Assembly (NCBI RefSeq): GCF_014205165.1
Contig: NZ_JACHMZ010000001.1
Coordinates: 5,686,501 to 5,750,500, forward strand
DNA length: 64,000 bases
Origin: Micromonospora carbonacea
GTDB lineage: Bacteria > Actinomycetota > Actinomycetes > Mycobacteriales > Micromonosporaceae
Reading direction: 5' to 3'
Below, one piece after another: positions 1 through 64,000 of this stretch. The notes under the pieces were generated by a model. It saw only the letters and a list, made by a program, of their open reading frames with translations. It was not told the DNA's origin and ran no database searches. The position numbers and the translations under genes are program-made. Numbering within the stretch: position 1 is the stretch's first letter; every line of letters starts with the position of its first letter.

Positions 1-412
1 GCTCCAGCGCCTCCCAGGACACCTCCAGAAGCAGCCGCTGCTGGGGGTCCATGACCACGGCCTCGTGCGGCGACACCCCGAAGAACGCGGCGTCGAAGTC
101 TCCTGCCCCGGCCAGGAACCCGCCCTCCCGGCAGTAGGTGGTGTTCCGCGACTCAGGATCCGGGTCGTACACGGCGTCGACGTCCCAGCCACGGTCGGTG
201 GGGAAGCCGCCGATCGCGTCCGTGCCCGTCTCGACCAGCCGCCACAGGTCCTCCGGAGAGGACACCCCGCCCGGGTAGCGGCAGGCCATGCCCACGACGG
301 CGATCGGCCCGTGCAGGGCGGCGAGCAGCTCGTGGTTCTGCCGGCGCAGCCGCTCCGTCTCCTTGACGGAGACACGCAGCGCCTCGATCACCTTGTCGGG
401 GGGCATGACCAT
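1..412 (-). CDS. Type I PKS, module 7 ketosynthase N-terminus (truncated by window edge)
   Basis: This is the first 137 codons of the fifth PKS gene; the rest lies beyond position 1. The ATG at 412 follows GAGGAG on the minus strand with a 7-base spacer, and a second in-frame ATG is at 406. The first 35 residues form a charged coiled-coil docking segment. The ketosynthase then begins with GMACRYPGG and reaches [17 protein letters not shown]. The active-site cysteine is not in the window. The gene starts 32 bp after the module 6 gene on the same strand. In tylactone-type pathways the fifth protein carries module 7 and the chain-releasing thioesterase; that is inferred from the family and not visible here. 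The start is well supported, and the module number rests on colinearity. Confidence 0.85.
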
Positions 413-444
413 GGGCGGGCTCCTCGGGGGGAAGAGGGAACGGG

Positions 445-3400
445 TCAGGAGCTGGCGTTGTCCAGCACCCGGCGCACCAGCTCCTCTGGATCGAGTTCGT
501 CGATGGCGTCGCCGGGAGCCGGCTCGGGCCCGTCCGGCACCGCGTCGGCGTCCAGCCCCGCAAGCGCAAGCAGGCCGTCCAGTAGGCCGGCGTCCCGCAG
601 CCGGGCCAGCGGCAGGTCGGCCAGGGCCCGGCGCACCTCGGCCTCGCGCGGGTCGCCGCCGGCCGGCGCGGGACCGAGCAGCCCGGCCAGGTGCTCGGCG
701 ACCGCCGTCGCGGTGGGGTGGTCGAAGACGAGGGTGGCGGACAGCGGCACGCCGACCGCCGCCCTGAGCCGCTTGGCCAGGTCGACGGCGGTCAGCGAGT
801 CGAATCCGATCTCCCGGAACGCGGCGTCGGGGCCGACGTGCTCGGGCCCCGGGTGGCCGAGGACGGCGGCGACCTGCCGGCGTACCAGGTCGAGCAGGCC
901 CCGGCGGCGTTCGTCGGGGCTCGCGGCGGCGTGCCAGGCCGGCAGGTCGGAGCCCGCGGGTCCGGCGTCGGCCAGCGTCGCGCGGGCCTCCGGGAGGTCG
1001 CCGAGCAGCGGGCTGGGCCGGAACGCGGTGAACCCGGCCGTGAACAGCGTCCAGTCCACGTCGGCGACGGCGACGAAGGTCTCGTCCCGGTCCAGGGCGG
1101 CCAGGAGGGCGTCCACGCCACGCTCGGGAGGCATCGGCCGCAGGCCCCGGCGGCTCAGGTACTCCTCGGCGTCGCCCTCGCCCATGCCCCCGGAGCCCCA
1201 CAGGCCCCAGGCGACGGAGGTGGCGGTCAGCCCGGCGGCGCGCCGCCGTTCGGCGAGCGCGTCGAGGGCCGCGTTGGCCGCCCCGTACGCGCTCTGCCCG
1301 CTGCTGCCCCACACGCCCGCGTTCGACGAGTACAGGACGAACGCGTCCAGGTCGTGCCCCCGGGTGAGTTCGTCGAGGTGGCGGGCTCCGGCGACCTTCC
1401 CGGCGAACACCTCGGCGACGTCGGTGAGCCCGGTCTCGCCGATCGGCATCGAGTGCGCCACGCCCGCGGTGTGGAAGACCGCGCTCAGCGGCGCGTCGGC
1501 GGGCAGCCCGGCGAGCAGCGCCGCCACGGCGGCCCGGTCGGCGACGTCGCAGACCGCGACGGTCACCTCGGCGCCCAGCGCCCGGAGTTCCCCGACCAGC
1601 CCGGCCGCACCGGGGGCGTCGGCCCCGCGCCGGCTGGTGAGCACGAGGTGCGCGGCCCCGCCGGCGGCCAACCGCCGGGCCACGTGCGCGCCGAGCGCGC
1701 CGGTGCCGCCGGTGACCAGGACGGTGCCCCTGGGCCGGTACCGCCGCTTCGCGGGTAGCGCGGGGGCGCGCCGGAGCCGGCGACCGTACCCGACCGGGCC
1801 GCGCAGCGCGACCTGGTCCTCGTCCCCGGCCAGCACGTCCACGAACGCCTCCCACACCGGGCCGTCCGCGTCGGCGGGCAGGTCGACGAGCCCGCCCCAC
1901 GTGCGGGGCAGTTCGAGGGCCGCGACCCGGCCGAACCCCCAGACCTGCGCCTGGCGCTCGTCGGCGGTCTCGCCGGGCCCGACGGAGACCGCGCCCCGGG
2001 TGACGACCCACAGCCGGGCGGCCGGCAGGGCGTCGGCGACGGCCTGGGTCAGCAGCAACGTCGCGGCGGCGCCGACGGACACGGCCGGGTGGTCGGGGTG
2101 CGGGCGACGATCGGTGCCGAGCAGCGACAGCACCCGGGTCGCCCCGCCCGCACCGGCCGCGGTGAGCAACGCCGCGCACGCGGCCCGGTCGGTGCTGGTC
2201 GGCTCGACGGTCACCAGGCGCACCTCGGCGCCCCGCGCGGTGAGCGCGTCGCGCACCGCCTCGACCAGCTCCGCCGGCTGCTCCGGGCCGGTCACCAGCA
2301 GCCACCGGTCGGCCGGCGCGGCGCCGGTGCGCTGAAGCCGCCGCCAGCCGACCCGGTAGCGCCAGCCGTCCCCGGCCGGGCCGGAGTCCGCCTGCGCGGC
2401 GGGCTCCAGCCAGTAGCGTTGCCGCTGGAACGCGTACGTGGGCAGGTCCACGGCGACGCGCGCGGCCCCGGCCAGAGCCCGGGACCAGTCCACGGCCACC
2501 CCCTGGGTGAACGCCTCGGCCGCCGAGGCCAGGAGCCGGTCCAGGCCGCCCGCCTCCCGGCGCAGCGACCCCACGGCCACCACCCGGACGCCGGCGCTGT
2601 CCCCCAGCTCCTGGATCGCGGGTACGAGGACGGCGTGCGCGGCGGCCTCGACGAAGGCGCGGTGCCCGTCGTCGAGCAGCACCCGCACGGTCTCCTCGAA
2701 GCGGACCTGCCCCCGCAGGTTGCGGTACCAGTAGCCGGCGTCCAGGCCGGCAGTGTCGACGCGCCCGCCCTGCACCGTCGAGTAGAAGGGCACCTGCGCC
2801 GGACGGGCGTCGACCGGGCCCAGGACGGTGAGCAGCTCGGCGCGCAGCCGGTCCACCTGCGTCGAGTGGGACGCGTAGTCCACCGGGATCCGCCGCACCC
2901 GGACGTCCTCGGCCGCGAACGCCTCGACCAGTTCGGTGACCGCGTCGGCGGCACCGGACACGACGGTCGACTGTGGCCCGTTGACGGCCGCGACGTCGAG
3001 CCGGCCCGCCCAGGCGGCCAGCCGCCCCGCGACCTCCCGGGCCGGCAGCTGGACGGACGCCATGCCGCCGCGACCGGAGAGCACCCGACCGATGACCTGG
3101 GACCGCAGCGCGACCACCCGGGCCGCGTCCGGCAGGGTCAGCGCGCCGCAGACCACCGCGGCGGCGATCTCGCCCTGGGAATGGCCGACCACCGCGTCCG
3201 GCTCGACGCCGAGCGACCGCCACACCTGCGCCAGCGACACCATCACCGCCCAGGAGACGGGCTGGAGCACGTCCACGCGGTCCAGCGGCGGGCTGCCGGC
3301 CGCGCCCCGGATCACCTCGCCGAGCTTCCAGTCGGTGTGCGCCGACAGCGCCTGCTCGCACCGTCGCATCGACTCGGCGAACACCGGTGACTGGTCGAGC

Positions 3401-5169
3401 AGGTCGGCACCCATGCCGGCCCAGTGCGTCCCCTGCCCGGGAAAGACGAACACGGTGCGCCCGGTGGGGGCGGCGACGCCGGTCGTGACCGCCGGTCCGG
3501 GTTCGCCGCCGGCCAGCAGGTCGAGCGCGTCGAGCGCCTGCGGTCGCCCGGCGGCCGTCACCACCGCCCGGTGGTCGAACACCGACCGCGCGGTGGCCAG
3601 GGCGAGTCCGGCGCTGGCGAGGTCGGTCTCCGGCGCTGCGGCCAGCAGGTCGCGCAGCCGGCGGGCCTGCCCGGCCAGCGCCGGCTGCGACCTGGCGGAC
3701 AACACCAGCGGTACGACCGGCGGCGGGTCGCCGACGGGCCGGGTCTCGGCGGGCGGGGCGTCACCCGCCGGGGCGGCGGCGGGCCCAGGGGCCTGCTCCA
3801 GCACCACGTGCGCGTTGGTGCCGCTCACCCCGAAGGAGGAGACCCCGGCGCGGCGCGGGCGACCCGTGTCCGGCCACGGTGTCTCTGCCCGCAGCAGGGC
3901 CACCTGGCCGGCGGACCAGTCGACCTCGGTGGTCGGGGCGTCCACGTGCAGGGTGGGCGGCAGGACGCCGTGCCGCATCGCCAGCACCGTCTTGATGACC
4001 CCGCCGACCCCGGCCGCCGCCTGGGTGTGGCCGATGTTGGACTTCAGCGAACCGAGCCAGAGCGGACGGTCGGCGGGCCGGCCGGCACCGTACACGTTCA
4101 TCAGGGCCCGCACCTCGATCGGGTCGCCGAGCCGGGTGCCGGTGCCGTGCGCCTCGACCGCGTCGACGTCGGCGGCCGTCACCCGGGCGTCCACGAGCGC
4201 CTGGCGCAGCACCTTCTCCTGCGCCGGGCCGCTGGGGGCGGTGAGGCCGTTGCTCGCCCCGTCCTGGTTGACCGCCGTGCCGGTGACCAGGGCCAGCACC
4301 CGGCGCCCGTGGCGGACGGCGTCCGACAGCCGCTCCACGACCAGCATGCCGACCCCCTCGGCCGGCCCGAACCCGTCCGCCGAGTCGGCGAACGCCTTGC
4401 ACCGGCCGTCCGGGGCCAGCCCCCGCTGCCGCGAGAACTGCACGAACACCGCCGGGCTGGCCAGCACCGTCGCCCCGCCGGCCAACGCCAGGTCGCACTC
4501 GCCCTGCCGCAGGGCCCGCACCGCCAGGTGCAGGGCCACCAGCGAGGACGAGCAGGCGGTGTCCACCGTCAACGCGGGCCCCTCCAGGCCCAGCGCGTAC
4601 GAGATCCGCCCCGAGGTGAAGCTGACCACCCCGCCGGTCAGCAGGTGGCCCTCCAGTTCCGCCGGGGGCTGCCCGACGACGTCGGTGTAGCCGCCGTGCC
4701 ACGCCCCGACGCACACCCCGGTACGGCTGCCGCGCAGCGAGTCCGGGGGGATCCCGGCCCGCTCCAGCGCCTCCCAGGACGTCTCCAGCAGCAGGCGCTG
4801 CTGCGGGTCCATGGCCAGCGCCTCGCGGGGCGAGATGCCGAAGAACGCGGCGTCGAAGTCGCCGACCCCGGCGAGGAACCCGCCCTCGCGGCAGTAGGTG
4901 CGGCCCGCCGCCTCCGGGTCCGGGTCGTACAGCGCGTCGCCGTCCCAGCCGTGGTCGTCGGGGAACGGGGAGATCGCGTCCGTGCCCGAGGCGACCAGCT
5001 CCCACAGTTCCTCCGGTGAGCCGACCCCGCCGGGGTACCGGCAGGCCATGCCGACGATCGCGATCGGCTCGTGCGCCCGCGCCTCGACCGCGCGCAGCCG
5101 GTCGGTGGCCCTGGCCAGCTCGGTGGTGGTCAACCGCAGGTACTCGCGGAGCTTCTGCTCGTTCGACAT
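445..5169 (-). CDS. Type I PKS, module 6 (KS-AT-KR-ACP)
   Basis: This 1574-residue single-module PKS adds one methylmalonyl unit and reduces the beta-keto group to a hydroxyl. Domains by approximate residue: docking coiled coil 1-35, KS 40-457 with DTACSSS near 205, AT 577-880 with GHSQGE near 663 and the methylmalonyl motif YASH near 765, KR with VTGGTGALG near 1152, ACP with [10 protein letters not shown] near 1453, then an acidic C-terminal docking tail. The KR keeps Ser and Tyr (YSSNAGVW...SAY), has Trp eight residues before Tyr and lacks LDD, so it looks A-type. That would set the C-5 hydroxyl carrying the amino sugar in rosamicin/tylosin-type macrolides. The ATG at 5169 is preceded by AGGAGGGAC; an in-frame upstream start at 5205 is possible but less likely. 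It lies 61 bp downstream of the module 4-5 gene. Confidence 0.93.
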
Positions 5170-5230
5170 GCCGCCTCGTCCCTCCTGACCGTCGGTCCCG
5201 TCCACCCCGTCCCTCGCGTACGCGGGGTCG

Positions 5231-16468
<11,238 letters not shown>

Positions 16469-16539
16469 GGCGCTTCCCCCTGTGATCCGAGTGTCTTCCC
16501 GGGGTCGGTCGATTCGAGCGGGCAGTGCTCCGGCCGGCG

Positions 16540-19500
16540 CTACGCCAGTCGGAAATCGCTGTCGAGCAGGTCGAACAGTTCCTCGTCGGAGGCGGTCCGG
16601 AGGCGGTCGCTGACCTCGCCGCCGGAGCCGCCGTCGGTGTCGCGGGGCGGGCCCGTCCCGGGCCCGCCGACCTCGGCGAGCAGGACACGCAACAGGTCGG
16701 CTGCGCGGGTCCGGTCGGCGTCGTCCCTGACGACCGTCGCGATTCCGTCCCGCAGGCGGTCGAGCATGGCCAGAACACCGGCGGCGTCCGTCGGGAACTG
16801 TTGCCCGGTGGGCGACCGGCGGTCCAGTTCGGTCCGCAGATAGGCGGCCAGGGCCGCCGGGGTCGGGTGGTCGAAGACGACGGCGGCCGGCAGGCTGAGG
16901 CCCGTGGCCGCGCCGAGCCGGTTGCGGAGGTCCACGGCGGTGAGCGAGTCGAAGCCGGCGTCGCGGAAGGCCCGCTGCGTGCTCAGCATCGCCGCCTCGC
17001 CATGCCCGAGAACGGCGGCGGCCTCCGTCCGCACCAGGTCGGTCAGGATCGCCGTACGCTCGGCCGCCGACCTGCCGGTCAGCAGCGCGGCGAGGGCGGC
17101 TTCGGCAGGCTTCCCCGGCGTACCGTCCCTCGGGTGCGCACGGCTCGGACCGAGCAGGACGGCGGGCACCGCGCTGTCGGCGGCGGCGTGGGACCGCAGC
17201 ACCGCCGGATCGAGGCGGACGGGGTGGTACGCCGCCGCCGGTCGGGAGCAGGCGGCGTCGAAGAGAACGAGCGCGTCGTCCACGCCGAGCGGCACGAGCC
17301 CGGACCGGCGCAGCCGTGCCACGTCCGCAGTGCCGAGGCCGGCGGCCATCCCGCCGTCCAACGGCCCCCACGCCAGGGCGGTGGCGGGCAGCCCCTGGCC
17401 CTGCCGCCAGCTCGCGAACGCGTCGAGGAAGGCGTTCGCGGCGGCGTACCCGGCCTGCCCGGCGCTGCCGATCGTCCCCGCTACCGACGAGAACAGCACG
17501 AAGGCGGTGAGGTCGAGATGCCGGGTGAGTTCGTGCAGGTTGACCGCTGCGTCCGCCTTGGCGCGGAGCACCGCCGCGACCCGCTCGCCGGTCTGTGCGG
17601 TCAGCACGCCGTCGTCGGGCAGGCCGGCCGAGTGCACCACCGCGGTGAGCGGATGCGCGGCGGGAACCCCGGCCAACAGGCGCGTCACCGCGCCACGATC
17701 GCCGACGTCGCAGGCGGCGACGCGGACGGACGCTCCCAGCTCCTCCAGTTCCCGGGTCAGGGCCGCCGCGCCGGGTGCGTCCGGCCCGCGCCGGCCGACC
17801 AGCAGCAGGCGGCGGACCCCGTGCCGGCGGACCAGGTGCCGGGCCACCGCGCCGCCGAGCATGCCGGTGCCCCCGGTGACGAGGACGGTGCCGGCTGCGG
17901 CCCACGGCGGGGCGGCACCGGTGCCGGCCGGCACCCGCACCAGGCCCGGAACGCTGGCCGTGCCGGCCCGCAGTGCCAGCTGCGGCTCGCCCGCAACGAT
18001 CGCCCCGGGGAGGGCACGCAGCGAATCCGGGTGGTCGTCGGTGTCCACGAGGACGAACCGGTCCGGATGCTCGGTCTGGGCGACCCGCAGCAGGCCCCAC
18101 ACCCCGGCGGCGGCCGGATCGGTGACGGCTGTTCCGGCGTCCACGGCTCCGCTGGTGAGCACGACCAGCCGTGAGCCGGTGAAACGGTCGTCGGCGAGCC
18201 ACTCCTGGACGACGGCCAGCGCCCGTCGGGTCCGTGCACCCACGTCACCGGGCTGCCGCCCTGCCGGGCCGTCGGCGCGGCGGCGGAAGTCGACGAGCAC
18301 GTGGCCCGGTGCCCCGTTGGTGGCCAACGCGCCGGCCAGCGCGCCCAGGTCCGGGTACGCCTGGACGGGCACCCCGGCCCCCAGCGCACCGGACGGCAGC
18401 GGGGCGTCCGCGCCGACGACGGCGAACCGCGCCCCGGTGGCCACCGGGGCGGGCCGCACGGCGGACCACTCCAACCGGTACAGCGGTGCCTGGCCGGTGA
18501 CGGTCGCCGCGATCCGGTCGGCGGCGACCCGGCGCAACGCCAGGGTGGCTGCGGCGAGGACCGGCGTCCCGTCGCCGTCGGCGACGGTCACGCAGACCGA
18601 GTCGGCATCGGCGGGCGCGATGCGCACCCGGAGCCGGTCGGCGCCGGAGCTGAACACCCGCACGTCGGTGAAGGCGAACGGCAGCATCCCGTGTGCCCCA
18701 CCGGGAAACTGGTCACCGAAGACGATCGCGTGCAGGGCCGCGTCCAGCAGTGCCGGATGGACGGCGTAGTCGCCCGCCTCGGCGGCGTACCCCTCGGGGA
18801 GCCGGACCTCGGCGAACGTCTCGTTCCCGCGACGCCACGCGGCGCGCAGCCCTCGGAAGGCGGGGCCGTATCCGATGCCGTTGTCGGCGAAGCGCTCGTA
18901 CTCGCTCTCGACGCCCACCGGCTCCGCCCCCTCGGGCGGCCAGTTGCTGCCAGGGCCGGCGTCCCACGCGGGTGGGCCGGCGGCCGGCCCCGGCGCGGCG
19001 CTGTCGACGCGGCCCGAGGCGTGCCGGGTCCAGTGGGGAGGCTCGGGCCCCACCGGTGCGGAGTGGATCCGGACCTGGCGGGCCCCGTCGGCGTCTGGTC
19101 CGTCGACGACGACCCGCACGCGGACGCCCCCGTCGTCGGCCAGCACCATCGGCGCCTCGAAGGTCAGTTCCGCGACCCGGGTGCAGCCCACCTCGGCGCG
19201 CACTCGGTGCATGATCTCCAGCAGCGCGGTCCCCGGCACCACCGTGCGCCCCCACACGCTGTGGTCGGCGAGCCACGGATGCGTCCGCACGCAGAGCTGA
19301 CCGCTCCAGACCGTGCCGGCGCCGTCGGGCAGGTCCACGGCGACGGCGAGCAGCGGGTGCCCGGCCACGTCGAGGCCCACGGCGGTCAGGTCGCGTGCCC
19401 CGGGACGCGGGTCGAGCCAGTAGCGGGACCGCTGGAACGGGTAGGTGGGCAGGTCGGTGGCGAGCGGGCCGTCGCCGAGCGGCGCGACCGGGTCGACGGG

Positions 19501-22347
19501 AAGCCCGTGCACGTGGACGGATGCCAGGGCCTCCCGCACGGCCACTGCGTCGTCGCGGTCCCGGCGCAGGGTGGGCAGGAACAGCAGGGAGCGGTCGGGC
19601 TCCGCGGCCCCGGCGGGCTCGGCGGCGTCCGCGAGATCCACCGGGTCGGCGGGATCCGCCAGGCAGTCGCGCGCCATCGCCGTGAGCACTCCGTCGGGGC
19701 CGAGTTCCACGAACGTGTCGACGCCCTCGGCCCGCAGCGCACGCATGCCGTCGAGGAAACGCACCGGCTCGCGGGCGTGCCGGATCCAGTACCCGGCCGT
19801 ACGGAGGTCGGTGCCGGACGCGATCGCCCCCCTGACGTTGGCGACCACGGGGATCGTCGGCTCGCCGGCACGGAGATCACCCATCGCCTTCTCGAACTCG
19901 GCGAGCATCCCGTCCATCCGTACGGAGTGGAAGGCGTGGCCGACCCGCAGTCGCCTGGCCCGGCGACCCCGGTCACGCCACAGCGCGACCTGCTCCTCGA
20001 CGGCCGCCTCGTCGCCCGCGATCACGGTTGCCTGCGGCCCGTTGACCGCTGCGATCGACAGTTCGCCCTCCCGCCCCGCCAACAGGGGGTCGACCTCGCT
20101 CTCGGCGGCCTGGAGCGCGGCCATCGCACCGCCGGCCCGCAGGTCCGCCATGAGTCGACCGCGCACCGCCACCAGCCGGGCGGCGTCCGGCAGGGTGAGG
20201 ACGCCCGCGACGTACGCCGCGGTGATCTCCCCGACCGAGTGGCCCAGCAGGGCGTCAGGCCGCAGCCCCCAGCTCGTGACCAGCCGGAACAGCGCCACCT
20301 CCAGCGCGAACAGGGCGGGCTGGGTGTACGCGGTGTCGTCCAGCAGCGCCGCCGCCTCGGTGCCCGGCTCGGCGAGCATGACGGCGCGCAGCGGCCGGTC
20401 CAGGTGCCGGTCGAGTTCCGCGAGGACGCCGTCCAGGGCCTGTGCGAAGGCGGGATGCCGGGCGTACAGTTCCCGGCCCGCGCCCGGTCGCTGGCTGCCC
20501 TGCCCGGTGAAGAGGAAGGCCACGCGCCGCTCCGGCACGGCCCGCCCGGTGACGAGCCCCGCGGCGCTGCGACCCGCCGCGAGCGCGTGGAGGCCGTCGA
20601 GCCGCGCGGTGTCGTCCCGGCCCAGCACGGCGGCCCGGTACGCGAACGCGGTGCGGGAGCGCGCCAGCGCGCGGGCCACGGCGTCGGCGGGCTCGGGCCG
20701 CGCCCGGGATGTCAGGTGGGCGTGTAGCCGCCGGGCCTGCTCGCGCAGGGCCGCCTCGGTCCGGCCGGACAGGACCCAGACGGGGTCGTCGCCGGCCGTC
20801 CCCGCCGGTTCGTGGGCAGTGGGCACCGTCGCCGCCGGGGCCGTGGCCGTGGCCGTGGCCGGATGGTGGGCGACGGATGCCGGCGGGGCCGAGAGGTCCG
20901 TCGCCCCGGTCGCCCCCGCCGCCGCACCGGGGGCGCTCTCCAGGATGACGTGCGCGTTGGTGCCGCTCGCGCCGAACGAGGAGACCCCGGCCCGGCGGGG
21001 CCGGTCGCCGTGATCGGGCCAGGGCCGCCCCTCGGTCAGCAGCCGCACCGCGCCCGACGACCAGTCCACCCGGGTCGAGGGGCGATCGACGTGCAGGGTC
21101 CGGGGCAGCCGCGCGTGACGCAGCGCCAGCACGGTCTTGATCACCCCGGCGACCCCTGCGGCGGCCTGGGTGTGGCCGATGTTGGACTTCAGGGATCCCA
21201 GCAGGAGCGGCCGGTCCGCCGGCCGGCCCTGGCCGTACGTCGCCAGCAGCGCCTGCGCCTCGATCGGATCGCCCAGCCGGGTGCCGGTGCCGTGTGCCTC
21301 CACCGCGTCCACCTCGTCCGCGGCCAGCCCCGCGTTGGTCAACGCCTGCCGGATGACCAGTTGCTGGGCCGTACCGTTCGGGGCGGTCAGGCCGTTGCTC
21401 GCCCCGTCCTGGTTGACCGCGCTGCCCCGCACGACGGCCAGCACCTGGCGACGGTTGCGGACCGCGTCCGAGAGCCGTTCCACCAGCAGCATCCCCACGC
21501 CCTCGCCGAACCCGGTCCCGTCGGCGGCGTCCGCGAACGCCTTGCAACGGCCGTCCTCGGCGAGACCGCGCTGCCGGGCGAAGTCGACGAACATCGTCGG
21601 CGTGGCGAGCACCGTCGCCCCGCCCGCCAGGGCCAGCTCACACTCGCCCGACCGCAGCGCCTGCACGGCCAGGTGCAACGCGACCAGCGACGACGAGCAG
21701 GCCGTGTCGACCGTCACCGCCGGCCCCTGCAACCCCAGCGTGTACGCGATCCGGCCCGACGCGACACTGCCCGCGCTGCCGTTGACCAGGTAGCCCTCCA
21801 GGTCCTTCGGCACCTCCGACAGCCGGCTGCCGTAGTCGTCGTACATCACCCCGACGTAGACCCCGGTGCGGGTGCCGCGGGCCGAGTCGGGGGCGATCCC
21901 CGCCCGTTCGAAGGTCTCCCAGGCGGCCTCCAGCAGCAGCCGCTGCTGCGGGTCCATGGCCAGCGCCTCGCGGGGCGAGACGGTGAAGAACTCCGGGTCG
22001 AACTCGGCGCAGTCGTAGAGGAAGCCGCCCTCGCGCACGTAGCTCGTTCCGGTCGAGTCCGGATCCGGGTCGTAGAGCCTCCCGACATCCCAGCCCCGGT
22101 CGTCGGGGAAGCCGGAGATCGCGTCGGTACCGGCCTCGACCAGCCGCCACAGGTCCTCGGGCGTGCTCACCCCGCCCGGCAACCGGCAGCTCATGCCCAC
22201 GATCGCGATGGGCTCACGCGCGCTGTCCTCCAGCTCGCGCAGGCGTCGCCGCGTCCCGGCCAGCTCGGCGGTGACCCGCTTGAGGTACTCACGCATCCGG
22301 TCCTCGTTCGCGGTCACCTGCCGGCCCTCTCCTCGGTCGGGGTTCAC
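16540..22347 (-). CDS. Type I PKS, module 3 (KS-AT-DH-KR-ACP)
   Basis: This single-module PKS of 1935 residues adds malonyl-CoA and produces a trans double bond. Domains: docking helix 1-40, KS 48-466 with DTACSSS near 220, AT with [10 protein letters not shown] near 702 and the malonyl motif HAFH near 805, DH with [11 protein letters not shown] near 1032, KR with [10 protein letters not shown] near 1487 and PDDG (B-type signature), ACP with [10 protein letters not shown] near 1802. It is the only malonyl-type AT among the complete modules here, as expected for extension 3 of tylactone. The GTG at 22347 overlaps the stop of the module 1-2 gene (GTGA) and has GAGGAG five bases upstream; an in-frame GTG at 22317 is an alternative. 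Overlap implies translational coupling. Its codon use is ordinary GC-ending, unlike the repeats in modules 1, 2 and 4. Confidence 0.93.
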
Positions 22348-25300
22348 AGCTGCTCCTCGATCAGGGCGAAGAGTTCGTCGTCGGAAGCCGAGTCCAGTCG
22401 CTCGGCGACCGTGGCATCCACCAGCCCGTCACCTGCCGGCCCGGACCGTGGCCCGCCGACCAGGGCGAGCATCTCCTCCAGCCGCCTGCGGACGATGTCC
22501 CGGCGAACGTCGTCCGTCCGCATCCCGCCGAGCGCCGCGGCCACTGCGTCGAGCCCGGTCAGTGCCGCCGCGCCCTCGTCAGCCGCCCCCTCGGCGGCGA
22601 GGCGGTCCACGAGGTGCTCGGCCACGGCCGACGGGGTCGGATGGTCGAACACCAGGCTCGGTGCCAACCGCAGGCCGGTCGCCGAGCCCAGCCGGTTGCG
22701 CAGTTCGACTGCGGTCAACGAGTCGAATCCGACCTCGCGGAACGGTCTGCCCGGGTCCACGTCCGCCGCTTCCCGGAGGGCGAGCACCCCGGCGACATGG
22801 GCGCGTACCAGATCCAGCAGCTGCCGGACCTGGGCCTGCGCGTCCTTCCCGGCCAGTTGCCCGCGCAGCTCGTCCGCCTGCTGCGGCGCGGCGACGGCGG
22901 GCACGGGCGCACCGCCGGCGGCGCCCGACGGGGCCGCGCGACGGAGCGGAGCCGCCGGCACCAGACCCCGCAGCAGGACCGGGACGGCGCCCGGTCCGTT
23001 GGCGGCCCACTCCCGGCGCAGCGCCGCCGGGTCCAGTCGGGCCGGTACGAGCACCGGTTCGTCCCGGGCCAGGTCGAGGGCCAGGTCGAACAGCGCGAGG
23101 CCCTCCTCGCCGGTCATCGGGGCGATGCCGGAGCGCCGCATCCGCCGCAGGTCCTGCTCGCCCAGGTGGCCCGTCATGTCGCTGGCCAGCCCCCACAGGC
23201 CCCAGGCGAGGGAGACGCCGGGCAGGCCCCGGGCCCGTCGGTGCTGCGCCAGGGCGTCCAGGAAGGTGTTCGCCGCCGCGTAGTTGGCCTGGCCGGGCCG
23301 GCCCAGGATCCCCGCCGCCCCGGAGAACAGCACGAACGCGGCCAGCGGCAGCCCCGCGGTCAGTTCGTGCAGGTGCAGTGCCGCGTCCACCTTCGGCCGG
23401 AGCACCGCGTCGACCCGCTCGGGGGTGAGCGCCTGCACCGCCCCGTCGTCGAGTACGCCGGCCACGTGCACCACGGCGGTCAGCGGATGCTCGGCGGGGA
23501 TGCCGCCCAGGACGCCGGCCAGCGCGGCGCGATCCGTGGTGTCGCAGGCGGCCAGCGTCACGTGGGCGCCGAGCCCGGTCAGCTCCTCGGTCAGCCGGCC
23601 GGCATCGGGGGCGTCCGGACCGCTGCGGCTGACCAGCAGCAGCCGGCGCGCACCACGGGTGGTCACCAGGTGCCGGGCGAGCAGCCCGCCGAGCGTGCCG
23701 GTCGCGCCGGTGAGCAGGACCGTGCCGTCGGGGTCCAGGACGGCCCCCGGTTCGGGTTCCGCCTGCTCCGGCTCGGGTACGGGCCGCACCGGCTCGATCT
23801 CGGGCAGCAGGATCTGACCGGCCCGCACCACCAGTTGGGGCGCGTCCATGGCGAGGGCCGACGGCAGCGCCGCGAGCGAGCTGTCGTCCGCGTCGACGTC
23901 CACCAGCACGAAGCGGTCCGGGTGCTCCGATTGGGCCGACCGGAGCAGGCCCCACAGTCCCGCGTGGACGAGGCCCGGCACGTCCTCGTCCGGCCCGGCG
24001 GCCACGGCCCGTTCGGTGACCACCACGAGCCTGGCCGCGATGAACCGCTCGTCGGCCAGCCAGCGTTGCAGCAGATCCAGCCCGGCCCGGGTCGCCGCCC
24101 GGACGGCCCCGGCCCGGGCGTCGCCCACCGCGCCGTCGCCCACCGCGCCGTCGTTGGGCGACGGGCCGGCGGCCAGCGAACTGTCGACGCTCCAGCCGGC
24201 GGCCCTCCGGAAGTCGGCGAGGACGACGGCGGGCAGTTCCGCGCCCGCGTCCAGGGCCGCCCGCAGCGAGTCCACGTCGGTGTGCACGTCGACGGCGGCG
24301 ACCGGCCACCGGTGCGGCTCGGCGGCCCCGTCCGCCTCGGCACCGTTCGGGGCCACGACCGCCCACCGCCGGTCGGCTGCCCCGGCAACGGCGGCCTGCC
24401 GCCGCCAGCCGACCCGGTACAACGCCCCGGCTCCGGCATCGGCGGGCAGCCCGAGGCGTTCCCGGACGAGCGGACGCAGGGCCAGGGCGTCCAACGAGAG
24501 GACCGGAGCACCGGCCGGGTCCACCGCGTGCAGGCAGACGGCCGAGTCACCGGACCGGCCGATGCGAACCCGCAGAGTGTCGGCGCCGGTGGCGTGGAGC
24601 ACGACGCCCTGCCAGGCGAAGGGCAGCAGCACACTGCCCTCGGGGACGCCGACGAGGTCGCCCGCCAACCACCCCTGCAGGGCGGCGTCGAGCAGCGCGG
24701 GATGCAGCCCGAAGCGAATGGCCTCCGCGCTGACCCGGTCGGGCAGCCGCACCTCGGCGAACACCTCGCCGTCCCCCCGCCAGACCCCCTGGAGCCCGGC
24801 GAACGCCTCCCCGTACTCGTAGCCCAGCGCCGCGAACCGCTCATACAGGTCGGCCACGTCGACCGGCTCCGTGCCCGAAGGTGGCCAGGCGTCGGTGTGC
24901 CAGGGCGCAGCCGGTGCAGGCCGCGACCGCGCGGCCAGGACGCCCACCGCGTGCCGCGTCCAGGCGGACTCGGCCGGCGCCGCATCGTCCCGGGAGAACA
25001 CGCTTACCGCGCGGCGGTCGGATCCGTCGTCGGGGTCGTCCACGAGCACCTGGAGCCGCACCCCGCCCCTGGCCGGCACCACCAGGGGAGCCTCCAGCCG
25101 CAGCTCCTCGACCTCCGGACAGCCAGCCGCAGCGGCGGCGTGCAGGGCGAGTTCCACGAAGGCCGTACCGGGCAGCAGCACGGTGCCGGAGACGGCATGG
25201 TCGGTCAGCCAGGCGTGCGAGGCGAGCGACAGATGCCCGGCCAGAAGCAGGCTCCTGGAGCCCCCGACCGACAGCGCACCGCCGAGCAGGGGATGGTCCT

Positions 25301-28300
25301 CCCACTCCATGCCGAACCGGGCCGCCGCGGCCGTCCCGACGCCAGCGGGCGAGGTCTGGGCCCAGTAGTGGCGTCGTTGGAACGGATACGTCGGCAGGTC
25401 AACCAACCGCGCGCCCGCCCCCGCGAACACACCCTTCCAGTCAACACTCATCCCGCCGACGAACGCCTCACCCACCGACGTCAGAAACCGGCCCCACCCA
25501 CCATCATCACGGCGCAGCGACCCCACCACCACCGGCCGCACATCCGGATCCACCACCGCCACCGACTCCAACACCCCACCCGCCAACACCGGATGCCCCG
25601 AACACTCCACAAACCCCGAAAACCCATCCCCAACAAGCCGCCCCACCACATCCGAAAACAACACCCGCTCACGCAGATTCCGATACCAATACCCACCATC
25701 CAAACCCACCCCATCAACCACACCACCCACCACCGACGAATAAAACGGCACCACACCCCGCCCCGGACACAAACCACCCAACAACCCCGACAGCATCCCC
25801 TCCACCGCCTCCACATGCGCCGAATGCGACGCATAATCCACCGCCACCCGCCGCACCCACACCCCATCCCGCTCACACTCACCAACAAACCCCACAGCAG
25901 CATCCACATCCCCCGACACCACCGTCAACGACGGACCATTCACCGCCGCCACACCCAACCGACCACCCCACCCCGCCAACCGTTCCTGCACATCCACGAT
26001 CGGCAGTCCGACCGACACCATCGCACCACCACCGGCCAACACCTCACCGATCACCCGCGACCGCAACGCCACCACCCGCGCCCCATCAGCCACACTCAAC
26101 ACACCCCCCACCACCGCCGCAGCAACCTCACCCTGCGAATGACCCACCACCGCATCCGGCACCACACCCACCGACATCCACAACCGCGCCAACGACACCA
26201 TCACCGCCCACGACACCGGCTGCACCACATCAACCCGACCCCACACCCCCTCACCCGCCCCGCCGCGCACCACCTCCAACAAATCCCAATCCACAAACCC
26301 CGACAACGCCCGACCACACTCCACCATCGACTCGGCGAACACCTCCGACTCGTCCAGCAGCGCCGCACCCATACCCACCCACTGCCAACCCTGACCCGGA
26401 AACACAAACACCACCCGACCACCACCACCAGCAACACCCGACGCCACCGAACCCACCACCACCGAACCCGAAGCCACCGCCCCAGAAGCCACCGCACCAA
26501 GACCAGCAACAACCTCCTCCACACCCCCACCGAACACGACCGCCCGATGCTCAAACACCGACCGCGACGACACCAACGACCAACCCACATCCACCAAACC
26601 AGAACCACCACCGGAGCCACCACCGTCAGACAACCCCGCGCACACCTCACGCAACCGACCCGCATACGCCCGCAAAGCCCCCACCGAACGACCCGACACC
26701 ACCACCGGAACCACCGACAAGCTCCTGCCAACACCACCCTCGCCGCCATCCACGACACCGGCATCGGAATCGGAATCGGAATCGGAATCGGAATCGGCAG
26801 GATCGTCGAACTCGGGGGCCTGCTCCAAAATCAGATGCGCATTCGTCCCCGACACCCCAAACGCCGACACACCCGCACGACGCACACGACCCACCACCGG
26901 CCAATCCCGCGCCTCCGTCACCAACTCCACCCCACCCGAAGACCAATCCACCAACGGCGACGGCACATCCACATGCAACGTCGCCGGCACCACCCCCGCC
27001 CGCAACGCCATCACCATCTTGATCACACCCGCCACACCCGCAGCCGCCTGCGTATGACCAATATTCGACTTCACCGAACCCAACAACAACGCCCCACCCA
27101 CACGACCCCGCCCATACGACCCCAACAACGCCTCAGCCTCAATCGGATCACCCAACCGAGTCCCCGTCCCATGCGCCTCCACCACATCCACATCCGACAC
27201 ACCCAAACCCGCCGCCACCAACGCCGCACCAATCACCCGACGCTGCGCCACCCCCGACGGCGCCGTCAAACCATTCGACCCACCATCCTGATTCACCGCA
27301 GAACCCCGCACCACCGCCAACACCCGATGACCACGCTCCCGCGCCACCGACAACCGCTCCAACACCACCACCCCCGCACCCTCCCCCCACCCCGTCCCAT
27401 CCGCACCACCCGCAAACGCCCGACACCGCCCATCACCCGACAACCCACCCTGCCGAGAAAACTCCACAAACAACCCCGGCGCCGCAATCACCGTCACCCC
27501 ACCCGCCAACGCCACATCACACTCACCCAACCGCAACCCCTGACACGCCAAATGCAACGCCACCAACGACGACGAACACGCCGTATCAACCGAAATCGAC
27601 GGACCCTCCAACCCCAACACATACGAAACACGACCCGACGCGACGCTCACCGACTTGCCGGTGAGCAGATAGCCCTCGAGTTCCTGCGGAGCCTCGTGCA
27701 GACGGGCGGCATACTCCTGGTGGGTCAGGCCGGAGTACACGCCGGTCCGGCTACCCCGCAGACCCGCCGGATCGATTCCCGCACGCTCCAACGCCTCCCA
27801 CGACGTCTCCAACAACAAGCGCTGCTGCGGATCCATCGCCACCGCCTCACGCGGCGACACACCAAAGAACTCCGCATCGAACATCCCCGCGTCATACACA
27901 AACCCCCCCTCCCGCGCATACGACTTCCCCGCGGCGCCCGGCACGGGATCAAAGAAGGAGTCCACGTCCCAGCCCCGGTCGTCGGGGGCTGGGCCGATGA
28001 CGTCAGCACCGGCCAGCAGGAGGTCCCAGAGCTTCTCGGGAGTGTCGGCTCCGCCGGGGTAGCGGCAGGCCATGCCGACGATGGCAATAGGCTCGTCGAC
28101 GGGCACGGCTGCGGCAGTCACCGGGACTTCCTCGGCAGAAGCGCCGACGAGGACGCCCTCCAGGAACTTCGCCAACGTGGACGGGGTGGGGTGGTCGAAG
28201 ACCACCGTCGGAGGCAGACTCAGACCGGTCGTGCTGTTGAGGTGGTTGCGCAGTTCGAGCGCCGTGAGCGAGTCGAAGCCGGCGTCCTTGAAGGCCCGGG

Positions 28301-31300
28301 TGGGCGCGACCGCATCCACCGTCTCGTGCCTCAGGACCGCCGCGGCCGCCGCCCGCACCGTTTCGAGGAGGACCCGCTGCCGTTCCGCGTCGGGCATCCC
28401 CGCCACCCGCTGCGCAAGGCCGGCGCTCGGCGACTCGGTGTCCACTTTCCGGGCATCGAGCGCGCTCCTGGCCTCGGGCACCCCGTCGAAGAGCCGCCCC
28501 GAGCGCAGGTCGGCAAGACGCGGAGCGAAAACCGTCCAGTCGACGTCGGCGACGGTGACAGACACGTCATCGCGGTCGAGGGCCTGCTGCAGAGCGGCGA
28601 TGCCGAGCTCCGGGTCCAAGGCCGTGATGCCACGGCGGTTCAGGTTCTGCTCGCCGATCCCCTCCGCCATGCCACCGCCGCCCCACAGTCCCCAAGCTAT
28701 GGAGGTGGCGGGAAGACCTGCGGCACGACGTCGCTCCGCCAGGGCGTCCAGCGATGCGTTCGCCGCCGCGTACGCCGCCTGGCCGCCGTTGCCCCAGACT
28801 CCGGTAACCGATGAGAAGAGGACGAAGGCGTCCAGCTCCTGGTGCTGGGTGAGTTCGTCGAGCAGCAGCGCGGCAGCGGTCTTCGGACGGAAGACCTCGT
28901 CGATGTGTCCGGCGGCGAGCGTGTCGATCACACCGTCGTGCAGGACTCCGGCGGTGTGGAAGACCGCAGTGGGCGGATGCGCCGCCAGGACGTCGGACAG
29001 CGCAGCCCGGTCCGCTACATCGCAGGCGGCCATGGTCACCTCGACACCGAGCGCGCGAAGATCAGCTTCCAGTTCTGCCGCCCCCGGGGCGTCGGCACCC
29101 CGACGACTGGTGAGAACGAGGTGTTCGGCACCGTTGCGAGCGAGCCACCGGGCCACCCGGCCACCCAGACTTCCCGTACCTCCGGTCACCAGGATGTTCC
29201 CGCGAGGGCGCCATTCCCGGCGCGCAGTGCCCGCCGCGCGCGTCACCCGACGCCCGTAGATCCCCGAGCCGCGTACCGCGATCTGGTCCTCGCCGTCCGC
29301 TCCGGCGAGGGCGTTGGCGAGCTGGTCCAGCATCCGGGCATTCGGTACGGACGGAAGGTCGACCAGGCCGCCCCAGCGGTCCGGCAGTTCCAGGGCGGCC
29401 ACCCGCCCGAACGCCCACACCTGCGCACCGAACACATCCGGCGCCTCCTGGGGCACCACAGCGACCGCCCCCTGCGTGACGCTCCACAAAGGAGTCTCGG
29501 CTCCCGCGTCACCGATGGCCTGCACCAGCGCCAGCGACGAGACCACGCCCATTCCGATGGAGGGGTGTTGAGGATGCGCGTCCTGCACAAGCCCGAGAAG
29601 AGACACGGCGCCCGACAGCGGCACCGGCCCAGCCGTCGTGGTGGCGAGCAGTTCGGCGATCCGGGCCCGGCCCGCGAGCGGGTCCACGGCCAGCAACTCG
29701 ACCTCGGCGCCCCTGCGAATGAGCGCTGCTGTGATGTCTGCGGCAAGCTCCGAGCCGGCGGTCCCCGGGTCGGCGATGAGTAGCCAGCGGTTGGTGAGGG
29801 GTCGGGGGTCGTCCGTCGGCAACGGTTTCCAGGTGATCCGATACCGCACGCCACCCACCGGGTCGGCGGTGGTGGTGTCGCCCGTGGCGGGGTTGGTGGC
29901 GGGGTTGGTGGGAGTCGGTGCCCAGTAGTGGCGGCGTTGGAACGGATACGTCGGCAGGTCAACCAACCGCGCGCCCGCCCCCGCGAACACACCCTTCCAG
30001 TCAACACTCATCCCGCCGACGAACGCCTCACCCACCGACGTCAAAAACCGGCCCCACCCACCATCATCACGGCGCAGCGACCCCACCACCACCGGCCGCA
30101 CATCCGGATCCACCACCGCCACCGACTCCAACACCCCACCCGCCAACACCGGATGCCCCGAACACTCCACAAACCCCGAAAACCCATCCCCAACAAGCCG
30201 CCCCACCACATCCGAAAACAACACCCGCTCACGCAGATTCCGATACCAATACCCACCATCCAAACCCACCCCATCAACCACACCACCCACCACCGACGAA
30301 TAAAACGGCACCACACCCCGCCCCGGACACAAACCACCCAACAACCCCGACAGCATCCCCTCCACCGCCTCCACATGCGCCGAATGCGACGCATAATCCA
30401 CCGCCACCCGCCGCACCCACACCCCATCCCGCTCACACTCACCAACAAACCCCACAGCAGCATCCACATCCCCCGACACCACCGTCAACGACGGACCATT
30501 CACCGCCGCCACACCCAACCGACCACCCCACCCCGCCAACCGTTCCTGCACATCCACGATCGGCAGTCCGACCGACACCATCGCACCACCACCGGCCAAC
30601 ACCTCACCAATTACCCGCGACCGCAACGCCACCACCCGCGCCCCATCAGCCACACTCAACACACCCCCCACCACCGCCGCAGCAACCTCACCCTGCGAAT
30701 GACCCACCACCGCATCCGGCACCACACCCACCGACATCCACAACCGCGCCAACGACACCATCACCGCCCACGACACCGGCTGCACCACATCAACCCGACC
30801 CCACACCCCCTCACCCGCCCCACCCCGCACCACCTCCAACAAATCCCAATCCACAAACCCCGACAACGCCCGACCACACTCCACCATCGACTCAGCAAAC
30901 ACCTCCGACTCGTCCAGCAGCGCCGCACCCATACCCACCCACTGCCAACCCTGACCCGGAAACACAAACACCACCCGACCACCACCACCAGCAACACCCG
31001 ACGCCACCGAACCCACCACCACCGAACCCGAAGCCACCGCCCCGGAAACCACCGCATCCAAACCCGCCACCACCTCGGCGACACCCCCACCAAACACGAC
31101 CGCCCGATGCTCGAACACCGACCGCGACGACACCAACGACCAACCCACATTCACCAGACCGGCACCATCGGAAAGACCCGCGCACACCTCACGCAACCGG
31201 CCCGCATAAGCGCGCAAAGCCGCCGTCGAACGACCCGAAACCACCACCGGAACCACCGATAGACCCCTACCCACACCAGCATCGGTGTCGGTGTCGGTAA

Positions 31301-34300
31301 CAACCGGATCGTCGAATTCGGGGGCCTGCTCCAAAATCAGATGCGCATTCGTCCCCGACACCCCAAACGCCGACACACCCGCACGACGCACACGACCCAC
31401 CACCGGCCAATCCCGCGCCTCCGTCACCAACTCCACCCCACCCGAAGACCAATCCACCAACGGCGACGGCACATCCACATGCAACGTCGCCGGCACCACC
31501 CCCGCCCGCAACGCCATCACCATCTTGATCACACCCGCCACACCCGCAGCCGCCTGCGTATGACCAATATTCGACTTCACCGAACCCAACAACAACGCCC
31601 CACCCACACGACCCCGCCCATACGACCCCAACAACGCCTCAGCCTCAATCGGATCACCCAACCGAGTCCCCGTCCCATGCGCCTCCACCACATCCACATC
31701 CGACACACCCAAACCCGCCGCCACCAACGCCGCACCAATCACCCGACGCTGCGCCACCCCCGACGGCGCCGTCAAACCATTCGACCCACCATCCTGATTC
31801 ACCGCAGAACCCCGCACCACCGCCAACACCCGATGACCACGCTCCCGCGCCACCGACAACCGCTCCAACACCACCACCCCCGCACCCTCCCCCCACCCCG
31901 TCCCATCCGCACCACCCGCAAACGCCCGACACCGCCCATCACCCGACAACCCACCCTGCCGAGAAAACTCCACAAACAACCCCGGCGCCGCAATCACCGT
32001 CACCCCACCCGCCAACGCCACATCACACTCACCCAACCGCAACCCCTGACACGCCAAATGCAACGCCACCAACGACGACGAACACGCCGTATCAACCGAA
32101 ATCGACGGACCCTCCAACCCCAACACATACGAAACACGACCCGACACCACACTCGGCGACGTCCCCGTCAACAAATAACCCTCAAACCCACCACCCGACT
32201 CCACCAACCGCGGCCCATACTCCTGACCCATCACCCCCACATACACACCCGTCCGCGAACCCCGCAAACCCAACGGATCAATCCCCGCACGCTCCAACGC
32301 CTCCCACGACACCTCCAAAAACAAACGCTGCTGCGGATCCATCGCCACCGCCTCACGCGGCGACACACCAAAAAACTCCGCATCGAACATCCCCGCGTCA
32401 TACACAAACCCCCCCTCCCGCACATACGACTTCCCCACCACACCCCGCACCGGATCAAACAACCCCTCCACATCCCAACCCCGATCCACCGGAAACCCCG
32501 ACACCGCATCCCCACCCCCCAACACCAAATCCCACAAACCCTCCGCACACACCACCCCACCCGGAAAACGACAACCCATCCCCACCACCACCACCGGATC
32601 ATCCACAGCAGCAGCGGAGGTGACCTGCCGGACGTTCTCCGGTTGCCGGCCCTGAATTTCTTCCTGCAGCTTCCGGGCAGCGGCCATCGGGGTGGGATGG
32701 TTGTATACAAGCGAGGCGGGAACCCGCAGCCCAGTGCCGCGTTGCAGGTGGTTACAGAGCTCGACGGCGGTGACCGATTCGAATCCATGCTCCTTGAACG
32801 TGCGCTCCGGATCGACCGCCTGCGCCGAGTCGAGGCCCAGAACGACGGCGGTGCTGGCGCGAACGGTCGCCAAGAGTCGGTTCAGTTGCTCGGGCTCGGC
32901 CAACGTCAGAAGCTCGGCCCGAATCCCTGGCTCGGATTCGGCTGGTTCGTTCTCCGCCTCCGCGTGATCATCGAGGATCGGAGCTGGCGCGCCGTCGGTG
33001 TTCGGTGCCCAGTAGTGGCGGCGTTGGAACGGATACGTCGGCAGGTCAACCAACCGCGCGCCCGCCCCCGCGAACACACCCTTCCAGTCAACACTCATCC
33101 CGCCGACGAACGCCTCACCCACCGACGTCAAAAACCGGCCCCACCCACCATCATCACGGCGCAGCGACCCCACCACCACCGGCCGCACATCCGGATCCAC
33201 CACCGCCACCGACTCCAACACCCCACCCGCCAACACCGGATGCCCCGAACACTCCACAAACCCCGAAAACCCATCCCCAACAAGCCGCCCCACCACATCC
33301 GAAAACAACACCCGCTCACGCAGATTCCGATACCAATACCCACCATCCAAACCCACCCCATCAACCACACCACCCACCACCGACGAATAAAACGGCACCA
33401 CACCCCGCCCCGGACACAAACCACCCAACAACCCCGACAGCATCCCCTCCACCGCCTCCACATGCGCCGAATGCGACGCATAATCCACCGCCACCCGCCG
33501 CACCCACACCCCATCCCGCTCACACTCACCAACAAACCCCACAGCAGCATCCACATCCCCCGACACCACCGTCAACGACGGACCATTCACCGCCGCCACA
33601 CCCAACCGACCACCCCACCCCGCCAACCGATCCAACACAACCGCCACCGGCAACCCCACCGACACCATCGCACCACCACCCGCCAACACCTCACCAATCA
33701 CCCGCGACCGCAACGCCACCACCCGCGCCCCATCAGCCACACTCAACACACCCCCCACCACCGCCGCAGCAACCTCACCCTGCGAATGACCCACCACCGC
33801 ATCCGGCACCACACCCACCGACATCCACAACCGCGCCAACGACACCATCACCGCCCACGACACCGGCTGCACCACATCAACCCGACCAAACGATCCGTCA
33901 CCCCCACCACCGCGGACCACTTCCAACAAATCCCAATCCACAAACCCCGACAACGCCCGCCCACACTCCACCATCGACTCAGCAAACACCTCCGACTCGT
34001 CCAACAGAGCCGCACCCATACCCACCCACTGCCAACCCTGACCCGGAAACACAAACACCACCCGACCACCACCACCAGCAACACCCGACGCCACCGAACC
34101 CACCACCACCGAACCCGAACTCACCGCCCCAGAAGCCACCGCATCCAAACCCGCCACCACCTCGGCGACACCCCCACCGAACACGACCGCCCGATGCTCG
34201 AACACCGACCGCGACGACACCAACGACCAACCCACATCCACCAGACCAGAACCACCACCGGAGCCACCACCGTCAGACAACCCCGCGCACACCTCACGCA

Positions 34301-35666
34301 ACCGACCCGCATACGCCCGCAAAGCCCCCACCGAACGACCCGACACCACCACCGGAACCACCCGAACCGAACCGACACCGGCATCGGTAACAGCCGTTTC
34401 CTCAGCCGCCACCGGAGCCTGCTCGAGAATCAGATGCGCATTCGTACCGCCCATGCCGAAGGAACTCACTCCGGCGACACGCGGGCGGCCCGTCCCGTCG
34501 CCCGGCCACGGCTGCAGTTCCGTCTGAACCCGGAGGTTCAGCTCGTCGAGGCGGATGTCCGGGTTCGGCGTACGGAAGTTGAGGCTCGGCGGCAGCACCC
34601 CCTCACGTACGCACAGCACCGCCTTCAGCAGGCCCGTGATGCCGGCCGCCCCCTCCAGGTGGCCGACGTTGGTCTTGACCGATCCGACCGCGAGTGGGTT
34701 GTCGCAGCCGCGGGCGACACCCAGCACCGCCCCGAGGGCCGCCGCCTCGACGGGGTCGCCGGCCTTCGTCCCGGTGCCGTGCAGCTCGACGTAGTCGACG
34801 TGTTCGGGGGCCACCCCCGCCCGCTCGTACGCCCGGCGCAGCAATGCCTCCTGGGCCTCCCGGTCGGGATGGGTGAGGCTGGGGCCACCGCCGTCGTTGT
34901 TGACGGCACAGCCCCGGATGACGCAGTGCACCTGGTCGCCGTCCTCGATCGCGCGGATCAGCGGCTTGAGGACCATGGCCACGCCACCCTCGCCACGGAC
35001 GTAGCCGTTGGCCCGGGCGTCGAAGGTGAAGCAACGCCCGTCAGGAGAGAGTGCCCCCATACGCGCCATGGCGGCGGTGCTCTCCTCTGCCAGGATGAGG
35101 CTCACCCCGCCGACGACGGCGACCGCGCTCTCGCCCCGCAGCAGGCTTTCGCACGCCAGGTGAACGGCGACCAGGGATGACGACTGCGCGGAGTCCACGG
35201 TGAAGCTGGGGCCGCGCAGACCCAGCAGGTACGAGAGACGGTTGGCCGTGAGGCTACGGTTCAGGCCTGTCGCGGTGTGCCCGCTGATGGGCGTGCCGGA
35301 GCGGCGCAGCAAGGTGGCGTAGTCGTCGGCGGTGAGCCCCACGAAGACGCCAGTGTCGGAGCCCTTCAGGTCGGCGGGCCGGATGCGGGCGTTCTCCAGT
35401 GCCTCCCAGCCGAGTTCGAGCATCAGGCGCTGTTGCGGGTCGACCGCGGCGGCCTGGCGCGGGGACATGCCGAAGAACGCGGCGTCGGATTCTCCCTTCC
35501 CATCGATCACCGCCCGCCAACCGCCGTCGGGCTGGCGGTCGACCGCGCTCCGCCCGCTGCACAGCAGGTCCCAGAATTCCTCGATGCTCGGCGCGCCGGG
35601 AAGCCGGCAGGACATCCCGATGACGGCGATATCGCGGTGGCGCAACACGTCACTCTGCACGGTCAT
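22344..35666 (-). CDS. Type I PKS, loading module and modules 1-2 (KSQ-AT-ACP; KS-AT-KR-ACP; KS-AT-DH-KR-ACP)
   Basis: This 4440-residue protein starts the chain. The loading KS has VDSAQSSS with Gln161 where the catalytic Cys should be, a KSQ that decarboxylates the methylmalonyl unit chosen by its AT (YASH near 731) to give a propionyl starter; the loading ACP carries [10 protein letters not shown] near 963. Module 1: KS 1023-1446, AT (YASH), KR with [10 protein letters not shown] near 2160, ACP near 2465. Module 2: KS 2530-2950, AT (YASH near 3280), DH with [11 protein letters not shown] near 3493, KR with VLDDG near 3980, ACP near 4315. This three-module first protein matches the tylosin/rosamicin/mycinamicin layout. 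The ATG at 35666 ([10 protein letters not shown]) has AGGAG five bases upstream; the frame is open for 31 more codons without a better site. Large parts are near-identical internal repeats (see repeat features). Confidence 0.94.
25360..27639. repeat. PKS repeat copy B (module 2 KS-AT block)
   Basis: This copy runs from the post-AT motif [11 protein letters not shown] back through AT and linker to the middle of the module 2 KS. At 27639 identity with copies A and C stops abruptly and the sequence becomes ordinary. It resumes for about 160 bases at 27768-27930, covering the KS segment around [17 protein letters not shown] mosaic of this kind is what short-tract gene conversion leaves. The Ser-Asp linker repeat has one more unit than in copy A. 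Confidence 0.9.
29782..32618. repeat. PKS repeat copy C (module 1 KS-AT block)
   Basis: This is the module 1 counterpart of copy A, with the same left and right boundaries: it starts at the AGCCAGCGGTTGG tract in the post-AT linker and ends at the GGATCATCCACAGCAGCAG tract just before the KS. It differs mainly in the KS-AT linker (31060-31310), where the Gly/Ser-rich stretch is shorter and the Ser-Asp repeat is replaced by Thr-Asp, and in having two 12-base units where copy A has four. Confidence 0.9.
33003..34362. repeat. PKS repeat copy D (loading-module AT only)
   Basis: This is the AT-only version of the repeat, sitting between the KSQ and the loading ACP. It is near-identical to the AT parts of copies A-C, except for a short block around 33625-33660 where [10 protein letters not shown] replaces the [10 protein letters not shown] found in the other three. 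Both ends are sharp: ordinary GC-ending coding sequence resumes at 34363 (KSQ side) and below 33003 (ACP side). Confidence 0.9.
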
Positions 35667-35887
35667 GAGGTCTCCTGGGTCGAAGAACGATGCTGGGAAG
35701 CCCATCCGCGGTCCGGCGGGGACGGCTGCGCTGCACGCGTCTGCGCCCACAACTCGCATCGTCCCAGCGGGCGCTTGCAGCGGCGGCGGCCGATGGTTTT
35801 CGGCTTCACCAGGCCATGTCAGCTCCGGGCCGGCCGAGCCAATGCGCTACTGATCCGTTCGTCACCTGATCCGGCGCCCGGGCCGGG

Positions 35888-37096
35888 TCACCACGTCACC
35901 GGAAGGGACACGAGGCTGCGTACCATCATTCCCTTGTTCCAATCAAGTTCGTTTTCCTCGACGGCCAGGCGGAGACCGGGAAGCCGCCTGGCCAAGGCGC
36001 CGATGGCGGCCTGTATTTCCAGTCTGGCCAGTGACGCCCCGATGCAGTAATGGGGCCCGTGCCCGAAGGCGATGTGCGGATTCGGGTCGCGGTCGAGCAC
36101 GACGTCTGCGGCATTCGCGAAGACGTCGTCGTCCTGATTGGCGGACGCCAGCGAGAAGACGACGGCGTCGCCGGCCCGGATGGTCGTCCCGTTGAGTTCC
36201 AGGTCCTCGGTGGCGATGCGGGTGGGGCCGACCGAGGCCCAGAGCGGGGCCACCCGCAGCAGTTCCTCGACTGCCGTGGGGATCAACTCCGGACGGGCAT
36301 GGAGTTGCTCGTACCTGGTCCGGTCGCGCAGCAGGAGGAAGATCTGCGAGGCGATCTGGCTGGCGGTCGTCTCGTGGCCGCCGACGAGCAGGCCGCCGGT
36401 GAGCATGACGAGTTCGTCCTCGGTCAGCCGATCGCCGTCGTCTCGCGCCTCGACCAGGGCGCCGAGGAGGTCGTCGGTGCGGTGTGCACGGCGCTGCGCG
36501 AGGAGGCCGCCGAGGTACTCGACGAAGTCCTCTACCGCGCGGTCGACCTGGTCGGCCGTGTATCGGGTGGAGGACATCAGGGCATCGCTGAAGGCACGGA
36601 ACAGGTGCTGCTCGTCGTACCCGATGCCCATCATCTCGCAGATGATCATCACCGGCAGGGGAAGCGCGAGCTGCTGCACGAGGTCGGCCGGCGGCCCGGT
36701 TTCGACCACGTCGTCGAGAAGCTTGTCGGCGAGCTGGACGACGCGCGGGGCGATGTCCCGTACGCGCTTCGGCGTGAACGCCGTGGCGACGAGCCTGCGC
36801 AGTCGGGCGTGCGCGTCGGGGGGAAGACCCATCAGACCGTCGGGTTCCTGGAGACGGGGGGAGGCGCGCGGCACGTCCCGCCCGGCTCCGGCTGCAATGC
36901 TGAGTCGGGGGTCAGAGAGGGCCTTCTTGGCGTCGGCGTGCCGGGTGACCAGCCAGGCGTCCCCGCCGTAGGGCATGCGGACGCGGGCGACCGGCTCTTT
37001 CGAGCGCAGTTCGCCGTACGTGGGATCGATATTCAGGTCGGTACGGTCACTGAAGGGGTAGAACCTGCAGGACCCGGCCGTTACTGGATGCTCCAT
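35888..37096 (-). CDS. Cytochrome P450, macrolide-tailoring type (CYP107-like)
   Basis: A 402-residue soluble bacterial P450 monooxygenase, probably oxidising the macrolide after cyclisation. Visible motifs: I-helix GGHETTASQ with the usual acid-threonine pair, the ExxR motif EELLR, and the heme loop FGHGPHYCIG with the thiolate Cys near 351. The N-terminal segment (YPFSDRTDL...YGELRSKEPVARV) and the ending MMVRSLVSLPVTW resemble MycG-type macrolide P450s as remembered. In rosamicin pathways two P450s do the C-20 oxidation and the C-12/13 epoxidation; which one this is cannot be told from sequence. The ATG at 37096 (MEHPVTAGSC) is chosen because GGAAGAGAG lies just upstream; the frame is open 38 codons further without a good site. 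It is transcribed toward the PKS genes, 221 bp upstream of them. Confidence 0.9.
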   Translation of the reverse strand: MEHPVTAGSCRFYPFSDRTDLNIDPTYGELRSKEPVARVRMPYGGDAWLVTRHADAKKALSDPRLSIAAGAGRDVPRASPRLQEPDGLMGLPPDAHARLRRLVATAFTPKRVRDIAPRVVQLADKLLDDVVETGPPADLVQQLALPLPVMIICEMMGIGYDEQHLFRAFSDALMSSTRYTADQVDRAVEDFVEYLGGLLAQRRAHRTDDLLGALVEARDDGDRLTEDELVMLTGGLLVGGHETTASQIASQIFLLLRDRTRYEQLHARPELIPTAVEELLRVAPLWASVGPTRIATEDLELNGTTIRAGDAVVFSLASANQDDDVFANAADVVLDRDPNPHIAFGHGPHYCIGASLARLEIQAAIGALARRLPGLRLAVEENELDWNKGMMVRSLVSLPVTW

Positions 37097-37599
37097 GGCA
37101 GCTCTCTTCCAGGCAGGGTGCGGTTCCGCATTGATCAAGGATGCGGTTTTGCATTGATCTTGGCAACGCCCCCTCGAACAGCACGCCCCTTTCGTCGATT
37201 CAGCCAACACCGATCGATGATCATTGTCACGAATCCGTAGAAGACTATGTCAAGTCTCGATATAGAACCGCCCTGATCGTCGACAAAAATGACCGCAATC
37301 AACTGATAAAACGGGTGCTCCGAGCGTTGCAGACAGCACTATGTCAGGTCCGGCCTTGCGGCCATCACGATTCGGACCGAAGATTACGACGCCCCGGAGA
37401 AGTGCAGGGCCCGCCCTGCCCGCCGCCACAGCGCTGACTCGCCGCCCAGCACAACCGTCAATGCCGGCGAGGCGACCGAGCAGGCCGCAGGTGACAGCGC
37501 CAGCCCGGAAGATCCCCTCCCCGACCGGACGCCCTCGCGAACCAAGGTTCTCTTTCCCTTCGGCCCGACGGCCGAGACCACCGAGGAGATGAGCACACC
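37097..37599. promoter_or_regulatory. Divergent intergenic region between the two P450 genes
   Basis: These 503 bases separate two divergently read P450 genes and should hold promoters for both. The segment 37225-37320 is clearly more AT-rich than its surroundings (for example ACAAAAATGACC and AACTGATAAAAC), as expected for promoter DNA. I cannot place -35/-10 pairs confidently. No gene of its own is supported here. The only defined site is GAGGAG at about 37583, the ribosome-binding site of the plus-strand P450. Confidence 0.5.
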
Positions 37600-38832
37600 A
37601 TGACGCAGACCCCGAACGCCCCGGCGGGACCGATCGACCTGCCCAAGGGCGCCGACGCCCAGGGGCTGCTGGACTGGTTCGCGTACATGCGGAAGAACTG
37701 GCCCGTCTCCTGGGACGAGACCCGTCAGGCCTGGCACGTGTTCTCCTACCGGGACTACCAGACCGTGACCACCAACCCGCTGATCTTCTCGTCGGACTTC
37801 ACCTCGGTCTTTCCCGTACCGTCGGAGCTGGCCCTGCTGATGGGCCCCGGCACCATCGGCGGCATCGACCCGCCGCGGCACGCGCCGCTGCGCAAGCTGG
37901 TGAGCCAGGCGTTCACCCCCCGCCGGATCGCCCAGATGGAGCTGCGGATCGGGCAGATCACCGCCGACGTGCTCGACCAGGTACGCGACCAGGACCGGAT
38001 CGACATCGCCAGCGACCTCGCGTACCCGCTGCCGGTGACGGTCATCGCCGAGCTGCTCGGCATTCCCACCAAGGATCACGAGAAGTTCCGCGAGTGGGTG
38101 GACATCATCCTCAGCAACGAAGGGCTGGAGTATCCCAACCTCCCGGACGACTTCACCGAGACGGTGGGCCCCGCCATCGAGGAGTGGTCCGAATTCCTGT
38201 ACGCCCAGATCGCCCACAAGCGCGCCGAACCGAAGGACGACCTGATCAGCGGCCTCTGTGCGGCGGAGGTCGACGGGCGCAAGCTGACCGACGAGGAAGT
38301 CGTCAACATCGTCGCGCTGCTGCTCACCGCCGGGCACATCTCCAGCGCCACGCTGCTCAGCAACCTGTTCCTGGTGCTGGAGGAGCACCCGCAGGCACAG
38401 GCCGCGGTCCGCGCCGACCGCAGCCTCGTGCCGGGCGTGATCGAGGAGACGCTGCGCTACCGGTCCCCGTTCAACTGCATCTTCCGGATCCTGAACGAGG
38501 ACACCGACATCCTCGGCCACCCCATGCGCAAGGGCCAGATGGTGATCGCCTGGATCGCCTCCGCGAACCGCGACACCGAGGTGTTCACGGACCCGGACAC
38601 CTTCGACATCCGACGCGAGTCGAACAAGCACCTGGCGTTCGGCCACGGCATCCACCACTGCCTGGGCGCGTTCCTGGCCAGGCTGGAGGCGAAGGTCTTC
38701 CTCAACCAGACGCTCGACCAGTTCACCGAGTTCCGGATCGACCACGTCGGGGTCGAGTTCTACGACGCCGACCAGCTCACCGCGCGACGCCTCCCCGTCC
38801 AGGTGGTACGCGACGGACGGCACCCGAAGTAA
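37600..38832 (+). CDS. Cytochrome P450 with atypical I-helix
   Basis: A 410-residue P450, the second candidate macrolide oxidase. The heme loop is FGHGIHHCLG with the Cys near 354 and the ExxR motif is EETLR, both normal. The I-helix reads LLLTAGHISSATLL: the usual acidic residue plus threonine (AGxET or AGxDT) is replaced by Ile-Ser-Ser, so proton delivery to heme oxygen must be arranged differently, perhaps through a serine or the substrate, as known for some macrolide P450s. It starts at an ATG with GAGGAG eleven bases upstream. It is followed 106 bp later by the type II thioesterase on the same strand and may be co-transcribed with it. Likely role, by context, is C-20 oxidation or epoxidation; unresolved. 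Confidence 0.9.
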   Translation: MTQTPNAPAGPIDLPKGADAQGLLDWFAYMRKNWPVSWDETRQAWHVFSYRDYQTVTTNPLIFSSDFTSVFPVPSELALLMGPGTIGGIDPPRHAPLRKLVSQAFTPRRIAQMELRIGQITADVLDQVRDQDRIDIASDLAYPLPVTVIAELLGIPTKDHEKFREWVDIILSNEGLEYPNLPDDFTETVGPAIEEWSEFLYAQIAHKRAEPKDDLISGLCAAEVDGRKLTDEEVVNIVALLLTAGHISSATLLSNLFLVLEEHPQAQAAVRADRSLVPGVIEETLRYRSPFNCIFRILNEDTDILGHPMRKGQMVIAWIASANRDTEVFTDPDTFDIRRESNKHLAFGHGIHHCLGAFLARLEAKVFLNQTLDQFTEFRIDHVGVEFYDADQLTARRLPVQVVRDGRHPK

Positions 38833-38938
38833 GACGTCGAGCCGGTGACGGCCGCCGTGCGCGACATCATGGCCGTCTTCGGCGCGGGGGTGGGGACCGA
38901 CACCGGAACGTCGAGCAGACCGAGGAGCGCAGATCACC

Positions 38939-39733
38939 ATGTCCCCGTCCGCCGATCCGTCCGAGCTGTGGCTACGCCGCTACCGGCCCGTCAACGACCC
39001 CGCCGTCCGGCTGTTCTGCTTCCCGCACGCCGGGGGCGCGGCCAGCGCGTACCTGCCGTTCGCCCGCCGGCTCGCCGCCGACGTGGACGTGCTGGCGGTC
39101 CAGTACCCGGGCCGGCAGGACCGCCGCGGCGAACCCTTGATCGAGTCCGTCGACGCCCTGGTGGACGGGCTCCTGCCCGCACTGCTCGCCTGGGCGGACC
39201 GACCGGTGGCCTTCTTCGGTCACAGCATGGGCGCCACGGTGGCCTTCGAGGCCGCCCGCCGGCTCCCACCGGCCGACGCCGATCGGCTCGTGCACCTCTT
39301 CGCCTCCGGCCGCCGTAGCCCGTCCGTCGGGCGGCGGGACCGGTTCTACCGGTTTGACGACGAGCTGATCGACGAGATCCGCCGGCTCCAGGGCACCGAT
39401 TCCAGCCTCCTGGACGACAGGGAACTGCTGGACATGCTCCTCCCCGCCATCCGCAACGACTACCGGGCCGCCGCCGCCTACGAATACCGGCCAGGGCCCA
39501 GGCTGCGTTGCCCGGTCACCGTACTCGCCGGGGCCGCCGACACCCACGTCACCACCGACGAGGCCGCGGCGTGGGCCGAGGTGACCGCAGCGGCCACGAT
39601 GGTCCGCACGTTCCCGGGCGGGCACTTCTATCTCAACGATCAGCTCGACGCTGTGTGCGCCGAGGTCACGACCACCCTCGCAGCGGTGTCCACGACCGCC
39701 CTCACGGCGGTGCCGGGTGCCGACCCCGGCTGA
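38939..39733 (+). CDS. Type II (editing) thioesterase
   Basis: A 264-residue alpha/beta hydrolase of the TEII/GrsT family. It removes aberrant or stalled acyl groups from PKS carrier domains and keeps the assembly line moving. The N-terminal family pattern LFCFPHAGG is present. The nucleophile is Ser96 in GHSMG, the catalytic Asp is probably in AGAADTHV near 200, and the His lies in GGHFYL near 230. It has no signal peptide or membrane segment, so it acts in the cytoplasm. The ATG is preceded by GAGGAG. It sits downstream of a P450 in the same direction and converges with the ABC-F gene, whose stop is 44 bp away. Freestanding TEIIs are regular members of macrolide clusters. Confidence 0.93.
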   Translation: MSPSADPSELWLRRYRPVNDPAVRLFCFPHAGGAASAYLPFARRLAADVDVLAVQYPGRQDRRGEPLIESVDALVDGLLPALLAWADRPVAFFGHSMGATVAFEAARRLPPADADRLVHLFASGRRSPSVGRRDRFYRFDDELIDEIRRLQGTDSSLLDDRELLDMLLPAIRNDYRAAAAYEYRPGPRLRCPVTVLAGAADTHVTTDEAAAWAEVTAAATMVRTFPGGHFYLNDQLDAVCAEVTTTLAAVSTTALTAVPGADPG

Positions 39734-39777
39734 GATCCCCACCGTCCCGGGCGCGCCACGGCACCCCGGGCGGCTCG

Positions 39778-41433
<1,656 letters not shown>

Positions 41434-41603
41434 GGGGGCCTCCTGTGTCGGAACTGGCACGTCCGAACGGTCGCGGACTCTCGGGAGGGAATCATCTTAG
41501 GGAGCTCCCCGCACCAATGTCCGATTTCCACCCCAGTCAACCATGTGGTCGGCATACCCACCTGGCTGACCGGCTCGACGCCACCGCCCGCCGACCTGGG
41601 TCA

Positions 41604-41985
41604 GTCAGACGCGGGGAAGTCCACCTACCCGGTCCGTCTGCTCTGCCGGCTCCTCGGCGTCGGCCACAGCGCCTTCTACGACTGGCTGCGACAGGGACGC
41701 CGTCGTGCCCACGAGCGGGAACGCCACGACCGGCAGCGCGTCGAGATCACCCAGCAAGCATGGCCAGAGCACCGCGGTGTCCATGGAGCCCGACGGCTCA
41801 CGGCCGAGCTGCACGAACGCGGGCACCGGTGGAACCGCAAGTCGGTAGCAAGGCCGATGCGGCTGGCCGGTATCGAAGGCGCCCACCGCCGACGGCGCGG
41901 TGAGGGCCGCCGCAAGGCCGCGTCCACCGCGACCGCGCCGGACCTGGTCCAGCGGCAGTTCACCGCGACCGGACCCAACGGCTCC
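41604..41985 (+). pseudogene. IS3-family transposase OrfB, N-terminal remnant
   Basis: This open stretch reads as the N-terminal helix-turn-helix part of an IS3-family OrfB: YPVRLLCRLLGVGHSAFYDW, then HGARRLTAELHERGHRWNRK and ending APDLVQRQFTATGPN. In intact relatives the DDE catalytic core follows that point; here it is replaced by unrelated sequence leading into the tRNA-Lys fragment. No OrfA or start codon is recognisable upstream. It is a fragment left at the outer edge of the island, next to the macrolide cluster's resistance gene. Confidence 0.75.
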
Positions 41986-42026
41986 CGAGCACCCACCGAG
42001 CACCGGACCATCGGCACGGAAACGAG

Positions 42027-42067
42027 AAAGGCCCCGACCCGGGGTGGAACCCCAGGTCAGAGCCTTT
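42027..42067 (-). terminator. Hairpin downstream of the tRNA-Lys 3' fragment
   Basis: Read on the minus strand, AAAGGCTCTGACC pairs with GGGTCGGGGCCTTT around a GGGG/CCCC upper stem, with two or three mismatches. It sits 5 bp beyond the tRNA-Lys CCA end, the place and style of a natural tRNA terminator. The second tRNA fragment at 49617 has a different hairpin beside it, so this one probably marks the original chromosomal side of the tRNA gene. Confidence 0.65.
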
Positions 42068-42071
42068 TCGG

Positions 42072-42116
42072 TGGTGCGCCGCCAGGGACTCGAACCCCGA
42101 ACCCGCGGATCAAGAG
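42072..42116 (-). other. att site: tRNA-Lys(CTT) 3' fragment, copy 1
   Basis: Read on the minus strand, this is the 3' half of a tRNA-Lys gene: anticodon-loop CTCTTGAT, T-arm GGGTTCGAGTCCC and acceptor strand GGCGGCGCACCA. The 5' half (acceptor 5' strand, D-arm) is absent, and the bases before the anticodon cannot close the anticodon stem. It is therefore not a tRNA gene but an integration scar of the kind left when an element uses a tRNA 3' end as attB. It differs from copy 2 at one base. Confidence 0.85.
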
Positions 42117-42452
42117 ATTGACATTGGTCGACTCGCTACTCCTAGGGGTCGCGGGAGTCCATCTGTTCGCGGTCGGGCCCCAGCTTCAGCGGGACGGCGT
42201 CCGGCCCAGTCCATCGCGTGCCGGCCCCGTCCATCGCGCCAGAGCACCCACGGAGCACCCCGTGAGACGCCGCGTGGATGATCAACCGCCAGCCGGCCAT
42301 CGGGTCACGGTCGACCCCGAACCATGGTGACGCAGAACCACTCACATGGACATGGTCCGCTCCGGGTCTCCGATCAGCCGGCGACGCATACTGAACGTCC
42401 TACAACGACGGCCGGTCGAGCCACGCCTCAGTACATGGACGGCACCTAGAGT
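42072..42452. repeat. Left copy of diverged direct repeat containing the tRNA-Lys fragment
   Basis: This direct repeat matches 49617-49987 over its whole length, with mismatches and small indels. Conserved blocks include the 45-bp tRNA part, GAGTCCATCTGTTCGCGGTC, GAGCACCCACGGAG, GCAGAACCACTCACA, GAACGTCCTACAACGAC and, at its end, GGCACCTAGAGT. In the right copy the repeat stops at the start of the DUF429 gene. Here no DUF429 sequence follows; the 205 bases after it, up to the GH2 stop, show nothing recognisable. Confidence 0.8.
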
Positions 42453-42657
42453 CCATGCACCGAGCCGCGATGCCCTGGGCCTGGCTCACGTACGGGTAGC
42501 GAGCGGACCAGGCTGGCGCCTGTCCGGATCGGTAGCCCGTGTCCCACCGCGATCGGATCGTGGCCGACTCGGGCGTACAAACCGCACCCCCGAGTCGGCG
42601 CGACAATCGGCAGTCCGTTACCGGCGGTCGGACTTGCCAACTCGCCTTTGGTGCTGG

Positions 42658-45366
42658 TCAGGCGGGTACGAACTGCCACTGTTGGTTGGTGCCGCCGGTG
42701 GCGGTCCACTGTACGACCTGCGCTCCGTCGCTGGTCGAGGCGCCGTAGACGTCGGCTGCCAGTCCGCTGCCGCGGCTGACGATGGTGTAGTAGCCGTCGC
42801 CGGTGGGCCGCAGGTACCACATCTGGTTGGTGCCGCCGTTGGCCGACCACTGCTGTAGTTGCAGGCCCTGGGTGGTGCTGCCGCCGTTGACGTCGAGCAC
42901 CTTTCCGGAGGTGGTGTAGCGCAGGGTGTAGGCGTCCTGTGTGGCGCTGATCGTCCAGGTGGGGGTGCCGCTCTGCTGGATCGTCTTGGCGCCGTCGGCG
43001 GTGGAGTTGCCGGCGATGGCGAGGGGCTTTCCGCTGTTGCGGTTGACGATGCGGTAGGTGCCGGGAGTGGGTCCGGTTCCGCTGCCTCCGCTGAGGTTGA
43101 AGTATTCGACCGCGTCGGTGAAGACGGTGCTGCCGGCTTTGGTGGTCGACAGTTGCAGGTACACGCGGCTGCCGGTGGCGGGGGTGGTGAAGGTTACCGG
43201 TTGGGTGACCCGTGAGCCGAGCGGGACGGTCAGGGTCGTGTTGCCGGACGCGACGACCGCGCCGGTCGGGCTGTCGAGCCGTGCGGTCCAGGTGAAGCCC
43301 ACCGAGGTGTCGACGAAGTCGTCGTTGAACACGGTGATGGTGCGGGTCACCGTGGCGTTGCGGGCGTAGCTGGGCACCGCCTGCGGCAGCGGGAAGGTGC
43401 CGTTCGAGTCCGAGTTGCCGGAGGCGGACCAGTAGGGGAGGTCGACCGCGGCCACCGGGTTGAACGCCGCCTGCACGCGCTGGATCTGCGGGTTGCCCCA
43501 CGGGTCGGGCAGGTTGTCCACGCCGTAGATGGGGTGACCACCCTCCTCCGGGGTGAAGTCGGTGGTCCGCACGCCGGGCACGACGCTGGCCCAGGCGGAC
43601 AGCAGCGTGTACGGGCGCAGGTCGGTGGCGCCCTTGCCGCGCTTGGCCAGGGTTGCCGTGGCGAACCACTCGAAGCCCTGCTTGTTGTTGCATGCCGGCC
43701 AGATGTACTCGCCCTCGCCGTCGGGCCGCCCATTCACGGTGATCAGGCCCTCCCCGTACCTGCCGAAGCCGTCGACGTAGTGCGGGATCACCGCGAAGTT
43801 GGCGTACGTCATCCCGGGATACAGGCTGACATTCCCGCCGACGCCCACCTCGACAATGATCGGCCGGGTGCCGTCGGCGCCGTTCATCGCCGCGTACAGC
43901 TCCTTCTCGAACTGTTCGGAATCCTGGCCGCTCTGGTTCGGCTCGTTGTTCTGACTCCAGCGGATGATCGCGGGGTGGTTGCGGTCGCGCAGGACCAGCG
44001 CACGGGCGTGGTTGACCATGTTGTCGTGCCCGACGGATTCCTTCCACTCCTGCGAGGATTGGGAGCCGCGAATCGCGACCTCGTCGATGATCATCAAGCC
44101 CATCTCGTCGGCGACATCCAACATGTACGGGCTCCCGGGCTCCTGGTGGATGCGCACCACGTTGTAGTTCAGCCGCTGGTAGTTGTCCACCGCCTGCGGC
44201 CAGCCGCCGTTGCCGGACGACGGGGGCAGGAAGCCGGGCAGGGTGTGGTACGCGTCGCCCTTGCCGCCGTTGTTGATCCGGTCATAGTCGGCACCCTGGA
44301 GGTTGTCGCCGCGGAAGTTCACGCGCACGCCGTTGAGGTAGTAGTAGTCACCGTTCTGGGTGGCCTCCCGGAACCCGAACCGGTACTCGGCGTCGCTCGT
44401 CCGGCCGTCGTCGGTGACGGCATGCACCGTCAGCCCGTGCAGCTGCGCCCGGTACCCCGACCGGTACGGCACGTTGGGCCACCAGTACGAGGTGCTGTCG
44501 AGGTTCCACGCGACCGGCCCGACGGTCACGGTCACGGTCGAGCGGGCCGCCACGGTGACCGTACGGCTGGGCAGTTCCGGGTAGCTGAAAGCCGTTCCGT
44601 TCTTGGACGACAGCGACCCGGTCAACGTCACCGACCGGGGACTGCCCGACGTGTTCCGCACCGTCAGGTCGTAGGTCAGCGTCTTGTTCGCCACCGACGT
44701 ACGCACGAATGTGTCGCTGACGTACACCGCCGGGTACACCCGCAGGAACGCGGACCCGAAGATCCCCTGCGGTACCGCCTCGGACCACGTGGCGGCGTCG
44801 GGCACCAGGTACCGGCCGTTGGATGCCTTCAACGCGCCGCGGCCCTTCACGTTCACCGTGATCGTGTGGGTGGTGCCGGGCGCCGCGTAGGCGCTGATGT
44901 CGAAGTTCGACGGGGTGAACGCCGTCGTCTGGGTGGCGACCACCCGGCCGTCGACCGACAGTGTCGCCTGGTGGTTGACGGCGCCGAACTCGATCCAGGT
45001 CGACTGCGGCTGCCCCGAGTCCGGCACGGTGATGCTGCGCGAGTACACCGCCTCGTTCACGGTGGTGAAGCCCTGTTTGTACCAGCCGCCACCAGGCACC
45101 GCGATCGTGGTCGCCGCCCGGCCCGCGGGCGTGAAACCCCAGGTCCCGCTCAGGTCGACCGAGGCGATCGCGGCGTTCCCGGCGGCCACACCGGCAACAC
45201 CGGCGGCGGCCACAGCCCCCGTCGCGCCCGGCGCGGCCAGGGCCGACCGGGGGTTCGCCAGGGGCAGGCCGCCCAGCGTCAGGGTCAGGCCGAGCGCCAC
45301 GGTCGCGGCAAGCCCTCTGGCCGACGCCGACAATCGGCCACCCCAGCGGGCGTTCGTACGATGCAC
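42658..45366 (-). CDS. Secreted glycoside hydrolase family 2 enzyme with C-terminal ricin-B lectin module
   Basis: A 902-residue extracellular polysaccharide-degrading enzyme. Residues 1-45 are a Sec signal peptide (Arg-rich start, Ala/Leu core, ending near ALAAPG). The GH2 sugar-binding jelly roll (about 60-220), immunoglobulin-like domain (230-340) and TIM barrel (350-620) follow. The acid/base Glu is probably in SQNNEP near 474 and the nucleophile in GEGEYIW near 555. After a second beta domain, residues about 760-902 form a ricin-B/CBM13 trefoil with repeated QxW (QMW, QQW). Substrate is not clear; GH2 includes galactosidases, mannosidases and glucuronidases. The GTG at 45366 has a perfect AGGAGG five bases upstream. 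It is divergent from the LacI regulator, which probably represses it. Confidence 0.9.
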   Translation of the reverse strand: MHRTNARWGGRLSASARGLAATVALGLTLTLGGLPLANPRSALAAPGATGAVAAAGVAGVAAGNAAIASVDLSGTWGFTPAGRAATTIAVPGGGWYKQGFTTVNEAVYSRSITVPDSGQPQSTWIEFGAVNHQATLSVDGRVVATQTTAFTPSNFDISAYAAPGTTHTITVNVKGRGALKASNGRYLVPDAATWSEAVPQGIFGSAFLRVYPAVYVSDTFVRTSVANKTLTYDLTVRNTSGSPRSVTLTGSLSSKNGTAFSYPELPSRTVTVAARSTVTVTVGPVAWNLDSTSYWWPNVPYRSGYRAQLHGLTVHAVTDDGRTSDAEYRFGFREATQNGDYYYLNGVRVNFRGDNLQGADYDRINNGGKGDAYHTLPGFLPPSSGNGGWPQAVDNYQRLNYNVVRIHQEPGSPYMLDVADEMGLMIIDEVAIRGSQSSQEWKESVGHDNMVNHARALVLRDRNHPAIIRWSQNNEPNQSGQDSEQFEKELYAAMNGADGTRPIIVEVGVGGNVSLYPGMTYANFAVIPHYVDGFGRYGEGLITVNGRPDGEGEYIWPACNNKQGFEWFATATLAKRGKGATDLRPYTLLSAWASVVPGVRTTDFTPEEGGHPIYGVDNLPDPWGNPQIQRVQAAFNPVAAVDLPYWSASGNSDSNGTFPLPQAVPSYARNATVTRTITVFNDDFVDTSVGFTWTARLDSPTGAVVASGNTTLTVPLGSRVTQPVTFTTPATGSRVYLQLSTTKAGSTVFTDAVEYFNLSGGSGTGPTPGTYRIVNRNSGKPLAIAGNSTADGAKTIQQSGTPTWTISATQDAYTLRYTTSGKVLDVNGGSTTQGLQLQQWSANGGTNQMWYLRPTGDGYYTIVSRGSGLAADVYGASTSDGAQVVQWTATGGTNQQWQFVPA

Positions 45367-45434
45367 GGCAACCTCCTGTGACTCGTCCGCCAGCTCCGCA
45401 ACACCGGTTCAGGGCGCAGCCTCAAGGCCGAAAC

Positions 45435-45448
45435 TCGAACCGATTCGA
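45435..45448. promoter_or_regulatory. Candidate LacI-family operator, site 1
   Basis: TCGAACCGATTCGA is a near-perfect 14-base palindrome centred on CG, the typical form of LacI-family operators. It lies about 70 bases upstream of the GH2 start codon, where a bound repressor would block transcription. It shares the core CGAAYCGATTCG with site 2. Confidence 0.5.
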
Positions 45449-45497
45449 CGAACCTGCCGGCGTCGCCGACCACCCCGAAAGGGTGGCTACGGCCCGG

Positions 45498-45513
45498 ATA
45501 CATAAATATGTAT
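45498..45513. promoter_or_regulatory. AT-rich perfect inverted repeat
   Basis: ATACATA-AA-TATGTAT is a perfect 7-base inverted repeat with a 2-base spacer, conspicuous in this GC-rich region. It could be part of a promoter or a binding site for a different regulator. It does not resemble the CG-centred sites on either side of it. Confidence 0.4.
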
Positions 45514-45681
45514 TAATGGGCCTATCGCGCGTGAAGTCAAGGTTTCAAGACGGTTACTTCCTGCTCCTGACGCCTCGCAGGCTTCAAGCGGCCGCCGATG
45601 AGTACGACCCTTCCGAAGTGCCAGAGCATCGCGCTCAGGCATTCCGTGTCGCCGGCTCACCGACGCGGCGCCGACCGATCA

Positions 45682-45695
45682 GCGAATCGATTCGC
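45682..45695. promoter_or_regulatory. Candidate LacI-family operator, site 2
   Basis: GCGAATCGATTCGC is a perfect 14-base palindrome centred on CG, sharing the core CGAAYCGATTCG with site 1, 247 bases away. It lies about 240 bases upstream of the regulator's start, so the protein may control its own gene and could loop the DNA between the two sites. Confidence 0.55.
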
Positions 45696-45930
45696 CCCTG
45701 CGGGGCCCGGCCGCGCGACACGTCGAAGGCGTGGACAGCACTACCGTCCTCGGCGAAGTCGGCGGGCGGCCTGGCCCGGCCCGTTCGGTTCGAAACTGGG
45801 GTTAGGGTGTTGGCAAGGAACGTGCTTCGCCAGCAGCACAGGCGGGTTACGGGATCTTGATGGCGAGTGTCTGACTGCGCAGACATGACAGCGCAATCAT
45901 ACATAACCATGGCCGGCGATGGGAGGTGCC

Positions 45931-47061
45931 ATGACACGACTGGCGAGGCCGGGTGGAAGTCCTCCGACGCCGCGCAGCGTGGACGTCGCGCGGCTGGCCG
46001 GCGTCTCCCAGAAGACGGTGTCCAGGGTCCTCAACGACGAGCCGTATGTCTCGGCCGACGTGCGCCGGCGGGTCCTGGACGCCGCCGAGGAGCTTGGCTA
46101 CCGACGCAACCAGGCGGCCCGGGCGCTGGCCTCCGGGCGGACCCGGTCGATCGGCGTGGTGACGCTCCGCAGCGCCTTGTACGGGCCGGCGTCGTGGCTC
46201 ATCGGCATCGAGCGGGCGGTCCGGGAGGTGGGCTACACGCTGCGGGTGGCCACCACGATCGAGGGCGACCCGGGCGGCATCGCGAGCGCCCTGGCATCGC
46301 TGCTGGACCAGGGCGTGGACGGCGTCGTCATCTCCGAGCCGATCGACGAGGGCGTCGGCCTCATCAGCGTGGACGCGCCGGTCCTGGTCCTCGGCGCGCC
46401 GCCCACCTTCGCCGCGCCGCAGGTGGTGACCGCCAGGGTCGGCGCGGGCCGGCTGGCGCGGGCCGCGACCGAGCACCTGCTGGAGTTGGGGCACGCGACC
46501 GTCCATCACCTGGCCGGCCCGCAGCGGTGGTACTCGGCACGGGACCGTCTCGCCGGCTGGCGCGAGGCGCTGCGAGCCCACGGCGCGGACGAACCGCCGG
46601 TCGTCGAGGGCGACTGGTCGGCCGCGTCCGGCTACGCGGCGGGCCGGGAACTGGCCGGCGACGGCACCGTGACCGCGGTGTTCGCCGCGAACGACGACAT
46701 GGCGATCGGTCTCATCCGCGCGCAGCTCGAGGCCGGGCGCCGGGTGCCCGAGGACATCAGCGTCGTCGGGTTCGACGACATCCCGGTCGCCGCCTACGTC
46801 ACTCCCCCGCTCACCACCGTGCGGCAGCCGTTCGACGAGGTCGCGCGGCAGGGTCTCGCGCTGCTGGTACAGGTCATCGAGAAGCCGGACGTCGAGCTTC
46901 CACCGGCGGCCGACCAACCGGTCGAGCTCGTCGTCCGCGCCTCGACGGCGCCACCACCGCCCCTGCCGATCCCGGGACGCGGCCGCCGAGCGATCCCCCA
47001 TGCCCACGATGGCCCGCACGGTCAGCCCGCCGGCAGCGAAGTCCCATCCACCCAGCCCTGA
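45931..47061 (+). CDS. LacI-family transcriptional regulator
   Basis: A 376-residue sugar-responsive repressor. The N-terminal helix-turn-helix reads DVARLAGVSQKTVSRVLND followed by the hinge helix RRNQAARALASGRTRSIG. Residues about 65-340 form the periplasmic-binding-protein-like effector domain, including VFAANDDMAIGL and SVVGFDDIPVAAYVTPPLTT, as expected for the family. The Pro/Arg-rich tail of about 40 residues is an unusual extension. The ATG at 45931 is chosen over one at 45919 because GGGAGG lies just before it. Its neighbour on the opposite strand is the GH2 enzyme, and candidate operators lie between, so it most likely senses a sugar released by GH2 action. Confidence 0.92.
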   Translation: MTRLARPGGSPPTPRSVDVARLAGVSQKTVSRVLNDEPYVSADVRRRVLDAAEELGYRRNQAARALASGRTRSIGVVTLRSALYGPASWLIGIERAVREVGYTLRVATTIEGDPGGIASALASLLDQGVDGVVISEPIDEGVGLISVDAPVLVLGAPPTFAAPQVVTARVGAGRLARAATEHLLELGHATVHHLAGPQRWYSARDRLAGWREALRAHGADEPPVVEGDWSAASGYAAGRELAGDGTVTAVFAANDDMAIGLIRAQLEAGRRVPEDISVVGFDDIPVAAYVTPPLTTVRQPFDEVARQGLALLVQVIEKPDVELPPAADQPVELVVRASTAPPPPLPIPGRGRRAIPHAHDGPHGQPAGSEVPSTQP

Positions 47062-47263
47062 TCAACGTCGATCTGTCCACCTACGGCGGCACGTCACCCG
47101 AGGCCCGCATGGCCGTCGCCGACGAGCGGCGGTAGCACCCGCGCGGACGCGCACCTCTCTCGATACCCCCTGTACCCAGTACTCCGTTGCCCGACGCGCC
47201 GGTCCCCCTGCCCTTTTGACGGGAGTTCACCATGGCCCCATCACCCTGTTGTAATCCCGGCCC

Positions 47264-47302
47264 GGCGGGGTGGCGGCCGAGGGAACTGGCCGCCACCCCG
47301 CC
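47264..47302. terminator. Bidirectional terminator hairpin between LacI regulator and esterase
   Basis: A perfect 15-bp stem (GGCGGGGTGGCGGCC paired with its complement) closes a 9-base loop at 47279-47287. It lies between two genes that converge on it, so it can stop transcription from both sides. No U-tract follows, which is usual in high-GC actinomycetes. Confidence 0.8.
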
Positions 47303-47340
47303 TCACCGCCGTGCCATGGTGGTACGGGGTTGTCGGACTG

Positions 47341-48678
47341 TCAGCTGCGGGTGGCCCATTGCTGGTTGCCGCCTCCGTTGCACGCCCACAGGTTGAGTTG
47401 CGTCCCGTTGGCGGTGCCGGCGCCGACGGCGTCCAGACAGAGTCCCGACTGGACGGAGGTGATGGTCCCGTTGCTGTTCAGGTTCCACTGCTGGTTCGCA
47501 CCGCCGTGACAGTCCCAGATGTGGACGACGGTGCCGTTGCTGGTGCCCGACCCGCTGGCGTCCAGGCACTTGTTGCCGTAGACGGTCAGGGTGCGGTTGG
47601 CGGTGTGGGTCCAGCGCTGGTTGTTGTTGCCGTGGCAGTCCCACAGCTGCACCCGGGTGCCGTTGCTCGTGCTGGAGTTGGCGACGTCGATGCAACGGCT
47701 CGACTGCCCACCCGCGATCATCACGTTCGCCTGGCCAGCCGGGGGCGTGGTCGGCGGGGTGGTGGTGGGCGGCGGGGTCGACCCGAACTGGGTGAAGAAC
47801 CGCCACACCTCGGGCTTGACCCAGCTTCGCGCGCCGCTCTCACAGCCGGCACATCCGTCCACCGGACCCTGCTGGTGGCCGCCGTCGAACGGGGCCCAGA
47901 CCACTGGATAGCCGGCCCGACACGAGTAGGTGGTGATGATGTGGGTCAGGCTGCCCCGCGCGGGCTCGGGGGCGTTCTGCGCAGCGCAACCGTTGTTTCT
48001 GAGCCACCTGTCGCGCAGTGACCGGCCGCTCTGGATGTTGTCGCTGATTCCGTGGATTCCCAGGTACGCCACGGGCTGGGTCCCGCCGCTGCAGCCACTG
48101 ATCTCTCTGGGGGCGGCGATGGCCGCGACCGCGCGGAACACCGTCGGCCGGGAACACGCCAACGAGTAGCTCATCGCGCCGCCGTAGCTGAACCCGACCG
48201 AGAAGCGTTGCGTGGTGTCGACGCAGAGTGCGTTATCGATCATGCGGATCATGTCGTCGGTGAAGGTCACGTCCTCGCCGTTGATGTTGGCCCAGCCGTT
48301 GTTGATGCCCTGTGGGGCGACGAAGATCGTGCTGTTGTTCGACTGCGACAGCATGCCGTAGTAGGCCCAGGCGTAGCCGTCGGTTCCACCCGAGGCGACG
48401 GCGCTGGCGGTGCCACCCAACCAGTGGAACCCGAAGGCCAGCCGGTGCGGGTAGGTGTTGTTGTAGCTGTCGGGAAGCCGAAGGATGAAGCTGCGGCTCT
48501 TGCCGCCGCTCTGGATGGTGTGGGTGCCGCTGTTCAGCCCCGGGGCCTTGCCGCAGCCGGCGGTGACGGCCGCGGCGGCCGGTGTCGCGTTCGTGACGAC
48601 GTACGCGCCGACCGTGGCCAGGACCATGGCGGCCAGGATCGCCCCTATCCAGGGGGCCGAGCGTTTGCGAGGTGACAC
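47341..48678 (-). CDS. Secreted CE1/LpqC-type esterase with ricin-B lectin module
   Basis: A 445-residue secreted alpha/beta hydrolase of the polyhydroxybutyrate depolymerase/feruloyl-acetylxylan esterase group. Residues 1-38 are a signal peptide (KRSAPWIGAILAAM..., ending near AAAA). The nucleophile is the Ser in GFSYGG near 165, the catalytic His is in FDGGHQQ near 270, and an Asp lies between (GISDN). A Pro/Thr linker at about 300-315 leads to a ricin-B/CBM13 domain with three repeats (NQRW, NQQW, NQQW), so it probably acts on a plant polysaccharide and not on storage polyester. The GTG at 48678 has AAGGAG eight bases upstream. Together with GH2 and LacI it forms a small carbohydrate-use set inside the island. 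Confidence 0.88.
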   Translation of the reverse strand: MSPRKRSAPWIGAILAAMVLATVGAYVVTNATPAAAAVTAGCGKAPGLNSGTHTIQSGGKSRSFILRLPDSYNNTYPHRLAFGFHWLGGTASAVASGGTDGYAWAYYGMLSQSNNSTIFVAPQGINNGWANINGEDVTFTDDMIRMIDNALCVDTTQRFSVGFSYGGAMSYSLACSRPTVFRAVAAIAAPREISGCSGGTQPVAYLGIHGISDNIQSGRSLRDRWLRNNGCAAQNAPEPARGSLTHIITTYSCRAGYPVVWAPFDGGHQQGPVDGCAGCESGARSWVKPEVWRFFTQFGSTPPPTTTPPTTPPAGQANVMIAGGQSSRCIDVANSSTSNGTRVQLWDCHGNNNQRWTHTANRTLTVYGNKCLDASGSGTSNGTVVHIWDCHGGANQQWNLNSNGTITSVQSGLCLDAVGAGTANGTQLNLWACNGGGNQQWATRS

Positions 48679-48924
48679 AGAGTCGTCTCCTTACGGGGAA
48701 GCCGCCGTCCGGCTCGGGTGTCAAGCCAGCGACCGCTACTTGAGCCACACCCGGCTGGAGGTGCAGGCGTCACCGAAGCGCCGACGTCAGCACAGGACGG
48801 CGGTCGAAGCGGCGGCCGCAGACGTCGACCGGCCCGGTGTCATCTCGACCCTCCGGACGGGACGCGGGCGGGCATATATCGACGCCTATAATCGTATGAC
48901 GTACGACGTCCGTCAAGTCCCTGC

Positions 48925-49588
48925 TGCTGCGGGCCATCGACCAGCAACGCATCGCCTACGGCCAGACCGTCACCGTCTGCCCACCCAAGACCGCCGCCAG
49001 CCGCCGCACCATCGCCCTGGACCACACCACCGCCACCATCCTGCGCCACCACCGCCGCCGACAACTCACCGAGCAGGCCGACAACTCACCGAGCAGACAG
49101 AGCACGCAGGCGACTGGACCGACTCCGGCTACGTCTTCGCACAACCGGACGGGCAGCCGCTACACCCGGACTACCTGACCCGCCGCTTCCGCCGCCTCGT
49201 GACCGACTCCGCTCTCCCACCCGTCCGCCTGCACGACCTGCGCCACGGCGCGGCCACCCTCGCCCACTGCGCCGGCGCCGACCTCAAGACCGTTCAGGAG
49301 CAGCTCGGTCACACCAGCACCGTGCTCACCGCCGACACCTACACCAGCGCCCTACTCGACCTGCACCTCACCGTCGCCGAAGCCACCGCCCGCCTCGTCC
49401 TGGCCGCCGCAGCCCGCGTCCCCGGCCGCAAGCACCGGACACCCACCCGACACCCACGAACCGCAGCAACACCCACCGCCCGACGGCCCAAACCGTTGCC
49501 AGGAAACAGAATCCGGCGCGAGCCCCACCCAGGGGCTGGCCGCGCCCACATGACACCCAAGCGACACCCAAAGATCAAGGCCGCATAG
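48925..49588 (+). pseudogene. Tyrosine recombinase (integrase), truncated and frameshifted
   Basis: This is the C-terminal half of an actinomycete phage/AICE-type integrase. It begins at KSLLLRAIDQQ, continues with KTAASRRTIALD, then after a frame change DSGYVFAQPDGQPLHPDYL, HDLRHGAATLAH (catalytic H-x-x-R), QLGHTST and the tyrosine in ADTYTSAL. The N-terminal DNA-binding part and first catalytic Arg are missing. The frame change comes from a 20-base tandem duplication at 49056-49095; removing one copy restores RRRQLTEQTEHAGDW in one frame. The gene ends 29 bp before the tRNA-Lys fragment, the usual position of attP beside int in integrative elements of actinomycetes. It cannot be functional, so the island is probably immobile on its own. 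Confidence 0.85.
49056..49095 (+). repeat. 20-base tandem duplication that breaks the integrase frame
   Basis: The unit GCCGACAACTCACCGAGCAG occurs twice head to tail. Twenty is not a multiple of three, so the duplication shifts the reading frame. Deleting one copy joins the two integrase segments in a continuous frame. Confidence 0.9.
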
Positions 49589-49606
49589 CCAGATGGCTAT
49601 GCGGCC
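49579..49606. terminator. Hairpin at the end of the integrase remnant
   Basis: A perfect 12-bp stem (GGCCGCATAGCC with its complement) and a 4-base loop AGAT overlaps the integrase stop codon and ends 10 bp before the tRNA-Lys fragment. It could terminate int transcription or be part of the attachment region. Confidence 0.7.
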
Positions 49607-49616
49607 TGATCAGAGG

Positions 49617-49661
49617 TGGTGCGCCGCCAGGGACTCGAACCCCGAACCCGCGGATTAAGAG
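49617..49661 (-). other. att site: tRNA-Lys(CTT) 3' fragment, copy 2
   Basis: The same tRNA-Lys 3' half as at 42072, with anticodon-loop CTCTTAAT (the normal CTT anticodon) and ending GGCGGCGCACCA. The 5' half is again missing. Forty-four of 45 bases match copy 1. Two 3' fragments in the same orientation with integrase beside the second one fit tandem integration of two elements into one tRNA-Lys gene. Confidence 0.85.
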
Positions 49662-49987
49662 GTTGATCTTGGTCGAGTCATCCGGTCCTACCGCGGCGCG
49701 TGAGTCCATCTGTTCGCGGTCAGGCCCCAGCTTTACGGGACGGCGTCCGACCCAGTCCATCGCGCGCTGGCCCCGTCCCATCGCGCGCGAGCACCCACGG
49801 AGACACCGCATGGATCATGACAACCAGCTGGCCACGGATCACGGTAGGCCCTGGGCCATGCTCGCGCAGAACCACTCACACGGACTGGGCCCACTCTCAC
49901 TCACCGATCCGGGGGTCACGCGTACCTGAACGTCCTACAACGACAGTCGGTCGAGCCATGTCTCGACGCAAGGGCGGCACCTAGAGT
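49617..49987. repeat. Right copy of diverged direct repeat containing the tRNA-Lys fragment
   Basis: Counterpart of 42072-42452. It fills the space between the integrase hairpin and the DUF429 gene and has no coding potential of its own. Its end, GGCACCTAGAGT, is 6 bp before the DUF429 start codon, so the repeat includes the upstream region of the defence-like operon. Confidence 0.8.
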
Positions 49988-49993
49988 GTTGCG

Positions 49994-50764
49994 GTGCTGA
50001 CCCTCGGCGTCGACCTCGCAGCGGCGGACAAACGTACGGCGATGGCGACCATCGAATGGCTGTCGGACCGCGCAGTGGTGCGAGACGTGGCCCTCGGCGT
50101 CAGCGACGCCCAGATCGTCAAGGCCAGCCAGGACGCGGACAAGGTCGGGCTGGACTGCCCACTCGGCTGGTCGGAACCCTTCGTCGCGCTCGTCACGGCC
50201 CACCGGTCCGGCCACGTCTCCGTCGATGACGGCGATGCTGCGCGGTGGCGGCGTCGTCTGGCCTACCGGTTGACCGACGAGGTGGTACGCGAGACGACCG
50301 GCATCATTCCGCTCAGTGTGGCCGCGGACCGCATCGCTCATGCCGCTTTCCGGTGCGCCGGGCTGTTGGCGATGCTGGCCGCCGCCGGCCAGGACGTCGA
50401 CCGTTGCGGCGACGGCAAACTCGTCGAGGTCTACCCGGCTGCGGCCCTGTGCCGCTGGGGTCTGACGTATCGCGGTTACAAGGGGCGGGGCCAGAAGACG
50501 CAGCATGCCGACCTCGTGACCGCGCTCTGCGCGGCCGCACCCTGGCTCGAGCTGGGTGCTTCCGAGGCGCTGTGTCGCCGCAGCCACGACGCCTTCGACG
50601 CGGTCATCGCGGCCCTCAACGCACGTGCCGCCGCCATAGGCAGGGCGACCCGACCCGACGACGAGCAGCGGCAGGTCGCAGGGGTCGAGGGCTGGATCGC
50701 CCTGCCCACGGGGCCGCTCAGCGACCTTGTCGGCGGCACCGGAGCAGGCGGGAGGCGCTCATGA
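49994..50764 (+). CDS. DUF429-family protein (RNase H-like fold), first gene of defence-like operon
   Basis: A 256-residue protein of the DUF429 family, which is predicted to have an RNase H-like nuclease fold. Conserved acidic positions fit that fold: GVDLAAADK at the N-terminus, LDCPLGWSEPF near 55, AADRIAHAAF near 110, VEVYPAAALCRWG near 143, and HDAFDAVIAALNAR near 198. No activity has been shown for most members. The start is GTG at 49994 without a clear Shine-Dalgarno. Its stop overlaps the start of the DUF6361 gene (ATGA), so the two are translationally coupled. Standing first in an operon with a PLD-fold protein and a helicase, it may supply or modulate nuclease activity; this is inference. 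Confidence 0.8.
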   Translation: MLTLGVDLAAADKRTAMATIEWLSDRAVVRDVALGVSDAQIVKASQDADKVGLDCPLGWSEPFVALVTAHRSGHVSVDDGDAARWRRRLAYRLTDEVVRETTGIIPLSVAADRIAHAAFRCAGLLAMLAAAGQDVDRCGDGKLVEVYPAAALCRWGLTYRGYKGRGQKTQHADLVTALCAAAPWLELGASEALCRRSHDAFDAVIAALNARAAAIGRATRPDDEQRQVAGVEGWIALPTGPLSDLVGGTGAGGRRS

Positions 50765-51996
50765 CCTCGGGGCTGAGTTGGCTGGACACTTCTCGCGAGG
50801 ATCAGCAGCGCATGCGCGAGTTGCTCAAGCTCTTCAGCGACACGGAGAGCCGGGACGAGCTGGGCATCGGTCAGGTCCGCGACGCGTTCAGCGACCTGCT
50901 GTTTCCCGGCACGTCGGTCCTGCAGAACCGGGCACGTTATCTGTTGATCGTGCCCTGGTGCTACCAGGAGGCGCAGAAGCGTGGGCTACGTGGTGACCGC
51001 CTCGCCGCGCGGGTCGACCGCAACGAGCGGAAGGTGATCGCCGCTCTGCTGCGTGGCAGCGACACGGAGGGCATGATCGGCAGGCGTGCCGGAGTCGGGG
51101 TCCGCACCCTGCCCTCGAACATCTACGCCGTTGCTCTCGAGGAGTACGGCATCCGCAGCGGTGAGGATGACACGGCACCGGACCGACGGCTGGTATCCCG
51201 GCTGGCCGAGGCTGATGAGCTGACCGACCGGTCGCGCGGCAGCTGGCATCCGACCCTGCCCGGGGCACCGCCGAACTTTCCACAGAAGGTCGAGGGCGGG
51301 CTGAGGCTACTCCCAGACGAGGCCCGTTGGCTGCGCGAGCGGATCATCGCCGCGGTGCCCGGCACCCTGCTGGCGTACCTCCTCGAGCCCGCGCATCGCC
51401 CTGGGTCGGAGGGCGATGCGCCGTGGGACGAGCCGATGGCACTGGCCGCGCCGGAGCCGATCGGTTCCCTGGTTCGGGACGCGCAGCGCTTCTCGCTGGC
51501 GATGCATGGTGCGGCGCTGTTGTACAACCTGCTCGTCGCCGAGCGGTACGAGCGGGCGGGCCTGTCCGAGCATGAGGAGCCGGCCGCCCGATACCGCGAC
51601 AGCCTGTCGGAATGGAGCGGTCGGGTGTCGACGGAGCAGAGCCTTAAGGGCTGGGATCGGTCGGGGATGTGGACGCGGCTGATCGAGAAGAATCCCCGGA
51701 TCAGCACGAACGTCAAGGTCCGGCAGTTCATCGAGCGGTGGCTCGACGCGGTGACCAGCAGGGCTGCCGGCGAGGCGGCCAGCGACCCGGCCCTGCGGGA
51801 TCTCGTCGGCGAGCGGGAGCGGTCGGTGAAGAAGGGCCAGTCGCGGTTGGTCAACGACAAGTTGTTGCGTACGTGGAGTGGCGCGTCGGGTAGCCGGCAG
51901 TTGGTGTTCCGTTGGCCGCAGGTTCGCCGGATCCTCGCCGACATCCACGACGGTTGCGCTGCTGGTCCTTCGGAGGCTGCCGGTGCTCGCGCCTGA
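50761..51996 (+). CDS. DUF6361-family protein, second gene of defence-like operon
   Basis: A 411-residue cytoplasmic protein of the DUF6361 family. It opens with SGLSWLDTSREDQQRMRELL and contains the family's core TSVLQNRARYLLIVPWCYQE near 45 and GVRTLPSNIYAVALEEYGIR near 110. No catalytic motif is recognisable. DUF6361 genes are found next to PLD-fold and helicase genes in predicted phage-defence loci; from memory, the Azaca system has this composition. The ATG at 50761 follows GGGAGG and overlaps the DUF429 stop. Its end overlaps the next gene by 14 bases. Role in the complex is unknown; a structural or target-recognition part is plausible. Confidence 0.8.
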   Translation: MTSGLSWLDTSREDQQRMRELLKLFSDTESRDELGIGQVRDAFSDLLFPGTSVLQNRARYLLIVPWCYQEAQKRGLRGDRLAARVDRNERKVIAALLRGSDTEGMIGRRAGVGVRTLPSNIYAVALEEYGIRSGEDDTAPDRRLVSRLAEADELTDRSRGSWHPTLPGAPPNFPQKVEGGLRLLPDEARWLRERIIAAVPGTLLAYLLEPAHRPGSEGDAPWDEPMALAAPEPIGSLVRDAQRFSLAMHGAALLYNLLVAERYERAGLSEHEEPAARYRDSLSEWSGRVSTEQSLKGWDRSGMWTRLIEKNPRISTNVKVRQFIERWLDAVTSRAAGEAASDPALRDLVGERERSVKKGQSRLVNDKLLRTWSGASGSRQLVFRWPQVRRILADIHDGCAAGPSEAAGARA

Positions 51997-53734
51997 CTCC
52001 CGCGCGCTGTTGCTCGACGCGTTGCGCCCACCGCCGGGGGCGCGGTTGTGCCGGGCGGTGGCGTTGACGTTCACCCTGGATCTGGAGAGCCTGCTGGTCG
52101 CACCGTTGGCGTTCGCCGCGCATGGCCTGCGGGAGTCGGCGGACCCGATCGCGGTCATGGAGGGTGTGCGGCGCTGCGCGGACCGCATCGATGTGTTCTG
52201 TCAGGCGGGGCAGATCGTGGTGCCGTCAGGGGCGTCGGCGCTGTTGGCGTTCGTCGAGCCGATGGTGCACCAGGTGCACCGGCCCAAGCCGGGTCACCTG
52301 TTTCACCCGAAGCTGTGGGCGCTGCGGTTCCGCGACGACACGACGGGAGAGGTGTCGCTGCGGCTGCTGGTGCTCAGCCGCAATCTGACCAAGGATCGCA
52401 GCTGGGACGTGTGCCTTCGGTTGGATGGCGTGCCCGGCACCCGCCCGAGGAAGGACAACCGGCCTCTGGCTGATCTTCTGCGGCATGCGGTGCGGCTGGC
52501 GGTCACGCCGCTGCCGGCCGCGCGGCACGCGGCGATCGAGGCGCTGTGCGAGGACCTGCGTCGCGCCGAGTGGGAACCACCTGAGGATGCTCAGGGGATC
52601 GTCTTTCACGCCCTGGGGGTGCCTGGTGGCCGCCCGCCGGATTTTGCGGGGACGCGGCACCTGGTCATCTCGCCGTTCTGCACGCCGGGTGGCCTGAACC
52701 GGTGCGCGCCCAGCGGGGCGCTGTCGGTGGTGAGCCGGCAGGAGGCGCTCGACCGTCTGCCCGAGGAGAGCCTGGCCGGTTCCGAGGCGTTCGTGGTCAG
52801 CGCCTTGGCCGGTCTGCCCGCCGAGGAGGCGCCGCCCGGTCAGGAGGTGCTGCACGGGCTGCACGCGAAGGTGTACGTGGTGGAGAAGGGCCACCAGGCG
52901 CGGGTCCTGCTCGGCTCGGCGAACGCCACCGAGGCGGCGTTCGGCGGGAACGTCGAGTTGCTGGTGGAACTGGGCGGCAGCCGGAACCGGTGGGGGATCA
53001 ACGCCCTCCTCGGTCCCGACGCCGGTTTCCGGGAGATCCTCGAACGGCACGAACGCCAGGACGTCACCGAGCCGGAACCCGACACCGGTTTCCTGCGCGA
53101 TCTCATCCGGGACATCGCCGCCATACCCATGTCGGCCACCGTCACGACCTCAGCCGGCGGCTACGAGATCCGGCTCGACTCGCAGGAAGCCGTTCCAGAG
53201 GTGACGGGCGTGCGGATCACCGCGCAGTTGCACACCCGCCGTGGGGAAGCCGTGCCGCTGGTTCCGGGCCAGCCGGTGTCCGCGGTGTTCGCCGGGCTCG
53301 CGTTGGCCGACATCACCCCGTTCGTCCTGGTGGTCGCCGAAGACGGCACGGGCCGGGAGCAGACCGTCGTCCTCGCCACCCTGATCGGTGACCCCGCCCA
53401 CCGGCTCGACCACGTCCTCGCCCAGCAGATCGACACGCCGGAGAAGTTCCTGCGGTTCCTGCTGTTGATGCTCGGCCTCGGCACCGAGGCTGCCGCCGCC
53501 GTGACCGGCGACGACGGCGGGCAGGGCATCTGGCGTACCGGCGGCACCGGCATCCTCGAACTGCTGCTCAACGCTCTCGTGGACCGCCCGGAGCAGCTCG
53601 ACGACCTAGCCCGGTTGGTCACCCGTATCGAAGCCGACGGCGACAGCAGGCGGCTGCTGCCGCCCGGATTCACCGAGCTGTGGCGGGTCATCAACCAGGC
53701 ACGGGACGCGAGCGCAGAGGCGGTAGGCCGGTGA
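51983..53734 (+). CDS. Phospholipase D-fold protein, third gene of defence-like operon
   Basis: A 583-residue protein with a PLD-type fold. An HxK motif appears twice: FHPKLWALRF near 112 and GLHAKVYVVEKG near 300, the latter followed by the typical LGSANATEAAF near 320. Such domains in restriction and defence systems act as nucleases. The C-terminal 200 residues contain no known motif. GTG at 51983 is chosen because GGAGG lies just before it, although the frame is open 35 codons further inside the DUF6361 gene. Its stop overlaps the helicase start (GTGA). A PLD nuclease plus SNF2 helicase pair also occurs in DISARM (DrmC with DrmA/D), but here the companion genes differ. Confidence 0.82.
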   Translation: MLAPDSRALLLDALRPPPGARLCRAVALTFTLDLESLLVAPLAFAAHGLRESADPIAVMEGVRRCADRIDVFCQAGQIVVPSGASALLAFVEPMVHQVHRPKPGHLFHPKLWALRFRDDTTGEVSLRLLVLSRNLTKDRSWDVCLRLDGVPGTRPRKDNRPLADLLRHAVRLAVTPLPAARHAAIEALCEDLRRAEWEPPEDAQGIVFHALGVPGGRPPDFAGTRHLVISPFCTPGGLNRCAPSGALSVVSRQEALDRLPEESLAGSEAFVVSALAGLPAEEAPPGQEVLHGLHAKVYVVEKGHQARVLLGSANATEAAFGGNVELLVELGGSRNRWGINALLGPDAGFREILERHERQDVTEPEPDTGFLRDLIRDIAAIPMSATVTTSAGGYEIRLDSQEAVPEVTGVRITAQLHTRRGEAVPLVPGQPVSAVFAGLALADITPFVLVVAEDGTGREQTVVLATLIGDPAHRLDHVLAQQIDTPEKFLRFLLLMLGLGTEAAAAVTGDDGGQGIWRTGGTGILELLLNALVDRPEQLDDLARLVTRIEADGDSRRLLPPGFTELWRVINQARDASAEAVGR

Positions 53735-56700
53735 AGAGGTACGACGCAGGGCCGGTCATGGCCGGCCTGAAAGACTTCCAGCGCGCCACCGTCGCGCATG
53801 TCGTCGACCGGTACTTCGGTGCCGACCCGACCCGCCGGTTCCTCGTCGCCGACGAGACCGGACTCGGCAAGAGCGTCGTCGCCCGGGGCGTCATCGCCCA
53901 AACCCTGCAACGGCTGCAGGACGACGACAGCGTGGAACGGGTAGACGTCATCTACGTCTGCTCCAACCAGGACGTCGCCCGGCAGAACATCGACCGGCTG
54001 CGGGTCACCGCCGACAAGACCGTCACCCTGTCCAGCCGGCTCACCCTGCTCGCCAAGCACGCACACAAGCTCAACGCGGCGACCGCCACCACCGGCAAGC
54101 CGATCAATCTGATCGCGTTCACCCCGGGCACCTCCTTCGACCAGGGCTGGCGGACCGGCGCCGTGGAGGAGCGGGCGCTGATCTTCCTGCTCCTCGAACA
54201 GGCCCACTCGTGGGGCGGCTGGCGCTCCCGAGCAGCGCTGCGCGCGTTGCAGGCGACCGTCGCCACCCCTGAGAAGTTCGAGGATCAGTGCAACAGGCTC
54301 TGGGAGCAGCTCCAAGGAGAAGTCGACCCGACGATCGCCGAGGGATTCCTGCGTCGTGCCCGCCACGGCGGCCTGCTCGACGAGTTCGACGCGCTACTCG
54401 ACGGCATCGGTCGACGCCGCGCCCTGCCCGACGCGCTGCGGGAGAAGACCCGCAAGCTCACCGGTGCCCTGCGAACGGCGCTGGCCACCGCCGGTGTCGA
54501 GGTCCTCGACCCGGACCTGGTCATCCTCGACGAGTTCCAGCGCTTCCGGGAACTCCTCGACCCGAACGGTGGCGACAGCGCCGAACTCGCCCGGCACCTG
54601 TTCGACCATCGAGCCGCCCGGGTGCTGCTGCTGTCGGCCACCCCATACAAACCGTTCACCTTCGCCGAGGAAGCCGGCGCAGGCGAGGACCACTACCGCG
54701 ACTTCCGGCAGGTCCTGCGCTTCCTCACCGACGACGAGTGCTGGCACGCCGACGTGACGAAGACCTTCGAGGCGTACCGGGACGCCCTGGTCCGCGGCGA
54801 ACCCTGCGGCGACCTGCGCGGCCGGCTGCGCGCCCTGTTGTTGCGGGTCATGTGCCGCACCGAACGGCCCTCGCTGGGCCAGGACGGGATGCTGAGTGAA
54901 CACCTCGACCTCGCCGACGACCTCGACACCCGTGACGTGCGCGGCTACGTGGCGATGCGTCGGGTCGCCGACGCCGTCGGCGCACGGATGTCGGTCGAGT
55001 ACTGGAAGTCCGCCCCCTACTTCCTGAACTTCCTCGACGGCTACCAACTCGGCGACAAGGTCCGAAAAGCACTCGACGGCAAGCCGGACCCCGACGTCAC
55101 CGCGCTGCTGGCCACCGCGCAACTGCTCGACGCCGACACGATCGACCGACGAGAACCCGTCGATCTCGGCAACGGCCGGCTACGGCGACTCGCCGCGGAC
55201 ACCGTCGACCGGGGCTGGTGGCAACTGCTGTGGCTGCCCCCATCCCTGCCGTACCACACGCTCGACGAACCGTTCGCCACCGCGGCGGCCGAAGGCATCA
55301 CCAAGCGGCTGTTGTTCTCCTCCTGGAACGCCACCCCCACCGCGGTGGCCGGACTACTCAGCTACGAGGCCGAACGCCGGCTCGGCGGCCATGGGGAGGG
55401 ACACCGGCACCTCGACTACCGCACCGAGAACAACCGCCCAGCGGCCATGAGCGCCCTGGCACTCTTCTGGCCCCATCCCGCCCTGGCCACACTGTGCGAC
55501 CCGCTGGCCCTGGCCCGGCAGCGACCGGACGAGACCGCGCCGCTGGCCGTGTTCGAACGCGAGGTGCGGGAGCGGCTGCTCGCTCGTGCTTCCACCGATA
55601 CGGCGGTCACCGAAGCGACCCCAGCCGAGCCGTGGGAACTGGTCTTCCGGTGGCCCGGCGCCGACCCCGGCTGCGACGACGCCGCTGCCGCCCTGGGTAC
55701 CTCCGCCGACGAGGACGCAACGGCCACCGGCCTGGACCGACACGTGGAGCGAGCCCGGGAGCTCGCCAGCAACCCCCGCTACCCGGCAGCGGACCATCTC
55801 CACGGTCTGCTCGGCAGCGTCGCGGCGATCGGCATGCACGCGCCGGGCAACATCGCCTGGCGGGCACTGTCCCGACTGATCCACCCCGACGACGCGGTCA
55901 CACCAGTCGGGCACTGGCGCGCCGCGGCGGTACTGGCCAACGGACTGCGGTCCCTGTTCAACCGGCCTGAATCCGCCCAACTGCTCGACAGCCTGTCCAT
56001 GGGCCCGGTCTACTGGCAGGCGGTACTGCGCTACTGCGCCGCCGGTGATCTACAGGCCGTCCTCGACGAGCACCTGCACACCCTACGCAGCGGCACCGCC
56101 GACACCCGCCTCGACGACGAGAACCTCTACCGGCTCGCCGACGAGGCGCGGCAAGCGATCGCCAGCCGACCGTCAACCTACGAAGCCTTCAACCCGCACC
56201 ACCCCGCCGAGCGGATCAAACTGCCCGGCCGGTTCGCGCTGCGCTACGGCGGCCGCGGCGAAGAACAAACCCAGGCAGACCGCAAAGCAGTCGTACGCCG
56301 AGCCTTCAACAGCCCCTTCTGGCCGTTCATCGTCGCCACCACCAGCGCCGGCCAGGAAGGCATCGACTTCCACCAGTGGTGCTCCGCCGTCGTGCACTGG
56401 AACACCCCCGCCAACCCCGTCGACTTCGAACAACGCGAAGGCCGAGTCCACCGCTTCGGCGGACACGCCGTACGCCGCAACGTCGCCGCCGCACACCGTG
56501 CGGAGGCCCTGCGCTCGCCCGAACCGGACGTGTGGAAAGCCCTCTACGACGCGGCACGAGCAGAATCCGGGGAACTGGGCGACTTCGCGCCGTACTGGGT
56601 GTTTCCCGGGCCGGCGAAGATCGAACGACACGTCCTGCCCTACCCACTCAGCCGCGACCAGGCAAAACTCGACCGGCTCAAGTCGGACCTGGCGACATAC

Positions 56701-56826
56701 CGACTGGCGTTCGGCCAACCACGGCAGGAAGACCTGCTGAACCTGCTCCGACGACGCACCACTGACCCGGCCGGAGCACCCGACATCCTGGACCTGCGAC
56801 CGGCTGTGGAAAGGAAACCTGAGTGA
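53731..56826 (+). CDS. Large SNF2-type DEAD/DEAH helicase, fourth gene of defence-like operon
   Basis: A 1031-residue superfamily 2 helicase. Motif I is ADETGLGKSVVA near 52, motif II LVILDEFQRF near 270, motif III LLSATPYK near 308. The C-terminal RecA domain ends with TSAGQEGIDFHQWCSAVVHW near 880 and the arginine-finger motif QREGRVHRFGGH near 910. About 500 residues lie between the two RecA domains, a large insertion as in other defence helicases. It probably translocates on DNA and delivers it to the PLD-fold partner. GTG at 53731 overlaps the PLD stop. Downstream is a decayed small gene and then IS elements, so the 3' end of the operon has been damaged. Confidence 0.85.
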   Translation: MKRYDAGPVMAGLKDFQRATVAHVVDRYFGADPTRRFLVADETGLGKSVVARGVIAQTLQRLQDDDSVERVDVIYVCSNQDVARQNIDRLRVTADKTVTLSSRLTLLAKHAHKLNAATATTGKPINLIAFTPGTSFDQGWRTGAVEERALIFLLLEQAHSWGGWRSRAALRALQATVATPEKFEDQCNRLWEQLQGEVDPTIAEGFLRRARHGGLLDEFDALLDGIGRRRALPDALREKTRKLTGALRTALATAGVEVLDPDLVILDEFQRFRELLDPNGGDSAELARHLFDHRAARVLLLSATPYKPFTFAEEAGAGEDHYRDFRQVLRFLTDDECWHADVTKTFEAYRDALVRGEPCGDLRGRLRALLLRVMCRTERPSLGQDGMLSEHLDLADDLDTRDVRGYVAMRRVADAVGARMSVEYWKSAPYFLNFLDGYQLGDKVRKALDGKPDPDVTALLATAQLLDADTIDRREPVDLGNGRLRRLAADTVDRGWWQLLWLPPSLPYHTLDEPFATAAAEGITKRLLFSSWNATPTAVAGLLSYEAERRLGGHGEGHRHLDYRTENNRPAAMSALALFWPHPALATLCDPLALARQRPDETAPLAVFEREVRERLLARASTDTAVTEATPAEPWELVFRWPGADPGCDDAAAALGTSADEDATATGLDRHVERARELASNPRYPAADHLHGLLGSVAAIGMHAPGNIAWRALSRLIHPDDAVTPVGHWRAAAVLANGLRSLFNRPESAQLLDSLSMGPVYWQAVLRYCAAGDLQAVLDEHLHTLRSGTADTRLDDENLYRLADEARQAIASRPSTYEAFNPHHPAERIKLPGRFALRYGGRGEEQTQADRKAVVRRAFNSPFWPFIVATTSAGQEGIDFHQWCSAVVHWNTPANPVDFEQREGRVHRFGGHAVRRNVAAAHRAEALRSPEPDVWKALYDAARAESGELGDFAPYWVFPGPAKIERHVLPYPLSRDQAKLDRLKSDLATYRLAFGQPRQEDLLNLLRRRTTDPAGAPDILDLRPAVERKPE

Positions 56827-57136
56827 CAGACCAGCAGCCTGGCAGCTCATCCTCACCGCAGCCCGCCAACTGGCGAACCGCGAGCCCACCTTCAGCCGAA
56901 CGGAGCTGATCACTCAGGTCCAACGATTCGAGCCGACGCGGCGTTCCGATCATCCAAGGAATGACCCGGGACACCACCGGCGGCCCACCAAGCCCGTGCG
57001 GAACCCCGCTCATCCGCCTCAGCCAAGGTCAGTACACGCTCGAGCGCAACAGCCAACGACCCCCTTCCCCCGCACCTCAGCAGCCAGCGGTCCCGGCCGA
57101 ACGCCCACAAGGGCACCTCTTCGGATTTCCGGTACG
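56823..57136 (+). pseudogene. Decayed small gene at the end of the defence-like operon
   Basis: A gene of about 100 codons is readable only across frames. GTG at 56823 overlaps the helicase stop and gives VTDQQ; then another frame reads WQLILTAARQLANREPTFSR and ELITQVQRFEPTR; then a third reads VPIIQGMTRDTTGGPP and LIRLSQGQYTLERNSQ, ending at TGA near 57136. The combined sequence looks like a small winged-helix-like domain found beside defence and restriction genes (DUF7669 type, from memory). At least two frameshifts break it. It was probably the fifth gene of the operon and its loss may have disabled the system. Confidence 0.55.
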
Positions 57137-57251
57137 GTGAAGCCGATCATGCCGTCGCCGGAGCTGGTTTCCCTTTTGTGGCATGAGATCTCGCGGTTGC
57201 GTCCACGGAAGTGGTGTACGACTTGCCCGTGTTGGGCGTGTTGCGTAGATG

Positions 57252-58588
57252 AGAGACGGCCATCGCGTCGATCCTTCAAGACGACCAAGTCAGAGAAGGA
57301 AGAGAGAACGCGATGGCCGCTTCAGAGAGTGTGAACCCCGTTGACCTGCTGCGCGAGCAGATCGAGGGCGCGTCGCCGGACGTGTTGCAGGCGATGATCA
57401 AAACGTTCGCGCAGGCGGTGATGTCCGCCGAGGCCGACGCGATCTGCGGCGCCGGTTACGGACAGCGCAGCGACGAGCGGGTCAACTCCCGCAACGGCTA
57501 CCGGCCTCGGGAGTGGGACACCCGGGCCGGCACGATCGACCTGGCGATCCCGAAGCTGCGGCAGGGCTCCTACTTCCCGGACTGGCTGCTGACGCACCGG
57601 CGGCGGGCCGAGCAGGCCCTGGTCTCAGTGGTCGCCACGAGCTATCTGCTCGGGGTGTCGACGCGGCGGGTGGAGAAGCTGGTCGAGCAGCTCGGGATCC
57701 GGCAGCTGTCGAAGTCGCAGGTCTCGGAGATGGCCGCCCACCTGGACGCCCAAGTCGAGGCGTTCCGCAACCGGCCCCTCGACGCCGCCCACTACACGTT
57801 CGTGTGGACCGACGCGTTGACGATGAAGGTCCGCGAGCACGGCCGCACCGTCAACGTCCACGCTCTGGTCGCCGTCGGGGTCAACGCCGACGGCCAACGT
57901 GAAGTCCTCGGCGTCGACGTCGCCTCGGACGAAGACGGGGCCGGATGGCTGGCATTCCTGCGGTCCCTGACGGCCCGCGGACTGTCCGGCGTCCAGCTCG
58001 TCATCTCCGACGCCCATCGCGGCCTCGTCGCAGCGATCGGCGCCGCGCTGCCCGGCGCCGCCTGGCAACGATGCCGCACCCACTACTTGCGCAACCTGCT
58101 CACGAAGGTCCCCAGATCGGCGCAGCCGTGGATCGCCACCCTCGTCCGCACGATCTTCGACCAGCCCGACGCCGACGCCGTCCACGCCCAGTTCCGGCGG
58201 GTCGTCGCCACGATCGAAGCGAAGTTCCCCGCTGCGGCCGAACACCTCGACGCCGCCCGCGACGACCTGCTCGCCTTCACCGGCTTCCCCCGCGAGATCT
58301 GGCGCCAGATCTGGTCCAACAATCCCCAGGAGCGGTTGAACAAGGAGATCCGCCGCCGCACCGACGTCGTCGGCATCTTTCCCAACCGGGCGGCGATCAT
58401 CAGACTCGTCGGCGCGGTCCTGGCCGAGCAGACCGACGAGTGGACCGAAAGACGCCGCTACATGGGCCTGGAACTCCTCGCCAAAGCCCGCCTGATCACC
58501 GTCGACACCCGCCAACACGACACCGACCAGCCCAACGCAGCACCAATCGCCGCATAGCATCAGACCGGATCACGCGATGGCCGTCTCT
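57252..58588 (+). mobile_element. IS256-family insertion sequence, complete
   Basis: The element is bounded by a perfect 16-base inverted repeat: AGAGACGGCCATCGCG at 57252-57267 and its complement at 58573-58588. Imperfect matching continues inward. It contains one full-length transposase gene. No target-site duplication is visible at the two borders, which suggests rearrangement after insertion, possibly with the adjacent IS3-type element 20 bp to the right. Confidence 0.85.
57313..58557 (+). CDS. IS256-family (Mutator-type) transposase
   Basis: A 414-residue transposase, full length for the family and with no frameshift. The DDE triad can be placed: Asp in YTFVWTDALTMKV near 162, Asp in LVISDAHRG near 235, and Glu in SNNPQERLNKEIRRR near 340. 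The N-terminal NSRNGYRPREW and PKLRQGSYFPDW segments are typical. ATG at 57313 has GGAAGAGAG just upstream. It catalyses movement of the surrounding element and looks active. Confidence 0.93.
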   Translation: MAASESVNPVDLLREQIEGASPDVLQAMIKTFAQAVMSAEADAICGAGYGQRSDERVNSRNGYRPREWDTRAGTIDLAIPKLRQGSYFPDWLLTHRRRAEQALVSVVATSYLLGVSTRRVEKLVEQLGIRQLSKSQVSEMAAHLDAQVEAFRNRPLDAAHYTFVWTDALTMKVREHGRTVNVHALVAVGVNADGQREVLGVDVASDEDGAGWLAFLRSLTARGLSGVQLVISDAHRGLVAAIGAALPGAAWQRCRTHYLRNLLTKVPRSAQPWIATLVRTIFDQPDADAVHAQFRRVVATIEAKFPAAAEHLDAARDDLLAFTGFPREIWRQIWSNNPQERLNKEIRRRTDVVGIFPNRAAIIRLVGAVLAEQTDEWTERRRYMGLELLAKARLITVDTRQHDTDQPNAAPIAA

Positions 58589-59466
58589 TACACCACCAGC
58601 GCGGACGTGACCTGACTGGCCGGTGGGGTCATGATGGTCTCGTACTCGATAGGGGTCAACCGGGACAGGGATCGTTGGCGTCGTCGGCGATGGTAGGTCC
58701 GTTCGATCCAGGTCACGATCGCGGTCCCGAGCTGCTGCCGGGTCGTCCAGGTTCGGCGGTCGAGGACGTTGTTCTGCAGCAGGCCGAAGAACGATTCCAT
58801 GGCGGCGTTGTCGCCGGCGGCGCCGACTCTGCCCATCGACCCGGTCACGTCGTGCTGGTTTAGGGCGTGGACGAATTTTCGGCTGCGAAATTGCGACCCG
58901 CGGTCGGTGTGCAGCACGCAGCCGGCCACGTCACCACGGCGGGCTGCGGCGTTGTGCAACGCGGTGACGGCCAGGCGGGACTTCATCCGTGAGTCGATGG
59001 AGTAGCCGACGATCCGGTTCGACCACACGTCCTTGATCGCGCACAGGTAGAGCTTGCCCTCACCCGTGCGGTGCTCGGTGATGTCGGCCAGCCACAACCG
59101 GTTCGGGCCGTCGGCGGTGAAGTCTCGCTTGACGAGGTCGTCGTGAACCGGTGGACCGGCCTTGCCACCCTTGCCGGGCTTCCTGCGCTTGCTGAAGGCG
59201 CTCCACCAGCCGTTGTCCGAGCAGATCTTCCATCCGGTGCGCTCTGCCATCGGCTCTCCGGCGGCGCGGGCCTCATCGATCAGGAACCGGTAGCCGAACT
59301 CCGGGTCATCGCGGTGGGCGTCGACCAGGGCATTCGCGCGGTAAGCAGCGACGAGTTCGGCGTCGCGGACAGGCCGGGCGAGCCACCGGTAGTAGGGCTG
59401 ACGAGCGATGTTCAGCACCCGGCACGTCACCGCGACGGGGATCCCGTCGGCGGCCAGCTCGCTCAC
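58588..59466 (-). CDS. IS3-family transposase OrfB
   Basis: A 292-residue integrase-core transposase. DDE residues: Asp in LWLADITEH near 127, Asp in LHTDRGSQF near 192, Glu in NAAMESFFG near 228. It overlaps orfA by four bases and is normally made as an OrfAB fusion through -1 frameshifting at A-AAA-AGG (near 59480). Read in the -1 frame the join gives KRLYPLVSELAADG, a typical fusion sequence. Its stop codon (58588-58590) lies outside the IS3 end and overlaps the outermost base of the IS256 inverted repeat, so its last residues come from flanking DNA. Confidence 0.9.
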   Translation of the reverse strand: MSELAADGIPVAVTCRVLNIARQPYYRWLARPVRDAELVAAYRANALVDAHRDDPEFGYRFLIDEARAAGEPMAERTGWKICSDNGWWSAFSKRRKPGKGGKAGPPVHDDLVKRDFTADGPNRLWLADITEHRTGEGKLYLCAIKDVWSNRIVGYSIDSRMKSRLAVTALHNAAARRGDVAGCVLHTDRGSQFRSRKFVHALNQHDVTGSMGRVGAAGDNAAMESFFGLLQNNVLDRRTWTTRQQLGTAIVTWIERTYHRRRRQRSLSRLTPIEYETIMTPPASQVTSALVV

Positions 59467-59819
59467 GAGCGGGTAGAGCCTTTTCCCGGCAGATGCGCCT
59501 GCGACAAGTACGCCGCGGCCCGCCGCAGGACCTCGTTCTCCTGCTCCAACAACCGGATCCGCTTGCGGGCCTCGCGCAGCTCGGCTGACTCGCCACCGGT
59601 CGTGCCGGGCTTCGCGCCAGCATCAACGTCGGCTTGGCGCAGCCACTTGAACAACGTCATCGGGTGGACCCCGAAGTCCTTCGCGATCTGCTCGACCGTC
59701 ACACCTGGCTCGCGGTCGCGGGCCACCCGCACGACGTCATCACGGAACTCACGAGGGTAAGGCTTGGGCACAGCGACATCCTTCCAGCCCGCCACCAGGG
59801 CAAGCCATCTCAGATGTCA
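58608..59819 (-). mobile_element. IS3-family insertion sequence (ends approximate)
   Basis: The element carries orfA and orfB on the minus strand. Imperfect terminal similarity (TGACCTGAC at 58608 on the plus strand and TGACATCTGAG reading inward from 59819 on the minus strand) gives approximate ends. No 3-4-base target duplication was found. Its right end lies within a DUF2326 gene whose 5' part is missing, so it truncated that gene or joined it by deletion. Confidence 0.65.
59463..59795 (-). CDS. IS3-family transposase OrfA
   Basis: A 110-residue DNA-binding subunit. The helix-turn-helix (GVTVEQIAKDFGVHPMTLFK, about 30-50) is followed by a leucine-zipper-like coiled coil (ELREARKRIRLLEQENEVLR, about 72-91), the standard OrfA layout. 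The slippery run GGAAAAGG near 59480 lies just before its stop and lets ribosomes enter orfB. Confidence 0.9.
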   Translation of the reverse strand: MAGWKDVAVPKPYPREFRDDVVRVARDREPGVTVEQIAKDFGVHPMTLFKWLRQADVDAGAKPGTTGGESAELREARKRIRLLEQENEVLRRAAAYLSQAHLPGKGSTRS

Positions 59820-59823
59820 CCTA

Positions 59824-61267
59824 CCGGTGCAGCAGACCCGCAGGAGTTGGCTCAGACCAACTTGACCTCGGCGACGGCCAGGTCACGCTGCCCGAGTGGC
59901 AGACACTGATCGAACGAGATCTTTTCAACCTTCCGGCCGAACACCCGGGCATCACCGGCCGCAGCCTCTTTAGCTTCCTCATGCGAAGAGTCGGCTCACA
60001 CGCCTTCAACGAGGCCACCCGCAGCTTCGCCCGCCAGGCGAACGCCGAAGCGGCCACATCGCTGGCGTACCTACTAGGGCTGGACTGGCGGCTCGCCGAT
60101 CGCTACCGCGAGCTACAGGCCCGCGAAGCCGTCAGCAAGCAACTCCGTAAAGCCGCCTCCGATCCGGTTCTTGGACGAATCATCGGTCAGACCGCAGAGC
60201 TCCGAGGCCAGATCGCCATCGCGGAACACCGTGTCGCGGAGATCCAACGACGGATCGAAAACTTCCGGGTAGTCCCGGAGTACGACAACCTCCGCGCCCA
60301 AGCCGACCAGACCGACCAGCGCATCCGCCAGCTTCGCAACGACGACGTCATCGACCGGCGCAACCTCGCCGACCTGGAACGGGCCGTCGACGAAACCGTA
60401 GACCCCGACCTCGCCTACCTCGAAACAGCCTACGCAGAACTCGGCGTGGTGCTCGGTGACCAGGTGCGTCGAAGCTTCGACGACGTACGGGCGTTCCACG
60501 GATCCGTTGTCCGTAACCGGCGCCAGCACCTGGACGAAGAGGCCTCGGCGATCAGATCACGCCTCCAGGAACGCGAGGCCGAGCGAGAACAACTCGGTGA
60601 CCGACTCGCTGCAACCCTGCGCACCCTGAACGAAGGTGGCGCACTAGACGCGCTAACCACCCTTCAACAGATCCTGGCTCAGGAGCAGGCACAACTCGGA
60701 GCTCTCCGGCACCGCTTCGACGCCGCACAGGCGCTCGAATCAAACCGTCGCGAGATCAAGCAACAGCGCGTCGGTCTCCAACAGGAGATGGAAAGTGACA
60801 TCGAAGAGCGGCGGTCAATCGTCAATGATGCGGTCATCCTTTTCGCCCAGTACGCCCAAGCCCTCTATGGCGCCAACCGCGAGGCATACCTCCGTATCGG
60901 TCCAGGCGAAACCAGCCTGAAGATCGAGACGCACATCGCGAGCGACAACAGCGGCGGCATCGGCAACATGGTCATCTTCTGTTTCGACCTCACCGTCGCC
61001 GTCCTAGCGCACCGAAGCGGGCGAGCACCGGACTTCTTCGTCCACGATAGCCATCTCTATGACGGCGTCGACGAACGCCAACTCGCCCGCGCCCTCACCC
61101 TCGCAGCAGAGGTGAGTCGCCAAGAAGGACTCCAGTACATCGTCACACTGAACTCCGACGAACTTGACAAAGCCATTCGCCGCGGCTTCGACCCAGCCGG
61201 CCATGTCCTCGAACAACGGCTCACCGACAGCTTCGATGAAGGTGGGCTTTTCGGATTCCGTTTCTAA
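59824..61267 (+). pseudogene. DUF2326-family SMC-like ATPase, 5'-truncated by IS3
   Basis: The frame is open from the IS3 border: DQLDLGDGQVTLPEWQTLIE, then SLAYLLGLDW near residue 80 and a long coiled coil (about 90-330, rich in Glu, Arg, Gln, Leu), then the ATPase C-terminal lobe with SGGIGNMVIFCFDLT and FFVHDSHLYDGVDERQ (signature and Walker B/D-loop equivalents), ending GLFGFRF. The N-terminal Walker A lobe is missing because the gene begins at the IS3 element. An ATG at 59981 could start a shorter product but it would not bind ATP. Proteins of this family are the SMC-like ATPases of ABC-three-component-type defence modules (from memory). No partner gene is recognisable next to it. Confidence 0.8.
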
Positions 61268-61293
61268 AACGGAATCGTGGCCGCAAGGAGGAG

Positions 61294-61761
61294 GTGTCGA
61301 GCGTCGAGCTTGTAGCACTGGTCCCGACCCGTGATCACCGGCTGGCGGCCCGGAGCAAGAACTACCGGTACTCGACGAACCTGCAGGTCACCATCGATGC
61401 CAGCACCCGTCTGGTCATCGCCGTCGGCGACCCGCAGCCGGGCAACCGCAACGACACCATCGTCTACCGCACCTCGGGCATCGCCGAGAAGCTGGACGGG
61501 TGGCCAGTAATGGCCGACGGCGGCTACCGCGGCAACCACGAGGGGATCATGCCGTACCGCAAGCCCACCGACGGCAGCGATCTGCTCGCGCGGAAGGAAG
61601 CCCTCAACGTCGAGTACCGCACCGTCCGAGCAGGGGTCGGACACGCCCTGACCAGGATGAAGTGCTTCAAGATCCTGCGCGACTACCGCCGCGCCGCCCA
61701 CACATTGGCCGACGCCGCTTCCGGCATCGCCAACCTCCACAACATCATCCTGGCCGGCTGA
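61294..61761 (+). pseudogene. IS5-family transposase C-terminal remnant
   Basis: This is the C-terminal part of an IS5-type DDE transposase (DDE_Tnp_4 group): ARSKNYRYSTNLQVTIDA, then VIAVGDPQPGNRNDTIVYR, VMADGGYRGN with the second catalytic Asp, YRKPTDGSDLLARKEALN, and KILRDYRRAAHTLADAASGI. The N-terminal half is missing. The third catalytic residue is lost: relatives have VEHALxRMK, here it reads VGHALTRMK. It begins 26 bp after the DUF2326 stop. The 228 bases to the next gene hold nothing recognisable. Confidence 0.8.
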
Positions 61762-61989
61762 CCGCAGGTCGATCCCGGGCAACGCCTTCACCCAGTTGCG
61801 AGACATCCCCCTTACGGGGAGTTATTTGTACAGTCCCCGCCGGCGCATCCCAAGCCTGAACACCGCCGATGGCAGCCGGCCTGAGATCCTCCTGTGCGGC
61901 AGCGGTGGGCCTGCGGCGGCGCGGTGAGCACGGTCAACACCTGCGTTGGGACGATGGACCTGACCCGAGTTGCCGGTTGTTCCGACGCG

Positions 61990-64000
61990 CTATTTGGGCG
62001 CGGGATCCCACATGTCCAGGATCGCCTGCTCGTGGTGCCGGTACCCAGCTTCGCTCAGCCAATCCCGCAACGCCGCCGCCGCGATATCGCCGGCTCGTGA
62101 CCGGTATTGGTAGACCTTGGAGTGCTGGCTACGGGCAGCGGTGCCTCGCCTCGGGTAGGCGGTGAGGTCAACGACCGCAGCGGGTTCTTCAGCGGTTGTC
62201 AGGGACAGGTGCAGGAGCGCGGTTTCGGGAGGGGGCGACTTGTCGTCGAGCTGCGTCCATAGCGCGTTGGTGGTCTGCGCGCATCGGACGAGCGCTTCAG
62301 TGAGTTCGAACAGGCCGTGCAGGGTGAACGCTGCAGGGAGGGGCACGACGCGGGCCCGTGCTTCGGCGGGTCGGTGCTGTTCGTCGAGTTCGGCCAAGTG
62401 GAATCCGATACCGACGGTGAGCAGCAGCGACTGCTGGTTCGGGCTCTGCCCGGTGTGGCCGGTGATGAGATGGGCGCCGACCCTGAGCGGTAATGCCTGA
62501 CGCAGGCCAAGCGTGCCGGGCGTAGCGACCCGGGCACCGGACTGAGCGGTGGTGTAGAGGCGTCCGTTGGCATCGCTGATGGTCCACGGTTCGGCGGCCA
62601 TGCCCCAGTCGGATTGACGGGCCCGGATCCAGTCGCTGATCGGTGCGTCTCGCATCGCGACGATCAGTATTTCTTCACGTGTGTCGACTGATGGGCCCCA
62701 TCCGCCGTGGAGAGGTGAAGGAATCTCGTCGCCTGCGGGCAGCAGCACGGCGACCTGCAGCGTCAGGTCGAGCGGTTCACCTCCATCGTTCATCAATGAT
62801 GGACGGTGGTTGAGAAAGGGATGGCGTTGCTCCTCGGACAGGGTCGGCAGCAGCCTTCCCGGTTCTGCAGTGCCGGCGTTGAGTGCCTCGATGAGCCCGC
62901 TGGCGGCGAACCAGCGCCGGTTCGCCCACGACACGTCGGTGCGGTCGAGAGCGTCGAGTCGAGTGCCCGCCGCGGCGCGGTCCAAGTGCGCCCGCGCTGC
63001 GGAGATACGGTGGCGTCCGATACGCCTCAGGAACGCCGTCGCGTCGAACTCACCGATGCGGGTGTGAGGGCCGGCGGACGTGAACGCCACCTCGATGTCG
63101 ACCAGTCGGGCCGCGAGATCCGCGATTGGCAGTCCACCGTCGACGGCGGTGGCGATCCGCCGGTCGACGTCCGCGTCGCCGAAGGCCGCCTCCAGTCGGG
63201 AGATATATAGGCTCACCGGCTCGATGGGGGCGGTGTCGCCGAGACGCGTGTGCTCCTGGACCCGCGCCCACGCCGCTTCGTACGTGGCTCGGATGACGTC
63301 CGAAAGCCACGCCGAGCCGGGAGGTTGGGCGGCTAGACGCGCGATGGTGGTGTCGGCCGGCTCGGCGACTGCCATCCGGATGGCATTCAACAAGTACGGC
63401 AGCAGACCGGGATCGCCCGGCGCGGTGGCGGGCAGCGGCTCGCCGTCGGCCCGTTGCAGCAGCGCCGCGAGCCAAAGGGTCGCTTCCTCGTCAGGACCAA
63501 ACCCACCCGCTGCGGGGATGCGAAGGTGGTCGAACTGTTCGAACACGTACGGGATCACCGCGGCGGCCTCCCTGCCGGGTAGCTCCGCGGACAGGGATGC
63601 GGCTCGGCGGAGTGTCCGGGCCGCCCGGGCGTACGCATGAGCGTCGGTGAGGTCAGGTCGCAACGCCAGCGCGAGGTCCTTGGACGCTGTGCCGGGGCGT
63701 CCCTCGGCCAATTCTCGGATGGCCCGGGCAAGGGTATCGTCGCTGATCTCGCCGGTGATGGGTGTTAGGGCGAAGTACCGCTCGGTGTAGTCGGGGTCGC
63801 TGATCCGCCGCTGCCCGCGCCGCCGGTGCTGTGCCCCTGTCGATCTCACTAAGTCGGTGGTCAGGCGCGGGAAGAGCCGTTGCAGGGCGTCCGCGACTCG
63901 GCGGGTGTGCGGTGCCGGGACGTCGAGTCGAGTCAGCGCCACTTCGTCGAATTCGGCGCGGAGGTCGGCGAGGTCGGTGGTGTCGACGAGGGTGCTGCGG
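61990..64000 (-). CDS. C-terminal part of probable KAP-like P-loop NTPase (runs off right edge)
   Basis: The frame is open from 61990 to the window end, giving 669 residues, and the true start lies outside. The only recognisable part is near the right edge: LADLRAEFDEVALTRLDVP, then ALQRLFPRLTTDLV and RRGQRRISDPDYTERYFAL, which is the pattern seen after the NTPase domain of KAP-family proteins (arginine-rich RI-x-x-P segment then YF). The following 500 residues show no known motif and no membrane segment in this part. KAP NTPases are common in defence islands, which suits the neighbourhood. The identification is tentative; the Walker motifs that would prove it are outside the window. Confidence 0.5.
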   Translation of the reverse strand, partial: RSTLVDTTDLADLRAEFDEVALTRLDVPAPHTRRVADALQRLFPRLTTDLVRSTGAQHRRRGQRRISDPDYTERYFALTPITGEISDDTLARAIRELAEGRPGTASKDLALALRPDLTDAHAYARAARTLRRAASLSAELPGREAAAVIPYVFEQFDHLRIPAAGGFGPDEEATLWLAALLQRADGEPLPATAPGDPGLLPYLLNAIRMAVAEPADTTIARLAAQPPGSAWLSDVIRATYEAAWARVQEHTRLGDTAPIEPVSLYISRLEAAFGDADVDRRIATAVDGGLPIADLAARLVDIEVAFTSAGPHTRIGEFDATAFLRRIGRHRISAARAHLDRAAAGTRLDALDRTDVSWANRRWFAASGLIEALNAGTAEPGRLLPTLSEEQRHPFLNHRPSLMNDGGEPLDLTLQVAVLLPAGDEIPSPLHGGWGPSVDTREEILIVAMRDAPISDWIRARQSDWGMAAEPWTISDANGRLYTTAQSGARVATPGTLGLRQALPLRVGAHLITGHTGQSPNQQSLLLTVGIGFHLAELDEQHRPAEARARVVPLPAAFTLHGLFELTEALVRCAQTTNALWTQLDDKSPPPETALLHLSLTTAEEPAAVVDLTAYPRRGTAARSQHSKVYQYRSRAGDIAAAALRDWLSEAGYRHHEQAILDMWDPAPK

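What the first reader, a model, noticed from the sequence alone, without database searches (positions are those of the whole stretch)
49994..57136. Defence-like operon: DUF429, DUF6361, PLD-fold protein, SNF2 helicase and a lost fifth gene
Four genes overlap by 4-14 bases each, so they form one translational unit. A helicase with a very large insertion plus a PLD nuclease fold recalls DISARM and Azaca, but no methylase is present, PLD and helicase are separate proteins, and a DUF429 RNase H-like protein leads the operon. The combination may be an undescribed variant. It sits in an island with other defence remnants.
Basis: partly seen in the sequence, partly recalled or inferred. Interest (0 to 1): 0.75.

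Follow-up and report, generated by a model that had tools for sequence, protein, structure and literature searches.

The report
Azaca phage-defence operon with extra gene
This is a known three-gene bacterial anti-phage system called Azaca that, in this group of soil bacteria, has gained an extra leading gene for a predicted DNA-cutting enzyme.

The parts
49980..49987 (+). promoter-like -10 block (CCTAGAGT here) ending 6 bases before the DUF429 start codon; suggests a leaderless transcript starting at DUF429
   Evidence: the block, or a near match with one to three changes, precedes DUF429 in all 15 loci compared; promoter function is inference
49994..50764 (+). DUF429 gene, 256 aa, predicted RuvC-like fold, predicted nuclease
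50761..51996 (+). zacA (DUF6361), 411 aa, predicted almost all-helical, no clear PDB fold match
   Evidence: PDLC03828 429.8 bits over 1-399; AlphaFold pLDDT 82.9; no Foldseek match at E 0.001 or below
51983..53734 (+). zacB, PLD-fold protein with two HxK...N motifs (H108/K110/N134 and H294/K296/N314), 583 aa
   Evidence: PDLC03829 563.7 bits over 1-576; these residues at least 93% identical in 28 chosen loci
53731..56826 (+). zacC, SF2-type helicase with large insertion between lobes, 1031 aa
   Evidence: PDLC03830 1106.8 bits over 2-1024; helicase motifs kept in 28 chosen loci
56823..57137 (+). remnant of a fifth gene (DUF7669 part only), broken by a frame change and cut short
   Evidence: tblastn of the intact relative from G009 hits in two frames; the intact relative has DUF7669 + DUF6884 + a weakly HhH/4Fe-4S-like C-terminus
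57313..58557 (+). Mutator-family transposase just behind the fifth-gene remnant
   Evidence: PF00872 475 bits
59981..61267 (+). remnant of another defence gene (ABC-3C CTD10 + DUF2326); not part of Azaca
   Evidence: PF10088 and PF20275; PDC-M68B matched from profile position 158 on, so the N-terminus is missing

Best explanation
The operon is a chromosomal Azaca anti-phage system (zacA-zacB-zacC) of a Micromonospora, led by a clade-specific accessory gene, DUF429, that encodes a predicted RuvC-fold nuclease. Shown by computation: family identity, order, intact motifs, clade-wide linkage, low dN/dS; the fold is a prediction. Inferred mechanism: ZacC moves along incoming DNA as a motor, ZacB is the phosphodiesterase/nuclease, and ZacA is the adaptor or sensor that loads or restrains them. 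DUF429 most likely cuts branched or recombining DNA (replicating phage DNA or intermediates left by ZacBC), widening or sharpening the response; this last step is the least certain. The fifth gene was an occasional add-on, a glycosylase-like protein, and is lost here; the Azaca core probably does not need it, since most Azaca loci examined lack it. The confidence given covers the Azaca identity and the motor-plus-nuclease core; a working role of DUF429 is about an even bet, and the passenger rival below differs only in that part.
For: ZacA/B/C profile matches of 430/564/1107 bits over nearly the full length. The same three genes in the same order in 12 of 12 plasmid loci fetched of 41 records, archaeal Halomarina included; in one (L007) zacB is annotated in two pieces. 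PLD and helicase motifs kept in 28 of 28 loci chosen for display. DUF429 immediately upstream in 11 of 14 genus Azaca loci, two of the 11 with a broken zacA. Of 14 DUF429 copies at 74% identity or more in 160 genus genomes, 12 touch zacA or its remnant. Median dN/dS: DUF429 0.18, zacA 0.19, zacB 0.23, zacC 0.17; pairwise identities of DUF429 and ZacA correlate (Pearson 0.82, Spearman 0.58, 36 pairs of 9 loci). The 10 loci with DUF429 that could go on the ZacA tree fall in a clade of 12 (97/98 support). Promoter-like block before DUF429. RuvC-like fold. A separate DUF429 clade lies divergently beside a ZacB-like PLD plus helicase operon in 4 of the 6 genus genomes that have that operon. A more distant pair, ZacA 61% and DUF429 70%, both from Micromonospora sp. 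NPDC004704, is listed with the same longest contig length, which suggests linkage (adjacency not tested). Azaca is listed as of unknown mechanism in PMC10482375 and PMC12926258 (passages).
Against: 3 of 14 genus Azaca loci and 8 of 9 Azaca loci in other genera of the family lack DUF429; 0 of 6 other phylum loci and 0 of 12 plasmid loci have it. DUF429 stays as an open frame where Azaca is broken or absent (G003, G085, G072, G728, G086), though not in G059, so it may have its own role. 19 of 19 examined DUF429 loci outside the family show no Azaca or M27-like gene. The linkage rests on about two gains, so relatedness inflates the counts. Foldseek gave no match at E 0.001 or below for the DUF429 model (best 4.5e-3). 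No activity was tested.
Confidence: 0.8

Rival explanations
1. Azaca is as described, and DUF429 is a passenger: an independent gene (perhaps a single-gene defence candidate like PADLOC PDC-S44) that landed upstream of zacA and now only lends its promoter. This rival shares the Azaca core with the best explanation and differs only about DUF429.
For: Confined to one ZacA clade; absent from most other Azaca loci examined; stays open where Azaca is lost; DUF429 matches PDC-S44 at 38 bits; relatives elsewhere sit mostly in ordinary-looking contexts.
Against: Kept with zacA across diverged species with matched divergence and low dN/dS; the two copies not now beside zacA nest inside the Azaca-linked clade; a second DUF429 clade beside a related PLD-helicase operon.
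Confidence: 0.37
2. An undescribed DISARM-like variant.
For: ZacC shares helicase stretches with DrmD (47.9 bits) and DpdE (56.9 bits); ZacB shares a short PLD match with DrmC (19.3 bits).
Against: All far below the curated cut-offs (610, 500, 133), while Azaca models match over nearly full length; no methylase or DrmB-type match among the four proteins.
Confidence: 0.03
3. The operon in this strain is decaying and inactive: the fifth gene was needed and its loss disabled the system.
For: Fifth gene is broken and an insertion element follows it; broken Azaca copies occur in the genus (G003, G085, G072) and in another genus (G728).
Against: All four remaining genes are open with intact motifs; the operon of G024 (92-94% identical proteins) is open and has no fifth-gene match; among the loci held only G009 has an intact fifth gene.
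Confidence: 0.1

Closest known systems
Azaca (ZacA-ZacB-ZacC)
   Same: All three proteins, order, overlapping genes, PLD and helicase motifs
   Different: Extra DUF429 gene in front, preceded by its own conserved promoter-like block, and a fifth-gene remnant behind; neither belongs to PADLOC's three Azaca models
PDC-M27 (PADLOC candidate) and the M27-like operon of G123, G137, G127, G103
   Same: Unknown protein, ZacB-like PLD (76.6 bits to ZacB), helicase; also next to a DUF429 gene
   Different: Different first gene (26.4 bits to PDC-M27A) and helicase (266.5 bits to PDC-M27C), DUF429 divergent instead of leading; separate DUF429 clade
DISARM / Dpd
   Same: PLD plus SNF2-type helicase parts; the fifth gene's DUF6884 domain occurs in DpdC (PMC11888242, passage)
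   Different: Curated models far below cut-off; no methylase or base-modification genes among the four
RuvC Holliday-junction resolvases
   Different: No sequence-family match to RuvC; substrate unknown
Brig1-type defence glycosylases (fifth gene only)
   Same: Brig1 removes modified bases from phage DNA (PMC11078745, passages); the fifth gene's C-terminus weakly resembles a base-excision enzyme
   Different: Kinship was not tested; the fifth gene also has DUF7669 and DUF6884 and is broken here

Membership tests
Azaca | ZacA (DUF6361) homologue | tested here: met
   429.8 bits, profile 1-394 of 396
Azaca | ZacB PLD-fold homologue | tested here: met
   563.7 bits, profile 1-583 of 586; both HxK motifs present
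Azaca | ZacC helicase homologue | tested here: met
   1106.8 bits, profile 2-1016 of 1019
Azaca | adjacent genes in order A-B-C | tested here: met
   window coordinates; same order in 12 of 12 plasmid loci fetched of 41 records
Azaca | protection against phages | not testable with these tools
   no experiment
DISARM | DrmC and DrmD at curated cut-off | tested here: not met
   19.3 against 133 and 47.9 against 610 bits
DISARM | DNA methylase and DrmB in the operon | tested here: not met
   no such match among the four proteins; the downstream genes scanned are transposases and an ABC-3C remnant, plus one protein without a match
Dpd | DpdE at curated cut-off | tested here: not met
   56.9 against 500 bits
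RuvC resolvase | RuvC-like RNase H fold | tested here: met
RuvC resolvase | membership in the RuvC sequence family | tested here: not met
   only DUF429 matched in Pfam
RuvC resolvase | cleavage of Holliday junctions | not testable with these tools
   no assay

The most novel reading that the evidence does not exclude
DUF429 is a RuvC-fold nuclease recruited, apparently at least twice, as a working fourth subunit of ZacB-type PLD-helicase defence systems (Azaca and an M27-like operon), and the slot in front of zacA is a general docking place for lineage-specific nucleic-acid enzymes (DUF429 in Micromonospora; a PD-(D/E)XK nuclease plus UvrD helicase pair in rhizobial plasmids).
Probability: 0.4. 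Interest if true: 0.55.

Novelty: new variant of a known kind. Interest (0 to 1): 0.38.

Why it matters
Azaca's mechanism is still listed as unknown (PMC10482375, PMC12926258; passages). A recurring RuvC-fold partner would point to branched or replicating DNA as the thing it acts on, and makes that testable. It also suggests that three-gene detection models miss lineage-specific accessory genes. If DUF429 is only a passenger, the locus is an ordinary Azaca.

Tried and rejected

Rows dropped: of 17 genus ZacA hits, 3 at E 7e-4 to 9e-4 were set aside as partial matches and their surroundings not inspected; of 20 genus DUF429 hits, 2 short fragments (G140, G117) were set aside. The dN/dS set is 9 of the 11 genus loci with DUF429, the two with broken zacA left out; one of the 9 (L027) has DUF429 and ZacA in one open frame and was still used, and L029 lacks zacC because its contig ends. 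The ZacA tree left out the fragments of G085, G072 and G728. Outside the family I fetched 19 of 34 DUF429 places, and judged their neighbours by eye and by tblastn only, not with defence models. Plasmid loci are 12 fetched of 41 records; one of the 12 (L052) has no annotation.

Full report
What is there. The four genes lie at 49994-50764, 50761-51996, 51983-53734 and 53731-56826 on the + strand with overlaps of 4, 14 and 4 bases. The window is a stretch of a single-contig 7.5 Mb genome; a ZacA of 97% identity named 'unclassified Micromonospora' places it in or near that genus. The surroundings look like an accretion zone: very long polyketide-type genes fill the left half of the window (by eye); then come a partial integrase, the operon, a Mutator-family transposase, an integrase-core transposase and an ABC-3C remnant.

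Identity of genes 2-4. PADLOC's ZacA, ZacB and ZacC models match over nearly their full length with 429.8, 563.7 and 1106.8 bits. NCBI's DISARM and Dpd models score far below their cut-offs. The same three genes in the same order occur in 12 of 12 plasmid loci that I fetched, of 41 records with a ZacA match, from Bradyrhizobium to Cronobacter to the archaeon Halomarina; in one, L007, zacB is annotated in two pieces. They also occur in loci of the family and phylum. Over 28 chosen loci ZacB keeps two HxK...N motifs and ZacC keeps its helicase motifs (motif names recalled). So the core is Azaca.

A second association. Four genus genomes carry DUF429 copies of 54-58% identity, a separate clade with 100/100 support. 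In all four the gene stands divergently beside an operon of a 435-residue protein (26.4 bits to PDC-M27A), a ZacB-like PLD protein (76.6 bits to the ZacB model) and a helicase (266.5 bits to PDC-M27C); the start codons are about 140 bases apart in three, and about 1 kb apart in the fourth, where another gene lies between. That PLD protein occurs in 6 of 160 genus genomes; the other two lack a DUF429 beside it. The two remaining long copies (G059, with a stop inside, and G086) nest within the Azaca-linked clade and sit near other defence genes, a PglW gene in G086 and an OLD-like ATPase in G059. Thus the 18 long DUF429 copies found in the genus are tied to a PLD-helicase operon by position (16) or by descent (2).

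Results against a general role. In the family outside the genus 9 genomes have ZacA and only one, G728, has DUF429, beside a broken zacA. In a phylum sample 8 of 396 genomes have ZacA; none of the 6 outside the genus has DUF429 nearby, though two of those contigs are under 5 kb and one ZacA match covers only 76 profile positions. None of 12 plasmid loci has it. In a class sample 35 of 394 genomes, G000 and G085 included, have a DUF429 relative; in 19 of 19 loci fetched, of 34 outside the genus, there is no Azaca or M27-like match, and the neighbours look mostly ordinary by eye, with a TIR-like gene in L170 and a NERD-like gene in L176 as exceptions. DUF429 also remains open where Azaca is broken or gone (G003, G085, G072, G728, G086), though not in G059. 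These fit either a self-standing gene that was captured, or an accessory subunit gained late.

The fifth gene. In G009 an intact 528-residue gene begins at the end of zacC and holds DUF7669, DUF6884 (159.7 bits) and a C-terminal part with sub-threshold HhH-GPD and endonuclease III iron-sulphur matches. In the family 153 of 354 genomes have some match to it; most of those listed cover only about residues 250-440 at 31-40% identity. The window keeps only the DUF7669 part, in two frames, with a transposase behind it. DUF6884 is YaaA-like, and one member was found among binders of DNA lesions (PMC11701544, passage); it also forms DpdC (PMC11888242, passage). Similar genes or pieces occur away from Azaca (G706, G576, G711), so this is an optional add-on.

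How it probably works. Shown by computation: three conserved proteins with nuclease and helicase motifs and a leader with a predicted RuvC fold and low dN/dS. Inferred: ZacC is a DNA motor, ZacB the nuclease, ZacA the adaptor, and DUF429 a structure-selective nuclease that acts with or after them on branched phage DNA. No experiment here bears on activity.

Verdict. A real operon; core already known; the DUF429 leader is a clade-level accessory that I did not find described in the papers searched.

Noticed in passing
L005, L006, L007, L054, L055 (bases about 2800-9000): In 5 of 11 annotated plasmid Azaca loci a PD-(D/E)XK nuclease and a UvrD-type helicase gene stand directly upstream of zacA, all in rhizobia and relatives; possibly another accessory pair.
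   Followed up: partly
L081-L084: A three-gene operon (435-aa protein, ZacB-like PLD, PDC-M27C-like helicase) with a divergent DUF429 gene; may be a second Azaca-like family.
   Followed up: partly
L032:1501-3087: Intact DUF7669-DUF6884-HhH/4Fe-4S-like fusion gene behind zacC in G009, a possible base-excising defence enzyme.
   Followed up: partly
L031:5255-6325: A DUF6884-containing gene stands divergently, two genes upstream of DUF429-zacABC in G141.
   Followed up: no
L027 (G047): DUF429 and zacA lie in one continuous 665-codon frame; a natural fusion or a sequencing error.
   Followed up: no
window 59981-61267: Truncated ABC-3C type component (CTD10 + DUF2326, PDC-M68B) next to several transposases.
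   Followed up: partly
L047 (about 6035-7987): An ATPase gene with a RecF/SMC-like start (by eye) lies directly upstream of zacA in G416, another occupant of the same slot.
   Followed up: no
L170, L176: Two of the 19 DUF429 loci outside the family have a TIR-like or NERD-like gene nearby, by eye; the L170 locus also has a DUF6884 match.
   Followed up: no
window 445-35759: Very long modular genes that look like a type I polyketide synthase cluster, unrelated to the finding.
   Followed up: no
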